A DNA stretch of 64,000 nucleotides from NCBI GenBank assembly GCA_003242895.1, contig QKMY01000017.1, positions 1-64,000 on the forward strand, given 5' to 3'. Made by a program: the position numbers and the translations under genes. Shown here piece by piece: positions 1 through 64,000 of this stretch (position 1 is its first letter; each line of letters starts with the position of its first letter). The notes below the pieces were generated by a model. It worked only from the letters and a program-made list of their open reading frames with translations. It had not been told where the DNA came from and ran no database searches. The stretch comes from Candidatus Margulisiibacteriota bacterium (lineage in GTDB: Bacteria; Margulisbacteria; Riflemargulisbacteria; GWF2-39-127).

Positions 1-223
1 ATAGGGAGCGACTCGTCCCTATTATAATCATCCCAATAGGGATACTTTATTGCCTGAACTCAATGTTTATCAGCGCTAAAACTCATAATTAGAACTGCTG
101 AGCTGTTAACTTTCTGTGTTTTTATTGGAATCAGTTGTGCTTTTGAGGTGCTTTTGGGGCGAATTAAAAAATGACTCCTATGGATTGAAAACAGTTGCTT
201 TCCAAAAATCATTAGCTTAAGAT
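1..223. other. Left-edge intergenic stretch with small inverted repeats
   Basis: No gene is visible here. The first 22 bases form an imperfect hairpin (outer arms ATAGGGA and TCCCTAT), followed by a second TCCC-AATA-GGGA hairpin at about 32-43. They may be the transcription end of a gene lying outside the window, but no T-tract follows, so the role is open. The remainder is the leader of earP. Confidence 0.35.
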
Positions 224-1414
224 ATGAGCATGCAACTACGTGATCAGAATATTGATATTTTTTGTGAGGTTATTGATAACTTCGGCGATGCCGGTTTTTC
301 TTTCAGGCTGGCGAGGGCTCTGAAGCAACATAACCGTAGCCGTCGTATCAGATTATTTATCGACGATATTTATACGCTTAAAGCTATTGCTCCTGAGATC
401 GATATACATTCCGTGAGTCAGATATTAACGGGTATTGAAATCGTTTGTATGGATAGTTACCTGAATGGCCAGGTTCAGCAGCTTACATTTGCTCCGCTTA
501 TTATTGAGTCACTTGCCTGCGAGATCCCGGATTTGTTCAGGACCCAGGTATATGAACAGGCTCAGTTAATCATCGTGATCGAGCATCTTACCGCTGAGAG
601 AAGCTTTGAGTCCATGCATGGCTTAGCGGCCCCTACAGGCTTTGAAACGCCTCGTTATGTATTTGCTCAAGGGGTTACCTCCAGGTCAGGGGGAATGCTG
701 ATAGAAGATACAATAATAGATATAATTAACCAACACACAGACCAATCTGAATGGCGTAAAAAATGGCTGGAACCTTTTCGTAGCCAGTTGCCTACTGATG
801 CACTTGATTTCAAAATGGGAAGTCTGTTTTCTTATAACCGCAGTATGGATAATCTGGTTGATGCTTTGCATGCGTTAAACGAAAATAACCTGATGTTTGT
901 TTTGGGCAATTTATCCCAGGCTTCTATAAAACAGGCGTTGGAAAACAGAAACGTCGACTGGATTTCTGCCGGGGTTGCCCGACTGGGACAGGCGTATTTT
1001 TTATTCCCGGAAATGCTTCACTATAATGACTATGATTCATTATTGTTTTCAATGGATTATAATTTTGTGCGCGGGGAGGATTCTCTTGCACGTGCGATAC
1101 TTGCCGGCAAACCTTTTGTCTGGCATAGCTATGAACAGGAAGATAATTATCAGCTTGTTAAAGTAGCTGCCTTGCTTGATGTCATGGAAGCTTATCAAGA
1201 CTGTGCATCTAAGGTCTTTGAGCAGTACAGGCAACTGCTAATGTTATATAATTCTAAAAAAATAGAAAATAATCTTTATAATCTATGTGAATACTACTAT
1301 TCTTTCTTTCATGATTTTGTTAAAATACAATCCTGGGTGAATCGCTTTCGTCAGGATTTAATATTACACGGTGGTATTGTTCCCAATCTTGACCGATTTA
1401 TCAAATCTTTATAA
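224..1414 (+). CDS. earP: EF-P arginine rhamnosyltransferase EarP
   Basis: EarP transfers rhamnose from dTDP-rhamnose to Arg32 of elongation factor P, which lets EF-P rescue ribosomes stalled at polyproline stretches. The 396-residue length and the N-terminal IDIFCEVIDNFGDAG signature (about residues 10-24) match the EarP/DUF2331 family, a GT-B type inverting enzyme. The C-terminal half keeps the family's FVRGEDSLARAI-type donor-binding segment (about 283-294). The gene lies directly upstream of efp, whose product carries Arg at the modified position, so enzyme and substrate are adjacent. The start at 224 has no obvious Shine-Dalgarno; a second ATG two codons later is equally possible. rml genes for dTDP-rhamnose are not in the window. 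Confidence 0.95.
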   Translation: MSMQLRDQNIDIFCEVIDNFGDAGFSFRLARALKQHNRSRRIRLFIDDIYTLKAIAPEIDIHSVSQILTGIEIVCMDSYLNGQVQQLTFAPLIIESLACEIPDLFRTQVYEQAQLIIVIEHLTAERSFESMHGLAAPTGFETPRYVFAQGVTSRSGGMLIEDTIIDIINQHTDQSEWRKKWLEPFRSQLPTDALDFKMGSLFSYNRSMDNLVDALHALNENNLMFVLGNLSQASIKQALENRNVDWISAGVARLGQAYFLFPEMLHYNDYDSLLFSMDYNFVRGEDSLARAILAGKPFVWHSYEQEDNYQLVKVAALLDVMEAYQDCASKVFEQYRQLLMLYNSKKIENNLYNLCEYYYSFFHDFVKIQSWVNRFRQDLILHGGIVPNLDRFIKSL

Positions 1415-1427
1415 TGGAGAAAATAAT

Positions 1428-1988
1428 ATGCAATTAGCACAGGATCTAAGACCGGGAAATATTATTAAGCAAGGAAGGGACCTCTATGTTATTCTCAAGG
1501 CTGAGTATTTCAGAGCTGCACGGACGAATGCTGTAGTCAAGACAAAATACAAAAATATGTCTACAGGCTCCGTGAGTGAAGTAATTTTCAAGCTTAATGA
1601 GAAACTTGATGACGTACGTCTGGACAAGAGAGAAATGCAGTTTTTGTATGATCTTGACGGGATGTATGCTTTTATGGACCAGGAAACTTATGATCAAATG
1701 GAAATACCGAAAGAAGATATTGGCGATAACGTTAATTATATTAAAGAGCAGGACATGGTAAGTATTGTGTTATACGAAGGCAAAGCATTAAGTGTTGAAG
1801 TTCCTAAAGCAGTTGAGCTAAAAGTAACCTATTCTGAAACAGGTTTGCGTGGAGATACCAGCGGAAAAGTTACTAAGCCTGCGACTGTTGAAACCGGGTA
1901 TGAATTGGCCGTTCCTGTGTTTGTTAATGTTGACGATGTTATCCGTATTGATACCGCTACCGGTGAATATATAGAACGAGTCAAATAA
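1428..1988 (+). CDS. efp: Elongation factor P, Arg32 type
   Basis: EF-P binds between the P and E sites of the ribosome and promotes peptide bond formation at consecutive prolines. The 186-residue protein has the KOW-like N domain followed by two OB domains. It ends with the typical RGDTSGKV...TGEYIERVK region. In the domain I loop the sequence is YFRAARTNA, which puts Arg at residue 32. This is the EarP-type EF-P, not the Lys34 EpmA type or the Lys32 Bacillus type. The start at 1428 is preceded by GGAGA at 1416-1420 and gives the family's usual N-terminus; a longer reading frame into earP is rejected. It follows earP after 13 bases and is probably co-transcribed with it. Confidence 0.96.
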   Translation: MQLAQDLRPGNIIKQGRDLYVILKAEYFRAARTNAVVKTKYKNMSTGSVSEVIFKLNEKLDDVRLDKREMQFLYDLDGMYAFMDQETYDQMEIPKEDIGDNVNYIKEQDMVSIVLYEGKALSVEVPKAVELKVTYSETGLRGDTSGKVTKPATVETGYELAVPVFVNVDDVIRIDTATGEYIERVK

Positions 1989-2038
1989 GCGCCTTTTACC
2001 TGCAAAGGTTATTCGAGCCACAATTTTTGTCATTTAAT

Positions 2039-2073
2039 CTGCTCCCCTGCGAAGGGGAGCAGTTAGCTATTTT
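2039..2073 (+). terminator. Rho-independent terminator after efp
   Basis: A perfect 9-bp GC-rich stem (CTGCTCCCC / GGGGAGCAG) with a 6-base loop at 2039-2062 is followed by a weak T-rich tail. It sits 50 bases after the efp stop and ends the earP-efp unit. Confidence 0.8.
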
Positions 2074-2194
2074 ACAAAATACACTTGCATTTATCCCATA
2101 AACATATTATTAGTTTCTTACTTTTAGGCAGCTTAATGCCTGCGTTATTTTTTAATAGAATAATGGTTGTTCGGATTGTAAAAAGAGGCAGGAT

Positions 2195-2971
2195 ATGACA
2201 GAGCTATTAAATGACGAGAATGAAAAAAAAATAATCGAGGATTATAAGAAAAGTGAAAAACGAATTCTTTTTCTTGATTACGATGGCACTCTTGTCTCTT
2301 TTTACGATAGGCCTGGGATGGCGAAGCCTGATGAAGCGCTTACTCAGTTGCTGAGGGACCTTTCTTTTGATGTCAGGAACAAGGTGTTTATAATTAGCGG
2401 AAGAAACAGGTACCTGCTCGGAAAGTGGTTGAATATTTTTAATATCGGACTTTCTGCTGAACATGGTGCCTGGCTTAAATATAATGGCGATCCATGGCAG
2501 ACATTAATCCCGATTGATACCGCATGGAAAAAAGACCTGCGACCGATATTTGAGCTTTATGCGGATACAACTCCCGGATCTTATGTCGAGGAAAAGGATT
2601 TTTCGATTGCCTGGCATTATCGAAAGACGTACCGGGCATTAAGTGATATTAGGGTAAAGGAATTGAGAAGAGATATGCTCCCGAAAGCGAAGGCGCTTCA
2701 CTTGCAGATTTTGGAAGGACAAATGGTGTTTGAAGTTAAGAACCCTGACGTTAACAAGGGCCTTGCAGCACTGAGATTTATGTCGGATGAAGCTTATGAT
2801 TTTTCATTTTCAGCGGGCGACGATAGAACTGATGAGGATATGTTCAAACTGCTCCCGCCGAAAGCGTATTCGATTAAAGTTGGTAATCCGCCGACTGCTG
2901 CCCGCTATTATGTCAGGACCTACAGTGATCTTCGAAGTTTGTTGCATAAATTGTTACGTGTTGCCAAATAA
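2195..2971 (+). CDS. otsB: Trehalose-6-phosphate phosphatase
   Basis: This HAD-superfamily phosphatase dephosphorylates trehalose 6-phosphate to trehalose in the cytoplasm. The 258-residue protein shows HAD motif I DYDGTL (about 28-33), motif II IISGR (about 68-72), and motif IV GDDRTDEDMF near residue 208-217, which is diagnostic for the OtsB subfamily. The EHGAW segment after motif II is also typical. RBS AGAGG lies upstream of the ATG. No trehalose-6-phosphate synthase (otsA) is adjacent, so it may be elsewhere or the enzyme may act on a related sugar phosphate. A short ATTCGG/CCGAAT hairpin directly after the stop (2971-2987) has no T-tract. Confidence 0.93.
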   Translation: MTELLNDENEKKIIEDYKKSEKRILFLDYDGTLVSFYDRPGMAKPDEALTQLLRDLSFDVRNKVFIISGRNRYLLGKWLNIFNIGLSAEHGAWLKYNGDPWQTLIPIDTAWKKDLRPIFELYADTTPGSYVEEKDFSIAWHYRKTYRALSDIRVKELRRDMLPKAKALHLQILEGQMVFEVKNPDVNKGLAALRFMSDEAYDFSFSAGDDRTDEDMFKLLPPKAYSIKVGNPPTAARYYVRTYSDLRSLLHKLLRVAK

Positions 2972-3067
2972 TTCGGTTTGTCCGAATCGCTGTCCTTCAG
3001 CCTTAATATGCGCTATTTACACGATTAATAGTTGAAGTGTCGCTAATTACCGTGTAATATGTGGTAG

Positions 3068-3073
3068 TATAAT
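3068..3073 (+). promoter_or_regulatory. Probable -10 box for tRNA-Ser
   Basis: A consensus TATAAT lies 17 bases before the mature tRNA 5' end. The best -35-like hexamer (TTACCG, 3047-3052) has a short 15-base spacer, so only the -10 is convincing. Confidence 0.45.
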
Positions 3074-3089
3074 TGAATATAGTGACAAC

Positions 3090-3179
3090 GGAGAGGTGAC
3101 AGAGTGGCTGATCGTGCCTGTCTCGAAAACAGGTGTACCTTTACTGGTACCGTGGGTTCGACTCCCACCCTCTCCGCCA
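3090..3179 (+). tRNA. tRNA-Ser (anticodon CGA)
   Basis: The acceptor stem GGAGAGG pairs with CCTCTCC, followed by discriminator G and an encoded CCA. The anticodon stem CCTGT/ACAGG encloses the loop CTCGAAA with anticodon CGA (3124-3126), decoding UCG. The long variable arm (GTACC...GGTAC) is the class II form expected for serine tRNA, and the T arm GTGGG-TTCGACT-CCCAC is intact. The BREX-bearing island starts immediately after its 3' end. tRNA 3' ends are frequent integration sites, but I found no second copy of the tRNA 3' end at the other side of the island. Confidence 0.97.
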
Positions 3180-3185
3180 TTCCAG

Positions 3186-3380
3186 CTATATTAGCAATTT
3201 ATGTTTGGTACAGTTTTGGTACAAATTTTTGAATTCCAGGACTTCAACCTGCATTTTTGCCCGCTTACCACGCGACTTATTGATGTACAAACCGTAATAT
3301 CGAACAAGCTGATACCCTTTGATACCAATGCGTTTCGCTTTATAGCACTTGGTCAGCAAATCAGTTATGTTTATCTCCAA
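3186..3380 (-). pseudogene. Possible IS91-like (Y2) transposase remnant
   Basis: A 64-residue open frame contains QLVRYYGLYINKSRGKRA. To me this resembles the conserved VRYYG-YSN-SRGKR region near the C-terminus of IS91/IS801-type Y2 transposases. The catalytic HUH and tyrosine regions are absent, so at best it is a decayed fragment. It fills the gap between the tRNA 3' end and brxL, where an integrase or transposase remnant is plausible. The last 20 or so residues, encoded nearest the tRNA, are not recognisable. The same DNA also reads open on the plus strand, with no familiar product. Confidence 0.35.
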
Positions 3381-3420
3381 TTACTGTATAAAATCCTCAA
3401 TCAATACCAAGCGAGAGATG

Positions 3421-5466
3421 CTACGAATCCACAACCTTCTGCAATAACATCTGACCATTACCGTAAAAGGGGACATCGGTCTTACCTAGCGTGCTAGCTG
3501 GCAGTGTAGTCATTTCACTGATATTCTCCATTGGGACAAGGATCGTCTTTGCGCCGTTGTCGGATAAGATGGTAACCTTGTCTGGAAAGTGCAGAGCTCG
3601 TTCCACGGCTCCACCTATGGAGATATTTCCAAGTACTGCCAGTCCGGGTTTAAGGTTCTTGTTATAAATGGCTGAGATAATTGATACATAGACAGCACTG
3701 CCTATACCTCCACTAATATTTGCACCCAGTAGATTAGTAACCTGTATGTTAATATCATAGCCTTTTAAAGAATGTTGTTCGTTAAGAATGGTTTTTTCAT
3801 TTGCCTTGATGTAGTTATAGGTGTTTTTAATATTCTCTTTTACATCGGTATTTGAAGTGCCGGTTATGTTTAGTTTTCCGCTTCCCTGTATCGCAACCGC
3901 CTCGATTTTAACCAGGCAATTATTGTCGCCATCGCTGGTAGCTGTGTAACAAACACCCGGAGGCAAAGCATTTTTCTCGATTAGATTGCTGCCCCGTTCT
4001 TCCGGCAAGCCAACAAATATCTCTTCTTGCGTCTCTTTGTCGATGTATGAAAAATTGGTATCCCAGAACTCCATTCCACCGATTCTCTTTAACTGTTCTT
4101 TAACTCGGCGCCTCATTTCCATGGCTAGAACCAAGTATTCTCTTATATCCTCTTTTGTGAAATTGGCATCTGGATGTAGCAACTTAATGAACCCTGATAC
4201 AATTTTGCGAACCGACTTCGAGTCTCTTTGTTTTAAATGATGCCCAAAAGAGAAATACTTATCAATTGCATCGTTGTAATTGGTTCTGCGCTGATACTTT
4301 AGGTTCTCAGAAAAGAAATCGGTGCTAAAACCAAAATGACCCGTGAAATTGGAAGGGCTAAATTTGGTTATCTCCCAGCCAGGCAAAAACAAATGTATTC
4401 GATCAAGGAAGGCTGTATCTCCGTTGACTTCATCGGATAGCGGACTGAAGAGATGTGAAGTTTGAAGTACGGTTTCAACTGGCTGATTAATGTTACCATT
4501 ATAGATAATTGATGCTTTACCAGAGATCTCGCCACCTTTACCGCCTCGGGAAAATGATCCGGACTCCATGTAGTCTTTCATTAAAGGCTTAGCGTCAGGA
4601 TCTTTAAAAAGTTTATCTGTACTTTCATCAAAGCAGATTGCATCCCATTCGCCTACTGATCCAATTCGGCCGGTGGAATTATTGACAAATAGTTTAGCCA
4701 CAGTACCCTGACCACCTGAGATAAGGAGTGCATACGGTGTAATTTCTTTGTAAATATAGGATTTACCAGAAGACCTGGGTCCTAGTTCAACCATGTTGAA
4801 ATTGGCCTCTACGAGAGGAATTAGCCTCATTAGCAGAAGTGTCTGTTTTCTCGGGTCTAAGCCTTCGCTTGCAGGTTCATAGCCAGCGCTTCGGAGTAAT
4901 AAAGTTTGCCATGCTTCTTTCGTAAACTCTTTTCTTTTTTCAACAATTTTGTTTCCGTCAAACCTTGATAGCTGGATTGGTTTTATATCTTTAACTACGA
5001 AGGGATATACGGTTGAACCTACCGTGATCAAAGGATCGTATTCCATTTCAATAATAGCCCAGATTCCGCCAAGAAGAATTTTTTCATGGCTATTTACCAG
5101 CTCATCACTGATATTGGCTTTCTTAATATTGCTGTTCGATATTGATGCCCAATACCTGTCTTTTTGAGGATCAAGGTCGACTGATATTTTATCTATTATC
5201 TTATAGCGACCATTCTCTCTTATTTTCGATTGAATTAAGGAACTTTCTTCAGGATTTACATAATGATCGTGAAGTATTTTTTTTACTCCATCGATACCTT
5301 CTTTAATTTTAGCTTCATCATCCGTGCTACAGGTGTTGGCTAGCAAATACTCCAGAACAAATGCAGGGACATTAGCTCCGCCTTTGATAATAGCAGCCAA
5401 ATCTTTTCTGACCACAAATCCCTTAAAATGCTCTAAGGTCTGCTTGTCTAAGTCATCTAATATCAT
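3421..5466 (-). CDS. brxL: BREX protein BrxL (Lon-like AAA+ protein)
   Basis: BrxL is a core type 1 BREX component: a ring-forming AAA+ DNA-binding ATPase with a Lon-like C-terminal domain, needed for phage exclusion. The 681 residues include Walker A GPRSSGKSY (about 231-239), Walker B AICFDES (about 275), and a C-terminal Lon-type domain (about 560-681) with the family's GLAVLGNISIGG and NGAKTILVP segments. In place of the Lon DGPSAG serine motif it has SGGIGSA, and the catalytic lysine region is altered, so proteolysis is doubtful. It is the last gene of the operon, 12 bases after pglZ, and the one closest to the tRNA. Length and domain order are normal for the family. Confidence 0.95.
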   Translation of the reverse strand: MILDDLDKQTLEHFKGFVVRKDLAAIIKGGANVPAFVLEYLLANTCSTDDEAKIKEGIDGVKKILHDHYVNPEESSLIQSKIRENGRYKIIDKISVDLDPQKDRYWASISNSNIKKANISDELVNSHEKILLGGIWAIIEMEYDPLITVGSTVYPFVVKDIKPIQLSRFDGNKIVEKRKEFTKEAWQTLLLRSAGYEPASEGLDPRKQTLLLMRLIPLVEANFNMVELGPRSSGKSYIYKEITPYALLISGGQGTVAKLFVNNSTGRIGSVGEWDAICFDESTDKLFKDPDAKPLMKDYMESGSFSRGGKGGEISGKASIIYNGNINQPVETVLQTSHLFSPLSDEVNGDTAFLDRIHLFLPGWEITKFSPSNFTGHFGFSTDFFSENLKYQRRTNYNDAIDKYFSFGHHLKQRDSKSVRKIVSGFIKLLHPDANFTKEDIREYLVLAMEMRRRVKEQLKRIGGMEFWDTNFSYIDKETQEEIFVGLPEERGSNLIEKNALPPGVCYTATSDGDNNCLVKIEAVAIQGSGKLNITGTSNTDVKENIKNTYNYIKANEKTILNEQHSLKGYDINIQVTNLLGANISGGIGSAVYVSIISAIYNKNLKPGLAVLGNISIGGAVERALHFPDKVTILSDNGAKTILVPMENISEMTTLPASTLGKTDVPFYGNGQMLLQKVVDS

Positions 5467-5478
5467 AAATGCCTCCCA

Positions 5479-7716
5479 TTATAATAAACCGCCAAAATCA
5501 CGTGCATCGGATTTCTTTATTGTAACTGTGTCTAATTGTTCCTGAGTTTCTGCGTCTAATAACACGGCCATAACTTCGGCGTTACCACTAAAAGAAAATT
5601 CAGCTGATAACGTCTTCCCTGACTCGATCGTAAGGATGCTGCTGCTGGAATACTGACAATTACCGGAATACAACATGATCTGAACTTTGCGGCTATTAGC
5701 AAACAAATCAGTGCAGGCACCTGCTTGTAATTTGATACCAAACAAGTCGCCGATAACATCTGCTAGTTCTAGTTTATTTATAATAGTCACGTCCAGGTTG
5801 GAGGTCACTGCGCTCTGTTTTTTAAATACAAACTTAGGAATAATTATCTCCTGTGGGGTAAACCCGCCATGAGAAAAGCCATACACGCCTTTTGATTTGA
5901 ATGGTCTATGGCTCTTAGCCGTATAGACATACTTATACTCACCACTTGACCTTTCAAACATCAACCAATCAGTATTGTTTTGTTTGTCGACGGTAAGAAT
6001 GTATCTTTCACTCGGTTTGCATAGTCCAGTGACTGCCGGATCAATTTTATCGGATTCGGTTAAGAGACCGGTTAAAACAAATCCGTGATCGGTTACTAAA
6101 TGGACTTCTTTATATCCCATATTGATTAGTTGCGTGATCTTATCTTGGAGAACAGCTTCGAATTCTGAAAACAATTTGAGAGCACCCTGTTGCAGCTTTT
6201 CACCAGTGCTATCGATGTCTTTGTAAGTCAGCACCAGATAGTCAGCTTGTTCGCCATAGTTCAAATCAGCTAAATTAATAAAGGTTATATTTTTACCGGT
6301 TGATGCAACCAAACTTTTTTCACGGTCCTTGTGTATGGCAAGTACCTCATCATTTCCCAGATACAAAGCACTCATGTTGTGCTCAGTTTCGGAGGGCATA
6401 TCGGCAAGCATTATGTGCTTATCAACTTTAAGTTTTTTCTGTAAAGACGCAGCTATCTGATCGGCGATTTCATAGCGGATGCCATCGCCTACAATCACAG
6501 CAATTCTTGGTTTAGCTTTTTTTAACAAGTTTACCAAATAGCCTTGTTGATCAGATTTGTATTCACCGGCAAATTCAAACCATTTATGCAGCAAGTCCTG
6601 GTTAAGGCTTTCGTAATACTCTTGCAGCGGTCGAATTATTTTTTCTTCCTGTAAAAAACGTGCGTATAGATTGCGGATAGCCCTATCTACTTTAGCAAAG
6701 TGGTTTGTATAAAACTCCACAACTTTACTCAAAGAATTGCAGGAGATTAATGTCTTGCTGTCAAATTCCAGCAGCGTTATTACATCGGACCACCATGAAG
6801 GGATAAACCGTTTTGCTTTTTGACTATTTGCACGGATTTTTACCGATGCCAATTTTTCAGAGATATATACTTTATCCCGAAGGTTCTTTGTAATATCAAT
6901 GATTGCCTTGTGATCCAAAACCTCAAAACAATGCTCAGGGCTTGCGTTCCAGTGTGCAACTGCAAGATTAATGTGATAATTGCTTATATAGTCCACAAGT
7001 GAGCTACAGTAGGTCTCACTATCCATCCAGCGATAATAAAGCTGTAGTAATTCCTTAGAAATATTATTAGCAAGCAAACCATCGAAAAGTTTTTTGACTA
7101 CCTCATCAGCGAGTGTCCGGGGCGGTTTATTCATGTACGGCTGATTTAGCAATTCGAATACTTTCTCTTCAAACAATCTGCGGATATCAGTATCTTTAAC
7201 ACTTAGATATGATTCTGGATCGTGCAGAAAAGGTAACAATTCATCCTCCAGGTTAACCAACTCTTCCAGGTTTTGAAGGATCTTTTTCCACCAGGCGATA
7301 TCTTTTCCTATGCCCATTTTACCTGCGGTTAAAAGTACAGGGCTGTCCATCTGCACTTGTAGGCCTGTGCTTGCAAAAAGTTTCTTCTTGAGCCATTCCT
7401 CGGGGCTGGTGAGATCAAGACACCCATGAGTAAAGCAGTAATCAAATAAGAAGCTCAGCTTTTCCTGTCTGCGGGTTACATAAAATACCACCGGCTTATC
7501 TTTGTATTTAGTTTCAGCCTCATATCGCAAAAACAGCTCTTCTTTGACTGTCTGCCAATCTTCGGTATATGTGCTGTCTGTCTTAATAATGATATAGTTG
7601 CCAGTATCTAATAAAGGCAAAAGAAACCCGCACTGAGCTTTTGGGTCAAGGATTACTACCCTTTTGCGAAGTTTCAGCTGATGTTCAATATCTTCCAAAA
7701 ACCATTTATCAATCAT
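5479..7716 (-). CDS. pglZ: BREX phosphatase-domain protein PglZ
   Basis: PglZ is the hallmark BREX protein, with an alkaline-phosphatase-superfamily fold and an essential but incompletely understood role in the PglX-BrxB-BrxC complex. The protein is about 745 residues. It shows the metal-site segment IAVIVGDGIRYEIA (about 403-416), a second metal-site region HLVTDHGFVL (about 540-549), and the C-terminal SHGGFTPQE motif that closes the PglZ domain. I chose the ATG at 7716 because the longer frame lies inside the upstream nuclease-like gene, and because GGAGG lies about 12 bases upstream. The start overlaps the stop of that gene by 8 bases (ATGATTGA), indicating translational coupling. Confidence 0.94.
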   Translation of the reverse strand: MIDKWFLEDIEHQLKLRKRVVILDPKAQCGFLLPLLDTGNYIIIKTDSTYTEDWQTVKEELFLRYEAETKYKDKPVVFYVTRRQEKLSFLFDYCFTHGCLDLTSPEEWLKKKLFASTGLQVQMDSPVLLTAGKMGIGKDIAWWKKILQNLEELVNLEDELLPFLHDPESYLSVKDTDIRRLFEEKVFELLNQPYMNKPPRTLADEVVKKLFDGLLANNISKELLQLYYRWMDSETYCSSLVDYISNYHINLAVAHWNASPEHCFEVLDHKAIIDITKNLRDKVYISEKLASVKIRANSQKAKRFIPSWWSDVITLLEFDSKTLISCNSLSKVVEFYTNHFAKVDRAIRNLYARFLQEEKIIRPLQEYYESLNQDLLHKWFEFAGEYKSDQQGYLVNLLKKAKPRIAVIVGDGIRYEIADQIAASLQKKLKVDKHIMLADMPSETEHNMSALYLGNDEVLAIHKDREKSLVASTGKNITFINLADLNYGEQADYLVLTYKDIDSTGEKLQQGALKLFSEFEAVLQDKITQLINMGYKEVHLVTDHGFVLTGLLTESDKIDPAVTGLCKPSERYILTVDKQNNTDWLMFERSSGEYKYVYTAKSHRPFKSKGVYGFSHGGFTPQEIIIPKFVFKKQSAVTSNLDVTIINKLELADVIGDLFGIKLQAGACTDLFANSRKVQIMLYSGNCQYSSSSILTIESGKTLSAEFSFSGNAEVMAVLLDAETQEQLDTVTIKKSDARDFGGLL

Positions 7717-8719
7717 TACCGGACTTATCCTCCTGTGCTTCTGCGTTTTCAAACAATTCATGTAGTTTTCTTTGCAGTACTGCTTTAGGTATCAGCTTAG
7801 TTTCATAATCAGCAATCAGAGTAGGACTTATTGATCTGCTTAGTGCATATTCAACTACATCCTGGTCTTTATAAGCGCAAAGCAGAATGCCGATGCTCGG
7901 GTGCTCATGCGCTTTTCTGACATCTCTGTCCAGCGCTTCCAGATAAAACTCCAGTTGCCCCATGTGTTCTGGTCTAAATTTGTCTATCTTAAGCTCAAAA
8001 GCAACCAGGCACTGAAGGGAACGGTGATAAAAAAGAAGATCTACATAAAAATCCTCATTTCCCACCTGCAATCTATAATTCTCGCCCATGAAGGTGAAGT
8101 CTCCACCAAGTTCAAGAATGAAATGTTTAAGATTATGGACTAAGCCTTTCTGTAAATCACGCTCAGAATGCTGTTCCGGTAAGCCGAGAAACTCAAAAAC
8201 ATAGGTGTCTTTAAAAGTATCTGAAATATTTTGTGGTAATTCTCTCATCACAGGTGAAAGATTTGTCTGGGCTATCTTGGTCCGTTCAAAAATACCAGTA
8301 ACGATCTGCCGTTCAAGTTCTCTCTTGGAATATTTTTCTCTGATAGCTAGTTGGAGATAGAACTCTCGTTCCTCCTGGGTCTTGCAAGCTGTTATTATAA
8401 TCAGATTATTTGTCCAGGATAATTGTGTCACCAGTGGAGACAGTTTTGGCTGGTCGTTATATATTTCATAAAACTGCTTCATTCTCCAGAGGTTTCTAAC
8501 ATTAAATCCTTTAATATCAGGCTCGGTTTTCTGGATGTGCTCAGCAAGGCCGGAGACTACACCTTTTCCCCATTCCTCAGAATTTACTTTGCCTGAAATA
8601 TATTTACCTACCTGCCAGTATAGATCAATCATTACATGATTAACATTGCTGATCGCTTTATTGCGAGCCTCACGAATAAGTGTAAGAACTTCGGTAAAAT
8701 TATTAGTGATTATATCTGA
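7709..8719 (-). CDS. YhcG/DUF1016 family PD-(D/E)XK nuclease-like protein
   Basis: This 336-residue protein belongs to the YhcG family: an N-terminal DUF1016 helical domain (about 1-165) with the typical GWGKGVV-like, FNVRNLWRMKQFY and SWTNNL motifs, followed by a PD-(D/E)XK-type domain. In the latter, DFYVDLLFYH gives the Asp (about 225), and AFELK (about 243-247) gives the Glu and Lys of the catalytic motif. Family members are often found in defence islands. Here the gene is embedded in the BREX operon between pglX and pglZ and overlaps pglZ by 8 bases. That suggests it is a fixed accessory, perhaps a restriction effector, which is inference. I chose the ATG at 8719, preceded by GGAG, over the one at 8734. 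Confidence 0.9.
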   Translation of the reverse strand, partial: SDIITNNFTEVLTLIREARNKAISNVNHVMIDLYWQVGKYISGKVNSEEWGKGVVSGLAEHIQKTEPDIKGFNVRNLWRMKQFYEIYNDQPKLSPLVTQLSWTNNLIIITACKTQEEREFYLQLAIREKYSKRELERQIVTGIFERTKIAQTNLSPVMRELPQNISDTFKDTYVFEFLGLPEQHSERDLQKGLVHNLKHFILELGGDFTFMGENYRLQVGNEDFYVDLLFYHRSLQCLVAFELKIDKFRPEHMGQLEFYLEALDRDVRKAHEHPSIGILLCAYKDQDVVEYALSRSISPTLIADYETKLIPKAVLQRKLHELFENAEAQEDKSGND

Positions 8720-8764
8720 CATGATTAACTCCATTTTCTCACAAACTGATTATAAACTATCATC

Positions 8765-11700
8765 CTACCAGTCCGCTTTTAAATATTTATCTAGTTGTTT
8801 TGCGTTGAGCACATCGCAGCGAAGCAAGCCTTTTTTCTGCAAAGGTGCTATGTTTTTACCTACGCCATCATCGAGCTTAGGGTCATAGCCTTCAGCGATG
8901 AGTTCCTCAATTTTTTTGGTAAACTCGGCGATCTCCCTTAGCTGCAAACTGATTTTCTCTTTCTCGCTCTGTGCCTGGGCGGTCTCGCTGTCCTTGAGCT
9001 GGATCTGGCGATACTCCAGGTTCTCTATACGTTTACTGATATAGGCTGTCTTGAGCCTGAATAGGTTATCCCGGCTCCATTTGTAGATGCTAATGTATAC
9101 TTCTAGCCCCTGATTTTCTCCGCTGGATAGATGCCAGATAAAAGGGGTCTTGGGCAGGTACATAAAAAGGTTAAGGTGGTTGCTTAAATCATTAAAGAAG
9201 TTGTGTTCCAGATAATCATTCAGCGGTTTACCAAGCAGACCGTCCATTTGCATAAACTGAGCAGAAGTAAAGCCATTATCCAGGCAATGTTTCTCCAGTC
9301 GATCAAGCAGTCGTGGTTCACCCAATTGACCAACCAGCGGGATGATCCCATCATCGTCGTCTGCTAGTATGGTGCGGATAGCATCTGCCAGAAACTCCAG
9401 AGCAATCTCGGCTGCACGAGCTGAAGGTAATACGTTTGCTTCTTTGAACCAGTACCAGATGTTGATTGGGTTGATCTGGTGACGGATGCAGAATTCTTCC
9501 AGGTCGTTGTTGTTTTGATAGAGTGTGGCAAATTCTGCTTTGATGGCTTGAATTTGCTGGTCTTCAACTGTAGTTATTTCTAAGTTGTTGATGAATTCTT
9601 TACCACGAAGGTCACGAAGATCACGAAGCTTTTTTAATTCATTATTTTCTTCGTGTTCTCTGTGTTCTTCGTGGTGAAATATTTCCAAATAAGCAGCACG
9701 TGCTTCTGCCAATACCGGCAATTGTCCTACAGGTTTGCCCATTTTTGTTTCTACTTGCAGGCGGTCTTCAGGGCTGAGATCGTAGACCTCAAAAATCAGC
9801 TCATTAATGATAGCTTCGTTGAGCAGGACTCGGGTTAATTGAGCGTTTTCGTAATTTAGATAGGAAAACAATCTGTCTTTTAGGGTTGATTCCGTATAAG
9901 CACTAATTGGAGTTTTATTAAAGTTTGTTTCAATTATATGGTAAGAACAGAGGTGTTTTTTAATTTCGATATTTTGTGCCGCTAAATTGGAAATATATTT
10001 CTCAAATTCTTCAGTTGGCTTTACATAAGGGATTCGCTTAATATCGCCTATCTGAGTATGAACTGTTGAATTTAAACAGCTTGCTATATATGAAACTAAA
10101 TTAGTGTTTAATAAAGCAATAGCGTATCCTAAATCTGAAATATCTTTAGGCAAAATTCCAGGACCTGACATATCAAATAGAACATCTTTATCTAAAAATC
10201 TAAAAGCAACACCTTTTGATGTGGCATCTGAATAGGTTATACCTTGCCTGAAAGCAAAATCCTTTGATAAGAGATTGAAATTTTTACTTTTCATTATTTC
10301 TGCGCCATTATTCTTATAGTTAATAACCAGCCAAATATTACCAAACCATTTATTAAATGGGCCGCCTTTTGCATATTTGAACCAATGGGAATTATCTATA
10401 AGATAATTTGAATTTATCTCCCAAAAAAACCTTAATAATCTTTCATTGTCTCCGGTTTTTACACCATTTGTGATATCGGATATATTAGCAAAATTCAAAT
10501 GGCCAAACTTCTCCCGAAACCCATCAGATATCCAATAAATAAACGGCCAGCCTTCGATGATTTTGAGTTTGGATTGGTCGAGAGTGTAAGCTCGTTCGTT
10601 TTTGCGATTATTGATTACATCGTCATAGGCACGCTCTAATGATGCTTTTTTGTGTTTTTCCTGCTGATTGGCGGTAATGTTGAAATATAAACCTGGTACA
10701 TCTTTTTTTGTTTTACAAAGTACATACCAGGTCGCATCCAATAAAATACCAGTGCCAAACAGATTTACTCTGTCTAAGCCATAATCAACCATAAGATCAA
10801 TATGAGTTTTCTCAATCATAAACTTTCTTACTTCTTCAAATGTTTTGATAAACATAAAAGTATGAGGATGAATTAAAGCTACATAGCCAGTTTCGTCAGT
10901 AAGTTCATAGCATCGCTTAATAAAAGTCGCATAGAGATTGGTGTTAAACTTGTAGGGTTTCTTGTAATTATCTTCAATAAAGGTCTTCAACTCTGGCCCA
11001 AAATCACTACCATCGGTATAAGGAGGGTTGGCAACGGCTATATAGTACTTCTGAGTTAATAGCTGCAAAAAGGTAATGGCATCCTGTGTTTTGGTGTTTA
11101 GGAAATTAACACCTTGCTGGGCAGTATTTTGTTCTACAGCCTTTTGCAGGTTAGCAAAAAAGTTCACTCTAAAATTCTCATACGTAGCTAAAGATGGTTC
11201 GGTAAACAGATTTAACTGACTGCCTTGCCACTGCTTAGTCAAATCATGCAAATGTGCGCTTAGCTTTTCTTCGAGTCTAATTAACGAACCAAACTTATAG
11301 GCCTGCTGGAGATCTGACCAGAGGTCCATTACAATTTTTTCTAGTTCGCCGTTTAGAGGTTGACCGTTCTCTTCAAAGAGATGCTTTACTTCACTATAAT
11401 CCGGCAAAAAAAAGTCAGAGCTGACAATATTAAAATGTTCGATTTTGGTGCTACGTTTTTTCCTCTTGGCTTTGATATACAAGCCCAGTTGTGCTAACTG
11501 TATAGCCCGATCATCCAGATCAACTCCGTGTAGGTTGTGCTTGATAATAAGCTCAGGTATTTTGTTTTCATTATAATCTGCCCCATAGTTATCAATCTGA
11601 TCCTGATATAAATCATAAAACAGATCAAAGGCATATAGTAGGAAGTTGCCAGAACCAGTAGCCGGATCAATTAGACGAATCTCGGTAAGTGGCTTTACTT

Positions 11701-12496
11701 CTCTTGTCCTTGTTGAGGGGGCATTGGCTATCTTATATTTTTCTTTGATCTCAGAATCCGGGTACATTTCCAGATACAGCTTACCAAGGCTATTATCTAC
11801 CAGGAATTTTACTACCCAGCGAGGCGTATATACCTGACTCTGTATGCTGACTTTGTTGTATTCGGTTTTATCTCCACTGGCTTTATGAGCTGCTTTTTTT
11901 GCGTTATTATAGCTTTCATATAACCAGCCCAGCACATCATCACTTTGCCAGATGTCAGTTTCTACCTGATTATCAGTATCGATCTGATTGAAGGCACTAA
12001 TAATAGAATTTAGTTCAATAGCAGTTGGCAGTAAATGATATGGATGCTCTAGACTAAATAGTGGAATATCAAAGGAAAGAGCAGCCAATTGATCTTTTAA
12101 GAATCCTATTAATCCTTCCTGCTCAGCGGTTCTCCCATCGGGATTCTGTTCCAGCCAATGACGGTGAGCAAAGGAGCGATCGCCGTGCTGACTCCTGCGG
12201 GTGATGATCTCCGGGTGCAGGGTATGTGCTTCCATGACTTTGAGCGCAGAAATCCGATTGAACAGGGTGAACGAGAGTTCTTCGACCAGTTTTTCGTACC
12301 CACCTTTGACTTTACCGGTTTCAGCTATCAAGACATTAAGAATACCTTCGATTCGTGTACGGTCTGCCTGATAGTCCGCTGGGATAGTAGCTATCGGCTG
12401 CGATATAGTATCAGAGATTCCCATTCTTCCCAGACGATTACGAAAGGCTTTGTCGATGAGTTGTCGTATGTTTTCTGCATGATCTGATAGTTTCAT
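8765..12496 (-). CDS. pglX: BREX adenine-specific DNA methyltransferase PglX
   Basis: PglX methylates an adenine in a non-palindromic host motif, marking self DNA for BREX. The 1243-residue protein has SAM-binding motif I DPATGSGNFLL at 277-287 and catalytic motif IV NPPY at about residue 490, both intact. A specificity-type region and a helical C-terminus follow. At about residues 939-966 a charged low-complexity run (HHEEHREHEE..., then KKLRDLRDLRGK) is encoded by a CACGAAG-type inverted repeat and looks inserted in frame. The start at 12496 has AAGGA upstream and lies just beyond the left arm of the GxxExxY cassette. The frame is uninterrupted, so the protein is probably functional. Confidence 0.95.
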   Translation of the reverse strand: MKLSDHAENIRQLIDKAFRNRLGRMGISDTISQPIATIPADYQADRTRIEGILNVLIAETGKVKGGYEKLVEELSFTLFNRISALKVMEAHTLHPEIITRRSQHGDRSFAHRHWLEQNPDGRTAEQEGLIGFLKDQLAALSFDIPLFSLEHPYHLLPTAIELNSIISAFNQIDTDNQVETDIWQSDDVLGWLYESYNNAKKAAHKASGDKTEYNKVSIQSQVYTPRWVVKFLVDNSLGKLYLEMYPDSEIKEKYKIANAPSTRTREVKPLTEIRLIDPATGSGNFLLYAFDLFYDLYQDQIDNYGADYNENKIPELIIKHNLHGVDLDDRAIQLAQLGLYIKAKRKKRSTKIEHFNIVSSDFFLPDYSEVKHLFEENGQPLNGELEKIVMDLWSDLQQAYKFGSLIRLEEKLSAHLHDLTKQWQGSQLNLFTEPSLATYENFRVNFFANLQKAVEQNTAQQGVNFLNTKTQDAITFLQLLTQKYYIAVANPPYTDGSDFGPELKTFIEDNYKKPYKFNTNLYATFIKRCYELTDETGYVALIHPHTFMFIKTFEEVRKFMIEKTHIDLMVDYGLDRVNLFGTGILLDATWYVLCKTKKDVPGLYFNITANQQEKHKKASLERAYDDVINNRKNERAYTLDQSKLKIIEGWPFIYWISDGFREKFGHLNFANISDITNGVKTGDNERLLRFFWEINSNYLIDNSHWFKYAKGGPFNKWFGNIWLVINYKNNGAEIMKSKNFNLLSKDFAFRQGITYSDATSKGVAFRFLDKDVLFDMSGPGILPKDISDLGYAIALLNTNLVSYIASCLNSTVHTQIGDIKRIPYVKPTEEFEKYISNLAAQNIEIKKHLCSYHIIETNFNKTPISAYTESTLKDRLFSYLNYENAQLTRVLLNEAIINELIFEVYDLSPEDRLQVETKMGKPVGQLPVLAEARAAYLEIFHHEEHREHEENNELKKLRDLRDLRGKEFINNLEITTVEDQQIQAIKAEFATLYQNNNDLEEFCIRHQINPINIWYWFKEANVLPSARAAEIALEFLADAIRTILADDDDGIIPLVGQLGEPRLLDRLEKHCLDNGFTSAQFMQMDGLLGKPLNDYLEHNFFNDLSNHLNLFMYLPKTPFIWHLSSGENQGLEVYISIYKWSRDNLFRLKTAYISKRIENLEYRQIQLKDSETAQAQSEKEKISLQLREIAEFTKKIEELIAEGYDPKLDDGVGKNIAPLQKKGLLRCDVLNAKQLDKYLKADW
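9599..9680. repeat. CACGAAG-type inverted repeat inside pglX
   Basis: The left arm (9599-9628) reads ACCACGAAGGTCACGAAG plus one further CACGAAG unit. The right arm (9649-9680) is its imperfect inverse, reading TTCACCACGAAGAACAC on the minus strand. About 20 AT-rich bases separate them. The arms match those flanking the GxxExxY gene at 12.5-12.96 kb. The element keeps the pglX frame open and supplies about 28 codons. Confidence 0.88.
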
Positions 12497-12505
12497 TTTT
12501 AATCC

Positions 12506-12960
12506 TTTTCACCACGAAGTACACGATGGTCACGAAGCACTGATTTTATAACACAAAACGTTTTATTCCATCTTTTAATAGCTTATTATTAAAATTTAAT
12601 AACAAGCCGACCTTAACCTTACTTAATTTCATATATGTCAAAATCTGTGCATCATAAATAGGATTCATTTTTTCAACACTTTTTAGTTCAACTATTAATG
12701 TATCTTCTATAAATAAATCTATTTTATATCCACATGATAATTTTATATCTTTATACTGAACTGGCAGCTCTGCTTCCATAATGAACTTAATATCAGCTTT
12801 AGCTAACTCATATGCCAAACATTGTTTATAGGTGCTTTCTAATAATCCAGGCCCTAAATTCTTATGCACCTCAATCGCTAAACTGATTACCTTATTAGAT
12901 AATTCATCAAATTCCATGAATATGTTCCTCTTCATATACTTCGTGCTCTTCGTGGTAAAT
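12506..12960. mobile_element. GxxExxY cassette bounded by inverted CACGAAG repeats
   Basis: The left arm (12506-12538) reads TTCACCACGAAGTACACG on the plus strand, followed by a further CACGAAG unit. The right arm (12938-12960) is the inverse, reading TTTACCACGAAGAGCACGAA on the minus strand. The single gene between them encodes a GxxExxY protein. The unit fills the whole space between the brxC stop (12966) and the pglX start (12496), leaving only a few bases on each side. No transposase is present, so mobilisation would have to be in trans or by an unknown route. Calling it mobile is inference from the repeat structure and the second copy in pglX. Confidence 0.6.
12546..12917 (-). CDS. GxxExxY family protein
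   Basis: The 123-residue protein has the eponymous motif in GPGLLESTYKQCLAYEL (about residues 22-38). It also has a PD-(D/E)XK-like core, with Asp in YKIDLFI and Glu-Lys in IVELKSVEK followed by a conserved QILTYMKL helix. The family's function is not established; the nuclease-like fold suggests DNA or RNA cleavage, but this is unproven. I chose the ATG at 12917 because GAGGA precedes it; an in-frame ATG at 12935 is an alternative with a poorer site. As I recall, family members are commonly accompanied by CACGAAG repeats, as here. It is transcribed in the same direction as the BREX genes. Confidence 0.88.
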   Translation of the reverse strand: MEFDELSNKVISLAIEVHKNLGPGLLESTYKQCLAYELAKADIKFIMEAELPVQYKDIKLSCGYKIDLFIEDTLIVELKSVEKMNPIYDAQILTYMKLSKVKVGLLLNFNNKLLKDGIKRFVL

Positions 12961-12965
12961 AATCT

Positions 12966-15900
12966 TCATTCAATAAGCTCAATTTCATCATTATCATTTG
13001 CACTGGATATCTTTTGCATTTCCTGCCCCAGCCAGCTTTTATATGCACTTACTTTGAGCCTTGTTGATGGCATTTTTGTTGTGAACGTCTTTATGCTGGG
13101 TATCGCCTGGTTGCCAGGTTCTGGCTTAGGTGGTGTGGTTCGAATAAGGCCTGATTTCAGGATTTCCAGTTCAGTTTTTTTACTATTATAGAGATCAATA
13201 AACGATAATATTTCCGAATAGGTAAAACGGGAATGTTTGTCTTTTATATCAAAATCAATATCTACTTTGGTTTGTGTTCTTTGCTGGGCATATAGTGAGA
13301 TGTTTTTAGCCTTATCAAGAGCCAGATCATTTAATCCTACTGGCAGTTTAGCAATTTCCTGGATAATAGCTTCAGCCTCCGTTGTGAGGACAGTATATTT
13401 AGCAGCCATGTCTACAACAGCGCATTGTATCAGCTTAAAATATTCATCTTTTATATTTTGAGCACACTGCTGAAGTCCGGCATAGTTGTTGACAACACCG
13501 CTCAGGTATTGCTTGTTAAAGGCAGCCTCTAAATCTGTAATTACAACACTTGGCTGTGCAGACTTGATGAGCTCATCATTTACACCGCTGACAAAAGTTC
13601 GCCATTGCCTTACTTTAGGCAGGTTGGTACGGATAAACTTTTCTATTTTCTCTATAGCCTGAAGTGCGTTTGCATATGACTCTTTACTCTTAAGGAAATT
13701 CTCTGCCTTTTCAATATAATTGGCTTCACTTACTGCCCCGGTAAAACTTCTTAGTGCATCTTTATTAGCTTCTGCATCCGTAAACAGTTGGTCAAAATCT
13801 TTGTTCTGCCTACGCATATCCTCCACTTTGTCACAGAACCTTTTGGCCAGTTCTCGTATAGCACTCACCAGATCAAAATCATTGGTATTCCAGTCTACTT
13901 TTTTTCCAATATGATCTTCACAGTTAAGCCCCTGTAATGCCGTTACAATATCATTTTTCTGTTGCGTGGTCAGGGCTTTACCAATCGCCTTAAAAGAGGC
14001 TTTGCGAAACTCTCTGGCAGCACCGAATATCTCTTTGACCCCATCATCTCGCCAGGAGAACTTTTCACTGGCATTGTGTTTTGCCATTACTTTACCGGCA
14101 CGCATTAGAGCCGCAACAGTCGAAATCACGGTTCCAAAGGCGAACCCTGTTGGTGGCATCTCAAGTTCTTTTTCCAGAGTTGCGCCATCCACAAAGGTAT
14201 TACGTATTTTAAATAAGACCTCTTCGGTAACTTTTAAATTATCTCCAACAAAATTGCCCTGATCATCAAAAAAATGAAAGTCATTTCCATGAAAAAATTG
14301 TTTCAATCTGGTAGCAGTTGCTTCTTTGATCACACTCGTGGCAATAGTATCGCTCAGTTGCGAATCTAATCGTTTGAAATAGATATTTTGTACAACCTGT
14401 CTTTGCTGTCCTTGTAAGGTTGTCTGCCAATTATCCTTATCTAATTGGAACAGGTTATAAAGATAGATTGCCGTAGAATTTTGCAAAGATTCCTCGATCA
14501 GATTCTTTAGCCTTGCTTCTTTTTCAGTTTTGGCAGTAGAAAAACTGCGTAAAATCTGGCCTTCTTCTGATTTTGAATTGCTATATTTTTGTTCCAGATA
14601 AGATGTGCGTTCGATATCGTCGATTAGCCTATCAATTTCTTTAAAAGAAACGTTGTCAGGTACGAGGTAGATCAGGTCTTTGTCATTCTGGTGCTGTACT
14701 CGTAAACCCTCGATATCAGCTATTCGGTCGTCGCTAATATTATAAACACCTTTGAGCCTGAGTTTTAATTGTTTTTGAGTAGGACTTGTGAGTTCATCTT
14801 CATTATCAGTAGTTATGTAAAAGTCATATTGTGAATTGGCATCACTGATCCGGCTGATTGCCTTGATATACAGAGATGCTTTATAAGCTGTTACCAGCTG
14901 CTTCTTTTTAACATAACCTTGGACAGTGAATCCGTTCATTTCATCCAGTAAACGCTGTTCAATATCTGAGGTGATACGGTAGGAATTGTTTGAAAACAGA
15001 AGTACTTTAGCTTCCACCAGATTATTCAATGCCGCCGCAATATCAGCTTCAACCTTGTGATAAGCTTCCGGATCTTTAATAAAGGCTTTTACTATATTGG
15101 TTAGAGTTGCTGGAACGACCTCTGCTCCTACAAGGAAATTAATGGTTTCCAGTAAGTGTCTGCCAGATATCGACGATTGGCTTTCCTTGAGTATAGTCTC
15201 AGCGTTAGTAAATCGATTAACCAGATATGCTGGTGGCTGCAGCTGAGCTTCTTTGGATATTTGCCAGCCTGTTGCCATTTCAAATAAAGAATTATTCTGT
15301 AATTCATGTTTTAAGATGTCATAGGTAGTAATAATCATGCCACGAGCGGCAACTTTGGTAGAGGCATACCCTTTGGTACCAAATAGAAAGTTTTGTAGCA
15401 AATCAAACTGATACTTATAAAACGGATAATAGGTAGCATATAATTCAGGCGTATCTGTTTTTGCAAGGCCCGTGGCAGTTAATGAAGAATGATCACTTAT
15501 CTTACCGGAGTTCTTTTGATAATGATCTTTCAAACTCTGTACCGCAGCTTCGGTTTTATTGAGTAATCGACTTCGAATAATAACATCGACTTCTGTAGCT
15601 TCCAGGTGAATTTTTGTTTTAAACCGGTCGGTTACTTTTGTCAGTTGTGCTTTGCTTACATTTGAATTATTGATTATATCGTCTAGTTTTTCCTGAGCAA
15701 TAGCCATGGTCCAGACTTTACCGCCGAGTGCAGAAAGTGATTCACTGATCCCTTCCAGGTCAAGCAGGTTGAATTTCTTTTGACTAATGGCTTCACTCGC
15801 TTCATCAAAAAGAAAAACAACCTTTTCATCTTTTGATATTTTAAGATAATTCTGCAATTCTTCTTTTAGCCGGGTAGCGCTAAACTGATCAATATCCCGC

Positions 15901-16562
15901 CTTATCGTTTCAAGTAAGCTTGTGTAATCACCTTCACTATTACCTTTTTGCATATAGATTACTTTGATCAGTTTGGCATACTCAACCATACGAGGTCGAA
16001 TGTCAGGCCATTTTTTATCTGAATTCTTAGTAATGAACTCATTAATGTTGATTGTATTATCATTGATAAGCAGTTGGAACAATAAGAAGCCATGCTCATT
16101 TTCTGGCAATTCCAGTGACTTAAGAAAATTCCTAAATAGCGTATAGGCCAGACCTTTAGACGTATCCTGTTTCGCAACATCCAAAAAAACTACTCGGCAG
16201 TTTTCAGCACCCAATCGTGCTATTGAGTTTTTTATTAATGCTTCGTCTCTTAAACCGCTGAATCGCTGCAAGATGCGATCCCGAGCTGGTGTTCCTGCAA
16301 TATTGCGATTGCTGAGCATATACCCAAGCAACTTACCGAAGTAAGATTTGCCTGAACCATAGAAACCAGAGATCCATACCCCGGTCTCCAAAATATTAGA
16401 AGTAAACTTAGTGACAAAATCAGCATACTCTTTGGCCAATCCCTCGGTCACGATATAGTTTTCGATTTCTGCCTTTGTTTCTGCCTCAGACATATCCTCA
16501 AGGTCGATGACATTTTTGATATCTTCCGAGAGGTCGATGGTCAGGATTTCTTTGATCAGCAT
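12966..16562 (-). CDS. brxC: BREX ATPase BrxC
   Basis: BrxC is the large P-loop ATPase of type 1 BREX (DUF499-related), essential for phage defence and part of the assembly with PglX, PglZ and BrxB. The 1198-residue protein has an early Walker A, SGFYGSGKSYFGK (about 65-77), preceded by the family's ETGVWI segment, and a Walker B, KVVFLFDEAS (about 243-252). Long helical and coiled-coil-like stretches fill the C-terminal half. The start is supported by AAGGAG 8 bases upstream. It follows brxB by 20 bases. Length and architecture are normal for the family. Confidence 0.95.
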   Translation of the reverse strand: MLIKEILTIDLSEDIKNVIDLEDMSEAETKAEIENYIVTEGLAKEYADFVTKFTSNILETGVWISGFYGSGKSYFGKLLGYMLSNRNIAGTPARDRILQRFSGLRDEALIKNSIARLGAENCRVVFLDVAKQDTSKGLAYTLFRNFLKSLELPENEHGFLLFQLLINDNTININEFITKNSDKKWPDIRPRMVEYAKLIKVIYMQKGNSEGDYTSLLETIRRDIDQFSATRLKEELQNYLKISKDEKVVFLFDEASEAISQKKFNLLDLEGISESLSALGGKVWTMAIAQEKLDDIINNSNVSKAQLTKVTDRFKTKIHLEATEVDVIIRSRLLNKTEAAVQSLKDHYQKNSGKISDHSSLTATGLAKTDTPELYATYYPFYKYQFDLLQNFLFGTKGYASTKVAARGMIITTYDILKHELQNNSLFEMATGWQISKEAQLQPPAYLVNRFTNAETILKESQSSISGRHLLETINFLVGAEVVPATLTNIVKAFIKDPEAYHKVEADIAAALNNLVEAKVLLFSNNSYRITSDIEQRLLDEMNGFTVQGYVKKKQLVTAYKASLYIKAISRISDANSQYDFYITTDNEDELTSPTQKQLKLRLKGVYNISDDRIADIEGLRVQHQNDKDLIYLVPDNVSFKEIDRLIDDIERTSYLEQKYSNSKSEEGQILRSFSTAKTEKEARLKNLIEESLQNSTAIYLYNLFQLDKDNWQTTLQGQQRQVVQNIYFKRLDSQLSDTIATSVIKEATATRLKQFFHGNDFHFFDDQGNFVGDNLKVTEEVLFKIRNTFVDGATLEKELEMPPTGFAFGTVISTVAALMRAGKVMAKHNASEKFSWRDDGVKEIFGAAREFRKASFKAIGKALTTQQKNDIVTALQGLNCEDHIGKKVDWNTNDFDLVSAIRELAKRFCDKVEDMRRQNKDFDQLFTDAEANKDALRSFTGAVSEANYIEKAENFLKSKESYANALQAIEKIEKFIRTNLPKVRQWRTFVSGVNDELIKSAQPSVVITDLEAAFNKQYLSGVVNNYAGLQQCAQNIKDEYFKLIQCAVVDMAAKYTVLTTEAEAIIQEIAKLPVGLNDLALDKAKNISLYAQQRTQTKVDIDFDIKDKHSRFTYSEILSFIDLYNSKKTELEILKSGLIRTTPPKPEPGNQAIPSIKTFTTKMPSTRLKVSAYKSWLGQEMQKISSANDNDEIELIE

Positions 16563-16582
16563 CTATAGGCTCCTTAGTCCGG

Positions 16583-17140
16583 TTATTCTACAATCATGCA
16601 TCTGTATTTAGATGCGGGTCGTTTTCCTAAAAAAAGTATTGTATCTTTATCTTTTGTTGCAGGATACAAAATAATCAAAGGCAGAGAGGACTTCATTACC
16701 AGTGCATTCTCCATAATATGGATGTTATCTATCCCACTGCCATATAATGCACCGGAGTGAATCATTACAGGTATTTTCTTATTTGACATACTTTCCGCTA
16801 TCTTGTTAATGACAAGGGAAAACAGATCGTTTCCTGATTCTCCTTCTGGGGCTTTAAATATTTGATGCAAAGAGCCTTTTAACAGTTCAAAGCTCTCAGC
16901 TAATTCTTCTTTATTGGACTGAACATAATCATTAAGCAGCTTATTTAAGTCGATGATTTCGTAGGTTTCGTCTGTCATTAGCTTAGTTATGGACTTGATA
17001 TAATCCGATTCTCTGCCAGGTTCGCATAAAATAAGAATGGAATTACCGCCATTGGCATTTAGCTTAATTTCTGACCGATTATTTGCCTCAACAAGTCGCT
17101 TCGCTGATTGAATAACATCATCAGGATTTCGTAAGTTCAT
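16583..17140 (-). CDS. brxB: BREX protein BrxB (DUF1788)
   Basis: BrxB is a small core protein of type 1 BREX that helps assemble the PglX/PglZ complexes; it has no known enzyme activity. The 185-residue product fits the DUF1788 length and has the family-like stretches ILILCEPGRESDYIKSI, YEIIDLNKLL and LPLIILYPAT followed by FLGKRPASKYRCMIV at the C-terminus. I chose the ATG at 17140 (AAGG upstream); it overlaps the end of brxA by 20 bases. Position between brxA and brxC is the canonical order. Confidence 0.92.
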   Translation of the reverse strand: MNLRNPDDVIQSAKRLVEANNRSEIKLNANGGNSILILCEPGRESDYIKSITKLMTDETYEIIDLNKLLNDYVQSNKEELAESFELLKGSLHQIFKAPEGESGNDLFSLVINKIAESMSNKKIPVMIHSGALYGSGIDNIHIMENALVMKSSLPLIILYPATKDKDTILFLGKRPASKYRCMIVE

Positions 17141-17879
17141 TATACATTTCCTTATATGAGATTTGTGTTTCAAGTTTCAGTGAGTTTCCGGTATAACTGA
17201 CATCAAAGTACTTCATCAAATTTTTCTGTAGTACTCTCGCTATAAAGGCTTCTTTATCTAGTAAGCAGTAGGCGAGCCATTTACTTTCAAGTAAGTTTGA
17301 CCTAATTTCCACCTTAGATAGCCAGTACAAAAAAATAATCAATTGCTTATCATCGATATACTTGTGACTAATAGTCTTACTACGCCCACCTTCAAGTAAA
17401 TTGAATTTACTAAGTAATGCCAGGTACTTCCGTGCGGTCACATCGATAGTAGAATCAGACCATTTCTTTAGCGCATCTTCACGTTGTTTAAGGTCCTGAA
17501 TGCATGCAATGACTTCACTCTTTTTGATTGCAATCCGGCCACTGAAGTATGCAGGGAAGTATATACTTTGGTTAAAGTAATCCAATAAATCATTATTGAA
17601 GGATACATTCAAAAAAAGCATCGACAGCGAATTTTCAGAAAGGCCTTCTTTTTCATAAACTGTATTGAATAAGACTTTAATCTCATCGTTTTTGAAGTAA
17701 ACAAGGGTATTTTTTACTGCCCGTTCATATCGTTGCAAAGAACGAGTCGTTTTTAAAGTTGTATTTGAAAGATCATTAGGGCTCGCTGGCGTGTTCCCAC
17801 TGCCTGCATTAATTATGTTAGCAATTATGCTGAGATCCGATATGCTACCTATAACATTTATATCAGTATTGATGTTCAT
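17121..17879 (-). CDS. brxA: BREX protein BrxA (DUF1819)
   Basis: BrxA is a small DNA-binding core protein of type 1 BREX with a NusB-like fold. The product is about 252 residues; the segments KWSDSTIDVTARKYLALLSKFNLLEGG and the final domain with LRxxLxES-like LLESKWLAYCLLDKEAF resemble DUF1819 proteins. I chose the ATG at 17879 with GGGAG about 10 bases upstream, over a TTG at 17927 without a ribosome site. It is the first gene of the BREX operon. The roughly 50 residues before RSLQRYERAV are rich in Asn/Ser and poorly conserved. Confidence 0.88.
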   Translation of the reverse strand: MNINTDINVIGSISDLSIIANIINAGSGNTPASPNDLSNTTLKTTRSLQRYERAVKNTLVYFKNDEIKVLFNTVYEKEGLSENSLSMLFLNVSFNNDLLDYFNQSIYFPAYFSGRIAIKKSEVIACIQDLKQREDALKKWSDSTIDVTARKYLALLSKFNLLEGGRSKTISHKYIDDKQLIIFLYWLSKVEIRSNLLESKWLAYCLLDKEAFIARVLQKNLMKYFDVSYTGNSLKLETQISYKEMYNELTKS

Positions 17880-18602
17880 GAAGTGACCACTCCCGAAATA
17901 CACACTTTGTGATAAAAAAGTCTTCAAGCAGTTAAAGGCATTGCTGCTTCTCGAAAACTTTCATATATATCCCTATCCTTATGAATAAACGGCACTCATA
18001 TTATACCATATTAACATTGTTATTATGGTTACTACGAGAGAAATCTATTTATTATAAAATCTTAATATATAACTGCAAATGTGACTCATTTAAAAATAAT
18101 TGAATTATTAGGTTATTCGATTTTATTTAGAAAACAATGAATTAATATATTCATATTTAAGCATTGCTTCAATTGTCATTCAATTGCAATTTCATCTAAC
18201 CTGTAAATAAATTTACATATATATAGCAGTTTACTGGAAATATTTGACAGAAAAATCAAAGGGATAAATTATCGAAACTTTAAAGTGATGAAAAAATCAC
18301 CGTTTCTTCAGTCATATCAAATATTCTGTCAGCAACAAATTTGGTCTGTTTGTTTTGCCTGTTTCTTGTATTTTTTTTGTCTTTATATTGCGTGTTTTAC
18401 AGGTTTATTAATGTATTTATCTTTAGGTGTGCATATTTGATGTAAGCCTTGGTATTGTTGAATTTGTCGGAAAAATATTATACGATTAATAATAGAAACA
18501 GATCCGGATATTTTCAGCTTTTCAATCAAGAGCGAATCCTATATTGGTAGAAAAGAATGGTATCTAATAAATGTCAGAGCAAATGAGGAGGTTTCGTTAG
18601 AG
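17880..18602. other. AT-rich intergenic region between divergent BREX operon and lipoprotein gene
   Basis: No convincing gene is visible in these 723 bases. The region must hold the leftward promoter of the BREX operon and the rightward promoter of the lipoprotein gene. A TGACAGAA at about 18247 and its inverse TTCTGTCA about 75 bases later, and a small GTGAT/ATCAC hairpin near 18287, are the only structures I noticed. I saw no copy of the tRNA-Ser 3' end that would mark a far attachment site. Confidence 0.5.
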
Positions 18603-18998
18603 ATGAAATATTCAGTTGTATTTGTTGTCATTATGATAGGAGCTTTGTCGTTAACGGGGTGCTCGGAAAAAGCAACTAATATTCAAAACAAGCCGGAAGA
18701 AAGCCAGCCTATGATAAATGCAATAAAATTGTCACAATCAGTTGCAGTGCCACACCAAACAGTGACCGTGGCGGTTCAGGTAGAAGATACCGGTAATAGC
18801 TGTGAATATTATTTTACCGGGGACGGAAGTATTCTCACCAGCGATGATCCTCGTGTTGTATTTTGGACTCCACCATCAACTGTCGGATCACACCAAATCT
18901 CAGTTGTTGTTTCTGATAAGATGAATAGCGCTTTTGCAACTGCCAGCATCGATGTGGTAACCGGGAACATTAATTCGAGTCTGACGGCGGACCATTAG
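18603..18998 (+). CDS. Predicted lipoprotein with Ig-like domain
   Basis: The N-terminus has a signal peptide ending in a lipobox LTGC (Cys about residue 20), so the 131-residue protein is probably lipidated and exported. The mature part (about 35-125) looks like a single Ig/PKD-type beta domain: it contains QTVTVAVQVED and GSHQISVVVSD, strands usual for such folds. I do not recognise a specific family. It stands alone on the plus strand, divergent from BREX and convergent with the secretin gene. A terminator follows. Confidence 0.75.
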   Translation: MKYSVVFVVIMIGALSLTGCSEKATNIQNKPEESQPMINAIKLSQSVAVPHQTVTVAVQVEDTGNSCEYYFTGDGSILTSDDPRVVFWTPPSTVGSHQISVVVSDKMNSAFATASIDVVTGNINSSLTADH

Positions 18999-19019
18999 TT
19001 CTGTGACCGTGAGATAATC

Positions 19020-19055
19020 AGTAGCAGAGTTCCGGCTACGGCGGCTACTTTTTTT
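19020..19055 (+). terminator. Terminator of the lipoprotein gene
   Basis: AGTAGC (19020-19025) pairs with GCTACT (19044-19049), with an inner CCG/CGG pairing, followed by seven T. The stop codon of the convergent secretin gene lies inside the hairpin. Confidence 0.7.
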
Positions 19056-20841
19056 CTTCCTTGTACTCTGATATGTTCAAATTTTCATCGATAATGTGCG
19101 GAGTTATTATAATAATAGTTTCTTTTTTCTCGTCTTTTATATCGGAGCTTTGGAACAAATTTCCTATGAATGGCAGCGACATAAGTATTGGTATTCCGGA
19201 AAGCGTTTTCACTTTTTTATTTCTAATAAGACCGCCGATAACGATGGATTGTCCGTCTTTGACCGTCAGCTCAGTTTGTACTTCGGTTGTGTTCTCTTGT
19301 GGGAGACTGTCATTTATTTGTCCTTCGCTGACTTTTGGTTTTATAATCATATTAATGTATTTTTCTTTTGAGATTTGGGGAGTGAATTCCAGTTGTGTGC
19401 CTACAGTCAAAAATTCTACGCTTTCAATTGTAGACGAATTCGTTATCTGTCTGACGCGGTAACCAAGTTTTTGTCCGGTAATTATTTTGGCAGGTTTGTT
19501 GTTTGTTGCTAGTATTTTTGTGTTTGCCAAAAGATTGGTGTAGATATTTGTTTGTAAGGTTTGCAGCCATGCTTTCATTTCGTCTTTCATGATCATAGCA
19601 TAGAACCCTTTGTCGCTATTTGCATCTGACGCCTGTGATGCCAGGCCTTTAAGGCTAGCGCTGTTATTCTCGTTTTTCTTGTATTGGTATCCTATTGCCG
19701 AAAAGGGATTTTCGCCTGCGCTTACTTCGATTACCCGGGCTTCTACCATAACTTGCTCGGGACGATTATCTATGCTTTCGATAACTTTGGTAACTTCTTC
19801 GATATCTAGCATGTTCCCCATTACCGAAATGGCATTAAGGTCATTATTTACAGAAATACCCATTACATTTGGCATAAGTTCGCTAATGTATTTTTTTGCG
19901 TTTTCAGCTTTGATATAGTTCAATAAAAATGTTTTTGTGTGTTTTCGGTAAGAGACTATAATCGTATTATTTTTTTTTGTCCAGGTATAGCCATTGATTT
20001 TCAGTATTATATCAAGGGCTTCCATTATCGGTATGTTCTTGGCGGAAAAGCTAACGTTCCCGGTAACCATTTTATCTATAAGCATATTGAAATTTCCCTG
20101 AGCAGCGAAGATGTTGAGTATCTGCGTGATTTTTACTTGATTGAGACTAAGATTAATTGTTTTTTTGTTCAAAAGATCATCGTTTTGCAGTTCGGTTTTG
20201 AAAGCCGTAACTTTTGGGATGGCATCGTTTAGCGCTTTTGCATTATGCTGGTCCTTATTATTTGCTGCTGGAATGGAGGCAGATTTTTCTTCGATTATTG
20301 TTGTTATTTTTTTGCTTTTTTCATTTTCTTTATAAACTTCAATAGTTTTTATTGCCGGAATAGTTATTTTTGATTGCAAATATTGGGTTATAGGTATATT
20401 GCCTTTTTTCTGTGACAAACTTAGTGCGGTTTTTCCATAATTATTTTTTTCCTGAATGGTTGCTCCTCTGTTAACAAGCATTCGTACTAAATCAAAGTTT
20501 CCTTTGGCTACGGCTAGCATTAATGGCGTGTTGCCCTCTTTTGTTTTTGCATTAACGTATGCGCCTTTATCGATCAATATTTTTGTGATTTCAATATTCC
20601 CTTGATCGATAGCATGAAATAGCACCGACCAGCCATCTTCATTCCTATATGAAATACTCGTTCCTTGTTTAATGGATTCTTTGGCCTTGTTATTATTTCC
20701 TTGCCAGACATAATTCATCAATTCTATGGCTTTTTCGGTTTTGTCTTCAGGTGCGATAGTTTTGTTAGCGGTATGTGCAAAGTTTGCCAAGGTGATCATT
20801 ACCATAATGGTATATGCAAGTATTAGTTTTTTGTTTGTCAT
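19045..20841 (-). CDS. Outer-membrane secretin (MshL/PilQ-like) with N-terminal ankyrin repeats
   Basis: This 598-residue protein is the outer-membrane channel for a type IV pilus. A signal peptide covers about residues 1-25. Residues about 41-160 form three to four ankyrin repeats (DGWSVLFHAIDQGNIEITKILIDKG; EGNTPLMLAVAKGN; GKTALSLSQKKGN). A linker follows, then the secretin N0/STN domain (about 228-297), an N1-type domain (about 303-370, ending ESIDNRPEQVMVEARVIEVS) and the secretin core with the C-terminal VIGGLIRNK and GIPILMSLPFIGNLF motifs. Ankyrin repeats on a secretin are unusual and would lie in the periplasm. It is the last gene of the pilus operon; AGGAG precedes the ATG. Confidence 0.92.
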   Translation of the reverse strand: MTNKKLILAYTIMVMITLANFAHTANKTIAPEDKTEKAIELMNYVWQGNNNKAKESIKQGTSISYRNEDGWSVLFHAIDQGNIEITKILIDKGAYVNAKTKEGNTPLMLAVAKGNFDLVRMLVNRGATIQEKNNYGKTALSLSQKKGNIPITQYLQSKITIPAIKTIEVYKENEKSKKITTIIEEKSASIPAANNKDQHNAKALNDAIPKVTAFKTELQNDDLLNKKTINLSLNQVKITQILNIFAAQGNFNMLIDKMVTGNVSFSAKNIPIMEALDIILKINGYTWTKKNNTIIVSYRKHTKTFLLNYIKAENAKKYISELMPNVMGISVNNDLNAISVMGNMLDIEEVTKVIESIDNRPEQVMVEARVIEVSAGENPFSAIGYQYKKNENNSASLKGLASQASDANSDKGFYAMIMKDEMKAWLQTLQTNIYTNLLANTKILATNNKPAKIITGQKLGYRVRQITNSSTIESVEFLTVGTQLEFTPQISKEKYINMIIKPKVSEGQINDSLPQENTTEVQTELTVKDGQSIVIGGLIRNKKVKTLSGIPILMSLPFIGNLFQSSDIKDEKKETIIIITPHIIDENLNISEYKEEKK

Positions 20842-20850
20842 GGTTTTCTC

Positions 20851-21378
20851 CTATTTCTCCAAGTATAAGGTAATTGTTCGCCCTTCTTTTTCCATAACAA
20901 CTAGCTTTTCGGTTATGCTGATGACCTTGTAACCGTTAAGAGAGTCATTCGTTTTTAATGTCGATCCATTGATAAAGGCTATTTTCTTTTCATTACTGTC
21001 CCAGATACCTTCCAACACAAATTTTACCTTATCGTTTTCTTGCGATTTTGCTTGCTTTTTAATTGCTTCTGATTTTCTTGTTTTTTGTTCACTCGTTAAA
21101 GTATTTGTTTGTTTTTCAGGTGTGTAAGGTGTTCTTATGAATGGGTCATTAATTAGTGGTATTGTTTTAATTGCCATAATTTCTTCTTCTTGTTTAGTAT
21201 TGCGATTTAATATATGCGCGTAATCAATGGTTGAAAAAAAACTTGCTGTCGGGAGGATCAGGTTAGGTGACGGTGCGCTAACCTTTAGATTTTTTTGGTT
21301 ACTTGTCGGCTGATAAAAGTAAACCATTAATGTGAGAATCAATAGTCCCCCAGGTAATATAAATGGTTTTATATTCAT
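20851..21378 (-). CDS. MshK/GspB-like pilus assembly protein
   Basis: The 175-residue protein has one N-terminal membrane segment (about 6-20), a Lys/Glu-rich linker, and a C-terminal small beta domain (about 117-175). That domain contains VLEGIWDSNEKKIAFINGSTLKTND and then KVISITEKLVVMEKEGR, a pattern shared by MshK, GspB and PilP/GspC-type periplasmic domains. Its place directly before the secretin gene supports a role linking the inner-membrane complex to the secretin. Sequence alone does not decide between MshK and PilP. Confidence 0.65.
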   Translation of the reverse strand: MNIKPFILPGGLLILTLMVYFYQPTSNQKNLKVSAPSPNLILPTASFFSTIDYAHILNRNTKQEEEIMAIKTIPLINDPFIRTPYTPEKQTNTLTSEQKTRKSEAIKKQAKSQENDKVKFVLEGIWDSNEKKIAFINGSTLKTNDSLNGYKVISITEKLVVMEKEGRTITLYLEK

Positions 21379-21390
21379 TGTTTTTTCCTT

Positions 21391-21951
21391 TTATTGCTCG
21401 CTAACAAAGTAAGCTTTTATTTCCAGCTTCAGGATAAGTGGACCATGAAGCTCTTTTGAAAAAGTATAGCTTTTTATTTCAACGATGAAGGGCATGGTAA
21501 GTAGTTTTTTTAAATATGATGATAACTGGAAATAACTCCCTTTTAGTTGTAGTGAAATAGGGAGTATCTGCAACGTCAAATTGTTATGTTTTTCTTGCAT
21601 GATTTTTTGTGGAATGATTGATAATACTTCCAATTGTGGATTTTTTTCGGCGTTACTGAGGAGCGCCAGGAGTTCAGGCAAGTGTTCTTTGGCATTGAGA
21701 TGTTTTTTGTTCAGGATATTCTTCATGCTCGATATGTCGGCATCGTTTATACTTTGTAGTTTAAAAATTATATTGTTAGCGGTTTTTATCTCATTTTTAA
21801 TATTGCTAATGTCAATTTTAAGCTGATGATTTTTGACAATAATTGATCTGAAGGTGAATCCGAATATTATCATTATAATCATGCAGATTCCAGCTATAGC
21901 TGCTAAATAAATTTTCATGTAATGAGAGTATTTAGAAATATCTGTAATCAA
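21391..21951 (-). CDS. PilO/MshJ-like inner-membrane pilus protein
   Basis: A 186-residue protein with one N-terminal membrane helix (about 12-32), a coiled-coil stretch (about 37-70) and a ferredoxin-like C-terminal domain, as in PilO/GspM/MshJ. The segment SIIPQKI...LPISLQLKGSYFQLSSYLKKL is typical of PilO domains. It starts with TTG at 21951, preceded by AAGGA. It lies 16 bases after the PilM-PilN fusion gene, the usual neighbour. Confidence 0.78.
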   Translation of the reverse strand: MITDISKYSHYMKIYLAAIAGICMIIMIIFGFTFRSIIVKNHQLKIDISNIKNEIKTANNIIFKLQSINDADISSMKNILNKKHLNAKEHLPELLALLSNAEKNPQLEVLSIIPQKIMQEKHNNLTLQILPISLQLKGSYFQLSSYLKKLLTMPFIVEIKSYTFSKELHGPLILKLEIKAYFVSEQ

Positions 21952-21967
21952 GTTATATATCCTTAAA

Positions 21968-23959
21968 TTAGTTAGTTATTATGCAAAGGAGTTCAAATTT
22001 TTGCTGGTCTTCTGCATTTTCAATCTCTTTTTTATTCAGAAAAATCAAGTCAATCTGATCAATTGCGGGAGATTGCCTTAACCGGGATATGAATTCTGCC
22101 AGCTCTGAAGTTGCGACACTTGCTGCTCGAATTGTACCTTTTATCTGTGTTGTGTAGTTACTTGTCGGGCTTAGGTCTTTGGTTTCCGGGTTGAAATTTA
22201 TTTCATCGAGAGAGATGTGTTTGGGGATGGATTGACTTATATCAACTAATAGCCGGATAGCCTTTATATTGTAATCTGCTTTTTCTTGCATGAAAATAAC
22301 CTGTGTACTTTTTGTGTAGTTGCTGTTTTGTATATCGACTAGCTTGTTTTTGACGGGGCTTAGTGCTGCTAATTGCTTTTTAGATGTGTTAAATAATTCT
22401 AATTTATATTTATAATTTGAGTCGAGTAATTGTACTATAAGCAATAACAGAATACAAAATGAGGTTATCAAGACAGAAGAGGGCACGATCAGCTTAAGGA
22501 GTGTTAACTTTTCTTTTATTTTTGTCGGTAGGAAATTCGTAGCGGAGGCAGTGTCTATCATTAGCAATCCTACCAGTTTCACGAACGAAGAACTGTTTTT
22601 TTCGATAGTATTCTGATTGTCGGATATAACATCGTAATGATCAAGTAATTTGATTTTTTCTATATCCAGGCTTAGCTCTTTCGCGAGATAATCATCGATG
22701 CCGATAATATCAGCTACGCTCCCTGATATGATAACTCTATTCATATCACTTAAACCGTATTTTTCCCTATAATAGGAGATAGTTCTGATTACTTCCATGA
22801 CAAAGATTTCAGCTGCACCTCCTGATCTAAGAAGCGCTGTTTTACTGGTTTCAACTTTCACGAGTTCTGCTTCGACTTCGCTTGCCATTCGGTTGAGTTC
22901 TGATATGTCCGGCATGCTCTGGTAACCACAGCTTATGCAATGTTTTTCCAATTTCTGCAAGATTTTTTTCTTGCCATTAATAAGAGATTTTAGTTTTGGA
23001 TAAAGAATGATGTTGTTTTTTGTATTGAGGATGACCATTATATTGAAGAGCAATAGAAGTATTGTTAATAAATAAAAAAATGAAGATAACGGTACTTGCT
23101 TAAATACAACAGAAGTGACAAAGGCACTTAAGAAGGATAGTGTTGCAAGTATAATGAATAACCGTGTTATATGTTTGTCGTTTTGTTTTTTAAAGGCTTC
23201 GCTTTTTAGATTGGACCCTACTTCTTTTTGCTCGCTAAGGGTTTTACTGAGGAGAGAAATCGAGTATAACTTATCGATCAATGATGACTCGATAAGAATA
23301 TTAGCAAATTCGTCGTTGTCGTACCTGATTACTCTTGCGAAAGCTATGCTGTTTCCCTTTATAATATTAAGTACGGCGAAGTTTGATTCTAATTCTAGCC
23401 ATAAGAGCTGTTCGTTATTTGTTAATGGCATGTTCCGTGAACAGTATTCTTTGCAGGCAAATGGTGCAAAGCTGAGAAATAGTGGTGTTAACCCGGCATC
23501 TTGAACAATTTCTACGATTTTATCAATTTCTTCCTGAGCAATAATTGTGATAAATAATTCTAGATTCTTTAAATCATTTTCGTAAAATTCCCTGATAACA
23601 GAATACTCAATTGTTGCTTTGCCGATGTCAAAATCAATTTGATCCCTATACATCCAGACGATTGCCTCGATAAGATCTTCTTTTTTCATGAAAGGAAATA
23701 CACTGTGTTGATAAAAGATATCCTTATTAGAAAACGTGAGAAATGTTTTTTTTGTTTTAATTTTGTTTAATTGGAGGGTTCTTCTAATGGAATTTGATAT
23801 TATAGAATGCCTTGGACGACTTTTGTCTTCTGGCGGGTATGGCAAGGTAAATATATCCCTGATTTTGTAATCTTTTCTTTTTTTTTCGCAGATCAATATT
23901 TTTATATTATCAGAACTAATATCTATGCCAAGCATTTCTGAATTGGTAAAAAATGACAT
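21968..23959 (-). CDS. PilM-PilN fusion protein (MshI/GspL-like)
   Basis: This 663-residue protein joins an actin-like PilM domain, which starts with MLGIDISSDNIKILI at about residue 9, to a PilN domain (membrane helix about 475-495, then a coiled coil and ferredoxin-like domain to 663). Between about residues 262 and 315 two extra hydrophobic segments interrupt the PilM part. The actin-fold motif GSVADIIGIDDYL (about 420-432) reappears after them. In classical systems PilM is a separate cytoplasmic protein. Here the fold seems split by a membrane hairpin, which needs both halves to face the cytoplasm. The gene is 200 bases from the pilin gene cluster. Confidence 0.85.
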   Translation of the reverse strand: MSFFTNSEMLGIDISSDNIKILICEKKRKDYKIRDIFTLPYPPEDKSRPRHSIISNSIRRTLQLNKIKTKKTFLTFSNKDIFYQHSVFPFMKKEDLIEAIVWMYRDQIDFDIGKATIEYSVIREFYENDLKNLELFITIIAQEEIDKIVEIVQDAGLTPLFLSFAPFACKEYCSRNMPLTNNEQLLWLELESNFAVLNIIKGNSIAFARVIRYDNDEFANILIESSLIDKLYSISLLSKTLSEQKEVGSNLKSEAFKKQNDKHITRLFIILATLSFLSAFVTSVVFKQVPLSSFFYLLTILLLLFNIMVILNTKNNIILYPKLKSLINGKKKILQKLEKHCISCGYQSMPDISELNRMASEVEAELVKVETSKTALLRSGGAAEIFVMEVIRTISYYREKYGLSDMNRVIISGSVADIIGIDDYLAKELSLDIEKIKLLDHYDVISDNQNTIEKNSSSFVKLVGLLMIDTASATNFLPTKIKEKLTLLKLIVPSSVLITSFCILLLLIVQLLDSNYKYKLELFNTSKKQLAALSPVKNKLVDIQNSNYTKSTQVIFMQEKADYNIKAIRLLVDISQSIPKHISLDEINFNPETKDLSPTSNYTTQIKGTIRAASVATSELAEFISRLRQSPAIDQIDLIFLNKKEIENAEDQQKFELLCIITN

Positions 23960-24159
23960 AAATACTTCTTTCGATCATTATTTTGCTATTTATATAATTT
24001 TATCAATATCATTTATATATCGCAATTTGATGATATAATCTGCACACATAAATAATGTTAAGATATGAATACTATACTCTGTTTTTATCGATCATTTATT
24101 CGTCTGATATTAGTGGGAGCTATGAGAATGCAGTTGTCAATCAATGTTCAGAGTACTTG

Positions 24160-24591
24160 CTAATTGCCTTTCCAGGAATAGCTTAGTCTCCGGCTTGGCA
24201 GGGTTCCGGTTGTGTTGTTCTGGTTGATTGAGAGCTCCATTGTCCTGACAACGAAATGATCTCCGGATTGAGCATTTCCCGTGATAAACACTGTTGCAGA
24301 CCTGGAGGTGACATTTTGGACGCTTAAGTCAAAGCAGTTCGAATTTAGTGTTATACTTGATCCGTTTATGGCATTTGAAGAGGTTACCCAATCTTCCGAG
24401 GAACTATAATAGAGTAATGCCCAGTTCAGACCGCCTTCTGCTATGCCAAATGCCTGGCTTGTTTTGATAAAATCGGACCGTTCGATACTTTCACTCCTGA
24501 AAATAGATAAGGCATGAAGACCTATAATGCTTAGAATACTCATTAAGAAAACTAACATGACCAAGATATATCCGTTTTGTTGTGTGCGCAT
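24160..24591 (-). CDS. PilX/GspK-like minor pilin without Glu5
   Basis: The 143-residue protein starts at 24591 (GAGG upstream, one base after the stop of the previous gene). It has a short leader MRTQQNG before a hydrophobic helix YILVMLVFLMSILSIIGL. Position 5 of the predicted mature protein is Met rather than Glu, as in PilX/GspK-type tip pilins, which can lack Glu5. QAFGIAEGGLNWAL is the typical PilX post-helix segment. It is the last of five pilin-like genes in a row. Confidence 0.8.
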   Translation of the reverse strand: MRTQQNGYILVMLVFLMSILSIIGLHALSIFRSESIERSDFIKTSQAFGIAEGGLNWALLYYSSSEDWVTSSNAINGSSITLNSNCFDLSVQNVTSRSATVFITGNAQSGDHFVVRTMELSINQNNTTGTLPSRRLSYSWKGN

Positions 24592-24592
24592 G

Positions 24593-25105
24593 TTATCCTC
24601 TGATGTTTCTTGGCCGTACTCGCATATTAATGGTAATATGAGAGATATTCTCGCCGATCGCGATCTCTGACTCAATAGTCCTTATATTCGTTGAAATTCC
24701 GTTCCCGGTCATAGGTTCAGATAGTACATTATTGCTGGCATCATAGTAAATAAAATTCAGGGCGTGGGCATTTTCTGCAAATTGGTAGCTTGTCCCGTTA
24801 ATAGATTTTTGTATTTTCTGATTTTCCGGATAATAACTTATGGTATTATCTTCAATGTCATTAAAAGCAATAATATTGTTATTGGCAGTGAGTATGCTAG
24901 CAATATCCTTGATGTTTCGAAGGTCTCTACTTATTGCAGTGTATATTCGGTTTGCGTTACTCCTGCTGACTGATTGTTCAAGTATTACCTGAAATCCCCG
25001 GTTGAACAGAATAACTATAGACCCGCTGGCAAGGGAAACAAAACTGCTTATCAGTATGATAACCACAATCAATTCAATTAATGTATATCCTTTATTAGAA
25101 TCCAT
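24593..25105 (-). CDS. PilW/GspJ-like minor prepilin
   Basis: The prepilin motif is MDSNKG followed by YTLIELIVVIILISS, with Glu5 present. The remaining part is a variable beta domain of about 130 residues with SRDLRNIKDI after the helix, a feature of PilW/GspJ proteins. I chose the ATG at 25105, giving the usual 6-residue leader; an upstream ATG at 25132 is in frame, and neither has a clear ribosome site. The start overlaps the stop of the previous pilin gene by 11 bases, indicating coupling. Confidence 0.82.
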   Translation of the reverse strand: MDSNKGYTLIELIVVIILISSFVSLASGSIVILFNRGFQVILEQSVSRSNANRIYTAISRDLRNIKDIASILTANNNIIAFNDIEDNTISYYPENQKIQKSINGTSYQFAENAHALNFIYYDASNNVLSEPMTGNGISTNIRTIESEIAIGENISHITINMRVRPRNIRG

Positions 25106-25520
25106 GGTTTGTAAATAATGTTGCAAGTTCATATTGTATATTTGATGGTGTTGTTACCGTGATTAACGACTTTTTATAATCGGTCGTACTTCCAGCTATT
25201 GTATCAAGATCATTCGGGCCATTTACATAGTTAACATTAATAGTATAGCTATAATTATTATAAGGGATAGAAAAGTTTTCTGTAGAGACTGAGTTTATGT
25301 TGCCAAAACTAAGTCCGTGAAGGTCCTCAAGCTTTGATTCAGCGAACATGCTTGCGTTATTCATTTCTTCCATTGGGACTCTTTTCATGAGTACCGTGAA
25401 CATAGGGTTCATAATCTTGGGCAAGAGGATAGCAAGGATAGTCAACGCTGCTATGAGTTCTATGAGCGAGAAGCCTGTTGATCCGGATTTATTCGTAGAT
25501 GAGGTGTTATTAATGAACAA
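25095..25520 (-). CDS. PilV/GspI-like minor prepilin
   Basis: A 141-residue prepilin with a 16-residue leader rich in Ser/Thr/Asn ending in Gly, then FSLIELIAALTILAILLP with Glu5. The segment MEEMNNASMFAESKLEDL after the helix resembles the PilV/GspI pattern. It lies between two other pilin genes on the same strand and probably contributes to the initiating tip complex. Confidence 0.8.
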   Translation of the reverse strand: MFINNTSSTNKSGSTGFSLIELIAALTILAILLPKIMNPMFTVLMKRVPMEEMNNASMFAESKLEDLHGLSFGNINSVSTENFSIPYNNYSYTINVNYVNGPNDLDTIAGSTTDYKKSLITVTTPSNIQYELATLFTNHGF

Positions 25521-25544
25521 CCGGACAACTCCTATTATTCATAT

Positions 25545-26042
25545 CTACTGGATTAGCCCAGTGTAAGGGGTTATTGATATAGTTGCTGTTTCCCCTGTTG
25601 AAGAATTGCTCAAGACTATGTTTTTTGTTGTATTAATCGCGCCGGAAGTATCCGCCGGTATTCCTTTTTTATCAAACTGAAGTGTATTTCCGGCAAGATC
25701 AGTGCTTATCATTGTTATTCCTGGGAATAGATCTTCGATATTTACGCTAAAAGTGGTGCTGGTTGAAGGATTGGTAATAATGTTGTCAAAATTATTATTT
25801 CCTTTGTAGACAGTATAATTTTCCTGAGCAGCATCTACTTTAATTCCATAGATTGTCTGTTGTGAAAGGGATAAGTTTTGGACAAGCCGGATATCCATAA
25901 CTATGTAATCTTTCGTAATATTAACCTTTGCAGAAGATAAAGATGGAATTTTAATAACTGTAACAAAACTCAAAAATGATATTATGGATATAATTACGAT
26001 TAATTCTATTAAAGTATAACCGGCATTATTATGATAAATCAA
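25545..26042 (-). CDS. FimT/GspH-like minor prepilin
   Basis: A 165-residue prepilin with leader MIYHNNAG and mature start YTLIELIVIISIISFLSF, Glu5 present. The C-terminal half has the GspH/FimT-like pattern with LQFDKKGIPADTSG and a final ATISITPYTGLI. It follows the major pilin gene by 27 bases. Confidence 0.82.
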   Translation of the reverse strand: MIYHNNAGYTLIELIVIISIISFLSFVTVIKIPSLSSAKVNITKDYIVMDIRLVQNLSLSQQTIYGIKVDAAQENYTVYKGNNNFDNIITNPSTSTTFSVNIEDLFPGITMISTDLAGNTLQFDKKGIPADTSGAINTTKNIVLSNSSTGETATISITPYTGLIQ

Positions 26043-26069
26043 TTTTTACACCTAAGCCAAAACTAACTA

Positions 26070-26402
26070 TTAAAGATGTGCATGGTCAGGTGTTGCCACT
26101 CTTCCTACAGTATTATCATAACTGTATGCTACGGAAAAAGGACATGTCGGTACTAGACCGTCTGCAAATAATGCTCCTGTCAGCGTTGTAGGGAATGCTG
26201 CTACAGCATTCGATGCGTTTTCTGCATATTTTAAAGCTACGGCAGAATGAATTGCCCCGATATTTGCATCACATTGTGCTTTTTTTGATTTATTTGTCAA
26301 GTCAAGAAACTTTGGTACCGAGATAACCGCTAAAATGCCAAGAATGATGATAACCGCGATCAATTCTATGAGAGTGAAGCCACGCTGATTTTTGTAATTC
26401 AT
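26070..26402 (-). CDS. Major type IV pilin, MSHA-like
   Basis: The 110-residue protein has leader MNYKNQRG and mature N-terminus FTLIELIAVIIILGILAVI with Glu5. The helix continues into DLTNKSKKAQCDANIGAIHSAVALKYA, like MshA pilins. Two cysteines (AQC and PTCPF) may form a disulfide in the short globular domain. It is the first pilin gene after the platform protein and probably the main subunit. AAGGA lies about 11 bases upstream of the ATG. The gene is short for a type IV pilin but complete. Confidence 0.9.
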   Translation of the reverse strand: MNYKNQRGFTLIELIAVIIILGILAVISVPKFLDLTNKSKKAQCDANIGAIHSAVALKYAENASNAVAAFPTTLTGALFADGLVPTCPFSVAYSYDNTVGRVATPDHAHL

Positions 26403-26470
26403 TATTTGTAAATTCCTTTCAGATTGAAATCAAGTTTAATTATATAATATCAAAATTAATTCATTATACA

Positions 26471-26498
26471 AGTATTCGTATTGCAAAATACTCGTATT
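26471..26498. repeat. Two 12-bp direct repeats upstream of the major pilin gene
   Basis: AGTATTCGTATT (26471-26482) and AATACTCGTATT (26487-26498) are near-identical and start 16 bases apart, 69 bases upstream of the pilin start. Tandem repeats there could bind a regulator, though no regulator is identified. Confidence 0.4.
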
Positions 26499-26526
26499 CT
26501 TTAAAACCGACTATGAGGAAGACTCT

Positions 26527-26682
26527 TTGAATATAAGAGACTATATAACAAAGATTCTGTATTATCCTGAACGACTGGCAATTGATTTTAAAATGCTTAA
26601 CTGGACTGTTGAACTTGATAAATCCGGCTTGTCTGAATCTATATTCAACCCATTTAAATGGGTTTATACAGAAAAGACGTAA
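26527..26682 (+). CDS. Possible small protein, 51 residues
   Basis: A plus-strand frame starts with TTG at 26527, preceded by GAGGAAG at good spacing, and ends at TAA 26682. The product, beginning LNIRDYITKILYYPERLA, is balanced in composition and has a hydrophobic/aromatic C-terminal part (IFNPFKWVYTEKT). I do not recognise it. It lies against the direction of the surrounding pilus operon, in the 354-base gap between the pilin and platform genes. A minus-strand frame over the same bases (26464-26694) looks less protein-like. Confidence 0.35.
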   Translation: MNIRDYITKILYYPERLAIDFKMLNWTVELDKSGLSESIFNPFKWVYTEKT

Positions 26683-26756
26683 TATATATTCCACTTATTT
26701 AGTTATATATTAATATTTAGGTATGATTTTTCTTCGCTTTTATAGCAAGGATGTTT

Positions 26757-27965
26757 TTATCTAATTAATGACGTCATATTTAATATCGGTAAATATACGG
26801 CCAAAATAACAAATAGTACAATTGCCGATAAAAATATGATCAAAATTGGTTCGAGAAGTACAGCCAGATTGTCTAAAGTAACAGAGGCTTCCTCTTCGTA
26901 ATACTCTGATACATTCAGTAGCATTTCGGTTATATTTCCGGTTTTTTCTCCTACTGCTATCATGTTTGCCACTAATTCAGGAAAGACTTTGCTTTCTCGC
27001 ATCGGCTTCGAAATCCCGTGTCCGCTGCGGATTTTTTCTCTGATTTCATAGAGTTCTCTTACTATTATCGAATTGCCTGTCGTATTGATGACTGCTTCGA
27101 CTGAATTGAGTATGGGTAATCCGCTTTGTATCAGCATCGCCAGTATCTTTGTCAGCCGGGAGAGGATGAGCCGCTTCGTAAGAGGTCCGAAAATTGGGAT
27201 TAAAAGTACTAAGCTATCCCATTGCTGCTTGCCTTGATATGTCCGGACATATTTTCTTAAAGCATAGATCGTGATCGTAATCGTCAGGATCATTATGAGC
27301 CAATGATGTCCAACATAGGTATTTATTGCTATCATGATTTTTGTGGGCAAGGGAAGTTGTCCACCGTGAGCTGAGAACATTTTCATGAATTTCGGGAAGA
27401 TAAATAATGTTAAAATGATCGAAGCGATTCCTAATGAAAATATAACGATAAGTGGGTATCGGGTAGCTTTTTTTATTTTGTCTTTTACTTCCGATTCGTA
27501 TTCCATTAAAGCTACAAGTCTTTTTAAAATATCAATGAGTATTCCCCCATCTTCTCCTGCTTTGATCATGTTTGTATAGATAGTGGTAAATTGTCTGGGA
27601 TGATTTTGCAGTGCTTCGGACAGGTTTTGACCGTTCGCTACGGAATTTTTAACTTCCTCTATCAGCAGTTTCATTTTTCTTTTGCTGACGTGCTGCTGTA
27701 TTGTATCCAGGCTATCAGTTATAGTGAGGCCGGCCTTGATCAATACTCTGAGATTCATGGTAAAAAAAAGAATATCTTTTATGGTAATAATTTCAAAAAT
27801 ATGGTTGATATCCTGCCTTAGAATTGAAGCCTTTACTTCCGTAATACTGATCGGGTAAAGACTGAGCTCTTTAAGTTTTTCGGCAACGCGGGATGTACTT
27901 GGTGCATCTATAACACCTTCTTTTTTCCCACCTGTAGACATCGCTATGTATTTATATGTTGGCAT
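26757..27965 (-). CDS. Pilus platform protein, GspF/PilC/MshG family
   Basis: This 402-residue inner-membrane protein couples the assembly ATPase to pilin polymerisation. Two repeated T2SSF domains are present (about 65-188 and 268-390), each preceding membrane helices: one near 170-190, one near 220-240, and a C-terminal one near 378-400. Motifs MNLRVLIKAGLTI and LAMLIQSGLPIL (the paired domain starts) and KAGEDGGIL / VGEKTGNI are diagnostic. It follows the ATPase gene by 8 bases. Confidence 0.95.
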   Translation of the reverse strand: MPTYKYIAMSTGGKKEGVIDAPSTSRVAEKLKELSLYPISITEVKASILRQDINHIFEIITIKDILFFTMNLRVLIKAGLTITDSLDTIQQHVSKRKMKLLIEEVKNSVANGQNLSEALQNHPRQFTTIYTNMIKAGEDGGILIDILKRLVALMEYESEVKDKIKKATRYPLIVIFSLGIASIILTLFIFPKFMKMFSAHGGQLPLPTKIMIAINTYVGHHWLIMILTITITIYALRKYVRTYQGKQQWDSLVLLIPIFGPLTKRLILSRLTKILAMLIQSGLPILNSVEAVINTTGNSIIVRELYEIREKIRSGHGISKPMRESKVFPELVANMIAVGEKTGNITEMLLNVSEYYEEEASVTLDNLAVLLEPILIIFLSAIVLFVILAVYLPILNMTSLIR

Positions 27966-27973
27966 GAACTGTT

Positions 27974-29527
27974 CTAATCAACACGTAGTTTTGTTACTCG
28001 TAAGACTTCGTCAATAGTTGTTATTCCTGCTATCACTTTCTGGAGCCCATCATCAAACATCGTGATCATTCCATTTGCCAGCGCGGCTTGCCTGATTTCC
28101 GAGCTGGAAGCTTTTTTAACAACGAGTTCTTTTATTTTATCATTTGTGAACATCAGTTCGTAGATTCCAGTTCTTCCTATATATCCTTGGTTCCGGCAAT
28201 GAATGCAGCCTTTATGCCGATAAAACACCATTCCTTCTGTGATATCCACAATCCCCAGGTTTTTGTAGAAATTATGGTCAGGGGTATAGGCTTCCCGGCA
28301 TTCTAGGCATAATTTCCTCACTAAGCGTTGGGATATGATAGCGTTAATCGAGGAAGCCAATAAAAATGGTTCAGCTCCCATATCCGTTAGCCGGGCCATT
28401 GTTGACGGTGCGTCGTTGGTATGGATTGTGCTGAAGACAAGATGTCCGGTGAGGGCTGCCTGAATTGCTATTTCGGCAGTTTCCAGGTCCCTTACCTCTC
28501 CAACCATTATGACGTCAGGATCTTGTCTTAAAATGCTTCGTAAGCCTGAGGCAAATGTAAGACCTGCCTTGGGATTGATTTGTGACTGACGAATCATTGT
28601 CATGTTGAATTCAACAGGATCTTCAACTGTTACAATGTTTTTACTTATGGTATTGATGGCATTTAGGATTGCATACAATGTTGTTGTTTTCCCGCTTCCT
28701 GTAGGTCCGGCAACCAGGATTATGCCATATGGTTCGTTAATCGCTTTCGTAAACGGTGGCATGATCTCTTTGCTTAATCCCAGATTAGACATATCAAAAT
28801 TAAGTATGGATCTGTCTAATACGCGGATTACCACATTTTCTCCGTATACAGTTGGAAATGTGGAAACTCTCAGGTCGATTTCTTTGTCTTCTATCATAAG
28901 CTTGGCTCGCCCATCTTGAGGAAGCCGGGATTCGGTAATATCGAGATTAGAAATTATCTTGATTCTCGATACTATATAATGATACATATCGAGAGGGAAG
29001 GTCGCGAGCTCATTGAGGATCCCATCAACGCGGTAGCGTAGCCTGAATTTTTTTTCGTCCGGTTCAAGGTGAATATCGCTAGCCTGTATTTTTACTGCTT
29101 GCTTTACCAAGCTATTGACAAGCTGGATCACTGGTTTTTGTTCTTCCATAAGGGCAGTTTTCATCTGTAATTGTTTATCTTCTACCGGAAGCTTATTTCC
29201 CTTGAGGCTCTGGATGATAGGTTTTAGTTCGTCTTGCAGGGAATCTACTCTCTGATAGAAATGATTAATTGCCTTGGTAATTGAGGTTTCGTTGGCAGCT
29301 ACAGGATAGATATCCAGCCCTGTTTCTCTTTTTAACTCATTCAAGGCAATAAAATCAGAAGTATTTACCATTGCCATAACTAAGAATTTTTTAACTTTAA
29401 ACAGGGGTAAGGCTTTTAGCTTTTTGCTTGTTGATTCTTTGATATATTCCAATACCTTTGCATCCGGGGTATAGCTATCCATATCAATGAATGGTACCTG
29501 CATAGTAAATTGGTTGTTATTATACAT
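27974..29527 (-). CDS. Pilus assembly ATPase, GspE/PilB/MshE family
   Basis: The 517-residue hexameric ATPase powers pilus extension. It has an N-terminal GspE-N/MshEN-type domain (about 15-90), then the core with ASDIHLEP, Walker A GPTGSGKTTTLY (about 272-283), the Asp box, Walker B DPDVIMVGEVRD (about 333-344), a His box LVFSTIHTNDA, and a CLEC...CIHC zinc site near the C-terminus (about 411-455). The ATG overlaps the end of the receiver gene upstream by 8 bases, so expression is coupled to the signalling genes. Which N-terminal Met is used is uncertain. Confidence 0.95.
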   Translation of the reverse strand: MYNNNQFTMQVPFIDMDSYTPDAKVLEYIKESTSKKLKALPLFKVKKFLVMAMVNTSDFIALNELKRETGLDIYPVAANETSITKAINHFYQRVDSLQDELKPIIQSLKGNKLPVEDKQLQMKTALMEEQKPVIQLVNSLVKQAVKIQASDIHLEPDEKKFRLRYRVDGILNELATFPLDMYHYIVSRIKIISNLDITESRLPQDGRAKLMIEDKEIDLRVSTFPTVYGENVVIRVLDRSILNFDMSNLGLSKEIMPPFTKAINEPYGIILVAGPTGSGKTTTLYAILNAINTISKNIVTVEDPVEFNMTMIRQSQINPKAGLTFASGLRSILRQDPDVIMVGEVRDLETAEIAIQAALTGHLVFSTIHTNDAPSTMARLTDMGAEPFLLASSINAIISQRLVRKLCLECREAYTPDHNFYKNLGIVDITEGMVFYRHKGCIHCRNQGYIGRTGIYELMFTNDKIKELVVKKASSSEIRQAALANGMITMFDDGLQKVIAGITTIDEVLRVTKLRVD

Positions 29528-29903
29528 TTTTCCGGCTCCCGGTGGTTATCATCTGCCTGACTTGGCTGATAATATTTTGCGGATCTGTGTTTTTGTTGAC
29601 AAATACTTTTGCGCCAACCCTTAGTGCCAAGGGTTCGTCGGCAGTATCATCGGATGTGATCACAATTGATAAATGCTTATGTTTTTCGTCAAACATTAAT
29701 AACCGGCAGACAATGAATCCATTGCATTTGGGAATTTCCGAATCCATAATTATATATCCTACCGATTTTTCCCTTGCTTTATTAAGCCCGCTTATACCAT
29801 CTTCCGCATATTCAAGATTGATTCCGGTCGCAGAGAATTCTTTGCGAACTTTCTCGGTAAGGGCTTTGTCATTGCTGATAATCAGTAATGTTGTAGTGTC
29901 CAT
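29520..29903 (-). CDS. Stand-alone receiver-domain protein
   Basis: A 127-residue CheY-like receiver. The phosphoacceptor Asp is present in IIMDSEIPK (about residue 52), but the usual acidic pair near the N-terminus is reduced to ISND. The Thr/Ser (VITSDD) and Lys (FVNKNT) positions are kept. No output domain follows. The start at 29903 is chosen because it lies just after the stop of the preceding receiver gene (29912). Its stop overlaps the start of the pilus ATPase gene, suggesting a role in controlling pilus assembly. Confidence 0.82.
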   Translation of the reverse strand: MDTTTLLIISNDKALTEKVRKEFSATGINLEYAEDGISGLNKAREKSVGYIIMDSEIPKCNGFIVCRLLMFDEKHKHLSIVITSDDTADEPLALRVGAKVFVNKNTDPQNIISQVRQMITTGSRKNV

Positions 29904-29911
29904 AAACAATT

Positions 29912-30286
29912 TTATCCCAGGACCTTCTCTATGAATTTGATAAGCTTTTCCGCAGAAATTGGTTTGGCAAGGCAAGGATATCCGCTGATTGTTCCTCCCC
30001 GGTGTGCCAGATCGGATTCTTTTACAATTGCGGTCAAGAAGACAACAGGAATGCTTTTTAATTCATCGCAAGCTGATATTAACTCAGCAATTTTGCTTCC
30101 CATGAGATCCGGTATCATGACATCCAGGAGTATAATATCCGGTTTGAACTCTAATGCCGCACTAAGGGCCAATTTGCCTTGCGATTCGGTCCTTACCTCA
30201 AATTTGTCAGTGTCTTCGAGATTGAGTCGGATCATACGTGCCAACGCTACTTCATCATCCACAATGAGTACTTTCTTTTTTATCAT
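29912..30286 (-). CDS. Stand-alone receiver-domain protein
   Basis: A 124-residue receiver with all canonical residues: VLIVDDE at the N-terminus, phosphoacceptor in IILLDVMIPD, Thr in VFLTAI, and Lys in CLAKPI. It has no output domain. I chose the ATG at 30286 (AAGGAG upstream); the longer frame overlaps the preceding kinase gene. It lies between a hybrid kinase and a second receiver, all on one transcript with the pilus genes. Confidence 0.87.
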   Translation of the reverse strand: MIKKKVLIVDDEVALARMIRLNLEDTDKFEVRTESQGKLALSAALEFKPDIILLDVMIPDLMGSKIAELISACDELKSIPVVFLTAIVKESDLAHRGGTISGYPCLAKPISAEKLIKFIEKVLG

Positions 30287-30299
30287 GGCTGCATACTCC

Positions 30300-31778
30300 T
30301 TATTCTTTATTGTCAGTTTCAAAGCGCATGTATACGATAGTACCCTGATCGCTTGCGTTAGTTATGTCAATTGCGCCATGGTGCATTTCGATAATATTTT
30401 TTACGATTGACAATCCGAGTCCGGTCCCTCCTGTGTTTCTTTTGGTAGTAAAGAACGGATCGAATATTTTTGCCAGCAATTCATCAGGAATTCCCGGTCC
30501 GGTATCTTTAATCTCAATAATAACATATTCTCTATTAAGTTCCATGATATCACTGTATGCCTTAACTGTGATTTTGCCTCCATCCGGCATCGCATCGATT
30601 GCGTTCATCAGCAAGTTGAGGAGAACTTGTTCTATTTTGTTTTTATCTATGCGGATCGGCGGAATATCTTTTTGAAGATCAGTTCCTATTGAGATATTGG
30701 CCCTCTTAAAGTTGTGATTCAAGAGCGCAAGCGCTTTGGTAATTATTTTATTGGGGTTTACCGTTTTTATTTCCAGGTCCGATATGCTTGAAAAATCTAG
30801 AATGCCGCGTACGATAGTATCTGCTCTGTTGACTGCATGTTCAATGTCATGAAGAGTTGTCAGAATATCTTCGTTATCGGTCTTTATCTTTCTGTTTAAA
30901 TAGTCTATTCCCTGGCAAATGATAGCTAGCGGATTTTTAACTTCGTGTGCCACTCCGGTAGCGAGGGTTGCTACTACTTTCATTTTTTCGGCTTGAACTA
31001 TTTGTTCTTCTAATTGTTTTCTTTCAGTAATGTCATGAAGTATGAGCTGCAATGCTTTTTTCTTTAAGGAATGGTAGAGAGTTCCGGATAATATTGCCCG
31101 TCGAAGTTCTCCGGAACTGGAAATGATCTCAACTTCTCTATCGATCACTCCGTTTTCTTTTATTGTTTTTTTTATGTAATCATCATATTCATCGGCTTTT
31201 TGAGGAGGATGAATTACTTTGTGATGTCTTCCGATGAGTGTTTTTTTTGTCGTTTTGAGTAAAACTTCAGCAGCTTTATTACAGTTAATTATCAGTCTTG
31301 TTTCCGGATCTTCAAGCAATATAGCATCGCGGGCATTTTCAAATAAAAGCCTGTATTTTTCTTCGCTATCCTTGAACTGGACCTCAGCTTTTTTTTTCTC
31401 TTGAATATTATTCACGTAGTTTTCGGCAATTGTTAGCCTGATCATGAGTTGTTTGAAGTTGACTGGCTTGGTTATATAATCGTCTATTCCTGCGGACAGA
31501 ATTTCCGTTATATTTTCTTTCTGGTCCTGGCTTGTCGTCGCAATAATGAAGTAGAGTTCGCTGTTCGGCATCTGTCGAATAATTCGACTTAAGTCCGTGC
31601 CTTTCATCTTAGGCAATAGTATATCGAGAAGGATAATTGGGTAGAAACTTTGTTTTATGAGTTCCAGTGCTTCTTCTGCTGAGCCGGAAGATACTACCTC
31701 GTAGCCTAGCCGTTGCACTATGGAAACTATTATCTCGCGGTAAACCGGTTCGTCTTCGACGACTAATATTTTGGGCAA
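30300..31778 (-). CDS. Receiver-PAS-histidine kinase
   Basis: About 492 residues: an N-terminal receiver (VVEDEP, phosphoacceptor in IILLDILLPKMKG, Lys in ITKPVNF), then a PAS domain (about 140-260 including KYRLLFENARDAILL). A HisKA domain follows with the phosphorylated His in GVAHEVKNPLAII, and a HATPase domain with NLLMNAIDAM, DTGPGIPDELL and GTGLGLSIV. No membrane segment is seen, so it is a cytoplasmic sensor. I chose TTG at 31778 because AAGAGGTGG precedes it; the longer frame lacks a ribosome site. It is first in the operon running into the pilus genes. Confidence 0.9.
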   Translation of the reverse strand: MPKILVVEDEPVYREIIVSIVQRLGYEVVSSGSAEEALELIKQSFYPIILLDILLPKMKGTDLSRIIRQMPNSELYFIIATTSQDQKENITEILSAGIDDYITKPVNFKQLMIRLTIAENYVNNIQEKKKAEVQFKDSEEKYRLLFENARDAILLEDPETRLIINCNKAAEVLLKTTKKTLIGRHHKVIHPPQKADEYDDYIKKTIKENGVIDREVEIISSSGELRRAILSGTLYHSLKKKALQLILHDITERKQLEEQIVQAEKMKVVATLATGVAHEVKNPLAIICQGIDYLNRKIKTDNEDILTTLHDIEHAVNRADTIVRGILDFSSISDLEIKTVNPNKIITKALALLNHNFKRANISIGTDLQKDIPPIRIDKNKIEQVLLNLLMNAIDAMPDGGKITVKAYSDIMELNREYVIIEIKDTGPGIPDELLAKIFDPFFTTKRNTGGTGLGLSIVKNIIEMHHGAIDITNASDQGTIVYMRFETDNKE

Positions 31779-31937
31779 TGTTCCACCTCTTAGATTAATA
31801 TCGAATATACTTTTCATGAACACCGGAACATGCGTATAAAACTACATGTCTTTATAAGCTTCATATAAATAAATTATAACAAAATATTGCGATGATTCTA
31901 TAGCTTAATTTATGGAAGAAGTATGGTTGGTGTTGTG

Positions 31938-32330
31938 CTAATTTTGGTGCTCTTCAAGTTTTTTGATGATAGGCCTATCAGCTTGGGGAAAATCAAATAA
32001 TGAAAATTCGTTTTTAGTGATCCATTTATAGTCGATATGCTCATTGAGCCTGATCTCTCCTTCAATAATTGAGCATAAATAGGAGTGAAGATTTAAGCTG
32101 ACATTTTCTTCGTAATGATTAACCGAGAGAAAATGTTTGTTAATAGAAATAACAAGTTCAAGTTCTTCTTGAATTTCTCTGATTAAGCAAGATTCAAGGG
32201 ATTCTCCTTCATCGACTTTTCCACCGGGAAATTCCCACAAACCTCCCATCGACTTATCGAGTGGCCTTTGTGCAATAAGGTATTTACCGTTAGCATAAAT
32301 AATGGCTGCTGTTACTTCTAGTTTTTTCAT
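31938..32330 (-). CDS. mutT: Nudix hydrolase, MutT-like
   Basis: The 130-residue protein matches the MutT subgroup: it starts with a VTAAIIYANGKYLIAQRP strand and has the Nudix box beginning GGKVDEGESLESCLIREIQE (about 37-56), with the conserved REIQEEL. WEFPGGK before the box and the C-terminal FPQADRPII resemble 8-oxo-dGTP diphosphatases, which remove oxidised nucleotides from the pool. Other Nudix substrates cannot be excluded. A strong terminator lies between it and the upstream lipoprotein gene, so it has its own promoter. Confidence 0.85.
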   Translation of the reverse strand: MKKLEVTAAIIYANGKYLIAQRPLDKSMGGLWEFPGGKVDEGESLESCLIREIQEELELVISINKHFLSVNHYEENVSLNLHSYLCSIIEGEIRLNEHIDYKWITKNEFSLFDFPQADRPIIKKLEEHQN

Positions 32331-32426
32331 TAATCAGCTCTTTGTTTTTATTTTCCCGTGAATGATAACATATACTCCTAATCAATGCAAAGTTGTTTGC
32401 CGACGGGCGACTATGACGAGTTTTAA

Positions 32427-32467
32427 TATAGAAAAAGGGACGTGTTAATCTCGTCCCTTTTTCTATA
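32427..32467. terminator. Perfect 16-bp hairpin terminator
   Basis: TATAGAAAAAGGGACG (32427-32442) is repeated as its exact inverse at 32452-32467, with a 9-base loop. A-tracts and T-tracts on the stem make it functional in either direction. It ends the minus-strand lipoprotein gene at 32490. Confidence 0.88.
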
Positions 32468-32489
32468 TTTATTTATTCTATTTTGGTGT

Positions 32490-33071
32490 CTATTTTCCCT
32501 GGATAATTCCGATAGTATCGACGTTCCATGTTCCGTTTGATTTGTCTTTTGGTGAAAAACTAAGACCTTCAACTGCTGTTAGTGTCAAACCGTCATTTGG
32601 AACATTGTCTGGTTGCCAATCGTCTCTTCTCTTGAAATCTTTAAATGGGATTGTGAAGGCTTTCCAGCCGGTGAAGTTAACCGGAAATGCTGTGGCAAAG
32701 CGTTCTCCGCCGTTATCAGTAATTTCTACCATAAGAGTTTTGCCTGAACTATCGCCTTTAAGTACAAAAAACAGGCTGTCGCTAGGGTTCCATTGTTTTT
32801 TGTCTTTAAAGCTTGAACCTACGCCGCCCCAGTCTTTGATATCAAATGACATAGCCATTGACGAGTTTCCATTGTATTTTTCTTTTTCATCCGTCGTGAT
32901 TTTCATTGAAGAATTAGGTGCAGCGAATGATGTCCAGCTTTCAGTTGCGTCAAAATCTTCGATTATTTGGAGATTTGCAGGAAGGTCTGCTTTTGGGGCT
33001 TTGCTGCACGCAGTTAACAATCCTAGCGATAGGATAGAAATGAGACAAAGATAATGATATTTTAATTTCAT
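32490..33071 (-). CDS. Lipoprotein with carbohydrate-binding-like (CBM11-type) domain
   Basis: A 193-residue protein with a lipoprotein signal (lipobox LLTAC, Cys about residue 22). The rest (about 36-190) looks like a beta-sandwich of the CBM11/complex-I-intermediate-associated CIA30 type: IEDFDATESW, SMAMSFDIKDWGG, KQWNPSDSLFFVLKGD, GWKAFTIPFKDFKRRDDW and a final NGTWNVDTIGII are typical strands of these domains. Binding of cell-surface or environmental sugar is inferred. It is monocistronic, with AGGAGG-like sequence upstream and a strong terminator downstream. Confidence 0.75.
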   Translation of the reverse strand: MKLKYHYLCLISILSLGLLTACSKAPKADLPANLQIIEDFDATESWTSFAAPNSSMKITTDEKEKYNGNSSMAMSFDIKDWGGVGSSFKDKKQWNPSDSLFFVLKGDSSGKTLMVEITDNGGERFATAFPVNFTGWKAFTIPFKDFKRRDDWQPDNVPNDGLTLTAVEGLSFSPKDKSNGTWNVDTIGIIQGK

Positions 33072-33254
33072 GATTAGTACCTCCTAAAATTTTTTCAATA
33101 ACGTGACATAAGATATAATAAAAGACCGGCGTTGTCAAATAAGTTTTGGCTGCAATATTAAAATTATCTGGAATTATTCAATAAAGCCCACCTCAATATT
33201 TATGATATAATTGTAAGTAAATCCTGATAAAAAAACTGTAAATGAGGAATGCTT

Positions 33255-33617
33255 ATGAAAAAGATATTAATTGTAGATGATGCCAATTATTTTAGGAAAA
33301 AAACAGAAAAGTTTTTGATGAACAATGGTTTTACAGTTGTTATGGCGGAAAATGGAGAGCAGGCAATTAAAAAATATAAAGAAGAATCTCCTGACCTTGT
33401 GCTTATGGACATTACTATGCCTGAGATTGATGGTATTACTGCCACAAAAATAATTATTGAATATGATTCTCAGGCAAAAGTGTGTATGTTGAGCTGCATG
33501 GGGCAGGGACATATTATTGAAGCTTGCCGTGAAGCCGGCGCTGATGACTTTATCGAGAAACCATATGACGACGATAAACTCCTTGCGTATCTTAAACGGA
33601 CGTTAGAAGAAATCTAA
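33255..33617 (+). CDS. CheY-like stand-alone receiver
   Basis: A 120-residue receiver with canonical ILIVDDAN, phosphoacceptor in LVLMDITMPEIDG (about residue 52), and Lys in FIEKPYDDD. The Thr/Ser switch position is Ser in MLSCMGQG. It has no output domain; the architecture is like CheY or a small phosphorelay protein. The ATG at 33255 follows GAGG at 33244-33247; two codons of upstream frame are rejected. The 3' end overlaps the convergent cupin gene by 4 bases. No kinase is adjacent. Confidence 0.9.
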   Translation: MKKILIVDDANYFRKKTEKFLMNNGFTVVMAENGEQAIKKYKEESPDLVLMDITMPEIDGITATKIIIEYDSQAKVCMLSCMGQGHIIEACREAGADDFIEKPYDDDKLLAYLKRTLEEI

Positions 33618-34084
33618 CTATACTCTCTAAGGTAACGTAAGTAATCAGCAGATTCCGGTTCGTTTTCCTTCGGTGCAAACGGAGCGAATAACTTGTCCGT
33701 TTGCTGGAAGTATGGACCTTCTTTGATCTCAAAAACTGCTGCAGTTGTACTTAATGTAACGAATGAGTGCCAAATTCCCGGCAGAATGTCGATCCCGATA
33801 TTGTCTTCTTCCGGAGAGAGAATGAAAAAATCTTTAGCACTACCTTGATCATCGAAGATAAAGAATTTGATTTTTCCTTTGAGAATAATGAATGTTTCGG
33901 TCTTGTCCGGGTTCTGGTGTTTATGTGGTTGGATGTATGAGGACTGATCGACAATATTGAGAAATCTCTGTACATAATCCGAGAGCTGGTGAAAGTTATG
34001 ATTGATCCTTTTTCGCGGATTTGCCGTAATTTGTTCTGTCAGGTCGGTGATTAATGTTTTTGTGAGGAGTTTGACGTTCTCCAT
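33614..34084 (-). CDS. wbuC: WbuC-family cupin protein
   Basis: A 156-residue cupin. PHKHQNPDKTETFIILKGKI (about 53-72) holds the His-Glu metal ligands of cupin motif 1, and PGIWHSFVTLS (about 101-111) is motif 2. The N-terminal KLLTKTLI and RKRINHNFH, and EGPYFQQTDKLFAPFAP near the C-terminus, are features of the WbuC family, whose members often occur near polysaccharide genes. Their reaction is not well established. Here no polysaccharide cluster is adjacent. Confidence 0.82.
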   Translation of the reverse strand: MENVKLLTKTLITDLTEQITANPRKRINHNFHQLSDYVQRFLNIVDQSSYIQPHKHQNPDKTETFIILKGKIKFFIFDDQGSAKDFFILSPEEDNIGIDILPGIWHSFVTLSTTAAVFEIKEGPYFQQTDKLFAPFAPKENEPESADYLRYLREYS

Positions 34085-34171
34085 GTATGGGTACCCCTTG
34101 TATTTTCAATTAGCTCTGTGCTATTGAGTAACAGTCTTATTGTATCTGATAATTTGCTAAAAGCAATTGAT

Positions 34172-34200
34172 TTGATATCCCAAGCTTTTTTTTGTATAAT
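34172..34200 (+). promoter_or_regulatory. Sigma70-type promoter of ccdA
   Basis: TTGATA (34172-34177), 17-base spacer, TATAAT (34195-34200). It lies 45 bases before the ccdA start codon. Confidence 0.7.
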
Positions 34201-34245
34201 AAGTATTTCAATAAATCATACTAAACATCTTAAAGGAGATTATAT

Positions 34246-34917
34246 TTGAATTTATCGATTGTTGTGGTCTTTTTTAGCGGGATATTAGGTTTTTTTTCTC
34301 CTTGTATTCTGCCTCTTTTCCCATCGTATATTTCTCTGGTTACAGGGATTTCTCTCCATGATCTCAAAAATAATGACCGTAAAAATATTTCTGTTTTTTC
34401 TCATATCTTATCATTTTGTGCAGGATTTTCTTTTATATTTATAGTTCTAGGCGCTGCATTGACCGTTGTTAGTCATTATTTCGTTCACTATCAGCATTTG
34501 ATGGAGATTTTCGGTGGGATTGTTCTTGTTATATTTTCGTTACATATGTTCAAAGTAATAGAAATCAAGAATCTTTATCGTGATTTGAGACTGCCATTTC
34601 CGAAGAAAATTGGAGGGGTGCTTGGCGCATTTTTTATCGGTGTTATTTTTGGATTGGGATGGACACCTTGTGTTGGGCCAATTCTTGCCTCTGTTCTGGC
34701 ATTAGCAAGCGAGAGTAAGACGATTTTTCGTGGAGTGCTTCTTCTCAGTGTGTTTTCTTTTGGATTGTCATTGCCATTTATAGTTATCGGGTTTTTTATT
34801 AATAGGACTATTAAGTATCTTAAGTTTATTAATAAATATACGTTTATAATCGAACGGTTGTCCGGGGGACTGGTTGGAAGTATCGGTCTATGGTTTTTGT
34901 ATAAAGGATTATTCTAA
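34246..34917 (+). CDS. ccdA: Cytochrome c biogenesis protein CcdA (DsbD transmembrane family)
   Basis: CcdA moves reducing power across the inner membrane to periplasmic thiol proteins. The 223-residue protein has six membrane helices. The two redox cysteines lie in [17 protein letters not shown] (Cys about residue 20) and [11 protein letters not shown] (Cys about 144), with the adjacent prolines typical of the family. The start is TTG at 34246 with AAGGAG upstream. No thioredoxin-like or cytochrome partner is next to it. The stop overlaps the end of a decayed histidine-phosphatase frame on the opposite strand. Confidence 0.92.
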
Positions 34918-35051
34918 ACGGTCTTTATTGGCTGGGCGTTAGGCATGTCCTGGTTATTGCCACGCCATTTTCCCGGCTCAATCATTTTTCTCAGGACCCT
35001 TATTGCATTTCCAAACGTACCATGTCCAAAAATAAGTACATTTTTGTCGAC
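34914..35051 (-). pseudogene. Decayed histidine-phosphatase (PGAM-like) C-terminal fragment
   Basis: About 45 codons read VDKNVLIFGHGTFGNAIRVL followed by RKMIEPGKW and a final [14 protein letters not shown]. This looks like the C-terminal end of a histidine phosphatase superfamily protein: the VLIxGHG strand with the second catalytic His, then the PNA-containing tail. The N-terminal RHG motif and the rest of the domain are missing; upstream sequence does not continue the family. The fragment is followed by a 14-bp inverted repeat whose left arm lies in it. Confidence 0.55.
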
Positions 35052-35129
35052 GCAGGAGGAGTTCAGCAGTCGCCGTCTAGTCAAGGCAAGCAGAATTTTC
35101 AATCTTTACTCGAAAAAAAATGTACTTAT
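35032..35129. repeat. 14-bp inverted repeat bracketing 70 bases
   Basis: ATAAGTACATTTTT at 35032-35045 and its exact inverse at 35116-35129 enclose 70 bases richer in GC than the arms. The left arm overlaps the KNVLI codons of the phosphatase fragment, so the right arm may be an inverted partial copy of that coding sequence. No ORF of a mobile element is present. Confidence 0.6.
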
Positions 35130-35252
35130 GGCTAAAATTTACACTCATTCAGAACGCTAAATATTATCCTGGTTTCATCGAATAGGAATTTTGGTGGTGT
35201 CAAAAATGGCTTTATTATCAAGTAAATAATAACTGACAATAGAAAATAATAC

Positions 35253-35280
35253 TTGTTGATATTTATTAATACGGTATAAT
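35253..35280 (+). promoter_or_regulatory. Sigma70-type promoter of glgC
   Basis: TTGTTG (35253-35258), 16-base spacer, TATAAT (35275-35280), 56 bases upstream of the glgC start. Confidence 0.55.
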
Positions 35281-35336
35281 GTAAAAAACATAATAAATAT
35301 TGCGATCAGTGAATATAAAAACGATAGGGTGATATA

Positions 35337-36605
35337 ATGGAAAATGTATTAAGTATCATTTTGGGCGGAGGAAAAGGTACTCGCCTTTATCCGTTAACGA
35401 AGTACAGATCGAAGCCAGCTGTGCCTCTCGGGGGCAAGTACCGTCTTGTAGATATTCCGGTCAGTAATTGTATTAACTCAAGTATTAACAAGATATTTGT
35501 TATCACTCAGTATAACTCGGAATCATTGAATAGAAGCGTTTTTCAGACTTATAAATTCGATATCTTTTCAAAAGGCTATATTCGCATTCTGGCTGCTGAA
35601 CAGAGCCCGGAAAACGTTGATTGGCTTCAGGGTACAGCTGATGCAATCCGAAAGAACATCAAGCATATTTCTGATCTTAAAGTTGACTATATTCTGATAC
35701 TATCGGGAGATCAGCTTTATCGAATGGATTATCGTCAGATAATCGAAAAACATATCGAGTCAAAGGCGGATGCAACCCTCGCTCTTACGGTTTCCGAGAT
35801 AGAAAAGGCATCCTCCTTCGGGCTTGCTAAAATCGATGAGCATTCTGAGATCAAAGCTTTTGTTGAAAAACCAAAGGATCCGGCGATTATTAATGAATTC
35901 AAGGTGCCGGATGCAATTAAGCTAGAAGAGGGATTGCCTCTTGATAAGGACTATGTGCTTGCGAATATGGGTATATATGTTTTTTCTGTTAATTATCTTA
36001 GAGAGCTTATGGAGAATACGATTGAACCGGATTTCGGCAGGGATATTTTCCCTGGTTTATTAGGGAAGAAGAAGCTTGTCGGGTTTGTTCACAAAGGATA
36101 CTGGGAAGATATCGGTACTATTAAAGCTTTCTACGAAGCGAATCTTGATTTGGCTTCACCGCTTCCAAAGTTTAATTTTTATGATATGGAATATCCGATC
36201 TATGCTCAGCCGCTATTTTTGCCGCCGTCGAAGTTTGAAGCAAGCTTCATAGAGAATTCGCTGGTTTCCGATGGCTGTGTTCTTAATCGTGTTACCATAA
36301 GGAATTCCATGATTGGCATTCGGACAATTGTTGACCGTGACAGCTATATCGAAGAATCGATCCTCATGGGAGATGATTATTACCAAACCGAAATGTCAAA
36401 AGTCTGCGATGATGTAAAAATGGGCATTGGAAGAAACTGCGTTATCAAAAAAGCTATTATTGATAAAAATGCCCGTATTGGAAATAACGTAAAAATTATT
36501 AATCCCAGAAATGTCCAGAATTATGAGGGCGAGAATTATATGATACGGGAAGGTATCGTCGTTATTGAAAAGTATGCTTGTATTCCGGATAATACAGTAA
36601 TATAG
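35337..36605 (+). CDS. glgC: Glucose-1-phosphate adenylyltransferase
   Basis: GlgC makes ADP-glucose from ATP and glucose 1-phosphate, the committed step of glycogen synthesis. The 422-residue protein has the nucleotide-binding GGGKGTRLYPLT (about 10-21), KPAVPLGGKYRLVDIPVSNC, WLQGTADAIRKN, LSGDQLYRMDY (about 121-131), and the sugar-phosphate region EKPKDPA, with a C-terminal left-handed beta helix (about 305-422). Length and motifs are normal. glgA and glgB are not in the window. RBS GGGTGAT precedes the ATG. Confidence 0.96.
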   Translation: MENVLSIILGGGKGTRLYPLTKYRSKPAVPLGGKYRLVDIPVSNCINSSINKIFVITQYNSESLNRSVFQTYKFDIFSKGYIRILAAEQSPENVDWLQGTADAIRKNIKHISDLKVDYILILSGDQLYRMDYRQIIEKHIESKADATLALTVSEIEKASSFGLAKIDEHSEIKAFVEKPKDPAIINEFKVPDAIKLEEGLPLDKDYVLANMGIYVFSVNYLRELMENTIEPDFGRDIFPGLLGKKKLVGFVHKGYWEDIGTIKAFYEANLDLASPLPKFNFYDMEYPIYAQPLFLPPSKFEASFIENSLVSDGCVLNRVTIRNSMIGIRTIVDRDSYIEESILMGDDYYQTEMSKVCDDVKMGIGRNCVIKKAIIDKNARIGNNVKIINPRNVQNYEGENYMIREGIVVIEKYACIPDNTVI

Positions 36606-36639
36606 TGTCGCTACTAAGTTCTTAAAGGGGGGTCTTGTT

Positions 36640-38109
36640 TTGTTTGCAATCCGAAATGTCGATTTGAGTCAAGTAACTGTCGGGACGCTCATAGTTGCTG
36701 TTATTGAAGATCAGGAAATTCAGGAAATTTATGAGCAGGATATTATTAATAAAATAATTAACGAGCATAAATCTATTCCTGAATTTCCAAAAGAAAAAAA
36801 AGAACAACTTATTCTTTATAAGGTCCCAGGCATTAATGCCGATAAGGTAATTTTTGTGAGCCTTGGAAAACTGGAACAGGTAACCAGTGAAGACGTTCGT
36901 GTTGTTATTGGCTCGGCAATAAGTAAATGTATGGGAATGAAGCTTGATGAAGCTTATGTTGCTATCCCCTCAAAACTGAAGTTGCCATATGCAGACGTAA
37001 TTTCGGCTATGCTCGAAGGTGCGTACTTGCGTAACTATATTTTTGATAAGTATAAAAAGGATAAAAAAACTAAAACGTTATCAAAAGTCGTTTTTGTAAC
37101 ACATGAATCTGATATTCGGGAATATGAAGCACTTAATAAAAAAAACATGGCTATTTGTAGCGGGACGTTGATGGCTCGGGAGTGGGTGAGTACCCCGGCT
37201 AATGAGCTTACTCCAGAAATATTCGCGAATGAGATTATAGATAAAGCCATAGATAGCGGTATAACTATCAATGTTATGGAAGAGCAGCAACTTGCAGATC
37301 AAAATTTTAATGCGCTACTCGCAGTGAGCATGGGGAGCCAGAATAAGCCGCGATTCGTAATTATGGAACACAATATTGATAATACTGACAAAATATGTGT
37401 GCTTGTCGGTAAGGCGGTAACCTTTGATTCCGGTGGTATTAACCTTAAAACCTCAGATTCTTTAAGTGATATGAAATCTGACATGAGTGGAGGCGCTGCT
37501 GTTGCAGCAACGATGATCACTGCTGCCAAACTTAAGCTGCCTATGGGCTTGGTAGGTATAATTCCGATAGTCGAGAATATGCCTTCAGGAAGCGCGATCC
37601 GTCCGGGTGATATCGTAAAAAGTTATAATGGGAAAACAATCGAGATACTTAATACTGATGCAGAAGGCAGATTGATACTGGCTGATGCTATTTCGTACGC
37701 TAAAAAAGAATATAACCCGGAAATGATAATTGATCTGGCAACATTGACCGGAGCCTGTGTTGTTGCGCTCGGGGAGAAGTTTGCCGGAATTTTTTCTCAT
37801 GATAAAGAGATGATTGAACAGATGTTGAAATCATCGGAAAGAACCTATGAGCGTTGCTGGCAGTTACCTATGCCCGATGATTATAAAGAGTTTCTCAAGA
37901 GTGATTTTGCAGATATAAAAAATATAAGTTCCAGGCGATGGGGTGGTGCTATTACTGCTGCCTTGTTCCTCTCTGATTTTGTGGGAGATACGAAGTGGAT
38001 GCATCTTGATATTGCCGGACCGGCATATATTACCAAAGGCGATCCCTATTGTCCTGTAGGGGGTACCGGGTTTGGTGTCAGACTGCTTTGTGACTTTTTG
38101 CAGCAATAA
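36640..38109 (+). CDS. pepA: Leucyl aminopeptidase (M17)
   Basis: This 489-residue cytosolic metallopeptidase removes N-terminal amino acids. The C-terminal catalytic domain carries VGKAVTFDSGGINLK (about 252-266), SDMKSDMSGGAAV, and the signature NTDAEGRLILADA (about 341-353), with the two-metal ligands Lys, Asp and Glu all present. The N-terminal macro-like domain covers about 1-160. The gene starts with TTG at 36640, following AAGGGGGG. It is 34 bases after glgC and may be co-transcribed. Confidence 0.95.
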   Translation: MFAIRNVDLSQVTVGTLIVAVIEDQEIQEIYEQDIINKIINEHKSIPEFPKEKKEQLILYKVPGINADKVIFVSLGKLEQVTSEDVRVVIGSAISKCMGMKLDEAYVAIPSKLKLPYADVISAMLEGAYLRNYIFDKYKKDKKTKTLSKVVFVTHESDIREYEALNKKNMAICSGTLMAREWVSTPANELTPEIFANEIIDKAIDSGITINVMEEQQLADQNFNALLAVSMGSQNKPRFVIMEHNIDNTDKICVLVGKAVTFDSGGINLKTSDSLSDMKSDMSGGAAVAATMITAAKLKLPMGLVGIIPIVENMPSGSAIRPGDIVKSYNGKTIEILNTDAEGRLILADAISYAKKEYNPEMIIDLATLTGACVVALGEKFAGIFSHDKEMIEQMLKSSERTYERCWQLPMPDDYKEFLKSDFADIKNISSRRWGGAITAALFLSDFVGDTKWMHLDIAGPAYITKGDPYCPVGGTGFGVRLLCDFLQQ

Positions 38110-38120
38110 TCTTTTTCGGA

Positions 38121-38702
38121 CTAGTAAAGAGCACATTCCGAATTGAGTTGATCGTTATTGTAGACTGCAACATAGTTTTTACTTGTTTGTGCAAAAAGCG
38201 GAGAGGTTAAGTTGGGTTCGTCGCTCATGGTTATCGGGATGATGCCTCCTTTTTTATCTGCCTTTGCATTGAACATTTGCCCGTATGTTATATTGTCTTG
38301 ATTTATTTGCGTCCAGCTGTCCCAGGTTACTACAAAGCCTTCATTTTCCAATGCTTTAACTTTTATGCTGTTTTGGTAGTTTGCTTCATAGCTGCATATT
38401 TGAAATGTATCGCCGATCCTGGTCCCATTAGCATCGAATAACTGTCCGGAAATGTTTCCTGAACTCGAATCGTCGTTAAGGGTTTCCCAAATAACGACAA
38501 AAGTACCGTTTGATAATAAGGCTATTTCGGGATTGATTTGTGATGTCGTGGTACAGGTATTGATCAGTGTTTTTTCAATACAGATCACTGGTTCTGCGGA
38601 CCTGTTATTTTGGGGAACATTATTCTGGACAAAAGTTGAGCATCCTGGTAAGGAAAGTAATAGGGCTAATAACGGTAGTAAGAGCGAATTTCTTATTATC
38701 AT
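38121..38702 (-). CDS. Predicted lipoprotein with WxSG-type repeats
   Basis: A 193-residue protein with a lipobox LPGC (Cys about residue 21). After a linker, two repeats occur of the pattern GTFVVIWETLNDDSSSGNIS-GQLFDANG-RIGDTFQI and GFVVTWDSWTQINQDNITYG-QMFNA. Such repeats are found in extracellular and surface-exposed proteins. Specific function is unknown. It is downstream of nth on the same strand, 54 bases later, with AAGGAG about 11 bases from the start, and converges with pepA. Confidence 0.7.
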   Translation of the reverse strand: MIIRNSLLLPLLALLLSLPGCSTFVQNNVPQNNRSAEPVICIEKTLINTCTTTSQINPEIALLSNGTFVVIWETLNDDSSSGNISGQLFDANGTRIGDTFQICSYEANYQNSIKVKALENEGFVVTWDSWTQINQDNITYGQMFNAKADKKGGIIPITMSDEPNLTSPLFAQTSKNYVAVYNNDQLNSECALY

Positions 38703-38756
38703 AATAAAAATGCTCCTTCTTTATATATTAGATTATCGGTATTTTATTCCCCTTTG

Positions 38757-39431
38757 TTAACCGTTTTTTATTAAGCTGGAGGGGCAGTATTTATTAATGA
38801 TGCAAATCCCGCATTTTGGTTTTCTGGCAACGCAGGTGTTTCTGCCATGGTAAATAAGGTAGTGCGAAAAGTCGGTCCAGGTGATTTGGGGAACAAGTTT
38901 GATCAGGTCCTGCTCGATTTTTTCGGGATCAGTATGTTCTGTGATCCCTAATCTTCCGGATACTCGGATAACGTGAGTATCAACTGCGATTCCTGAATTA
39001 ATTCCAAAAGCGTTTCCAAGTATTACGTTAGCGGTCTTCCTTCCGATCCCTGGCAGACTTGTGAGTTCGTCCATGGTCCGAGGCACTTTGCCGTGATACT
39101 TTTCAAGGATCTGGCGGCAGCATTTTATTATGTTGGCTGCTTTGTTCTTGTAGAATCCAATTGTTCGGATATCCTGTATGAATTCTTCGGGATCGGCATT
39201 CGCAAAATCCTGTGCTGATCGATACTTTTTGAAAAGATCTTCAGTCACGATATTCACTTGCTTGTCGGTTGTCTGTGCCGATAGGATGGCAGCGACCAGG
39301 AGCTCTAAGGGTGAAGTGAAATTAAGTGCGGATTTTGGCTCCGGATAGGTATCGGACAGAAGTTTTGTAATTACGGCAGTCCTTGACTTCCGCTCTTCAA
39401 GGCTTTCTTTTCTCACTTGCTCAAAATTCAT
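38757..39431 (-). CDS. nth: Endonuclease III (DNA glycosylase/AP lyase)
   Basis: Nth removes oxidised pyrimidines in base-excision repair. The 224-residue protein has the helix-hairpin-helix LTSLPGIGRKTANVIL (about 122-137) with the catalytic Lys, the GIAVDTHVIRVSGRLG segment with catalytic Asp (about 146), and a C-terminal 4Fe-4S cysteine cluster CVARKPKCGICIINKYC spaced C-X6-C-X2-C-X5-C. The start is the ATG at 39431 with GGGAG upstream; two extra upstream codons are rejected. It follows polX by 57 bases, forming a repair-related unit. Confidence 0.95.
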   Translation of the reverse strand: MNFEQVRKESLEERKSRTAVITKLLSDTYPEPKSALNFTSPLELLVAAILSAQTTDKQVNIVTEDLFKKYRSAQDFANADPEEFIQDIRTIGFYKNKAANIIKCCRQILEKYHGKVPRTMDELTSLPGIGRKTANVILGNAFGINSGIAVDTHVIRVSGRLGITEHTDPEKIEQDLIKLVPQITWTDFSHYLIYHGRNTCVARKPKCGICIINKYCPSSLIKNG

Positions 39432-39488
39432 AGGCAACTCCCTGGTTCTGGATATTAGGTCTCAGAGTAACGGTTTTCCGGGTGCACG

Positions 39489-41216
39489 TCAAATATTTAT
39501 CGGCGAGACCGCTCTGAAATATTTTTCCAGGTCAGCAACATCCATGGTATTCCCGACATCGTGGGCTTCGAGCCATCCTTTTCTTGCGATATCGACGCCG
39601 AGTTCTACATAATGCATGCTTTCCATATTGTGGGCATCGGGGTTGATAAATATCTTTATTCCCAGTTCTTTTGCTTGCTTGCAATATCTCCAGTCAAGGT
39701 CAAAACGATTGGGGTTGGCATTGAGCTCTATTGCTTTATGATTTTTGGCGGCACAGCTAAGAATGGTTGCCATGTCGACATTATACTCTTTCCTGGCGAG
39801 TAGCAACCGTCCTGTCGGATGTCCGAGTATGGTTACATAGGGGTTTTCAAGCGCCCGGCATATTCGCTTGGTCATATCTTCCGTGGACAGATTAAACCTG
39901 GAATGTACCGAAGCGATAACAAAATCATAGAGCGCCAAGGTCTCAGGATTGTAATCAAGAGACCCGTCACCTAGGATATCGAGTTCTACCCCCTTAAAAA
40001 CTCTGAACGGATAATGCAGCTTATTAAGAATCTCAATTTCTTCGAGCTGCCGGTGGACCTGTTCGATTGTCAGCCCTCCGGCATAAGAGGCAGTAACTGA
40101 ATGATCGGTAATCCCGATATACGAGTATCCGGAGTTTTTGCAGGCGGTTACCATTTCTTCCAGTGTATTGTTACCATCACTCCAGGTTGTATGACAATGA
40201 AGTATTCCTTTGATATCTTTTTTCTCGATAAGGCGGGGAAGCGATCCTGTTTCGGCTGCTTCTATTTCTCCGAGGTTTTCGCGCAATTCCGGAGGAATGA
40301 AGTCTAGCCCCAGCGCAGCAAAAATTTCTTTTTCGCTGGAACAGGGTATGTTGGTGTTATCTTCACGGAATAGCCCGTATTCGTTCATTTTCAGGCCCAT
40401 TTTCTTTGCCCGTCCTCTCATTGCAGTGTTGTGGTCTTTACTGCCTGTAAGATGATGGAGCGTGTATGGATATTCTTCTTTGCTGACAACTCGCAGGTCA
40501 CAATTCATTCCGGTGCGCAGGCTTATAGTTGATTTTGTTGTGCCTTTAGCAATTATATTTTCGACCGTTGGCAGGGATACAAAGAAGTCCATGACTTTTT
40601 CCGTGTTATCACAGGTGGCAACGATATCTATGTCCCTGACGATTTCTTTGCGGCGCCTAATGCTTCCGGCAACTTCAATACTGGTGACCTCCGGCAGTGA
40701 TTTCATGTGAGCGACAAGTTTGTTCGCTGTATTGATCCCGTCGGTGAGCAGATAGGTACCTGAATATTTTTTTAAGAAGGAGATCCCTTCCATAATGTTC
40801 TGTTGGGTTTTTAACCCGAATTTCTCGATATGCAGCAACCTGTTTTCCAAGCATGCCTGTTCCAATTCTTGAATGCTTTTGATTCCTAGCTCATGGTAAA
40901 GAATAATAACTTTTTTGGGACCAAGGGTAGGGACCTTCATCATTTCAATCAGTCCGGGAGGTGTTTTCTCTTTTAATTGTTCGTAATAAACAAGATGTCC
41001 TGTAGTTTGGAGTTCGTGAATTTTTTCCAGTATGCTTGAGCCGAGGCCCTTTATTGTTTTTAGTTCGCCGCTTATTGATAGCTCTTCGAAATTATTGAGG
41101 GATTCTATTGTTCTTGCGGCATTCTCGTATGCTCTCACTTTGAATGGATTCTCGCCGCTGATTTCCAGCAGATGTGCAGTTTCCAAGAATATTTGCGCAA
41201 TCCTGTCTTTGTCCAT
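39489..41216 (-). CDS. polX: DNA polymerase/3'-5' exonuclease PolX
   Basis: The 575-residue family X polymerase fills short gaps during repair. It has an 8-kDa helix-hairpin-helix part (about 1-85; IKGLGSSILEKI and VPTLGPKKVIILY), a nucleotidyltransferase domain (EVAGSIRRRKEIVRDIDIVAT, about 180-200, with the catalytic Asp pair DID), and a C-terminal PHP exonuclease domain (about 335-575; ILHCHTTWSDG, ITDHS, GVELDIL, LGHPTGRLL, NPDAHN). All metal-binding motifs of the PHP domain are visible. It lies between yihY-like and nth genes in one direction. Confidence 0.95.
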   Translation of the reverse strand: MDKDRIAQIFLETAHLLEISGENPFKVRAYENAARTIESLNNFEELSISGELKTIKGLGSSILEKIHELQTTGHLVYYEQLKEKTPPGLIEMMKVPTLGPKKVIILYHELGIKSIQELEQACLENRLLHIEKFGLKTQQNIMEGISFLKKYSGTYLLTDGINTANKLVAHMKSLPEVTSIEVAGSIRRRKEIVRDIDIVATCDNTEKVMDFFVSLPTVENIIAKGTTKSTISLRTGMNCDLRVVSKEEYPYTLHHLTGSKDHNTAMRGRAKKMGLKMNEYGLFREDNTNIPCSSEKEIFAALGLDFIPPELRENLGEIEAAETGSLPRLIEKKDIKGILHCHTTWSDGNNTLEEMVTACKNSGYSYIGITDHSVTASYAGGLTIEQVHRQLEEIEILNKLHYPFRVFKGVELDILGDGSLDYNPETLALYDFVIASVHSRFNLSTEDMTKRICRALENPYVTILGHPTGRLLLARKEYNVDMATILSCAAKNHKAIELNANPNRFDLDWRYCKQAKELGIKIFINPDAHNMESMHYVELGVDIARKGWLEAHDVGNTMDVADLEKYFRAVSPINI

Positions 41217-41239
41217 TGTCCACTCGTGAGCTTAATCGG

Positions 41240-42052
41240 TTACCTTTTTAAAAGGTTCATGTTAATTGTTGTGCCAACCAGGAAGAAGAACGCGATAAAT
41301 TGGAACCATAATAGAAAAATAATGATCCCTCCGATAGCCCCGTATGTTTTGTTAACATTCATGAAGACGACTGCCAAACGAAAGATCTGGCTGAAAATAA
41401 TAAAAGTAAGAACAAAAAAAATCGCACCGGGTAAAGTGTTTTTGAAGCTGATATAAATGTTCAAAGCTTTTTTATAAAAATAGCCTACGGCCAAAACAAA
41501 GGGCAAAAAATAGAGTGCGATTTCAATGAATGCAATGAGTACTGACCTTCCCCAGAACGGCGGCATATATTTTTTTAATATAACTTCTCCGGCTATCACG
41601 AAGAGGATAACTAGAATGGCTATGAAGGCAAAGACAATAAGGAATCCCATGGAGAGCAATACTTTTTTAATGATCGAACGATTATCGTTAATGCCGTTCA
41701 GCTTATTGAGCAGTTTAATGGTTACATTAATAATATTAGACGCGGAATAGAGCGAAATCAAAAGTCCTATAATTACCAGCAAAATTGATTTTGAGGGTAG
41801 TATCTGCTGGACGTTGTTTGTGATAGCCGAATACGCGTCAGCCGGTATAAATTGGGCTACGGTTTTGAGTAATCTGTCATAGAGCCGATACCGGCCTGCA
41901 ACAAGTCCAAGTACCGAAGCAAGGAAAAATAGTAAAGGAAAAATCGAGAAGATCGCTGTGAAAGAGATTATCGAAGCATGCCCATAGATGTCTTTTTCAC
42001 TAATATCATGAAATAGCTTTTTTAGAAATGATTTTATTGCCTTAATATCCAT
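41240..42052 (-). CDS. YihY/BrkB family inner-membrane protein
   Basis: A 270-residue protein with about six membrane helices belonging to the YihY (formerly misnamed RNase BN) family. The first helix follows the conserved HASIISFTAIFSIFPLLFFL, and PGAIFFVLTFIIFSQIFRLAV with KTYGAIGGIIIFLLWFQFIA at the end is diagnostic. The physiological role is unknown. It is the first gene of a likely yihY-polX-nth-lipoprotein transcript, 23 bases from polX. Confidence 0.92.
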   Translation of the reverse strand: MDIKAIKSFLKKLFHDISEKDIYGHASIISFTAIFSIFPLLFFLASVLGLVAGRYRLYDRLLKTVAQFIPADAYSAITNNVQQILPSKSILLVIIGLLISLYSASNIINVTIKLLNKLNGINDNRSIIKKVLLSMGFLIVFAFIAILVILFVIAGEVILKKYMPPFWGRSVLIAFIEIALYFLPFVLAVGYFYKKALNIYISFKNTLPGAIFFVLTFIIFSQIFRLAVVFMNVNKTYGAIGGIIIFLLWFQFIAFFFLVGTTINMNLLKR

Positions 42053-42210
42053 ATTTTTCTATTCACTTAAGTTTTGAGGGGTATTATACTGAGATATCGA
42101 GAATATTAAAAGCGTTTTTTGGAAGCTGTTTTCAGTTTAATGTGTAGTTAAGAAGGATCTTGCATTTAAAGGCAAATATCTTTAAAATATAAAAAAGTTT
42201 GGATATATTG

Positions 42211-42930
42211 ATGAAGGGAACGGTGCTTGGTTTGCTAAAAATATTTTATTCTTTACTTATGGTTTTTTCTTTGCTGCTTGCCGGGTGTGCTCAAGAATTC
42301 AGAGATGCTACGGTAACCCCAAAGAAAATTGAAATAAATAGTGCTACCGGGACCTTTGACCGGGTTTTTCTTGCGTGGAATTATCCATCCGGATATCCGA
42401 CGATTAATATCGGAGTTTATCAATTATACCGGGATACAGCTGATGTTGTAGCATTGGTTTCAACTAACTTTTTGGTGGAATTATCATCAACGGCTAACAC
42501 CTATGAAGATACAGCTGTATCAGAGAATACACTGTACTATTATAAGCTCCTCTATAAAGATTTTTTTGAGGCAGGTATTATTGATGTGTCTGCCCCGAAA
42601 ATGGTACAGACTTGTCTTCGTGCTAGTGTTAATGTGACCGTCGATTTCCTTAATCCATCCAGTCCGACTCTTGCAATTTCTGCTCAGAATTATTATCCTC
42701 AGTTGGATTTTCAGCTATATAGAATAACCGGCAATTTCGTTCAAGTGCCGACTTCAGCTCCGGTGGCGTTTTCTGGTCTGTTGAGTGGAGGAAGTATCAT
42801 CAAATTCCGGGATCCTATTGCTACTCAGAATCCTAATCAAATATATAGTTACCAACTGCGTGCCTCAAGCAGTGCTTTAAATGCTGTGATAACAAGCAAC
42901 GTTCTTCAAAAGCAGTTAATAACACCTTGA
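42211..42930 (+). CDS. Predicted lipoprotein with fibronectin type III-like domain
   Basis: A roughly 239-residue protein with a lipobox LLAGC near residue 26. The segment FDRVFLAWNYPSGYPTINIG through VSENTLYYYKLLYKDFFEAG resembles a fibronectin type III domain. The C-terminal half (about 150-239) is another beta-rich unit of unknown type. I placed the start at the ATG 42211; the frame also extends to a TTG at 42199, and neither has a good ribosome site. It stands alone, divergent from yihY. Confidence 0.7.
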   Translation: MKGTVLGLLKIFYSLLMVFSLLLAGCAQEFRDATVTPKKIEINSATGTFDRVFLAWNYPSGYPTINIGVYQLYRDTADVVALVSTNFLVELSSTANTYEDTAVSENTLYYYKLLYKDFFEAGIIDVSAPKMVQTCLRASVNVTVDFLNPSSPTLAISAQNYYPQLDFQLYRITGNFVQVPTSAPVAFSGLLSGGSIIKFRDPIATQNPNQIYSYQLRASSSALNAVITSNVLQKQLITP

Positions 42931-43265
42931 TAATTCTATCTTGTTGTAATTAATATGAGCTACTTCTTGTTTTGAAAAAAATATAGACTGACTGTCTGCC
43001 AGCAGAGTGTGGCATCTATAAAAAATGTATTCCTGATTTCACTGGAATGCGAAGGAAATTATTTGTTTCATAATTAGGATTGATATTCTAGACAGGATTT
43101 TCTATATAATAAAAATTTATTTATAGGTAGGAAATGAGAATCTTGGTCATATTGAAATTCATTATTTTAACGCTATAATTATATTAGTATTGCTCTCCTG
43201 AGCGAAATAACGAGAGGTTTGAATTTCTTTTTTGAAAAAGGATATCATAAGGAGCGGAGGCACTG
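42931..43265. other. Intergenic region without recognisable gene
   Basis: The 335 bases hold only short frames. An ATTCC/GGAAT hairpin near 43030-43050 lacks a T-tract. The right end carries the GGAGCGGAGG ribosome site of the following receiver gene. Confidence 0.5.
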
Positions 43266-43676
43266 ATGAACAAGCTATTACTGTTGGATGATAATCATTT
43301 TGTAGTCATGAGTTTTAAGGGTATCCTGGACTCAAAGTATATCCTTCTCGTTGCCAGGAATTACGACGAAGCCTTAAAACTCTATTCTGAAGAACCCGAT
43401 ATCGAGGTGATTATCTCTGATGTCAATTTGCAGGATTACCGTACCGGATTGGATTTTGTTAATCTCGTAAGAATGAATAATCCTTATGTACAGATTATAT
43501 TTTGCAGCGGCGAGAATAATTACGACTATGTTAAAGACCATTGCTGTCGCTACCTGCCTAAACCGGTTATGCCGGACGTCCTGTTGGAAAGTATCGAAAA
43601 AGCTTTGCAATATCGAGAGCAGTTAGTAAGAAAAAATAAGCAATTATTCCATAATTTGGAAAACGCAACCGCTTAA
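43266..43676 (+). CDS. Stand-alone receiver-domain protein
   Basis: The 136-residue receiver has KLLLLDDNHF at the N-terminus, the phosphoacceptor in EVIISDVNLQDYRTG (about residue 52), Ser in IIFCSGENN and Lys in YLPKPVMPD, so it should be phosphorylatable. It extends about 15 residues beyond the receiver fold (QLVRKNKQLFHNLENATA), with no output domain. The GGAGG ribosome site is strong. Confidence 0.88.
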   Translation: MNKLLLLDDNHFVVMSFKGILDSKYILLVARNYDEALKLYSEEPDIEVIISDVNLQDYRTGLDFVNLVRMNNPYVQIIFCSGENNYDYVKDHCCRYLPKPVMPDVLLESIEKALQYREQLVRKNKQLFHNLENATA

Positions 43677-43794
43677 CAGACGGTCCTGTTTAATTATGAA
43701 CTGTGGAGTGCGGGTTTGCTTGAGGCTCTACCCAAGAAATACTTACAAACCGCTATTTTCGAGTATAATTAGATTGTAGCCATGCAAAAGCATG

Positions 43795-43838
43795 TTGACA
43801 ATAAGAAAATTGATGTTATATTAGTTAAGTTGAACTAA
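43795..43838 (+). promoter_or_regulatory. marR promoter with overlapping MarR-type operator
   Basis: TTGACA (43795-43800), 16-base spacer, TATATT (43817-43822). A perfect inverted repeat TTAGTT-N6-AACTAA at 43821-43838 begins at the -10 and covers the likely transcription start. The half-site matches the AGTT/AACT type recognised by many MarR proteins, so autoregulation by the gene 15 bases downstream is likely. Confidence 0.78.
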
Positions 43839-43853
43839 CTAAATTGGAGCCCT

Positions 43854-44309
43854 ATGGATTTAGAAGAACTGTTCTTAAAAGTATCGAAACTGGTGTCTAA
43901 TGGTGTGCACTCTGTTACCAGGGAGTCTATTGGAAAGCATGGAATATGTTCTGATATAACATTTAATCAGTGGCATTATCTGGAAGCCATTGGAAATATG
44001 GAATATCCGACCTTTACGACACTTTCTGAGAAACTAGGAGTAACCAAGCCATCGACAACTGCAATTGTAAGCAAATTAATTAAAATGGGGTATATATTTA
44101 AACAGCAGTCTTTAGTTGATAAACGGGTTTTTTATCTGTATCTGACTGATAAAGCAAAAGAGATCTTAGAGTCAGAAAAAAACGGAATGAAAATGTTTGC
44201 GGCTAAAATGAAAGAGAATATGAGTAGCGAAGATATGGAAAAGATCCACTATGTTCTGGAAAAAATAATGAAGGTTATGGGACCGTTTTTCGATAAAGAA
44301 AAATGGTAA
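43854..44309 (+). CDS. MarR family transcriptional regulator
   Basis: A 151-residue winged-helix regulator. The DNA-binding part FTTLSEKLGVTKPSTTAIVSKLIKMGYI (about 61-88) followed by SLVDKRVFYLYLTDKAKEIL (about 92-111) is the characteristic MarR helix-turn-helix and wing. N- and C-terminal helices form the dimerisation region. Its own promoter holds an inverted repeat over the -10, suggesting negative autoregulation. The ligand is unknown; no obvious efflux or resistance gene is adjacent. Confidence 0.92.
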   Translation: MDLEELFLKVSKLVSNGVHSVTRESIGKHGICSDITFNQWHYLEAIGNMEYPTFTTLSEKLGVTKPSTTAIVSKLIKMGYIFKQQSLVDKRVFYLYLTDKAKEILESEKNGMKMFAAKMKENMSSEDMEKIHYVLEKIMKVMGPFFDKEKW

Positions 44310-44760
44310 TCGAAAAACGATAGTTTGAACAATGCCGGACCGTATATATTCGGCGAAAAGATGAATCTCTGTTTTTCTCAGGTGCTAACGTTTGATAAAC
44401 TGGCACTGATTATTGAATTCTATCATAATTCCAAATAAATATTTAAAAATTCCTACTAATCATATTTTGAAGATAATTGGAAGAATGGAGACTTTAATAG
44501 TTTCATTGCCGCAGACGGGCTAAAATCGCTTTTCTAATTTTATTTTCAATATATCATAATAGGTTAAATTCCGGAGATATTTCTGGTGTCTTTTGAGTGG
44601 GGTCCGGTCGTTGCAGTTACTGTGGATGCGGGGTTTTCTTTGATGTCGAATTGTTGGCTAAAAACCATAAAAAAACGATTTGTAAAAAAATAATTCTATG
44701 CGATAATCTAACAGCAAAGAGACGGATAACTAAACCAAATGGTTGGAGTGGAGATTGCTG
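44310..44760. other. Intergenic region, no supported gene
   Basis: The region holds only short or implausible frames. One plus-strand frame at 44597-44815 encodes a Cys-rich start (CSYCGCG) but then a Lys-rich tail with no ribosome site; I do not count it. No T-rich terminator was seen. Confidence 0.45.
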
Positions 44761-44958
44761 GTGGATAAGTCAGGTGCAGGAAATGTTAATGCTGATAGGA
44801 TCATTAATCGTCTAAATGCCAGTATATTGCAACATCTATCAGATAAATATGTGAATAAGGCAGAGAATGCTGTAACCCCGGAAGAGAAAAGGACTTGTTA
44901 TAACAAAGTGCTGTATTATTCGGGACTAAAGGCTATACTGGAAGATACTGTTGACTAG
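44761..44958 (+). CDS. Small hypothetical protein, 65 residues
   Basis: The frame begins with GTG at 44761, with GGAG at 44750-44753, and runs to 44958. The product is helical and charged (RIINRLNASILQHLSDKYV, then PEEKRTCYNKVLYYSGLKAIL) and looks like a small soluble protein. I do not recognise a family. It converges with the receiver gene at 44998. Longer starts (TTG 44743) are possible. Confidence 0.55.
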   Translation: MDKSGAGNVNADRIINRLNASILQHLSDKYVNKAENAVTPEEKRTCYNKVLYYSGLKAILEDTVD

Positions 44959-44997
44959 AAGTCCGATAGTTCTCAATAGCTTGATGAAGTGAAAGCT

Positions 44998-45369
44998 TTA
45001 TTCAATAAGTGTTGAGATCATATTTACAAGTTCATCCAAACTCTGGAGTATGCTTTTTTCGAGGAGAAGATCGCAACGAGGAATTTTAGTATTCTTAGTG
45101 AGCATATCGGAATAGGCTGTCAGAAGAACTTTTTTGATCGCCGGGTTGATTTTTTCTACGGTTAATATAAGTTCAATACCATCGAGTACAGGCATTTTGT
45201 AATCTGTCAGCAAAATGTCGACCTGATTATGGTTTTCCCTGATATATTCTAGTGCCATTATGGGATTAATAAAAGAAATTGCCTCGAATTGTTCTGATAG
45301 TTTTTTGGTTATTACTGTCAAAAGTATTTCTTCATCATCTACTAATACTATCCTGGTTTTATTTGCCAT
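44998..45369 (-). CDS. Stand-alone receiver-domain protein
   Basis: A 123-residue receiver with IVLVDDEE, the phosphoacceptor in ILLTDYKMPVLDG (about residue 53), Thr in VLLTAYSD and Lys in LLEKSIL. The region after the switch Thr (MLTKNTKIPRCDLLLEKS) is one loop longer than usual. No output domain. AAGGAATCC precedes the ATG. Confidence 0.88.
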   Translation of the reverse strand: MANKTRIVLVDDEEILLTVITKKLSEQFEAISFINPIMALEYIRENHNQVDILLTDYKMPVLDGIELILTVEKINPAIKKVLLTAYSDMLTKNTKIPRCDLLLEKSILQSLDELVNMISTLIE

Positions 45370-45750
45370 CTGGATTCCTTTCCTTTATCTCAGAAAACTT
45401 CTGCTTTTTTTTCTGTGTTATCGTAGTGTCTATATTATTTCACAATAATATATAAAAAGTAATACCTAATCTTTTAAGAGATAAGCTGTTTGGTTTCTTT
45501 TGGGTTTTCTTTGTCTGTTTTTTTCTACATGGCGTTGATATATTTGTATGTCAATATTTATTTGCATCGGTGCAGATAACGTTACTGCATCACTCTTTTG
45601 ACCTTTGCTGTCCAATAATGACAGAGGATCTTTCTTGATAGATATGTAGGGTTCATAAAATTATAATAATAGGTTCCTTTAGAAAATATTTATTGTTGGT
45701 ATAATTAAAATAGATATCGTTAGGAATATGATTGGATTGTGAGTTTTTAA
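45370..45750. other. AT-rich intergenic region, divergent promoters
   Basis: No gene is visible in these 381 bases. A TATAAT at about 45700 lies 50 bases upstream of the acyltransferase gene, with a weak -35; leftward promoter elements for the receiver gene are not obvious. Confidence 0.45.
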
Positions 45751-46710
45751 ATGAAAACTAATGCAAAAAAAAATATTAGTGTCTTTATTCAATGTTATCT
45801 CTCAGTGTTTATTACAAAATGGAGTCCTTACAAATTATCAAGGTGGTATATTCATTTGTTAGGTAATTTTTTTTATATTTTGAATAAGCGAGAGAAGAAA
45901 ACTATTGAAGAAATTATTATAAGTAGGCTCTCAAATAAATATGATCTTAAAGAATTAAATAGAATTATAAAATTATATTTTGCGGGCATGTTTGATCATT
46001 ATCATGAAAAGATCATTGCCGCATATTCAGATATTAAATTGATAAAGTCATATTTTGATAAAAATATTCAAATAGAAAATTTAGAAATCCTTAATGAAGC
46101 ATTTAATCAGAATAAAGGAGTTATATTAATAACTGCGCATTACGGAGCGGTTGAGTTTTTGCCTGAGACTTTATCTTTTAAAGGATATCCACTAACAATG
46201 ATAATTAGATTTAAAACCAATAAGTTAAAAAAAGCTACACTCGATAGGGCAAATCAATTAAATGCAAAAGTATTAGATCCTGAAAATAGCATAATAATCA
46301 ACGATATAATTAACCACTTGAAACAGGGTCGAGTTTTGTTTACCCAATGTGATGAGTTTGACATATGGAGGCCATTCAAAAATAGAGAAACAATTTTTTT
46401 GGGTGATAGGCATAACGGAGATAAAACATTGGATGTTATTGCAAAAAGATCAAAGTCACCAGCTGTAATGGCATTATTGGAGAGGCGTCGAAATGGCAGG
46501 TATTGTCTGAAATTTTATAGAATTTCTGTTTCAAATGAAGATGATAATTTAACTATATTTGAGAAAACGATGCTTATTCTCGAGGATAATATTTATAAGC
46601 ATCCTGAACAATGGTATCAATGGAATAAACTGGAAAAGGGCATAGAGGAGGGAAGTAATGAAGATATCCAAAATCAAAATGTTTTATGTGAAAATCCCCT
46701 TAGTATTTAA
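45751..46710 (+). CDS. Lysophospholipid acyltransferase (LpxL/HtrB-like)
   Basis: The 319-residue protein belongs to the LpxL/LpxM (HtrB) lipid A acyltransferase superfamily. The catalytic HX4E motif is in ITAHYGAVEFLPE (about residues 129-141), and FTQCDEFDIWRPFKN plus an AVMALLERRRNGRYCLKF strand follow. WYQWNKLEKG at the C-terminus is like the end of the family. The protein has a weak N-terminal membrane anchor. The true acyl acceptor is unknown. The gene is very AT-rich (27% GC in the 60 bases from 46081, counted by hand) and overlaps the epimerase gene by 53 bases. Confidence 0.8.
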   Translation: MKTNAKKNISVFIQCYLSVFITKWSPYKLSRWYIHLLGNFFYILNKREKKTIEEIIISRLSNKYDLKELNRIIKLYFAGMFDHYHEKIIAAYSDIKLIKSYFDKNIQIENLEILNEAFNQNKGVILITAHYGAVEFLPETLSFKGYPLTMIIRFKTNKLKKATLDRANQLNAKVLDPENSIIINDIINHLKQGRVLFTQCDEFDIWRPFKNRETIFLGDRHNGDKTLDVIAKRSKSPAVMALLERRRNGRYCLKFYRISVSNEDDNLTIFEKTMLILEDNIYKHPEQWYQWNKLEKGIEEGSNEDIQNQNVLCENPLSI

Positions 46711-47791
46711 GTTTACGCATTCTTCGAAGGAAAGAGTTTCTTCTTCATCATTAATAGTAAAAATTGAAACTGATGATGGTTATTGTGGTTATGGCGAGGG
46801 TACTCCAAGGGATTATGTTACTGGAGAATCGATAGCAAGTAGTATTGCTTTTTTCCAAGATTCTATAATCCCTTATTTAATTTATTACGAAATTGAAAAT
46901 TTAGATAGCATATCAAGTATTTTAAAAAAAATCGATGAGATTACTAATGAACAAAGTAACCCTTCTATCTTGTGTGCTATTGAATTAGCGCTACTAGATA
47001 TCCTAGGGAAAAGAAATAACAAACCAATATCTGGGATATTGTTTTGTAATCGGAGTCGAGCAGTTAATTATAGTGCTGTGTTGCCTATTTTACCTGTGGA
47101 TATGTTTACAAAATATTTGCATATGGTTAAAGTCAAGAAGATTAGATATCTTAAATTGAAAGTTGGAACTGACTCAGACATTGATCGATTAAAATCTGCA
47201 CGGGAAATATTGGGAAATGATATAAATATTAGAGTAGATGCAAATGAAGCATGGGATATTGATGAAGCTATAGATAAAATTTTGGCATTTGAAAGATATC
47301 ATGTCAGTGCAGTTGAGCAACCAATAAAGAAAAGCGACCATAATGGGCTAGAAATGATATTGCGTAAGGTTAGTGTTCCCTTAATTCTGGATGAATCACT
47401 GTGTAATATGAGCGATGCTAAATTGCTTCGCGAAAATATATGCACAGATAATTTGATATTTAATATTAGACTATCAAAATGTGGTGGTATATTTAAGTCG
47501 TTAAAGATATTAGATTATGCTAACAAACATGGAGTGAAATCTATGTTGGGGTGCCATGTAGGAGAAACAGGTATACTTTCTGCAGCAGGCAGACATTTTG
47601 CCCAAAGTATAGATGGATTATTATTTGTTGAAGGCTCGTACTCAAACTTAATTCTGGAAGAAGATATAATTAATCAGGATTTGTTGTTTGGTGATTATGG
47701 TGTTGGAGTACCATTGGTTGGTCCAGGATTAGGCGTCGAAGTTTTGGGAGAGAAAATTCTTAAATACGCAAAGGGTGAAATAACATCGTAA
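46658..47791 (+). CDS. Enolase-superfamily epimerase (dipeptide epimerase-like)
   Basis: The 377-residue protein is a muconate-lactonising-enzyme-type member of the enolase superfamily, most like L-Ala-D/L-Glu and other dipeptide epimerases. It shows the KXK motif in YLKLKVGTD (about 165-173), metal ligands in RVDANEAW (Asp about 190), VEQP (Glu about 217) and ILDESL (Asp about 242), and the second catalytic Lys in RLSKCGG (about 268). GCHVGETGILSAA is a typical C-terminal motif. The ATG at 46658 has an excellent GGAGGG site and lies inside the acyltransferase gene. It may recycle peptidoglycan peptides; specificity is not decidable from sequence. Confidence 0.85.
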   Translation: MKISKIKMFYVKIPLVFKFTHSSKERVSSSSLIVKIETDDGYCGYGEGTPRDYVTGESIASSIAFFQDSIIPYLIYYEIENLDSISSILKKIDEITNEQSNPSILCAIELALLDILGKRNNKPISGILFCNRSRAVNYSAVLPILPVDMFTKYLHMVKVKKIRYLKLKVGTDSDIDRLKSAREILGNDINIRVDANEAWDIDEAIDKILAFERYHVSAVEQPIKKSDHNGLEMILRKVSVPLILDESLCNMSDAKLLRENICTDNLIFNIRLSKCGGIFKSLKILDYANKHGVKSMLGCHVGETGILSAAGRHFAQSIDGLLFVEGSYSNLILEEDIINQDLLFGDYGVGVPLVGPGLGVEVLGEKILKYAKGEITS

Positions 47792-50100
47792 TGAATAAGT
47801 TTGTATATTTGATTGCTTCGATTCTCAATTTGTCTTTTTTGTTTTTTATCATAACAAAAAAACGTAATATGGTTACAATATCTTTTGCTTTTTTCTGTTT
47901 GACGCTTTCTATGTGGCAATTTATGTTGTATTTGATTCACACTATTAAAGATCTATCGGTTTTATACCCTTTATATTATTTAACACGGTTGGGTAATTTT
48001 TTTATTGCACCAGCTATAGTTTTCTTTTCATATACTTTAATAAAAAATATTGATAAGAGGTTTGTGTATCCGATATATGTAAGCTTGGGAATCGCGTTAG
48101 TGAATACTTTATTTAGTTTAATATTTCCAACAGAATTGTTAATGCATGAATACGGATATTGGCCAAAGCCGGACATAAATAGCTTTTTGTATAGATCCAA
48201 TATTGTGATCTTTGGGTTAATATGGTCTGCTTGGGCTTTATTTTACCATTATAAAAAAGCAAATACTTTAGAGCGTCAAAAGGTATTACTTATTTTCTTT
48301 GCAACACTAATTGGTGGAATATTGGCAGTTTTTAATTTTAAAGGCTCTAATCCATTGGGTACTATCGGAAATATGGTGTTTATGACAATAACCTTTTATG
48401 CTATTATTCGACATCGATTGATGGATATTGAAGTCGTAATTAAGCGAAGTACCTATTTCTTAATCCTATTTCTAATAATAATTTACCCTATTACGATAAC
48501 TATTAATTATTTTTCAACAAAAATTAATTTAGGCTACCTCAACTTAATATTAATTGCTTTTATCTGGACCTTAGTTTTTCTTCTTGTTGATAACATCAAG
48601 CGATTTCTACAAAGAACTACCGATAAAATATTTTTTATGGCAGATTATGACTATGGAGAAGTACTTGCTGATATGACCAATAAGTTGCAACGTATTACTG
48701 ATGTCGAAGCATTGGTCCATGGTATTGATAAAGAATTGAAGTCTGCATTTAAAGTCGATAATACTGGAGTTTTTATTGTTAATCATAGTAAGACGAAATT
48801 CCATTTGTTGACAGTTGAGAATATTAAGAAGGTTTTTGATAAGCAAATCGATCGGGAACATATCGAGGCTATTATGCCGATACGCCAAAACAATCCTATT
48901 ATTCGAGAGATCAAATCACGGCAGAAGAACTGCATCTTGTATAGTGAGATCAAAGATGATTATGAGCGGACCAAAGAAAAAGAGTATTCTCATATTATGA
49001 GTATTATGGATATGATTGAGGCGAAACTGCTCATCGGCAGTGTTGATAATGATGATGTTACCGGAATGATAGCTGTGGGGCAGAAGAAGAGCGGGCAGGA
49101 TTTCAAGGAAAAGGATATTAGCCTGTTGTATACGCTTGTGAATCAGGGTGCTTTAGTAGTCTCGAAAATTTTCGAGATTGAGGAGAAAGCTAAACTGCAT
49201 GCAGAAAAAGAAATTGAAGCGAAATTTCGTGAGGAAGTTGAAGAAGTTAATACTCAGTTGCGGGAAGCTATTATCGAGTTGGAAAGAACACAAGAAAAGC
49301 TGATTGAGGAAGAGCAGCTTTCTGCTATGGGCAAGCTTGCCGGAGAGGTTGCCCATGATATCCGTAACCCGCTCAGTTCCATTAACCGTTTTATCTCGAG
49401 TTTGTTTGACAAGGGATGCCTTAAAAACAGTAAACTGGTCTTAGCAGATATCTATAAACGTGTTGAAATCAGCGAAGCTGTGGCAGATAAGCCGGTTGTT
49501 CTGGAATATATGAAATTTGTTATTGCTAATATTCAGGAGGTAGAAGACTCTTTGTTTGAGATAAAGGATATCAATACCTCTTTACGTAAGATCGCCGGGG
49601 ATTTCTTAGAGTATTCTAAGGTATCACGCGATATACCAACCGTAAATTTGAAAGTCGTTGACGTCATATCAGAGCTGCTTGCCGGGTGTGAGCAAGATTG
49701 CCAGGAAAAAGGGATCACTATTGTAAAGAACTTCAATTCCCTTAGATGTGTATGTCTTTTTGACTATCAATTGCAAAAAGTTTTTACTAATATTTTTGAT
49801 AACGCGCAAAAAGCCATACTTGAGGCGGAGACTGTTCGAAAAGAAATTAAGGTAAGCCTCTATGATAATGGAAAGGAGATGATTACTCTGGAGATCGCAG
49901 ATTCTGGAACTGGCATCCCTGAAGATGATTTGAAACTTATTTTTAAGCCTTTCTACACTAAAAGGAAGAATTTGCAAGGGACCGGACTTGGGCTGGCAAT
50001 AATTAAGAAGATTGTTGAGAATAACCAGGGTATTATTGATGTGTCAAGCGTCGTCGGTGTTGGGACAACGTTCAAGATTTCATTTTATTGTAGTGATTAG
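47791..50100 (+). CDS. Membrane sensor histidine kinase with GAF domain
   Basis: A 769-residue kinase. The N-terminal part (about 1-275) has seven or eight membrane helices like the 7TM sensor class, then a GAF-like domain (about 290-460), a coiled coil (about 465-515), a HisKA domain with phosphorylated His in GEVAHDIRNPLSSI (about 520-533), and a HATPase domain with NIFDNAQKAI, DSGTGIPEDD and GTGLGLAII. The ATG overlaps the epimerase stop by one base, so the kinase is co-translated with the epimerase. Base composition changes within the gene: the sensor half is AT-rich, the kinase half is not. Confidence 0.9.
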   Translation: MNKFVYLIASILNLSFLFFIITKKRNMVTISFAFFCLTLSMWQFMLYLIHTIKDLSVLYPLYYLTRLGNFFIAPAIVFFSYTLIKNIDKRFVYPIYVSLGIALVNTLFSLIFPTELLMHEYGYWPKPDINSFLYRSNIVIFGLIWSAWALFYHYKKANTLERQKVLLIFFATLIGGILAVFNFKGSNPLGTIGNMVFMTITFYAIIRHRLMDIEVVIKRSTYFLILFLIIIYPITITINYFSTKINLGYLNLILIAFIWTLVFLLVDNIKRFLQRTTDKIFFMADYDYGEVLADMTNKLQRITDVEALVHGIDKELKSAFKVDNTGVFIVNHSKTKFHLLTVENIKKVFDKQIDREHIEAIMPIRQNNPIIREIKSRQKNCILYSEIKDDYERTKEKEYSHIMSIMDMIEAKLLIGSVDNDDVTGMIAVGQKKSGQDFKEKDISLLYTLVNQGALVVSKIFEIEEKAKLHAEKEIEAKFREEVEEVNTQLREAIIELERTQEKLIEEEQLSAMGKLAGEVAHDIRNPLSSINRFISSLFDKGCLKNSKLVLADIYKRVEISEAVADKPVVLEYMKFVIANIQEVEDSLFEIKDINTSLRKIAGDFLEYSKVSRDIPTVNLKVVDVISELLAGCEQDCQEKGITIVKNFNSLRCVCLFDYQLQKVFTNIFDNAQKAILEAETVRKEIKVSLYDNGKEMITLEIADSGTGIPEDDLKLIFKPFYTKRKNLQGTGLGLAIIKKIVENNQGIIDVSSVVGVGTTFKISFYCSD

Positions 50101-50227
50101 TTCCTTTGTTTTGTGTTAACTCAATGTTTACAAATTATTAAGAAAAAGAAGTAAACAAAATAAAATAAATGTGTTATCGTTATATATACGTATATGCAGA
50201 AAGTATTATGCTTCGCGAGGTGTAATA

Positions 50228-51517
50228 ATGGATGAGAATAATGTTAATATAGGTCAACTTATCAAAGATTCTTGTATTGATGTCAATAGCGTTGATGTTG
50301 ATAAGATCATCTCGAATACTGAGGATCGCGATAAAGATATTCTGGTGAACCGGATAATCAAAAAAATTGATTCTCCCAAAGATCTCATTCTTGTCATAGA
50401 TGATGACCATTCCCAGCTCAAATCAATTAAGAAATTGTTAGGCGATCATTATGACCTGATCCTCTGCGACAAAGGAATCCCTGCTATCGATCTCTTTAAT
50501 CGTGAACATGACAAGATAATGTCTATCCTGCTTGATTTGCGATTGCCGGACCTTGACGGGTTCGAAGTATTCGAACGGATTAAAGAACTCAATAATAATG
50601 TGCCGATCATCTTGATAACCGGGTATCAGAAAACGTATGGAGATGGTTTCGAGCTCTATAAGCAATACCGTCCGCATGGGTATATTGTTAAGAATCATGA
50701 GAATGAGACAACGATGATTTTTGATACATTGAGATCATCGGTAGTGATGTATAAAAAACTGAAAGATATAGAAAAAGCTAAAGAAATGGAGATTAGGTCC
50801 AGAACCATGGCTGGGTTATTACATGATCTCAAGAACCTTTTTATTCCAATTACCTATGCGCCGGATATCATAATCGATACGATTAAAAAGAATGATCTGG
50901 TACAGGCGCTTTTTTATGCTGAAATGATGAAACATACGACCTTGATATTTAACGCCAATCAGGAATTGATGTTCAATTTCGCCAGGGGCGAAAAAATGGT
51001 CCTTCGACCTAATTATTTTAATATCGCTGATTTGGTTAATGAACTGATCAATATTATTAATACTCAGTACTGTGGCTCGCTGGATTTTAAGACAATTTTT
51101 TCCTATCAGAAAGAATTTTATACGGATAAGACAATTCTGATCTATCAGGTTCTTTATAATATTGTCAAAAACTCCTATGACGCTTTACTAAGTACCGATA
51201 GACGCGGAGTCGTCAAGATCGAGGTATATCCTTATCCTGAATATAAGACAGTTTATGCTGATAATGCATTATTTGATCGGAAGAACGAGGCCGACATGGT
51301 AATCGTAGTTGCAGATAATGGCCCGGGCATGCCTGAAGAGATGATAGATAAAATATTTGATCCGTATTTCACTTATGGAAAAGCTGATGGCAACGGACTT
51401 GGCGCATGGATGATCAAAAATGGCATTACCGATATGTTGCAGGGGGAGCTTGTTCTCGACAATAAGCCTGGAGAAGGTCTTGCCTATCACATTTGTTTGC
51501 CGGCTAAAGAAGTCTAG
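50228..51517 (+). CDS. Receiver-histidine kinase
   Basis: The 429-residue soluble protein has an N-terminal leader (about 1-58), a receiver (LVIDDDHS; phosphoacceptor in SILLDLRLPDLDG about residue 104; Thr in ILITGY; Lys in YIVKNHE), then a HisKA-like helix with His in GLLHDLKNLFIPI (about 200-212) and a HATPase domain with YNIVKNSYDAL, DNGPGMPEEM and GNGLGAWMIKNGI. The order receiver-then-kinase and lack of membrane helices suggest it acts within a phosphorelay, possibly downstream of the membrane kinase just upstream. I chose the ATG at 50228 (GAGG at 50217) over a longer frame. Confidence 0.88.
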   Translation: MDENNVNIGQLIKDSCIDVNSVDVDKIISNTEDRDKDILVNRIIKKIDSPKDLILVIDDDHSQLKSIKKLLGDHYDLILCDKGIPAIDLFNREHDKIMSILLDLRLPDLDGFEVFERIKELNNNVPIILITGYQKTYGDGFELYKQYRPHGYIVKNHENETTMIFDTLRSSVVMYKKLKDIEKAKEMEIRSRTMAGLLHDLKNLFIPITYAPDIIIDTIKKNDLVQALFYAEMMKHTTLIFNANQELMFNFARGEKMVLRPNYFNIADLVNELINIINTQYCGSLDFKTIFSYQKEFYTDKTILIYQVLYNIVKNSYDALLSTDRRGVVKIEVYPYPEYKTVYADNALFDRKNEADMVIVVADNGPGMPEEMIDKIFDPYFTYGKADGNGLGAWMIKNGITDMLQGELVLDNKPGEGLAYHICLPAKEV

Positions 51518-51770
51518 TTTTCTCGAGCTTCTTGCGGGAGCCGGAGTTGTTTCGCTTACTTTTCCCACCCAACGAATACTTATGTATTAGCATGCTGTTT
51601 TGCCTCTCAGAGTAGGTGATTTCTTTTCAGTTATAATAAAATATACTCCTCGGAAGGAAAATTGCAAAAGAATAGGACAGGGTCGTAAAATTGGCATCCA
51701 TAATTCTGAAGTTTTGTGATAGAATTGATGCGCTTTACAAAGAATTAACAGACTAAGTAAGGAGTTTGAA

Positions 51771-52685
51771 ATGATCGATCTAACTGTAGAAATTGCCGGT
51801 GTGAAGCTTAAAAATCCGGTTATGGTTGCTTCCGGGACCTATGGATACGGAAGAGAGTACGAGTCTTTTTATGATCCGGCTTTGCTTGGAGCTATTGTCG
51901 TTAAAGGGACTACTCTTCATCCGAAACCGGGAAACAAACCTCCCCGTATTATTGAGACACCGGCAGGAATGTTGAATGCTATAGGTTTGCAAAATGACGG
52001 GGTTGAAGACTTGTGTGAGAGGCATATGCCTTTTTTAAGGGAAAAGAAGATTCCGGTTATCGTTAATTTTTCAGGTAATACTGTTGAGGAATATTGTGCT
52101 GTGGCTCAGCGCCTGGAAAATGAAAAGGGAATAGTTGCCCTGGAAGCTAATATCTCTTGCCCGAACGTTAAAAGGGGTGGGCTTGTGTTCGGATCCGATT
52201 GCGATGTCGCCGCTAACCTAATAAAAGAAATAAAAAAAGTTACGTCCTTACCACTCATTGTTAAGTTGTCTCCTAATGTTACCGACATTGTGTCGATTGC
52301 CAGGGCTGTGGAAGATGCCGGTGCAGATGCCCTCTCATTAATAAATACGCTTATCGGTATGTCCATTGATGTCAGGGCCCGCAAACCATATTTGTCCACC
52401 TATACCGGCGGCTTATCCGGACCGGCGATTAAGCCTGTCGCTATTCGTATGATCTGGCAGACCGCAAAAGCTGTAAGTATCCCGATCATTGGCATGGGCG
52501 GGATCATGACCGGACACGATGCTGTAGAGTTTTTTTTGGCCGGAGCGAGTGCTGTGTCAATCGGCACTGCGAGCTTCGTTGATCCTTATGCTCCTGTTAA
52601 GGTTATCCAGGAACTTGGATCTTATATGAAAGAACATGGCTTTTCTTCAATTAAGGATTTGCGAGTAGCTTTGCGCGAACCTTAG
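51771..52685 (+). CDS. pyrD: Dihydroorotate dehydrogenase, class 1B catalytic subunit
   Basis: PyrD oxidises dihydroorotate to orotate in pyrimidine synthesis. The 304-residue protein has FMN-binding features and the catalytic Cys in ALEANISCPNVKRGG (about residue 129), which marks class 1; the N-terminal VEIAGVKLKNPVMVASGTYGYG and LGAIVVKGTT are class 1B-like. Class 1B enzymes work with an iron-sulfur subunit PyrK, which is not seen nearby. AGTAAGGAG precedes the ATG. pyrE and pyrF follow, separated by rplY. Confidence 0.94.
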   Translation: MIDLTVEIAGVKLKNPVMVASGTYGYGREYESFYDPALLGAIVVKGTTLHPKPGNKPPRIIETPAGMLNAIGLQNDGVEDLCERHMPFLREKKIPVIVNFSGNTVEEYCAVAQRLENEKGIVALEANISCPNVKRGGLVFGSDCDVAANLIKEIKKVTSLPLIVKLSPNVTDIVSIARAVEDAGADALSLINTLIGMSIDVRARKPYLSTYTGGLSGPAIKPVAIRMIWQTAKAVSIPIIGMGGIMTGHDAVEFFLAGASAVSIGTASFVDPYAPVKVIQELGSYMKEHGFSSIKDLRVALREP

Positions 52686-52763
52686 TATCAGGTTTTGATG
52701 AGGATATTCGCTCATTCGTATTGAATCATGGGAAAAAGACACCATAGGGATTAATAAATAATA

Positions 52764-52792
52764 TTGTAAACGAGAATTCTCTATGTTATAAT
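52764..52792 (+). promoter_or_regulatory. Sigma70-type promoter of rplY-pyrE-pyrF
   Basis: TTGTAA (52764-52769), 17-base spacer, TATAAT (52787-52792), about 50 bases upstream of rplY. Confidence 0.65.
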
Positions 52793-52842
52793 CCAGTTCC
52801 TGTGGATAAAATGATTTTTTTATTAAAGAAAGGTGAATAATA

Positions 52843-53484
52843 ATGGAGCAGGTAGAATTAAAAACATTGCCACGTGAGCAATTCGGAAAAGAGTTAACAA
52901 GGAAAATTCGCAACAATGGCATGGTGCCTGTTGTTTTGTATGGTAAAGGAATAGAGACCAAAAGCTATATGGTTAAAGAGAATGAACTGATAAAGTGCTT
53001 AAATACTGAATCAGGTACACACGTTATTTTTAATCTTCTTATCGATGAGAAAAAGAATACCGCTATCATCCACGAAATTGACAGGCATCCGTTATCAAGA
53101 AAACTTCGACATGTAGATTTCTTGCATATTGATATGTCAAAAGAACTCGAAACTGATATCGATGTTCGTCTGGTTGGTGTAGCGCCAGGTGTTAAACAAG
53201 GTGGAGAGCTTCTCCAGAGAGTTAAGAAAGTAACCATTAAATGTCTTCCTGATTATTTGCCGAAGCATTTTGAAGTAGATATCTCCGATCTTAATCTTGG
53301 TGGAAGTATGCGTATCAGCGATATTGTTATGCCAAATATTAAGATTGTTCGTCCACCAGCTGAAACTGTTGTTGCAACAGTTGACAAGCCAAAGGGTATG
53401 GAAACCGATGCTGAAGTAGCAGCAGCAGCGGCAGCAGCCGGGGCGGCAGCAGCAGCATCTTCTGCAGCTTCTGAAAAGAAATAA
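52843..53484 (+). CDS. rplY: Ribosomal protein bL25 (Ctc form)
   Basis: The 213-residue protein binds 5S rRNA. It is the long, two-domain Ctc form: the L25 domain (about 1-92; VVLYGKGIETKSYMVKENEL and HPLSRKLRHVDFLHI) and the C-terminal TL5 beta domain (about 98-185; LVGVAPGVKQGGELLQRV, CLPDYLPKHFEVDIS). A GCA-rich stretch encodes an Ala-rich tail (about 190-210) that looks like unstable repeat sequence. It is placed between pyrD and pyrE, apart from other ribosomal genes, and shares a promoter with pyrE and pyrF. Confidence 0.93.
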   Translation: MEQVELKTLPREQFGKELTRKIRNNGMVPVVLYGKGIETKSYMVKENELIKCLNTESGTHVIFNLLIDEKKNTAIIHEIDRHPLSRKLRHVDFLHIDMSKELETDIDVRLVGVAPGVKQGGELLQRVKKVTIKCLPDYLPKHFEVDISDLNLGGSMRISDIVMPNIKIVRPPAETVVATVDKPKGMETDAEVAAAAAAAGAAAAASSAASEKK

Positions 53485-53497
53485 TAAGCAGACCATT

Positions 53498-54025
53498 ATG
53501 GATAAAAGAACTTTAGGTAAAAAAATATTAGACTCGGCTTATCTGGAAGGTGATTTTACTCTTCGTTCCGGAAAGAAAAGTAAATATTATCTGGATAAGT
53601 ATTTATTTGCTACGAAACCTGATATTTTAGCGCCTTTAGCCAAGGAACTCGCAAAGAAATTGCCTTCACTTGATTCTTTTGATCGCTTGGCTGGTCCCGA
53701 ATTGGGTGCGGTTGCACTTGTTGCAGCCTTAAGTATCGAGATTGGGAAGCCGTTCATTATTGTACGTAAGGGCCAAAAAGGGTATGGTACGGACAAGGTC
53801 GTTGAAGGTGAGATACATGCCGGGGAAAAGGTAGTCCTGGTTGAAGACATCTTAACGACAGCAGGAGCAGCCATTACAGCGGCTGAAAATCTGAGATCAA
53901 TCGATATTGATGTTAAGCTTATTCTTGGAGTTATTGATAGAGAGCAAGGCGCTCGAGAGAATATAGAAAAAGCCGGTTTTGTAATGGACAGTGTTTTCAC
54001 GAAAACAGAACTGGGCATCGGATAA
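53498..54025 (+). CDS. pyrE: Orotate phosphoribosyltransferase
   Basis: PyrE joins orotate and PRPP to make OMP. The 175-residue protein has the PRPP-binding motif VVLVEDILTTAGAAI (about 111-125), preceded by the flexible-loop region IVRKGQKGYGT, and an N-terminal FTLRSGKKSKYYLDK. Length is normal for the short form. It begins 13 bases after rplY, and its TAA stop is immediately followed by the ATG of pyrF. Confidence 0.94.
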   Translation: MDKRTLGKKILDSAYLEGDFTLRSGKKSKYYLDKYLFATKPDILAPLAKELAKKLPSLDSFDRLAGPELGAVALVAALSIEIGKPFIIVRKGQKGYGTDKVVEGEIHAGEKVVLVEDILTTAGAAITAAENLRSIDIDVKLILGVIDREQGARENIEKAGFVMDSVFTKTELGIG

Positions 54026-54829
54026 ATGAATTTTCAAGAAAAATTACGCGGCTCCGAGACCAAGAATAATAGCAAGCTCTGTGTCGGCCTTGATATTGAT
54101 CCTCAGAAAATACCTTTAATTCTTCGTAAAGAAAAATCTCCAATACTTTTTTTTAATAAAGCAATTATAGACGCAACGAAAGATCTTGTTTGCGCCTATA
54201 AGCCGAATATGGCTTTCTATGAATCACTCGGGGTTGAAGGGCTTGCTCTCCTGAAAGAGACATTGTCCTATATCCCTCAGAATATCCCGGTAATCCTCGA
54301 TGCAAAACGAGGTGATATCGGGAATACTGCAGCTATGTACGCAAAGGCGATATTTGAAGATCTCAAGGCGGATGCGACGACTCTCCATCCTTATATGGGA
54401 TATGACTCTGTGCAGCCATTTCTTGACTATAGCGACAAGATGTCGTTTGTTCTGTGTGTTACTTCGAATAAAGGATCTATCGACTTCCAGAAGCAAAAAG
54501 TCGGTGATCAGTACCTATATGAACTTGTGGCCACGAAGTGTAAGGAATGGAATAAATCTGGAAATGTTGGTCTTGTCATTGGTGCTACCAACCCAGAGGA
54601 ACTTAAAAAAGTCCGGGAATTATGTCCGGGAATGATATTTCTTGTGCCAGGTATCGGCGCGCAGGGCGGTAGCCTGGAAGACGCCGTCAGATATGGTCTT
54701 ATGTATAACAGTAATATTGTAATTAACTCGTCCCGTGAAATTCTTTATGCTTCCTCGGAGAGTGATTTCGCGCAGAAAGCCCGAAATAAAGCGCAAGACG
54801 TCCGTGACAGAATCAATAGCCTTATTTAA
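54026..54829 (+). CDS. pyrF: Orotidine-5'-phosphate decarboxylase, type 2
   Basis: PyrF converts OMP to UMP. The 267-residue length and the motifs LCVGLDIDPQKIP, AYKPNMAFYE and ILDAKRGDIGNTAAMYA (catalytic D-x-K-x-x-D, about 91-96) match the type 2 family, longer than the common 230-residue type 1. TLHPYMGYDSVQPFL and FLVPGIGAQGG complete the barrel. It starts right at the end of pyrE and overlaps by 4 bases the stop of a convergent HD-domain gene. Confidence 0.94.
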   Translation: MNFQEKLRGSETKNNSKLCVGLDIDPQKIPLILRKEKSPILFFNKAIIDATKDLVCAYKPNMAFYESLGVEGLALLKETLSYIPQNIPVILDAKRGDIGNTAAMYAKAIFEDLKADATTLHPYMGYDSVQPFLDYSDKMSFVLCVTSNKGSIDFQKQKVGDQYLYELVATKCKEWNKSGNVGLVIGATNPEELKKVRELCPGMIFLVPGIGAQGGSLEDAVRYGLMYNSNIVINSSREILYASSESDFAQKARNKAQDVRDRINSLI

Positions 54830-55353
54830 CTAGCGTTATCTGCCCTTCGCAGTATCGGCAGTTCCTTCGGCTCGCTGGGTGATGGCGGTTCATGGTGAAG
54901 ACTTATTAATGTGAGGACTTCTCTTTCAACGCCGATTTCTTTGAGCATTTTTGCGCCGATTTCCGGGTGGAACACGTAGGTGTAAAAATAACGATAGGCG
55001 AGACGAGCTTCTGGTTTGGAACCTTTTTCGGCTAAGTATCCAAGGAAACTTGGCATGAATTTTTTAGAAATAACCACAAGCGGACGCACCCATAATGGCA
55101 TAAAAACAGCAGCTTTACCGATATCGTGAAGCAGGGCTGTTTTTAGAATGCGTTTTTCGTTAACCCAATCGCTATGTTCGATTTCTTTCTCTGTTTTGTA
55201 TGCGGTATCGAGAGCGTGTCGTTGATCGGCTATCCGCTGCCTATAGAAAATAATCTGTTCTTGATGGCTGAGATGTTTTCTTATAAACATTTCATCATCT
55301 GCGGTTATCTTGGCTTTTGCTGCACTATAAAATTGTACGATTTCATGCTTCAA
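54826..55353 (-). CDS. HD-domain phosphohydrolase-like protein
   Basis: The 175-residue protein carries an HD metal-binding signature: TALLHDIGKAAVF (about 73-85) with the HD pair, an upstream His in QRHALDTAY (about 46), and later HPEIGAKML and SLHHEP, which fit HDIG-type hydrolases. The substrate is unknown; nucleotides or signalling nucleotides are typical. It sits downstream of trpA in the same direction, 47 bases away. Confidence 0.8.
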   Translation of the reverse strand: MKHEIVQFYSAAKAKITADDEMFIRKHLSHQEQIIFYRQRIADQRHALDTAYKTEKEIEHSDWVNEKRILKTALLHDIGKAAVFMPLWVRPLVVISKKFMPSFLGYLAEKGSKPEARLAYRYFYTYVFHPEIGAKMLKEIGVEREVLTLISLHHEPPSPSEPKELPILRRADNAS

Positions 55354-55400
55354 ATATGTGACTCCTTGTCAGCATAGATTTTTGTGCAGGGACTAATCTC

Positions 55401-56174
55401 CTATTTTAAAAGTGCTACTTTAACGCTTTTTGCAAATTCATACACGCTATCGATGCAGTCCTGCTTTTGAGCCTCAATTATTTTAACTATAGCACTGCCA
55501 ATTATGATCCCGTCAGCGAATTGCGCTACTCTTTTGGCCATTTCTGGAGTAGAAATCCCGAATCCGACAGCGATTGGAATTTCTTTTGTCCTTTTTATAT
55601 TTTTTATTATATCATTTACTGAAGTTTCGATCGTTTGCCGTTCTCCGGTTACTCCTGTTGAAGAGATAAGGTATATAAACCCGTTCGCCTTTTGAGTGAT
55701 TTTTTTGATTCTTTGGGGAGAGGTTGTCGGTGCAACAAAGCTGATAACTGGAATTGAAAACGCTTTGAGTTCTGAACATAGCGGAGCAGATTCTTCAAAT
55801 GGAAGGTCAGGTACAACCAGTCCACCGATGTCATGATCCTTAAGTGCCTGGATAAAAGCTGTTTGTCCGAATTGAATGACGGAGTTGTAACTCATCATAA
55901 ATAATAAGGGAACTGAAGATTGTTGGCGAACACGGCCTACCATCGTGAAAATCTTTTTGAGGGTAGTTCCGGCAACCAATGCCCTGTGCTGCGCTTTTTG
56001 TATAACAGGCCCATCAGCAATCGGGTCAGAAAAAGGAATCCCTAATTCTATAGCATCTGCTCCGGCTTTTTCCAGTGTATAGATAAGTTTTTCTGTGGTT
56101 TCAAGGTCTGGGTCTCCGGCAGTTATATATGGAATAAAGACTTTGTTGTTTTTGAATAGCTCCGATAATTTCAC
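55401..56174 (-). CDS. trpA: Tryptophan synthase alpha subunit
   Basis: TrpA cleaves indole-3-glycerol phosphate to indole, which passes to TrpB. The 257-residue protein shows FIPYITAGDPDLETT and DAIELGIPFSDPIADGPVIQ, with catalytic Glu and Asp (about 45 and 56), and VGFGISTPEMAK near the C-terminus. I chose the GTG at 56174 with GGGGGA six bases upstream; an ATG at 56201 is also in frame but its AAGGAG is too close. It follows trpB by 59 bases. Confidence 0.93.
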   Translation of the reverse strand: MKLSELFKNNKVFIPYITAGDPDLETTEKLIYTLEKAGADAIELGIPFSDPIADGPVIQKAQHRALVAGTTLKKIFTMVGRVRQQSSVPLLFMMSYNSVIQFGQTAFIQALKDHDIGGLVVPDLPFEESAPLCSELKAFSIPVISFVAPTTSPQRIKKITQKANGFIYLISSTGVTGERQTIETSVNDIIKNIKRTKEIPIAVGFGISTPEMAKRVAQFADGIIIGSAIVKIIEAQKQDCIDSVYEFAKSVKVALLK

Positions 56175-56233
56175 TTCAAATCCCCCCGATCCTTTTAACA
56201 TACTCCTTTGATAAGGAGATTATTTTGTCAGTA

Positions 56234-57424
56234 TCATTTATTAAATGTTATAAATTTCTGAGCAGTAGCTACGTCTTTGTCTCCTCTTCCCGAGAGGCAG
56301 ACAATTATTATTTTGTCTTTAGACATTTGAGGTGCTTTTTTGAGCATCTCTGCGAGAGCGTGGGAACTTTCGAATGCCGGGATTATTCCTTCGGTCTCTG
56401 ACACTATTTTGAATGCCTCAAGTGCTTCTGTATCGGTTGCACTGCTATATATCACGCGAGAAGTGTCATGTAAAAAACTGTGTTCAGGGCCTATTCCCGG
56501 ATAATCAAGCCCGGCAGATATTGAGTGGGTCTCTACTATTTGCCCATCATCATCTGTAAGTATATAGCTGTAGGATCCGTGAAGCACTCCGGGACGTCCT
56601 TTGTTAATTGTGGCTGCGTGTTTTTCTGTAGCCAACCCTTCTCCAGCAGCTTCGACTGCAATTAATTCAACGCTTTTTTCTTTCAGGAACGGTGCAAAAA
56701 AACCGATGGAATTGCTTCCTCCTCCAACGCAGGCGATGAGGCAATCCGGGAGTTGTTTTTCTATCTTTTTGATCTGTTTTTTTGTTTCTTTTCCAATGAT
56801 TGACTGGAACTCTTTTACCATTTGAGGGTAGGGATGCGGGCCGGCAACTGTGCCTATTAGATAAAAGGTAGTATCGACTGTCGCCATCCAATCTCGCATA
56901 GCCTCGTTCATCGCGTCTTTTAAGGTCTTGCTGCCTGAAGTAACCGAGACGACTTGTGCTCCAAGAAGTTTCATCCTGAAAACATTTAGTTCTTGCCGGG
57001 CTATGTCTTCTTCACCCATATAAATAACACACGGGATCCCAATAAGTGCAGCAACGGTTGCAGTCGCTACCCCGTGTTGTCCTGCACCGGTTTCGGCTAT
57101 AACCCTTTTTTTCCCGAGTGCCTTGGCAATAAGTATTTGTCCTATAGTGTTGTTTATTTTATGTGCGCCGGTATGATTAAGATCTTCTCTTTTAAGATAG
57201 ATTTTTGCGCCACCTAGTTTTTCGGTAAGGTTTTTTGCGAAGTATAAGGGATTTGGTCTGCCGATATAGTTTTTGAGATAATATGTAAATTGCTCTTTGA
57301 ATTCTTTTGTTCTAATGATTTTTTTATAATTGTGTTCTAGCTCTATGACTGCTTCCATGAGCGTTTCAGGCAGAAATTGTCCGCCATATTTGCCATAATA
57401 GCCTGCTTTGTTCTTTGTTTTCAA
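56234..57424 (-). CDS. trpB: Tryptophan synthase beta subunit
   Basis: TrpB condenses indole and serine using pyridoxal phosphate. The 396-residue protein has the PLP lysine in [10 protein letters not shown] (Lys about residue 88), the phosphate-binding [10 protein letters not shown] (about 234-243), and [20 protein letters not shown] of the TrpB1 type that pairs with TrpA. The start is TTG at 57424 with AAGGAG upstream. No other trp gene is in the window, and I saw no T-box or leader peptide upstream. Confidence 0.96.
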
Positions 57425-57668
57425 TGTACACTCCTTAGTGGTGTTATGTTCAATTCAGCTGCAATCCGGTTTTCTTTCAGTTGACAATAAACTATAGATA
57501 TTCTGTTGGCGGGTGGTCAATGATAGTTAGGTAATAGATCTTATCAACTGGCTGACGATTCATTATATAATGAGCATAAAATATGTGCAAGAGTTCTAAA
57601 AAAAAATAGATAGCTATAGCCTTATCTCTGATCATTAATTAATAGAATAATAGTGAAATGGTGATATA

Positions 57669-57812
57669 ATGAATATACGAGAGATTTATTCAATAATATT
57701 CGTTTTGTGCAAGTTGATAATGATTACTATAGCGTTAATTGTGTGGCGAATATATATACAGATTGCTTGTTTAGGCGGCGGCAAATTATACCGGCAGGCA
57801 GAATCCAGTTAA
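57669..57812 (+). CDS. Possible small membrane protein, 47 residues
   Basis: An ATG at 57669 opens a frame to TAA at 57812. The product has one strong hydrophobic segment (SIIFVLCKLIMITIALIVW, about 8-26), then a short polar tail (GGGKLYRQAESS). A weak GGTGAT lies upstream. It lies in the 423-base gap between trpB and the glycosidase gene, 35 bases before the latter, in the same direction. It could equally be a chance frame in an AT-rich leader. Confidence 0.42.
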   Translation: MNIREIYSIIFVLCKLIMITIALIVWRIYIQIACLGGGKLYRQAESS

Positions 57813-57847
57813 CAATAATCAAAAAATAAAGGCGAGAGGAGAATGTC

Positions 57848-60193
57848 TTGTTTAAAAACTATTTTATTTTTAGAGTAATGAAAACTTTAGGTATTCCTGA
57901 CGAGGGAATAAAATATGTTGAGGCTTTGTATAAAGCCAGTCATGATATGGCCCATGGAATCCCGAAAGAACTTGTTGATTTAAATGTTATGAATTTCATT
58001 CGAGGGGTATTTACCCGAGTTATTATTTCTTCGAATCTCGACTGGGTACTTCCTTACTGGATGTATAAACAGTATGATGCCAGTTCGATAAGCTTTGTCG
58101 CACGAGGATTCCAGGCATCGTCAATTAATGTTGCTCATCGTAATTGGACGGCGATCGGCAGTCTTGAGAGCGAATATGAGGCTACCGTTGATGAGAAAGG
58201 CCTTATTGGACCTTACTATAATAGTTGGACTCTCGATTTCTGGTTGGGCATGAGTAAGAAACTCTATGCTCCGTCTAAAATAGACTCGGTTGTTCAACGC
58301 CTGGCGGATAACCTGCCGATTGTTGTTACTGAGTTCACTGCTGAAGACATTCGGGTAGAAGCTCATGCTTTTGGCGATAAGATCGACGGCAAAGATGTAG
58401 TTTTTGAAAAAGTAATCGTTAAGAATCTTGGATCAATCAAAAAGAAATTTTCTTTATATTATTCCGTTCGTCCTTATAATGTTGAAGGAATGAAGCTTAT
58501 AAATGCTATTGAATATAATAGTAATGAGAATACTATTTCTGTTGATGAAGATCTTGCCGTAAAATTCATATCGAAACCGGACTTGGTTTATTGTTCAAAT
58601 TTTGAAAAAGGAGATGTCTCTCTTTTCTTAGACACTGATTATGCCATTGCTAACGAGAGTAAATGTGAGGTCGGGTTGTGTACTGCGGCGGTCGAGTATA
58701 TTATTGAGCTTGAGCCTGGGGAACAAAAAGAATATGAGGCCCGTTTGCCGATAGTGAAGACATCGAAATATTCGAGTATATTTGATAGTGATGTGGCTTA
58801 TATCGGTACTCTGGAAAAATTGATTGAGCGATGGAATGAAAAACTGGCTGAAACGATGCAGATTTCTATTCCTGATAAAAGGGTTAAGGATGCCTTTGAT
58901 GCGAATAAAGCATACATGCTACTTTTTTATGATGGAAAATCTATTAATCCTGGACCGTCAAGCTATCACTCTTTTTGGTTAAGGGATGCGGCTTATCTGG
59001 TAAACGGTTTAGATAAAATCGGGTTTACCCAGGAAGCGAAGAATGTCCTTGCCACCTATCCTGACCGACTGAGGAAGGATGGTTTCTTTTTTTCTCAGGA
59101 AGGCGAGTGGGATTCGAACGGTGAAGCTATTTGGGTACTTATTGAACACTATCGTATGACAAAGGATGTAGAATTTTTGAAATACTTATATCCGTCAATA
59201 AAAAAAGGTGCTGACTGGATTATAAATAAAGTCAAGGAAACTGAGCGACCTTCGATTCCAGAGAGTTTACGGGGGCTTCTTCCTCCTGGTCTTTCTGCTG
59301 AACACTTTGGTGCCCATGACTATTATTATTGGGATGATTTCTGGGCCTTAGCGGGACTTCGGGATGCTGCGTTTGCGGCAAAAGAGTTAGGTGATCACGA
59401 TAGCCATAGTAAATTTTCTCAGGCCTTCGATAGATTAATGAATATTGTTAATGTCTCTCTTAAAGAAGTTGCGGCGAGGTTAGGTCAGCCGTTAATGCCG
59501 ATATCTCCGAATCGTAGAATGGATTCTGCAGCTGTTGGTTGTCTTTCTGCTGTATATCCCTTAAGGGTGATGAGCCAGTATGATGAGCGAGTCACAAATA
59601 CGCTGAAGTACATGGAAGCAACTACCTTTCAGGGGAACGGTTTTTTCCATGACGTAAACCATTCCGGGTATGGAACCTATCTCACGACGCATTTTATTGA
59701 AGCACACATTTACTTGCGTTCACAGCGGGCAATCGAAATTCTTGATTGGCTCGTTGATGTTGCGACTGATACCTATACGTGGCCTGAATCAATTAATCCA
59801 ACTACCATGGGAGGGTGTATCGGTGACGGTCATCATGGATGGGCTGCTGCTGATTATCTTGTTACCATTAGAAATATCTTTTTCTTTGAAGAGGATAACC
59901 GCTTAGTTCTTATGCCAGTAGTTCCGAGACGTTGGTTTAAGCCGAACAATCCGATTTCTGTTTCAAATGCTCCAAGTTATTTCGGGAGAATTAATTATAC
60001 TGCTTTTGTGGACAAAAATAAGCTGAAAATAGTGATCGAAAACCAGTATACAGTTGTTCCTGAGGATATTGAGATTAATTTGCCGTTCAAAATTAAAAAT
60101 GTCCAGGTAGATAGAATAGACGCTGCTTTTGAGAATAGCAGAATCATTATAGATCCGAATGCACGAGAAATAATTGTTGATATAGAGGAATAA
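57848..60193 (+). CDS. Six-hairpin glycosidase (GH15/glycogen-debranching-like)
   Basis: The 781-residue protein has an N-terminal beta-rich domain (about 60-330) and a C-terminal alpha/alpha-six-hairpin domain (about 350-690). The latter contains HSFWLRDAAYLVNGLDKIGF and later GDGHHGWAAADYLVTIRN, like amylo-alpha-1,6-glucosidase and GH15-type enzymes; a beta-sheet tail follows. Candidate catalytic acids are in SFWLRDAAY and TWPESINP, but the exact family is unsure. With glgC and otsB in the window, glycogen or trehalose metabolism is a reasonable setting. It starts with TTG at 57848 after AGGAG. No signal peptide is seen. Confidence 0.75.
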   Translation: MFKNYFIFRVMKTLGIPDEGIKYVEALYKASHDMAHGIPKELVDLNVMNFIRGVFTRVIISSNLDWVLPYWMYKQYDASSISFVARGFQASSINVAHRNWTAIGSLESEYEATVDEKGLIGPYYNSWTLDFWLGMSKKLYAPSKIDSVVQRLADNLPIVVTEFTAEDIRVEAHAFGDKIDGKDVVFEKVIVKNLGSIKKKFSLYYSVRPYNVEGMKLINAIEYNSNENTISVDEDLAVKFISKPDLVYCSNFEKGDVSLFLDTDYAIANESKCEVGLCTAAVEYIIELEPGEQKEYEARLPIVKTSKYSSIFDSDVAYIGTLEKLIERWNEKLAETMQISIPDKRVKDAFDANKAYMLLFYDGKSINPGPSSYHSFWLRDAAYLVNGLDKIGFTQEAKNVLATYPDRLRKDGFFFSQEGEWDSNGEAIWVLIEHYRMTKDVEFLKYLYPSIKKGADWIINKVKETERPSIPESLRGLLPPGLSAEHFGAHDYYYWDDFWALAGLRDAAFAAKELGDHDSHSKFSQAFDRLMNIVNVSLKEVAARLGQPLMPISPNRRMDSAAVGCLSAVYPLRVMSQYDERVTNTLKYMEATTFQGNGFFHDVNHSGYGTYLTTHFIEAHIYLRSQRAIEILDWLVDVATDTYTWPESINPTTMGGCIGDGHHGWAAADYLVTIRNIFFFEEDNRLVLMPVVPRRWFKPNNPISVSNAPSYFGRINYTAFVDKNKLKIVIENQYTVVPEDIEINLPFKIKNVQVDRIDAAFENSRIIIDPNAREIIVDIEE

Positions 60194-60198
60194 GTTTT

Positions 60199-61473
60199 TT
60201 ATTCCTCTTCTATCTTCTCGTCAAAAGGATTTTCGTCGTCATCATCTAAATGGTCGTTTTCAAGGATATTTTCTACTAATTTGATAGCAGCTGTTTTTTC
60301 AACGGTTAATGCTTCTTCGTTTTCTTCTTCTTCAATTGAACTATCAATAGCATCCATGTCAGCAATACCTTTGTTGTTTTCTTTTTCCTGGAGTGACAAG
60401 TTAAGCTTATATCGATATTTGTCGAGTAATTGAGCCAGCTTCTTTGAATACTTCTGGTTAATAATAAAATCGTAATAAATTGGAAGACGTCGATCGAGTT
60501 TGTATCCGTTAGTCTCGAGGAGAACTGCGAGTTCTTCTATTTTGGGATACTTGTTTCCAGGGAAAAGCAAGCTGCTTTCTCCTGGTTGTATTTCTCCCAG
60601 GTCGTCTACTCCGGCATCAATAAATTTAATGATATTCTGGTTAAGTATAATTGGAACCCTTATTTTGATCTCTTTTGGGAGGATCTCTCTCGCTAGTTTT
60701 ACTGTAGATAACATTAATTCTTCTGTTGTTGGCTGTAGCTGATTTACAAACCGTCGTCTTGGAATGTAGTTATGAAGAACGACATCTTGTATATGTCCAT
60801 ATTGTTCGTTGATTTTTTTGATAATGGTAAGGGTTTCTATTCTGTTATCTTCGGTTTCGCCCATGCCGACTCTTAGTCCTGTGGTTACCGGTATTTCCAG
60901 CTTTCCGCAGCTTTCAATGAACTTGACACGTATGTCCGGATCTTTTCCCGGAGAATTCTGGTGAATACTTTCAAGCAGGTTGCGATTGGTTGTTTCCAGG
61001 TTCATTTCCATTGAAACGCTTATTTCTCTGAGATAGCGTAATTCTTTTGGAGTTAAATATCCGATGTTAAGGTGCGGCAGCAGACCTTCAAGAAAGGCAA
61101 GCTCGCAGATAGTGTAAACATATTCCGAATATGATTCGAATCCCCAGGTATCAAGCTTTGTTCGTATGAGATTAATAGTGTCGGGTCTTTCTCCTGCAAC
61201 AATATTAACTTCCCTGGCTTTACGCAATCGAGCTTTTTTGAAGCATTTGATTGTATGATAGGGCACCATTAACGGTCCGCCGATATCTGGAAAATCGCAA
61301 TATTCGCATTGGTTATGACAGTGTTTTGTGAGCGCTATTGTAATGCTGTTTGAATAAGTAATCACTCGCTTGTCTTCATCGAGTATCGGTGAGAAGTTTT
61401 CTGGAGAGTCAATATCCTTGTCTTCCGGATTTTTGGCTTTGTTGAAATTAATATTTCCAAAGTTCGTTGTCAT
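60199..61473 (-). CDS. cofG: CofG-like radical SAM enzyme with acidic C-terminal tail
   Basis: The 424-residue protein has the radical SAM cysteines CHNQCEYC (CX3CX2C, about 52-59) and the CofG pattern thereafter: EVNIVAGERPDTI, LLPHLNIGYLTPKELRYL, SMEMNLETTNRNLL, PGKDPDIR, TTGLRVGMGETEDNRIETL and YGHIQDVVLHNYIPR. CofG, with CofH, makes the 7,8-didemethyl-8-hydroxy-5-deazariboflavin core of F420 and of photolyase cofactors. No cofH is adjacent. Residues about 365-424 form an acidic tail not usual for the family. The ATG at 61473 is chosen, with GGAG seven bases upstream. Its stop lies 6 bases from that of the convergent glycosidase gene. Confidence 0.78.
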   Translation of the reverse strand: MTTNFGNINFNKAKNPEDKDIDSPENFSPILDEDKRVITYSNSITIALTKHCHNQCEYCDFPDIGGPLMVPYHTIKCFKKARLRKAREVNIVAGERPDTINLIRTKLDTWGFESYSEYVYTICELAFLEGLLPHLNIGYLTPKELRYLREISVSMEMNLETTNRNLLESIHQNSPGKDPDIRVKFIESCGKLEIPVTTGLRVGMGETEDNRIETLTIIKKINEQYGHIQDVVLHNYIPRRRFVNQLQPTTEELMLSTVKLAREILPKEIKIRVPIILNQNIIKFIDAGVDDLGEIQPGESSLLFPGNKYPKIEELAVLLETNGYKLDRRLPIYYDFIINQKYSKKLAQLLDKYRYKLNLSLQEKENNKGIADMDAIDSSIEEEENEEALTVEKTAAIKLVENILENDHLDDDDENPFDEKIEEE

Positions 61474-61589
61474 TAACACACTCCTGTTAATAAAAAAATG
61501 TCTTTTTTTAAAAGGCCTAATTAATCTAACATATTTAGGAAGACAAAATCAAGTGCTATCTTTTGAAGAGAGTTTCGATTATCAATATA

Positions 61590-62153
61590 TTATTTATTTT
61601 TAAACAAAATCTTTAAAAAGAAAAATACCAATCCGGCAAGACCTCCAAAGATGGCAGCAGTTTTTGTTGTTAAGATAGTTTTTATATTTCCGTTGATCTT
61701 TTTGCCGATAAATATTACGCTCTTTATCTCTTCTGCGGTTGTATCTCTGGAATAATTAACGAAAGAGTTCATTTTGGTAGCATGAGTTGCGTTGCTTACT
61801 GAAACCACATTTAAAGTATTATCGAGAATAGTTTCATTCGAGTCGTTGATACATACTACGGTATCGGAATATTTGGCTTTTTCAGATGATACTTTATATG
61901 CAGCCATTTGGGTTGCATCAAAGTTTTGAGTGATAACGTTTTTTATAAGTGATTTCTCTACTTTTGCGGAGTTTTTGGCTGAAATGTTCTTGGCAGAAGA
62001 ATTCGCCATTTTTACGATCTCAGCATTAACATCTCCAACGGTTTCTTCATTAATAATAACGCCTTTTGATTTCTGGTATACGTTGATGTTCTCATGAGAG
62101 AGGTCTTCATCGTTTTGTTGGTTATCTTTATCTTCAAATTGGTTTGCCGGCAT
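61590..62153 (-). CDS. Tail-anchored protein with beta-helix-like repeats
   Basis: The 187-residue protein has a polar N-terminus (about 1-30) and a middle region of short alternating segments (VGDVNAEIVKMANSSAKNI-SAKNSAKVEKSLIKNV..., about 38-125). These alternate charged and hydrophobic residues in a manner consistent with a small beta-helix. A conserved-looking SVIFIGKKINGNIKTIL is followed by one C-terminal membrane helix (about 163-183) and Lys at the end, with no signal peptide. The organisation resembles tail-anchored repeat proteins with a membrane-proximal NGNIKTIL-type segment, but I do not recognise a family with certainty. Confidence 0.6.
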   Translation of the reverse strand: MPANQFEDKDNQQNDEDLSHENINVYQKSKGVIINEETVGDVNAEIVKMANSSAKNISAKNSAKVEKSLIKNVITQNFDATQMAAYKVSSEKAKYSDTVVCINDSNETILDNTLNVVSVSNATHATKMNSFVNYSRDTTAEEIKSVIFIGKKINGNIKTILTTKTAAIFGGLAGLVFFFLKILFKNK

Positions 62154-62229
62154 TATTATTCGCTCCTTTGTGAGTAGAATTATAAATTTTAAAAATTATA
62201 TTACCTAAATTAGTGGTTTTTGTCAAATT

Positions 62230-62610
62230 TTAGTCTATCCCTTGTAGGATTAAGTTGATCTTTTTATCAAAGAAAATTTTATCCAGCGGTTTTACGAAAT
62301 AATATGTTATGCCATAAGCATAAACTTTTTTTATGATTTCTTTATCTCGAATTCGGGATATTATAACAATTGGGGTTTTGCTGAGTTGTTGTATTTCCCT
62401 TATAGCTTCTAAGATCTCAAACCCAGAGATCTGGTTGTAAAAATCAATTTCCATGAAGATTATGTCGGGCAGAAAATCCAGAATTGCGCAGAGCGCATTC
62501 TTAGGATCTATACAAATATTGACCTCGACGCCGTAGTAGCGATTAAGGATATACCCGTAGTTTTTGCCTTCGTTAAATGTATTTTCAATTATTATAGCTT
62601 TTTTTTTCAT
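62230..62610 (-). CDS. Receiver-like protein with Glu at the phosphoacceptor site
   Basis: The 126-residue protein has the receiver fold (KAIIIENTFNEG; FLPDIIFMEIDFYNQISGFE; PIVIISRIRD; YYFVKPLDK). Glu replaces the usual phosphoacceptor Asp in IIFMEIDF (about residue 55), and the N-terminal acidic pair is Glu-Asn. The Lys of VKPLDK is kept. It is therefore probably not phosphorylated and may act as a constitutive pseudo-receiver, which is inference. It lies 76 bases upstream of the tail-anchored repeat protein in the same direction. Confidence 0.82.
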   Translation of the reverse strand: MKKKAIIIENTFNEGKNYGYILNRYYGVEVNICIDPKNALCAILDFLPDIIFMEIDFYNQISGFEILEAIREIQQLSKTPIVIISRIRDKEIIKKVYAYGITYYFVKPLDKIFFDKKINLILQGID

Positions 62611-62859
62611 TTTTAAGCCTTTAGGAAAATACTATATATATATGAGTAAATATATTTCATTATAACAAATTGCTTTGATTAATAGCAAAATTTATGTTTT
62701 TCTACTAATTTTTGACAAGCGTAAAGTAAGTGGTAAAATAAATACGTTTAGACGTGTGCATTGTATCTCACAGGCTGGATGAGTTATTGCTTGCCTGAGA
62801 TTACAGATATTTAAAGCATATTTGAAATAGAATCAAAAAATAGAGAAGAGAATTATTGT

Positions 62860-64000
62860 ATGATTTCAAAGAACTTTCGATTAACGTCTCCATATAGCCC
62901 GGCAGGTGATCAGCCGAATGCGATTAAGGAACTTCTCGGGAATTTGCAAAATAATATCCCGGAGCAAGTATTGCTTGGCGTTACAGGATCCGGGAAAACA
63001 TTTACTATGGCAAACGTAATTGCGTCTGTTAATAAACCTACGCTGGTCATTGCGCACAATAAGACATTGGCTGCTCAGTTGTGTGCCGAGTTCCGGGAAT
63101 TTTTCCCTGATAACGCAGTAGAGTACTTTGTGTCGTATTTCGATTATTATCAGCCTGAAGCCTACGTGCCGCAACAAGATCTCTTTATTGAAAAAGATTC
63201 CAAAATTAATGACGAAATTGACCGGTTGAGGCACTCTGCCACTCGATCACTTTTCTCAAGAAAAGATGTTATCGTTGTTGCGTCCGTTTCCTGCATCTAT
63301 GGCTTGGGCACTCCTGAAGATTATCTTGGTGCAATAAAAGTATATGCTGTCGGGCAGATGCAATCACGTACGAAGCTCTTAAAAGATCTTGTATCGATAC
63401 AATATGAAAGAAATGACCTTGAACTTAGCCGAGGAAAATTCCGTATTCGCGGAGATGTGATTGAGATTGCCCCTACATATGAAGAGAGTATCATCCGTAT
63501 CGAGTTTTTTGGTGATGAGATCGAAAAAATAAGTGAATTGGACCCTGTGACCTTTAATCTGCGAATGGTTATGCCTGAAGTAACCATATTTCCTGCAACT
63601 CATTACGTTACACTGGAAGGCCGCTTGCCTGAAATTGTCAGCAATATCCGGCAAGAGCTCTCTGAAAGGCTCGACGAACTGAAGAACGAGAATAAACTGT
63701 TGGAAGCGCAACGGTTAGAATCAAGAACTCATTACGATCTGGAAATTATTGAAGAGACAGGTTTCTGCAAGGGTATCGAGAATTATTCCCGTCATCTTGA
63801 TGGACGAAAGGGGGGTGACCCGCCAAAAACTTTGCTCGACTATTTTCCTGCTGATTTCCTCATGATTGTTGATGAGTCTCATGTGACACTGCCGCAGATA
63901 AGGGGTATGTTCGGTGGAGATTATAGCCGAAAGAGGACCTTGGTTGATTTCGGGTTTCGTTTGCCGTCTGCGATTGATAACCGGCCACTCAATTTCAAAG
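62860..64000 (+). CDS. uvrB: UvrABC subunit UvrB (5' part, cut by window edge)
   Basis: The first 380 codons of UvrB are present; the gene runs past the window end. UvrB verifies lesions and recruits UvrC in nucleotide excision repair. Visible motifs: [16 protein letters not shown], Walker [16 protein letters not shown] (about 37-51), the beta-hairpin region [20 protein letters not shown] with [20 protein letters not shown] and SCIYGLG (about 91-150), and the DEAD-like [15 protein letters not shown] (about 337-351). The start at 62860 is the ATG that gives the usual N-terminus; the ribosome site (GAAGAG) is weak. Confidence 0.97.

Follow-up and report, generated by a model that had tools for sequence, protein, structure and literature searches.

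The GxxExxY gene between brxC and pglX probably belongs to a widespread palindromic mobile element, the nuclease of which would recognise its own arms

We analysed a stretch of 64,000 nucleotides of contig QKMY01000017.1 (assembly GCA_003242895.1) from a Candidatus Margulisiibacteriota bacterium, hereafter called the window. The window contains a BREX locus, and the unit found between its brxC and pglX genes is probably a copy of a palindromic mobile element that is widespread and in which a PD-(D/E)XK nuclease would recognise the arms of its own element. This class of element is apparently undescribed. A previous sequence-only reading of the window had proposed that the GxxExxY gene located there is a repeat-bounded cassette, and this idea is right and general: the related BREX loci lack both the gene and the arms, GxxExxY genes of other phyla carry arms of their own, and copies without a gene exist. 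The autonomous copy would consist of a single GxxExxY gene placed between two inverted arms made of units of about 9 nt (C-R-C-N-R-A-G/T-N-N), while gene-less palindromes with the same arms would be non-autonomous derivatives, some of them arising by internal deletion of the gene. The coordinates of the features are given in Table 1.

Table 1. Features of the BREX locus and of the two palindromic copies that it contains (positions in the window)
Feature	Position	Strand	Basis
BREX locus: brxL, pglZ, yhcG-like gene, pglX, (unit), brxC, brxB, brxA	3421-17927	-	family and PADLOC matches
pglX (BREX-1 adenine methyltransferase), open throughout	8765-12496	-	family and PADLOC matches
Gene-less palindromic copy with the same arms	9599-9678		in frame inside pglX; folding, arm score, alignment of relatives
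Whole GxxExxY unit (arm, gene, arm)	12508-12959	-	arm match, CACGAAG excess; absent from related BREX loci
3' arm of the unit	12508-12537	+	+ strand reading TTCACCACGAAGTACACGATGGTCACGAAG; inverted copy of the 5' arm
GxxExxY gene, PD-(D/E)XK nuclease-like, 129 aa	12546-12935	-	ORF, TIGR04256/PF13366, conserved residues
5' arm of the unit	12930-12959	-	- strand reading TTTACCACGAAGAGCACGAAGTATATGAAG, from 12959 to 12930
brxC	12966-16562	-	family and PADLOC matches

The gap between brxC and pglX is filled by a unit of 452 bp, in which an intact GxxExxY gene stands between inverted CACGAAG arms. On the minus strand, the brxC stop is followed by 6 bp, the first arm, the GxxExxY gene, the second arm and 11 bp leading to the pglX start. 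The sequence-only reading had described a gene flanked by such arms and filling the gap, and the excess of the motif and the rarity of the arm match at matched geometry both confirm this description. The window contains 13 CACGAAG motifs where 3.9 are expected; none of 100 shuffles gave as many as 13, and nine of the 13 belong to the gene unit and to a second palindrome located inside pglX. For the gene unit, 0.16% of random placements with matched geometry attain its arm-to-arm score. The unit had been placed at 12506-12960; the unit itself stands, and its ends are slightly moved, to those of Table 1, because the element terminates with TTCACC and TTTACC.

The GxxExxY gene, which starts either from a first ATG at 12935, inside the arm, or from an ATG at 12917, is predicted to encode a small PD-(D/E)XK nuclease. 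Its product matches TIGR04256 (146 bits, cut-off 35) and PF13366 (139 bits, cut-off 22) over its full length, and contains the residues G28, G30, E33, Y36, D73, E83, K85 and Q97, forming the G-x-x-E-x-x-Y and D...ExK motifs; the residue comparison indicates that the catalytic residues are conserved in the GxxExxY family. The window protein is therefore a full-length member of TIGR04256/PF13366 (GxxExxY, PDDEXK_3) with all the conserved residues, and the new part is the link of this family with the arms. PDDEXK_3 was the sole domain found, and the domain search revealed no DDE, HUH, or serine or tyrosine transposase or recombinase domain in the window protein, so that a strand-transfer step would have no known enzyme. 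The structure model was poor (pLDDT 48), and searching solved structures for relatives gave one chance match only. On the protein tree, the window protein groups with the CACGAAG-armed proteins of L044, L094 and L217. The sequence-only reading had presented GxxExxY proteins as PD-(D/E)XK-like with no assigned function, in agreement with the PF13366 match and with our literature search, covering few subscription journals, in which the name was met in passing and neither a function for GxxExxY/PDDEXK_3 nor a description of the arm sequences was found.

The second, gene-less copy with matching arms had also been noticed inside pglX by the sequence-only reading; it is indeed present, and we can add that it is in frame and leaves pglX open. 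This copy of about 79 bp is palindromic over almost all of its length, as also reflected by DNA folding (z = -6.5), with an arm-to-arm score reached by 0.045% of random positions of the same geometry. The pglX frame is open throughout despite the insertion, which adds a net of about 18 aa in a variable loop compared with the relatives, and the palindrome is absent from the orthologues. It is alike the Rickettsia palindromic elements, which are about 150 bp long and are inserted in frame within protein genes (review PMC10969869). However, those have another sequence, and the palindromes described here share their arms with a nuclease gene.

We then consider how the two copies came to lie in the same operon. 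The 3.35-Mb host genome contains one GxxExxY gene, the one of the window, and a search of this genome for zero-mismatch paired CACGAAG units, a check that had been proposed with the cassette idea, returned the gene unit and the pglX copy only; weaker paired-arm matches are background (23 against 23 in the reversed control). Since the two copies are within 3 kb of each other with no others in the genome, both were probably already part of the BREX island when it was acquired from a previous host. The sequence-only reading had concluded that the cassette inserted twice into one defence operon: the two copies are real, but two separate insertions at that place are less likely than a joint arrival with the island, the rest of the genome being devoid of zero-mismatch paired arms and of the gene. 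As for pglX itself, one weak relative was found among 74 genomes of the phylum, and the nearest relatives (50-64% identity) belong to Bacteroidota and other phyla. Comparison of the brxC-pglX junctions, likewise suggested beforehand, showed that neither the GxxExxY gene nor paired arms are present in any of the 12 related pglX loci, and that the gap is about 15-52 bp long in nine of the 11 loci where it was readable. This gap harbors a HicA-HicB pair in L035 (5408-5991) and, in L029 (2490-3191), an orphan ORF of 233 aa that contains an EVK stretch, and is therefore a cargo site, of which the GxxExxY unit is one cargo.

These loci also bear on the proposal, raised in the sequence-only reading, that the GxxExxY gene is a defence accessory, meaning here a nuclease that belongs functionally to the BREX operon. 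The gene is inside the operon and co-oriented with it, and a 2026 survey reported that PD-(D/E)XK enzymes are common auxiliary BREX effectors (PMC12839542). Nevertheless, we consider this role very improbable given that the gene is missing from 12 of 12 related pglX loci, that it has no PADLOC match, that its other copies are mostly found between housekeeping genes, and that the brxC-pglX gap hosts unrelated cargo elsewhere. The GxxExxY gene would look like an auxiliary BREX effector but does not behave like one. Apart from this gene, the region contains a YhcG-like gene (DUF1016, PDDEXK) between pglZ and pglX (window 7709-8734), with a strong PADLOC PDC-S02 match, and, upstream of the BREX locus, a 598-aa ORF (window 19045-20841) matching PADLOC PDC-M72A over part of its length.

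GxxExxY genes were collected from Flavobacteriaceae, Gammaproteobacteria sampled at class level, the phylum of the window, plasmid records and the genomes of the pglX relatives. Inverted arms (score >=12) flank 79% of the 81 complete genes with both flanks, as compared with 6% of mismatched flank pairs, and a first set of 59 genes gave the same arm excess against three controls. Arms are thus found across phyla, and each unit has its own. The other 21% of the 81 genes, without detectable arms at the score threshold of 12, may be old copies, have truncated flanks, or follow a different way of life. The arms are made of tandem units of 8-9 nt, CRCNRA(G/T)NN, often ending with TTMACC, and the ends of the elements are often TT(A/C)ACC...GGT(G/T)AA. 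The gene was found in eight of 72,556 plasmid records and in none of the phages searched; among viral contigs, a single-sequence search with the window protein gave no match, and an alignment search gave one locus out of 2.9 million contigs, which also has arms.

Among the arm-bearing units with co-directional neighbours, the gene is co-oriented with both of them in 42 of 44 cases. The neighbours are mostly housekeeping genes, such as those for CusB/CusA, methionine-synthase parts, ComEC, acyl-CoA carboxylase and asparagine synthase, and in three Gammaproteobacteria the unit is preceded by trpE and, as judged by eye, followed by trpG. The junction between M24 peptidase and methyltransferase genes, identified by family match for L042 and L069 and by sequence likeness for the others, is occupied by RAG-clade units in L042, L062 and L076 and by a RAT-clade unit in L069, the units of either clade having the arm class that goes with it, which suggests that one site has been used repeatedly. 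Some units are old and vertically inherited at one junction. This inheritance, together with the closeness of the arms to the gene on both sides, would be expected if the arms were operators or RNA hairpins controlling the expression of an old, vertically inherited GxxExxY gene. We judge such a regulatory role very unlikely, because the same arms are found in many gene-less copies, one of which is in frame inside pglX. Separately, the GxxExxY domains of L088, L089, L102 and L113 are located inside long open frames, with 229-315 codons between stops, corresponding either to fusions or to mere frame openness.

The class of the arms follows the clade of the protein. On a tree of 81 domains, a branch with an SH-aLRT value of 98 separates 31 of 32 RAG-armed genes from 29 of 30 RAT-armed ones, and the arm label changes three times on the tree as compared with about 25 times when the labels are shuffled. 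The arm motif is correlated with protein distance over all units (Mantel r = 0.55, p < 0.0002) as well as within the RAG units (0.31, p < 0.0002) and within the RAT units (0.36, p = 0.0008). Both arm classes coexist in each of the single genomes G229, G112, G079 and G098, and the arm class can therefore not be due to host composition. A blind test was also performed, with clade profiles trained without Chlamydiota and then searched in this phylum. The gene was detected in 50 of 151 Chlamydiota genomes, in up to 16 copies, many of them decayed, and the arm class was predicted correctly for all 16 units with classifiable arms (13 RAG and 3 RAT). As judged from these sequence comparisons, the co-variation of arm motif and protein points to recognition of the arms by the nuclease that they flank.

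Gene-less copies, the existence of which had been put forward as a check on the cassette idea, are indeed found as palindromes in other genomes. A pattern of three arm units occurs 61 times in G180, 43 in G159, 31 in G255 and 30 in G229, and almost never in the control. In G229, 322 kb of sequence contained 20 palindromes, and in G180, 251 kb contained 29; these totals include one gene-bearing copy and come from stretches chosen around arm hits, so that their density is not a genome average, and none was found in the reversed sequence. Several gene-less copies of G255 have a 25-nt arm identical to that of the gene-bearing copy of this genome. Among 82 palindromes, five contain the full gene and two contain internally deleted GxxExxY remnants. 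The two remnants, of about 289 bp, are from G229, in which a 142-bp palindrome shares their ends; the protein nearest to them is that of L090, the arms of which end in a similar way (CTCTCGC). We also observed nested elements, with a CGCAGATT-type palindrome within a CACGAAG-type one (L150:12552-12819).

Such numbers could also mean that the palindromes are independent REP-like repeats spread by something else, and that the GxxExxY gene tends to sit inside them as a passenger: gene-less palindromes far outnumber the gene-bearing ones, and G078 and G166 are among the few genomes that have arms without a detected gene. We regard this as unlikely, since it explains neither the agreement of arm class with protein clade, seen between phyla as well as inside individual genomes, nor the internally deleted copies.

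We compared congeners to look for element turnover, and several elements of one congener are absent from the other or eroded there. None of these comparisons gave a clean empty site at base resolution, the variable sites being replaced or diverged around the element. A target-site duplication, which the sequence-only reading had advised looking for, was not found at any fixed length, as no offset was enriched over 130 palindromes, and the palindromes shared between genomes, whose copies hardly differ, displayed no compensatory changes. Two other repeats were encountered at variable sites. In G229, a different palindromic element of 167 bp (TAGGAGCCTGTCGGACTT...AAGTCCGACAGGCTCCTA; L233:11872-12039) corresponds to 2 bp in G288, a clean case of presence and absence, and a repeat of about 200 bp (L240:3288-3544), with at least five other copies in G255, is absent from the orthologous site of G289.

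The G229 and G288 genomes are about 94-95% identical, and the seven palindromes that they share (L150, L153, L157, L228 and L233 against L216-L223) are 99.5% identical. Around them, the identity of the flanks decreases from 99.4% at 0-50 bp to 98.6% at 50-100 bp, 96.5% at 100-200 bp and 95% beyond. The 100-bp flanks have a mean identity of 99.0%, which none of 3000 random placements matched, whereas the 33 other gene junctions used for comparison average 91.5% (Mann-Whitney p = 6e-5). This gradient reflects either homing-like co-conversion or an assembly artefact, G288 being highly fragmented and the comparison bearing on one species pair.

If it were homing, the nuclease would cut alleles lacking the gene or carrying a gene-less palindrome, and repair would spread the gene together with its arms and some of the adjacent sequence. 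This reading overlaps with the mobile element that we favor and differs from it in that conversion takes the place of transposition; we hold it as possible but less likely than not. PD-(D/E)XK homing endonucleases are selfish nucleases whose cutting could spread their own gene by repair. Unlike them, the element described here has no intron or intein, and it has its own inverted arms and many gene-less copies. The decrease in identity around the seven shared elements is the expected trace of co-conversion, although short-read merging of related sequences acts over a similar distance, and the more distant pair L042/L062 (80% identical) has no identity gradient. Moreover, new gene-less palindromes would not arise merely from homing into sites that already exist.

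In the mobile element that we favor, we infer the binding and cutting of the arms, their recognition as hairpins, the way in which the element is copied, and the donor. The GxxExxY protein most likely recognises the tandem units of which its arms are made, and these may be extruded as a hairpin or a cruciform. It would cut DNA, and the cut would let host repair copy or gene-convert the element into a new site. The element would settle mostly in short intergenic gaps, usually co-oriented with its neighbours so that read-through could express the gene, and sometimes in frame inside a protein, pglX being an example. A broader proposal, on which our confidence is evenly divided, is that GxxExxY is the sole enzyme of a selfish palindromic DNA found across phyla, spreading by cutting and repair with no known transposase or recombinase, each protein reading a code of tandem 9-nt units in the arms that flank its gene, with arms and protein changing together.

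Two known systems are close to this scheme. Like insertion sequences and MITEs, the elements have terminal inverted repeats matching within each copy, a one-gene autonomous copy and internally deleted non-autonomous copies; here, however, neither a DDE, HUH, serine or tyrosine transposase nor a fixed target-site duplication was found. As in REPIN/RAYT systems, many short palindromes are present per genome, mostly between genes, with one or a few cognate nuclease genes flanked by the same palindromes. RAYTs (TnpA-REP) are Y1 HUH enzymes (PMC8266576, PMC6006769), and REPs carry GTAG/CGTC tags (PMC3733652). By contrast, the protein here is a PD-(D/E)XK one without a Y1 HUH domain, the GTAG/CGTC tag is absent, and 9-nt units in tandem make up the arms, which end with TTMACC.

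Altogether, these results propose a function, which can be tested, for a common PD-(D/E)XK family whose role was not known, and they explain a repeat family present in several bacterial phyla. Because arm class and protein clade match, a recognition code is already at hand to be tested. Genes of this kind located inside defence operons can be miscounted as defence accessories. Finally, if the nuclease does spread the palindromes, DNA would here be mobile by a route that involves no known transposase.
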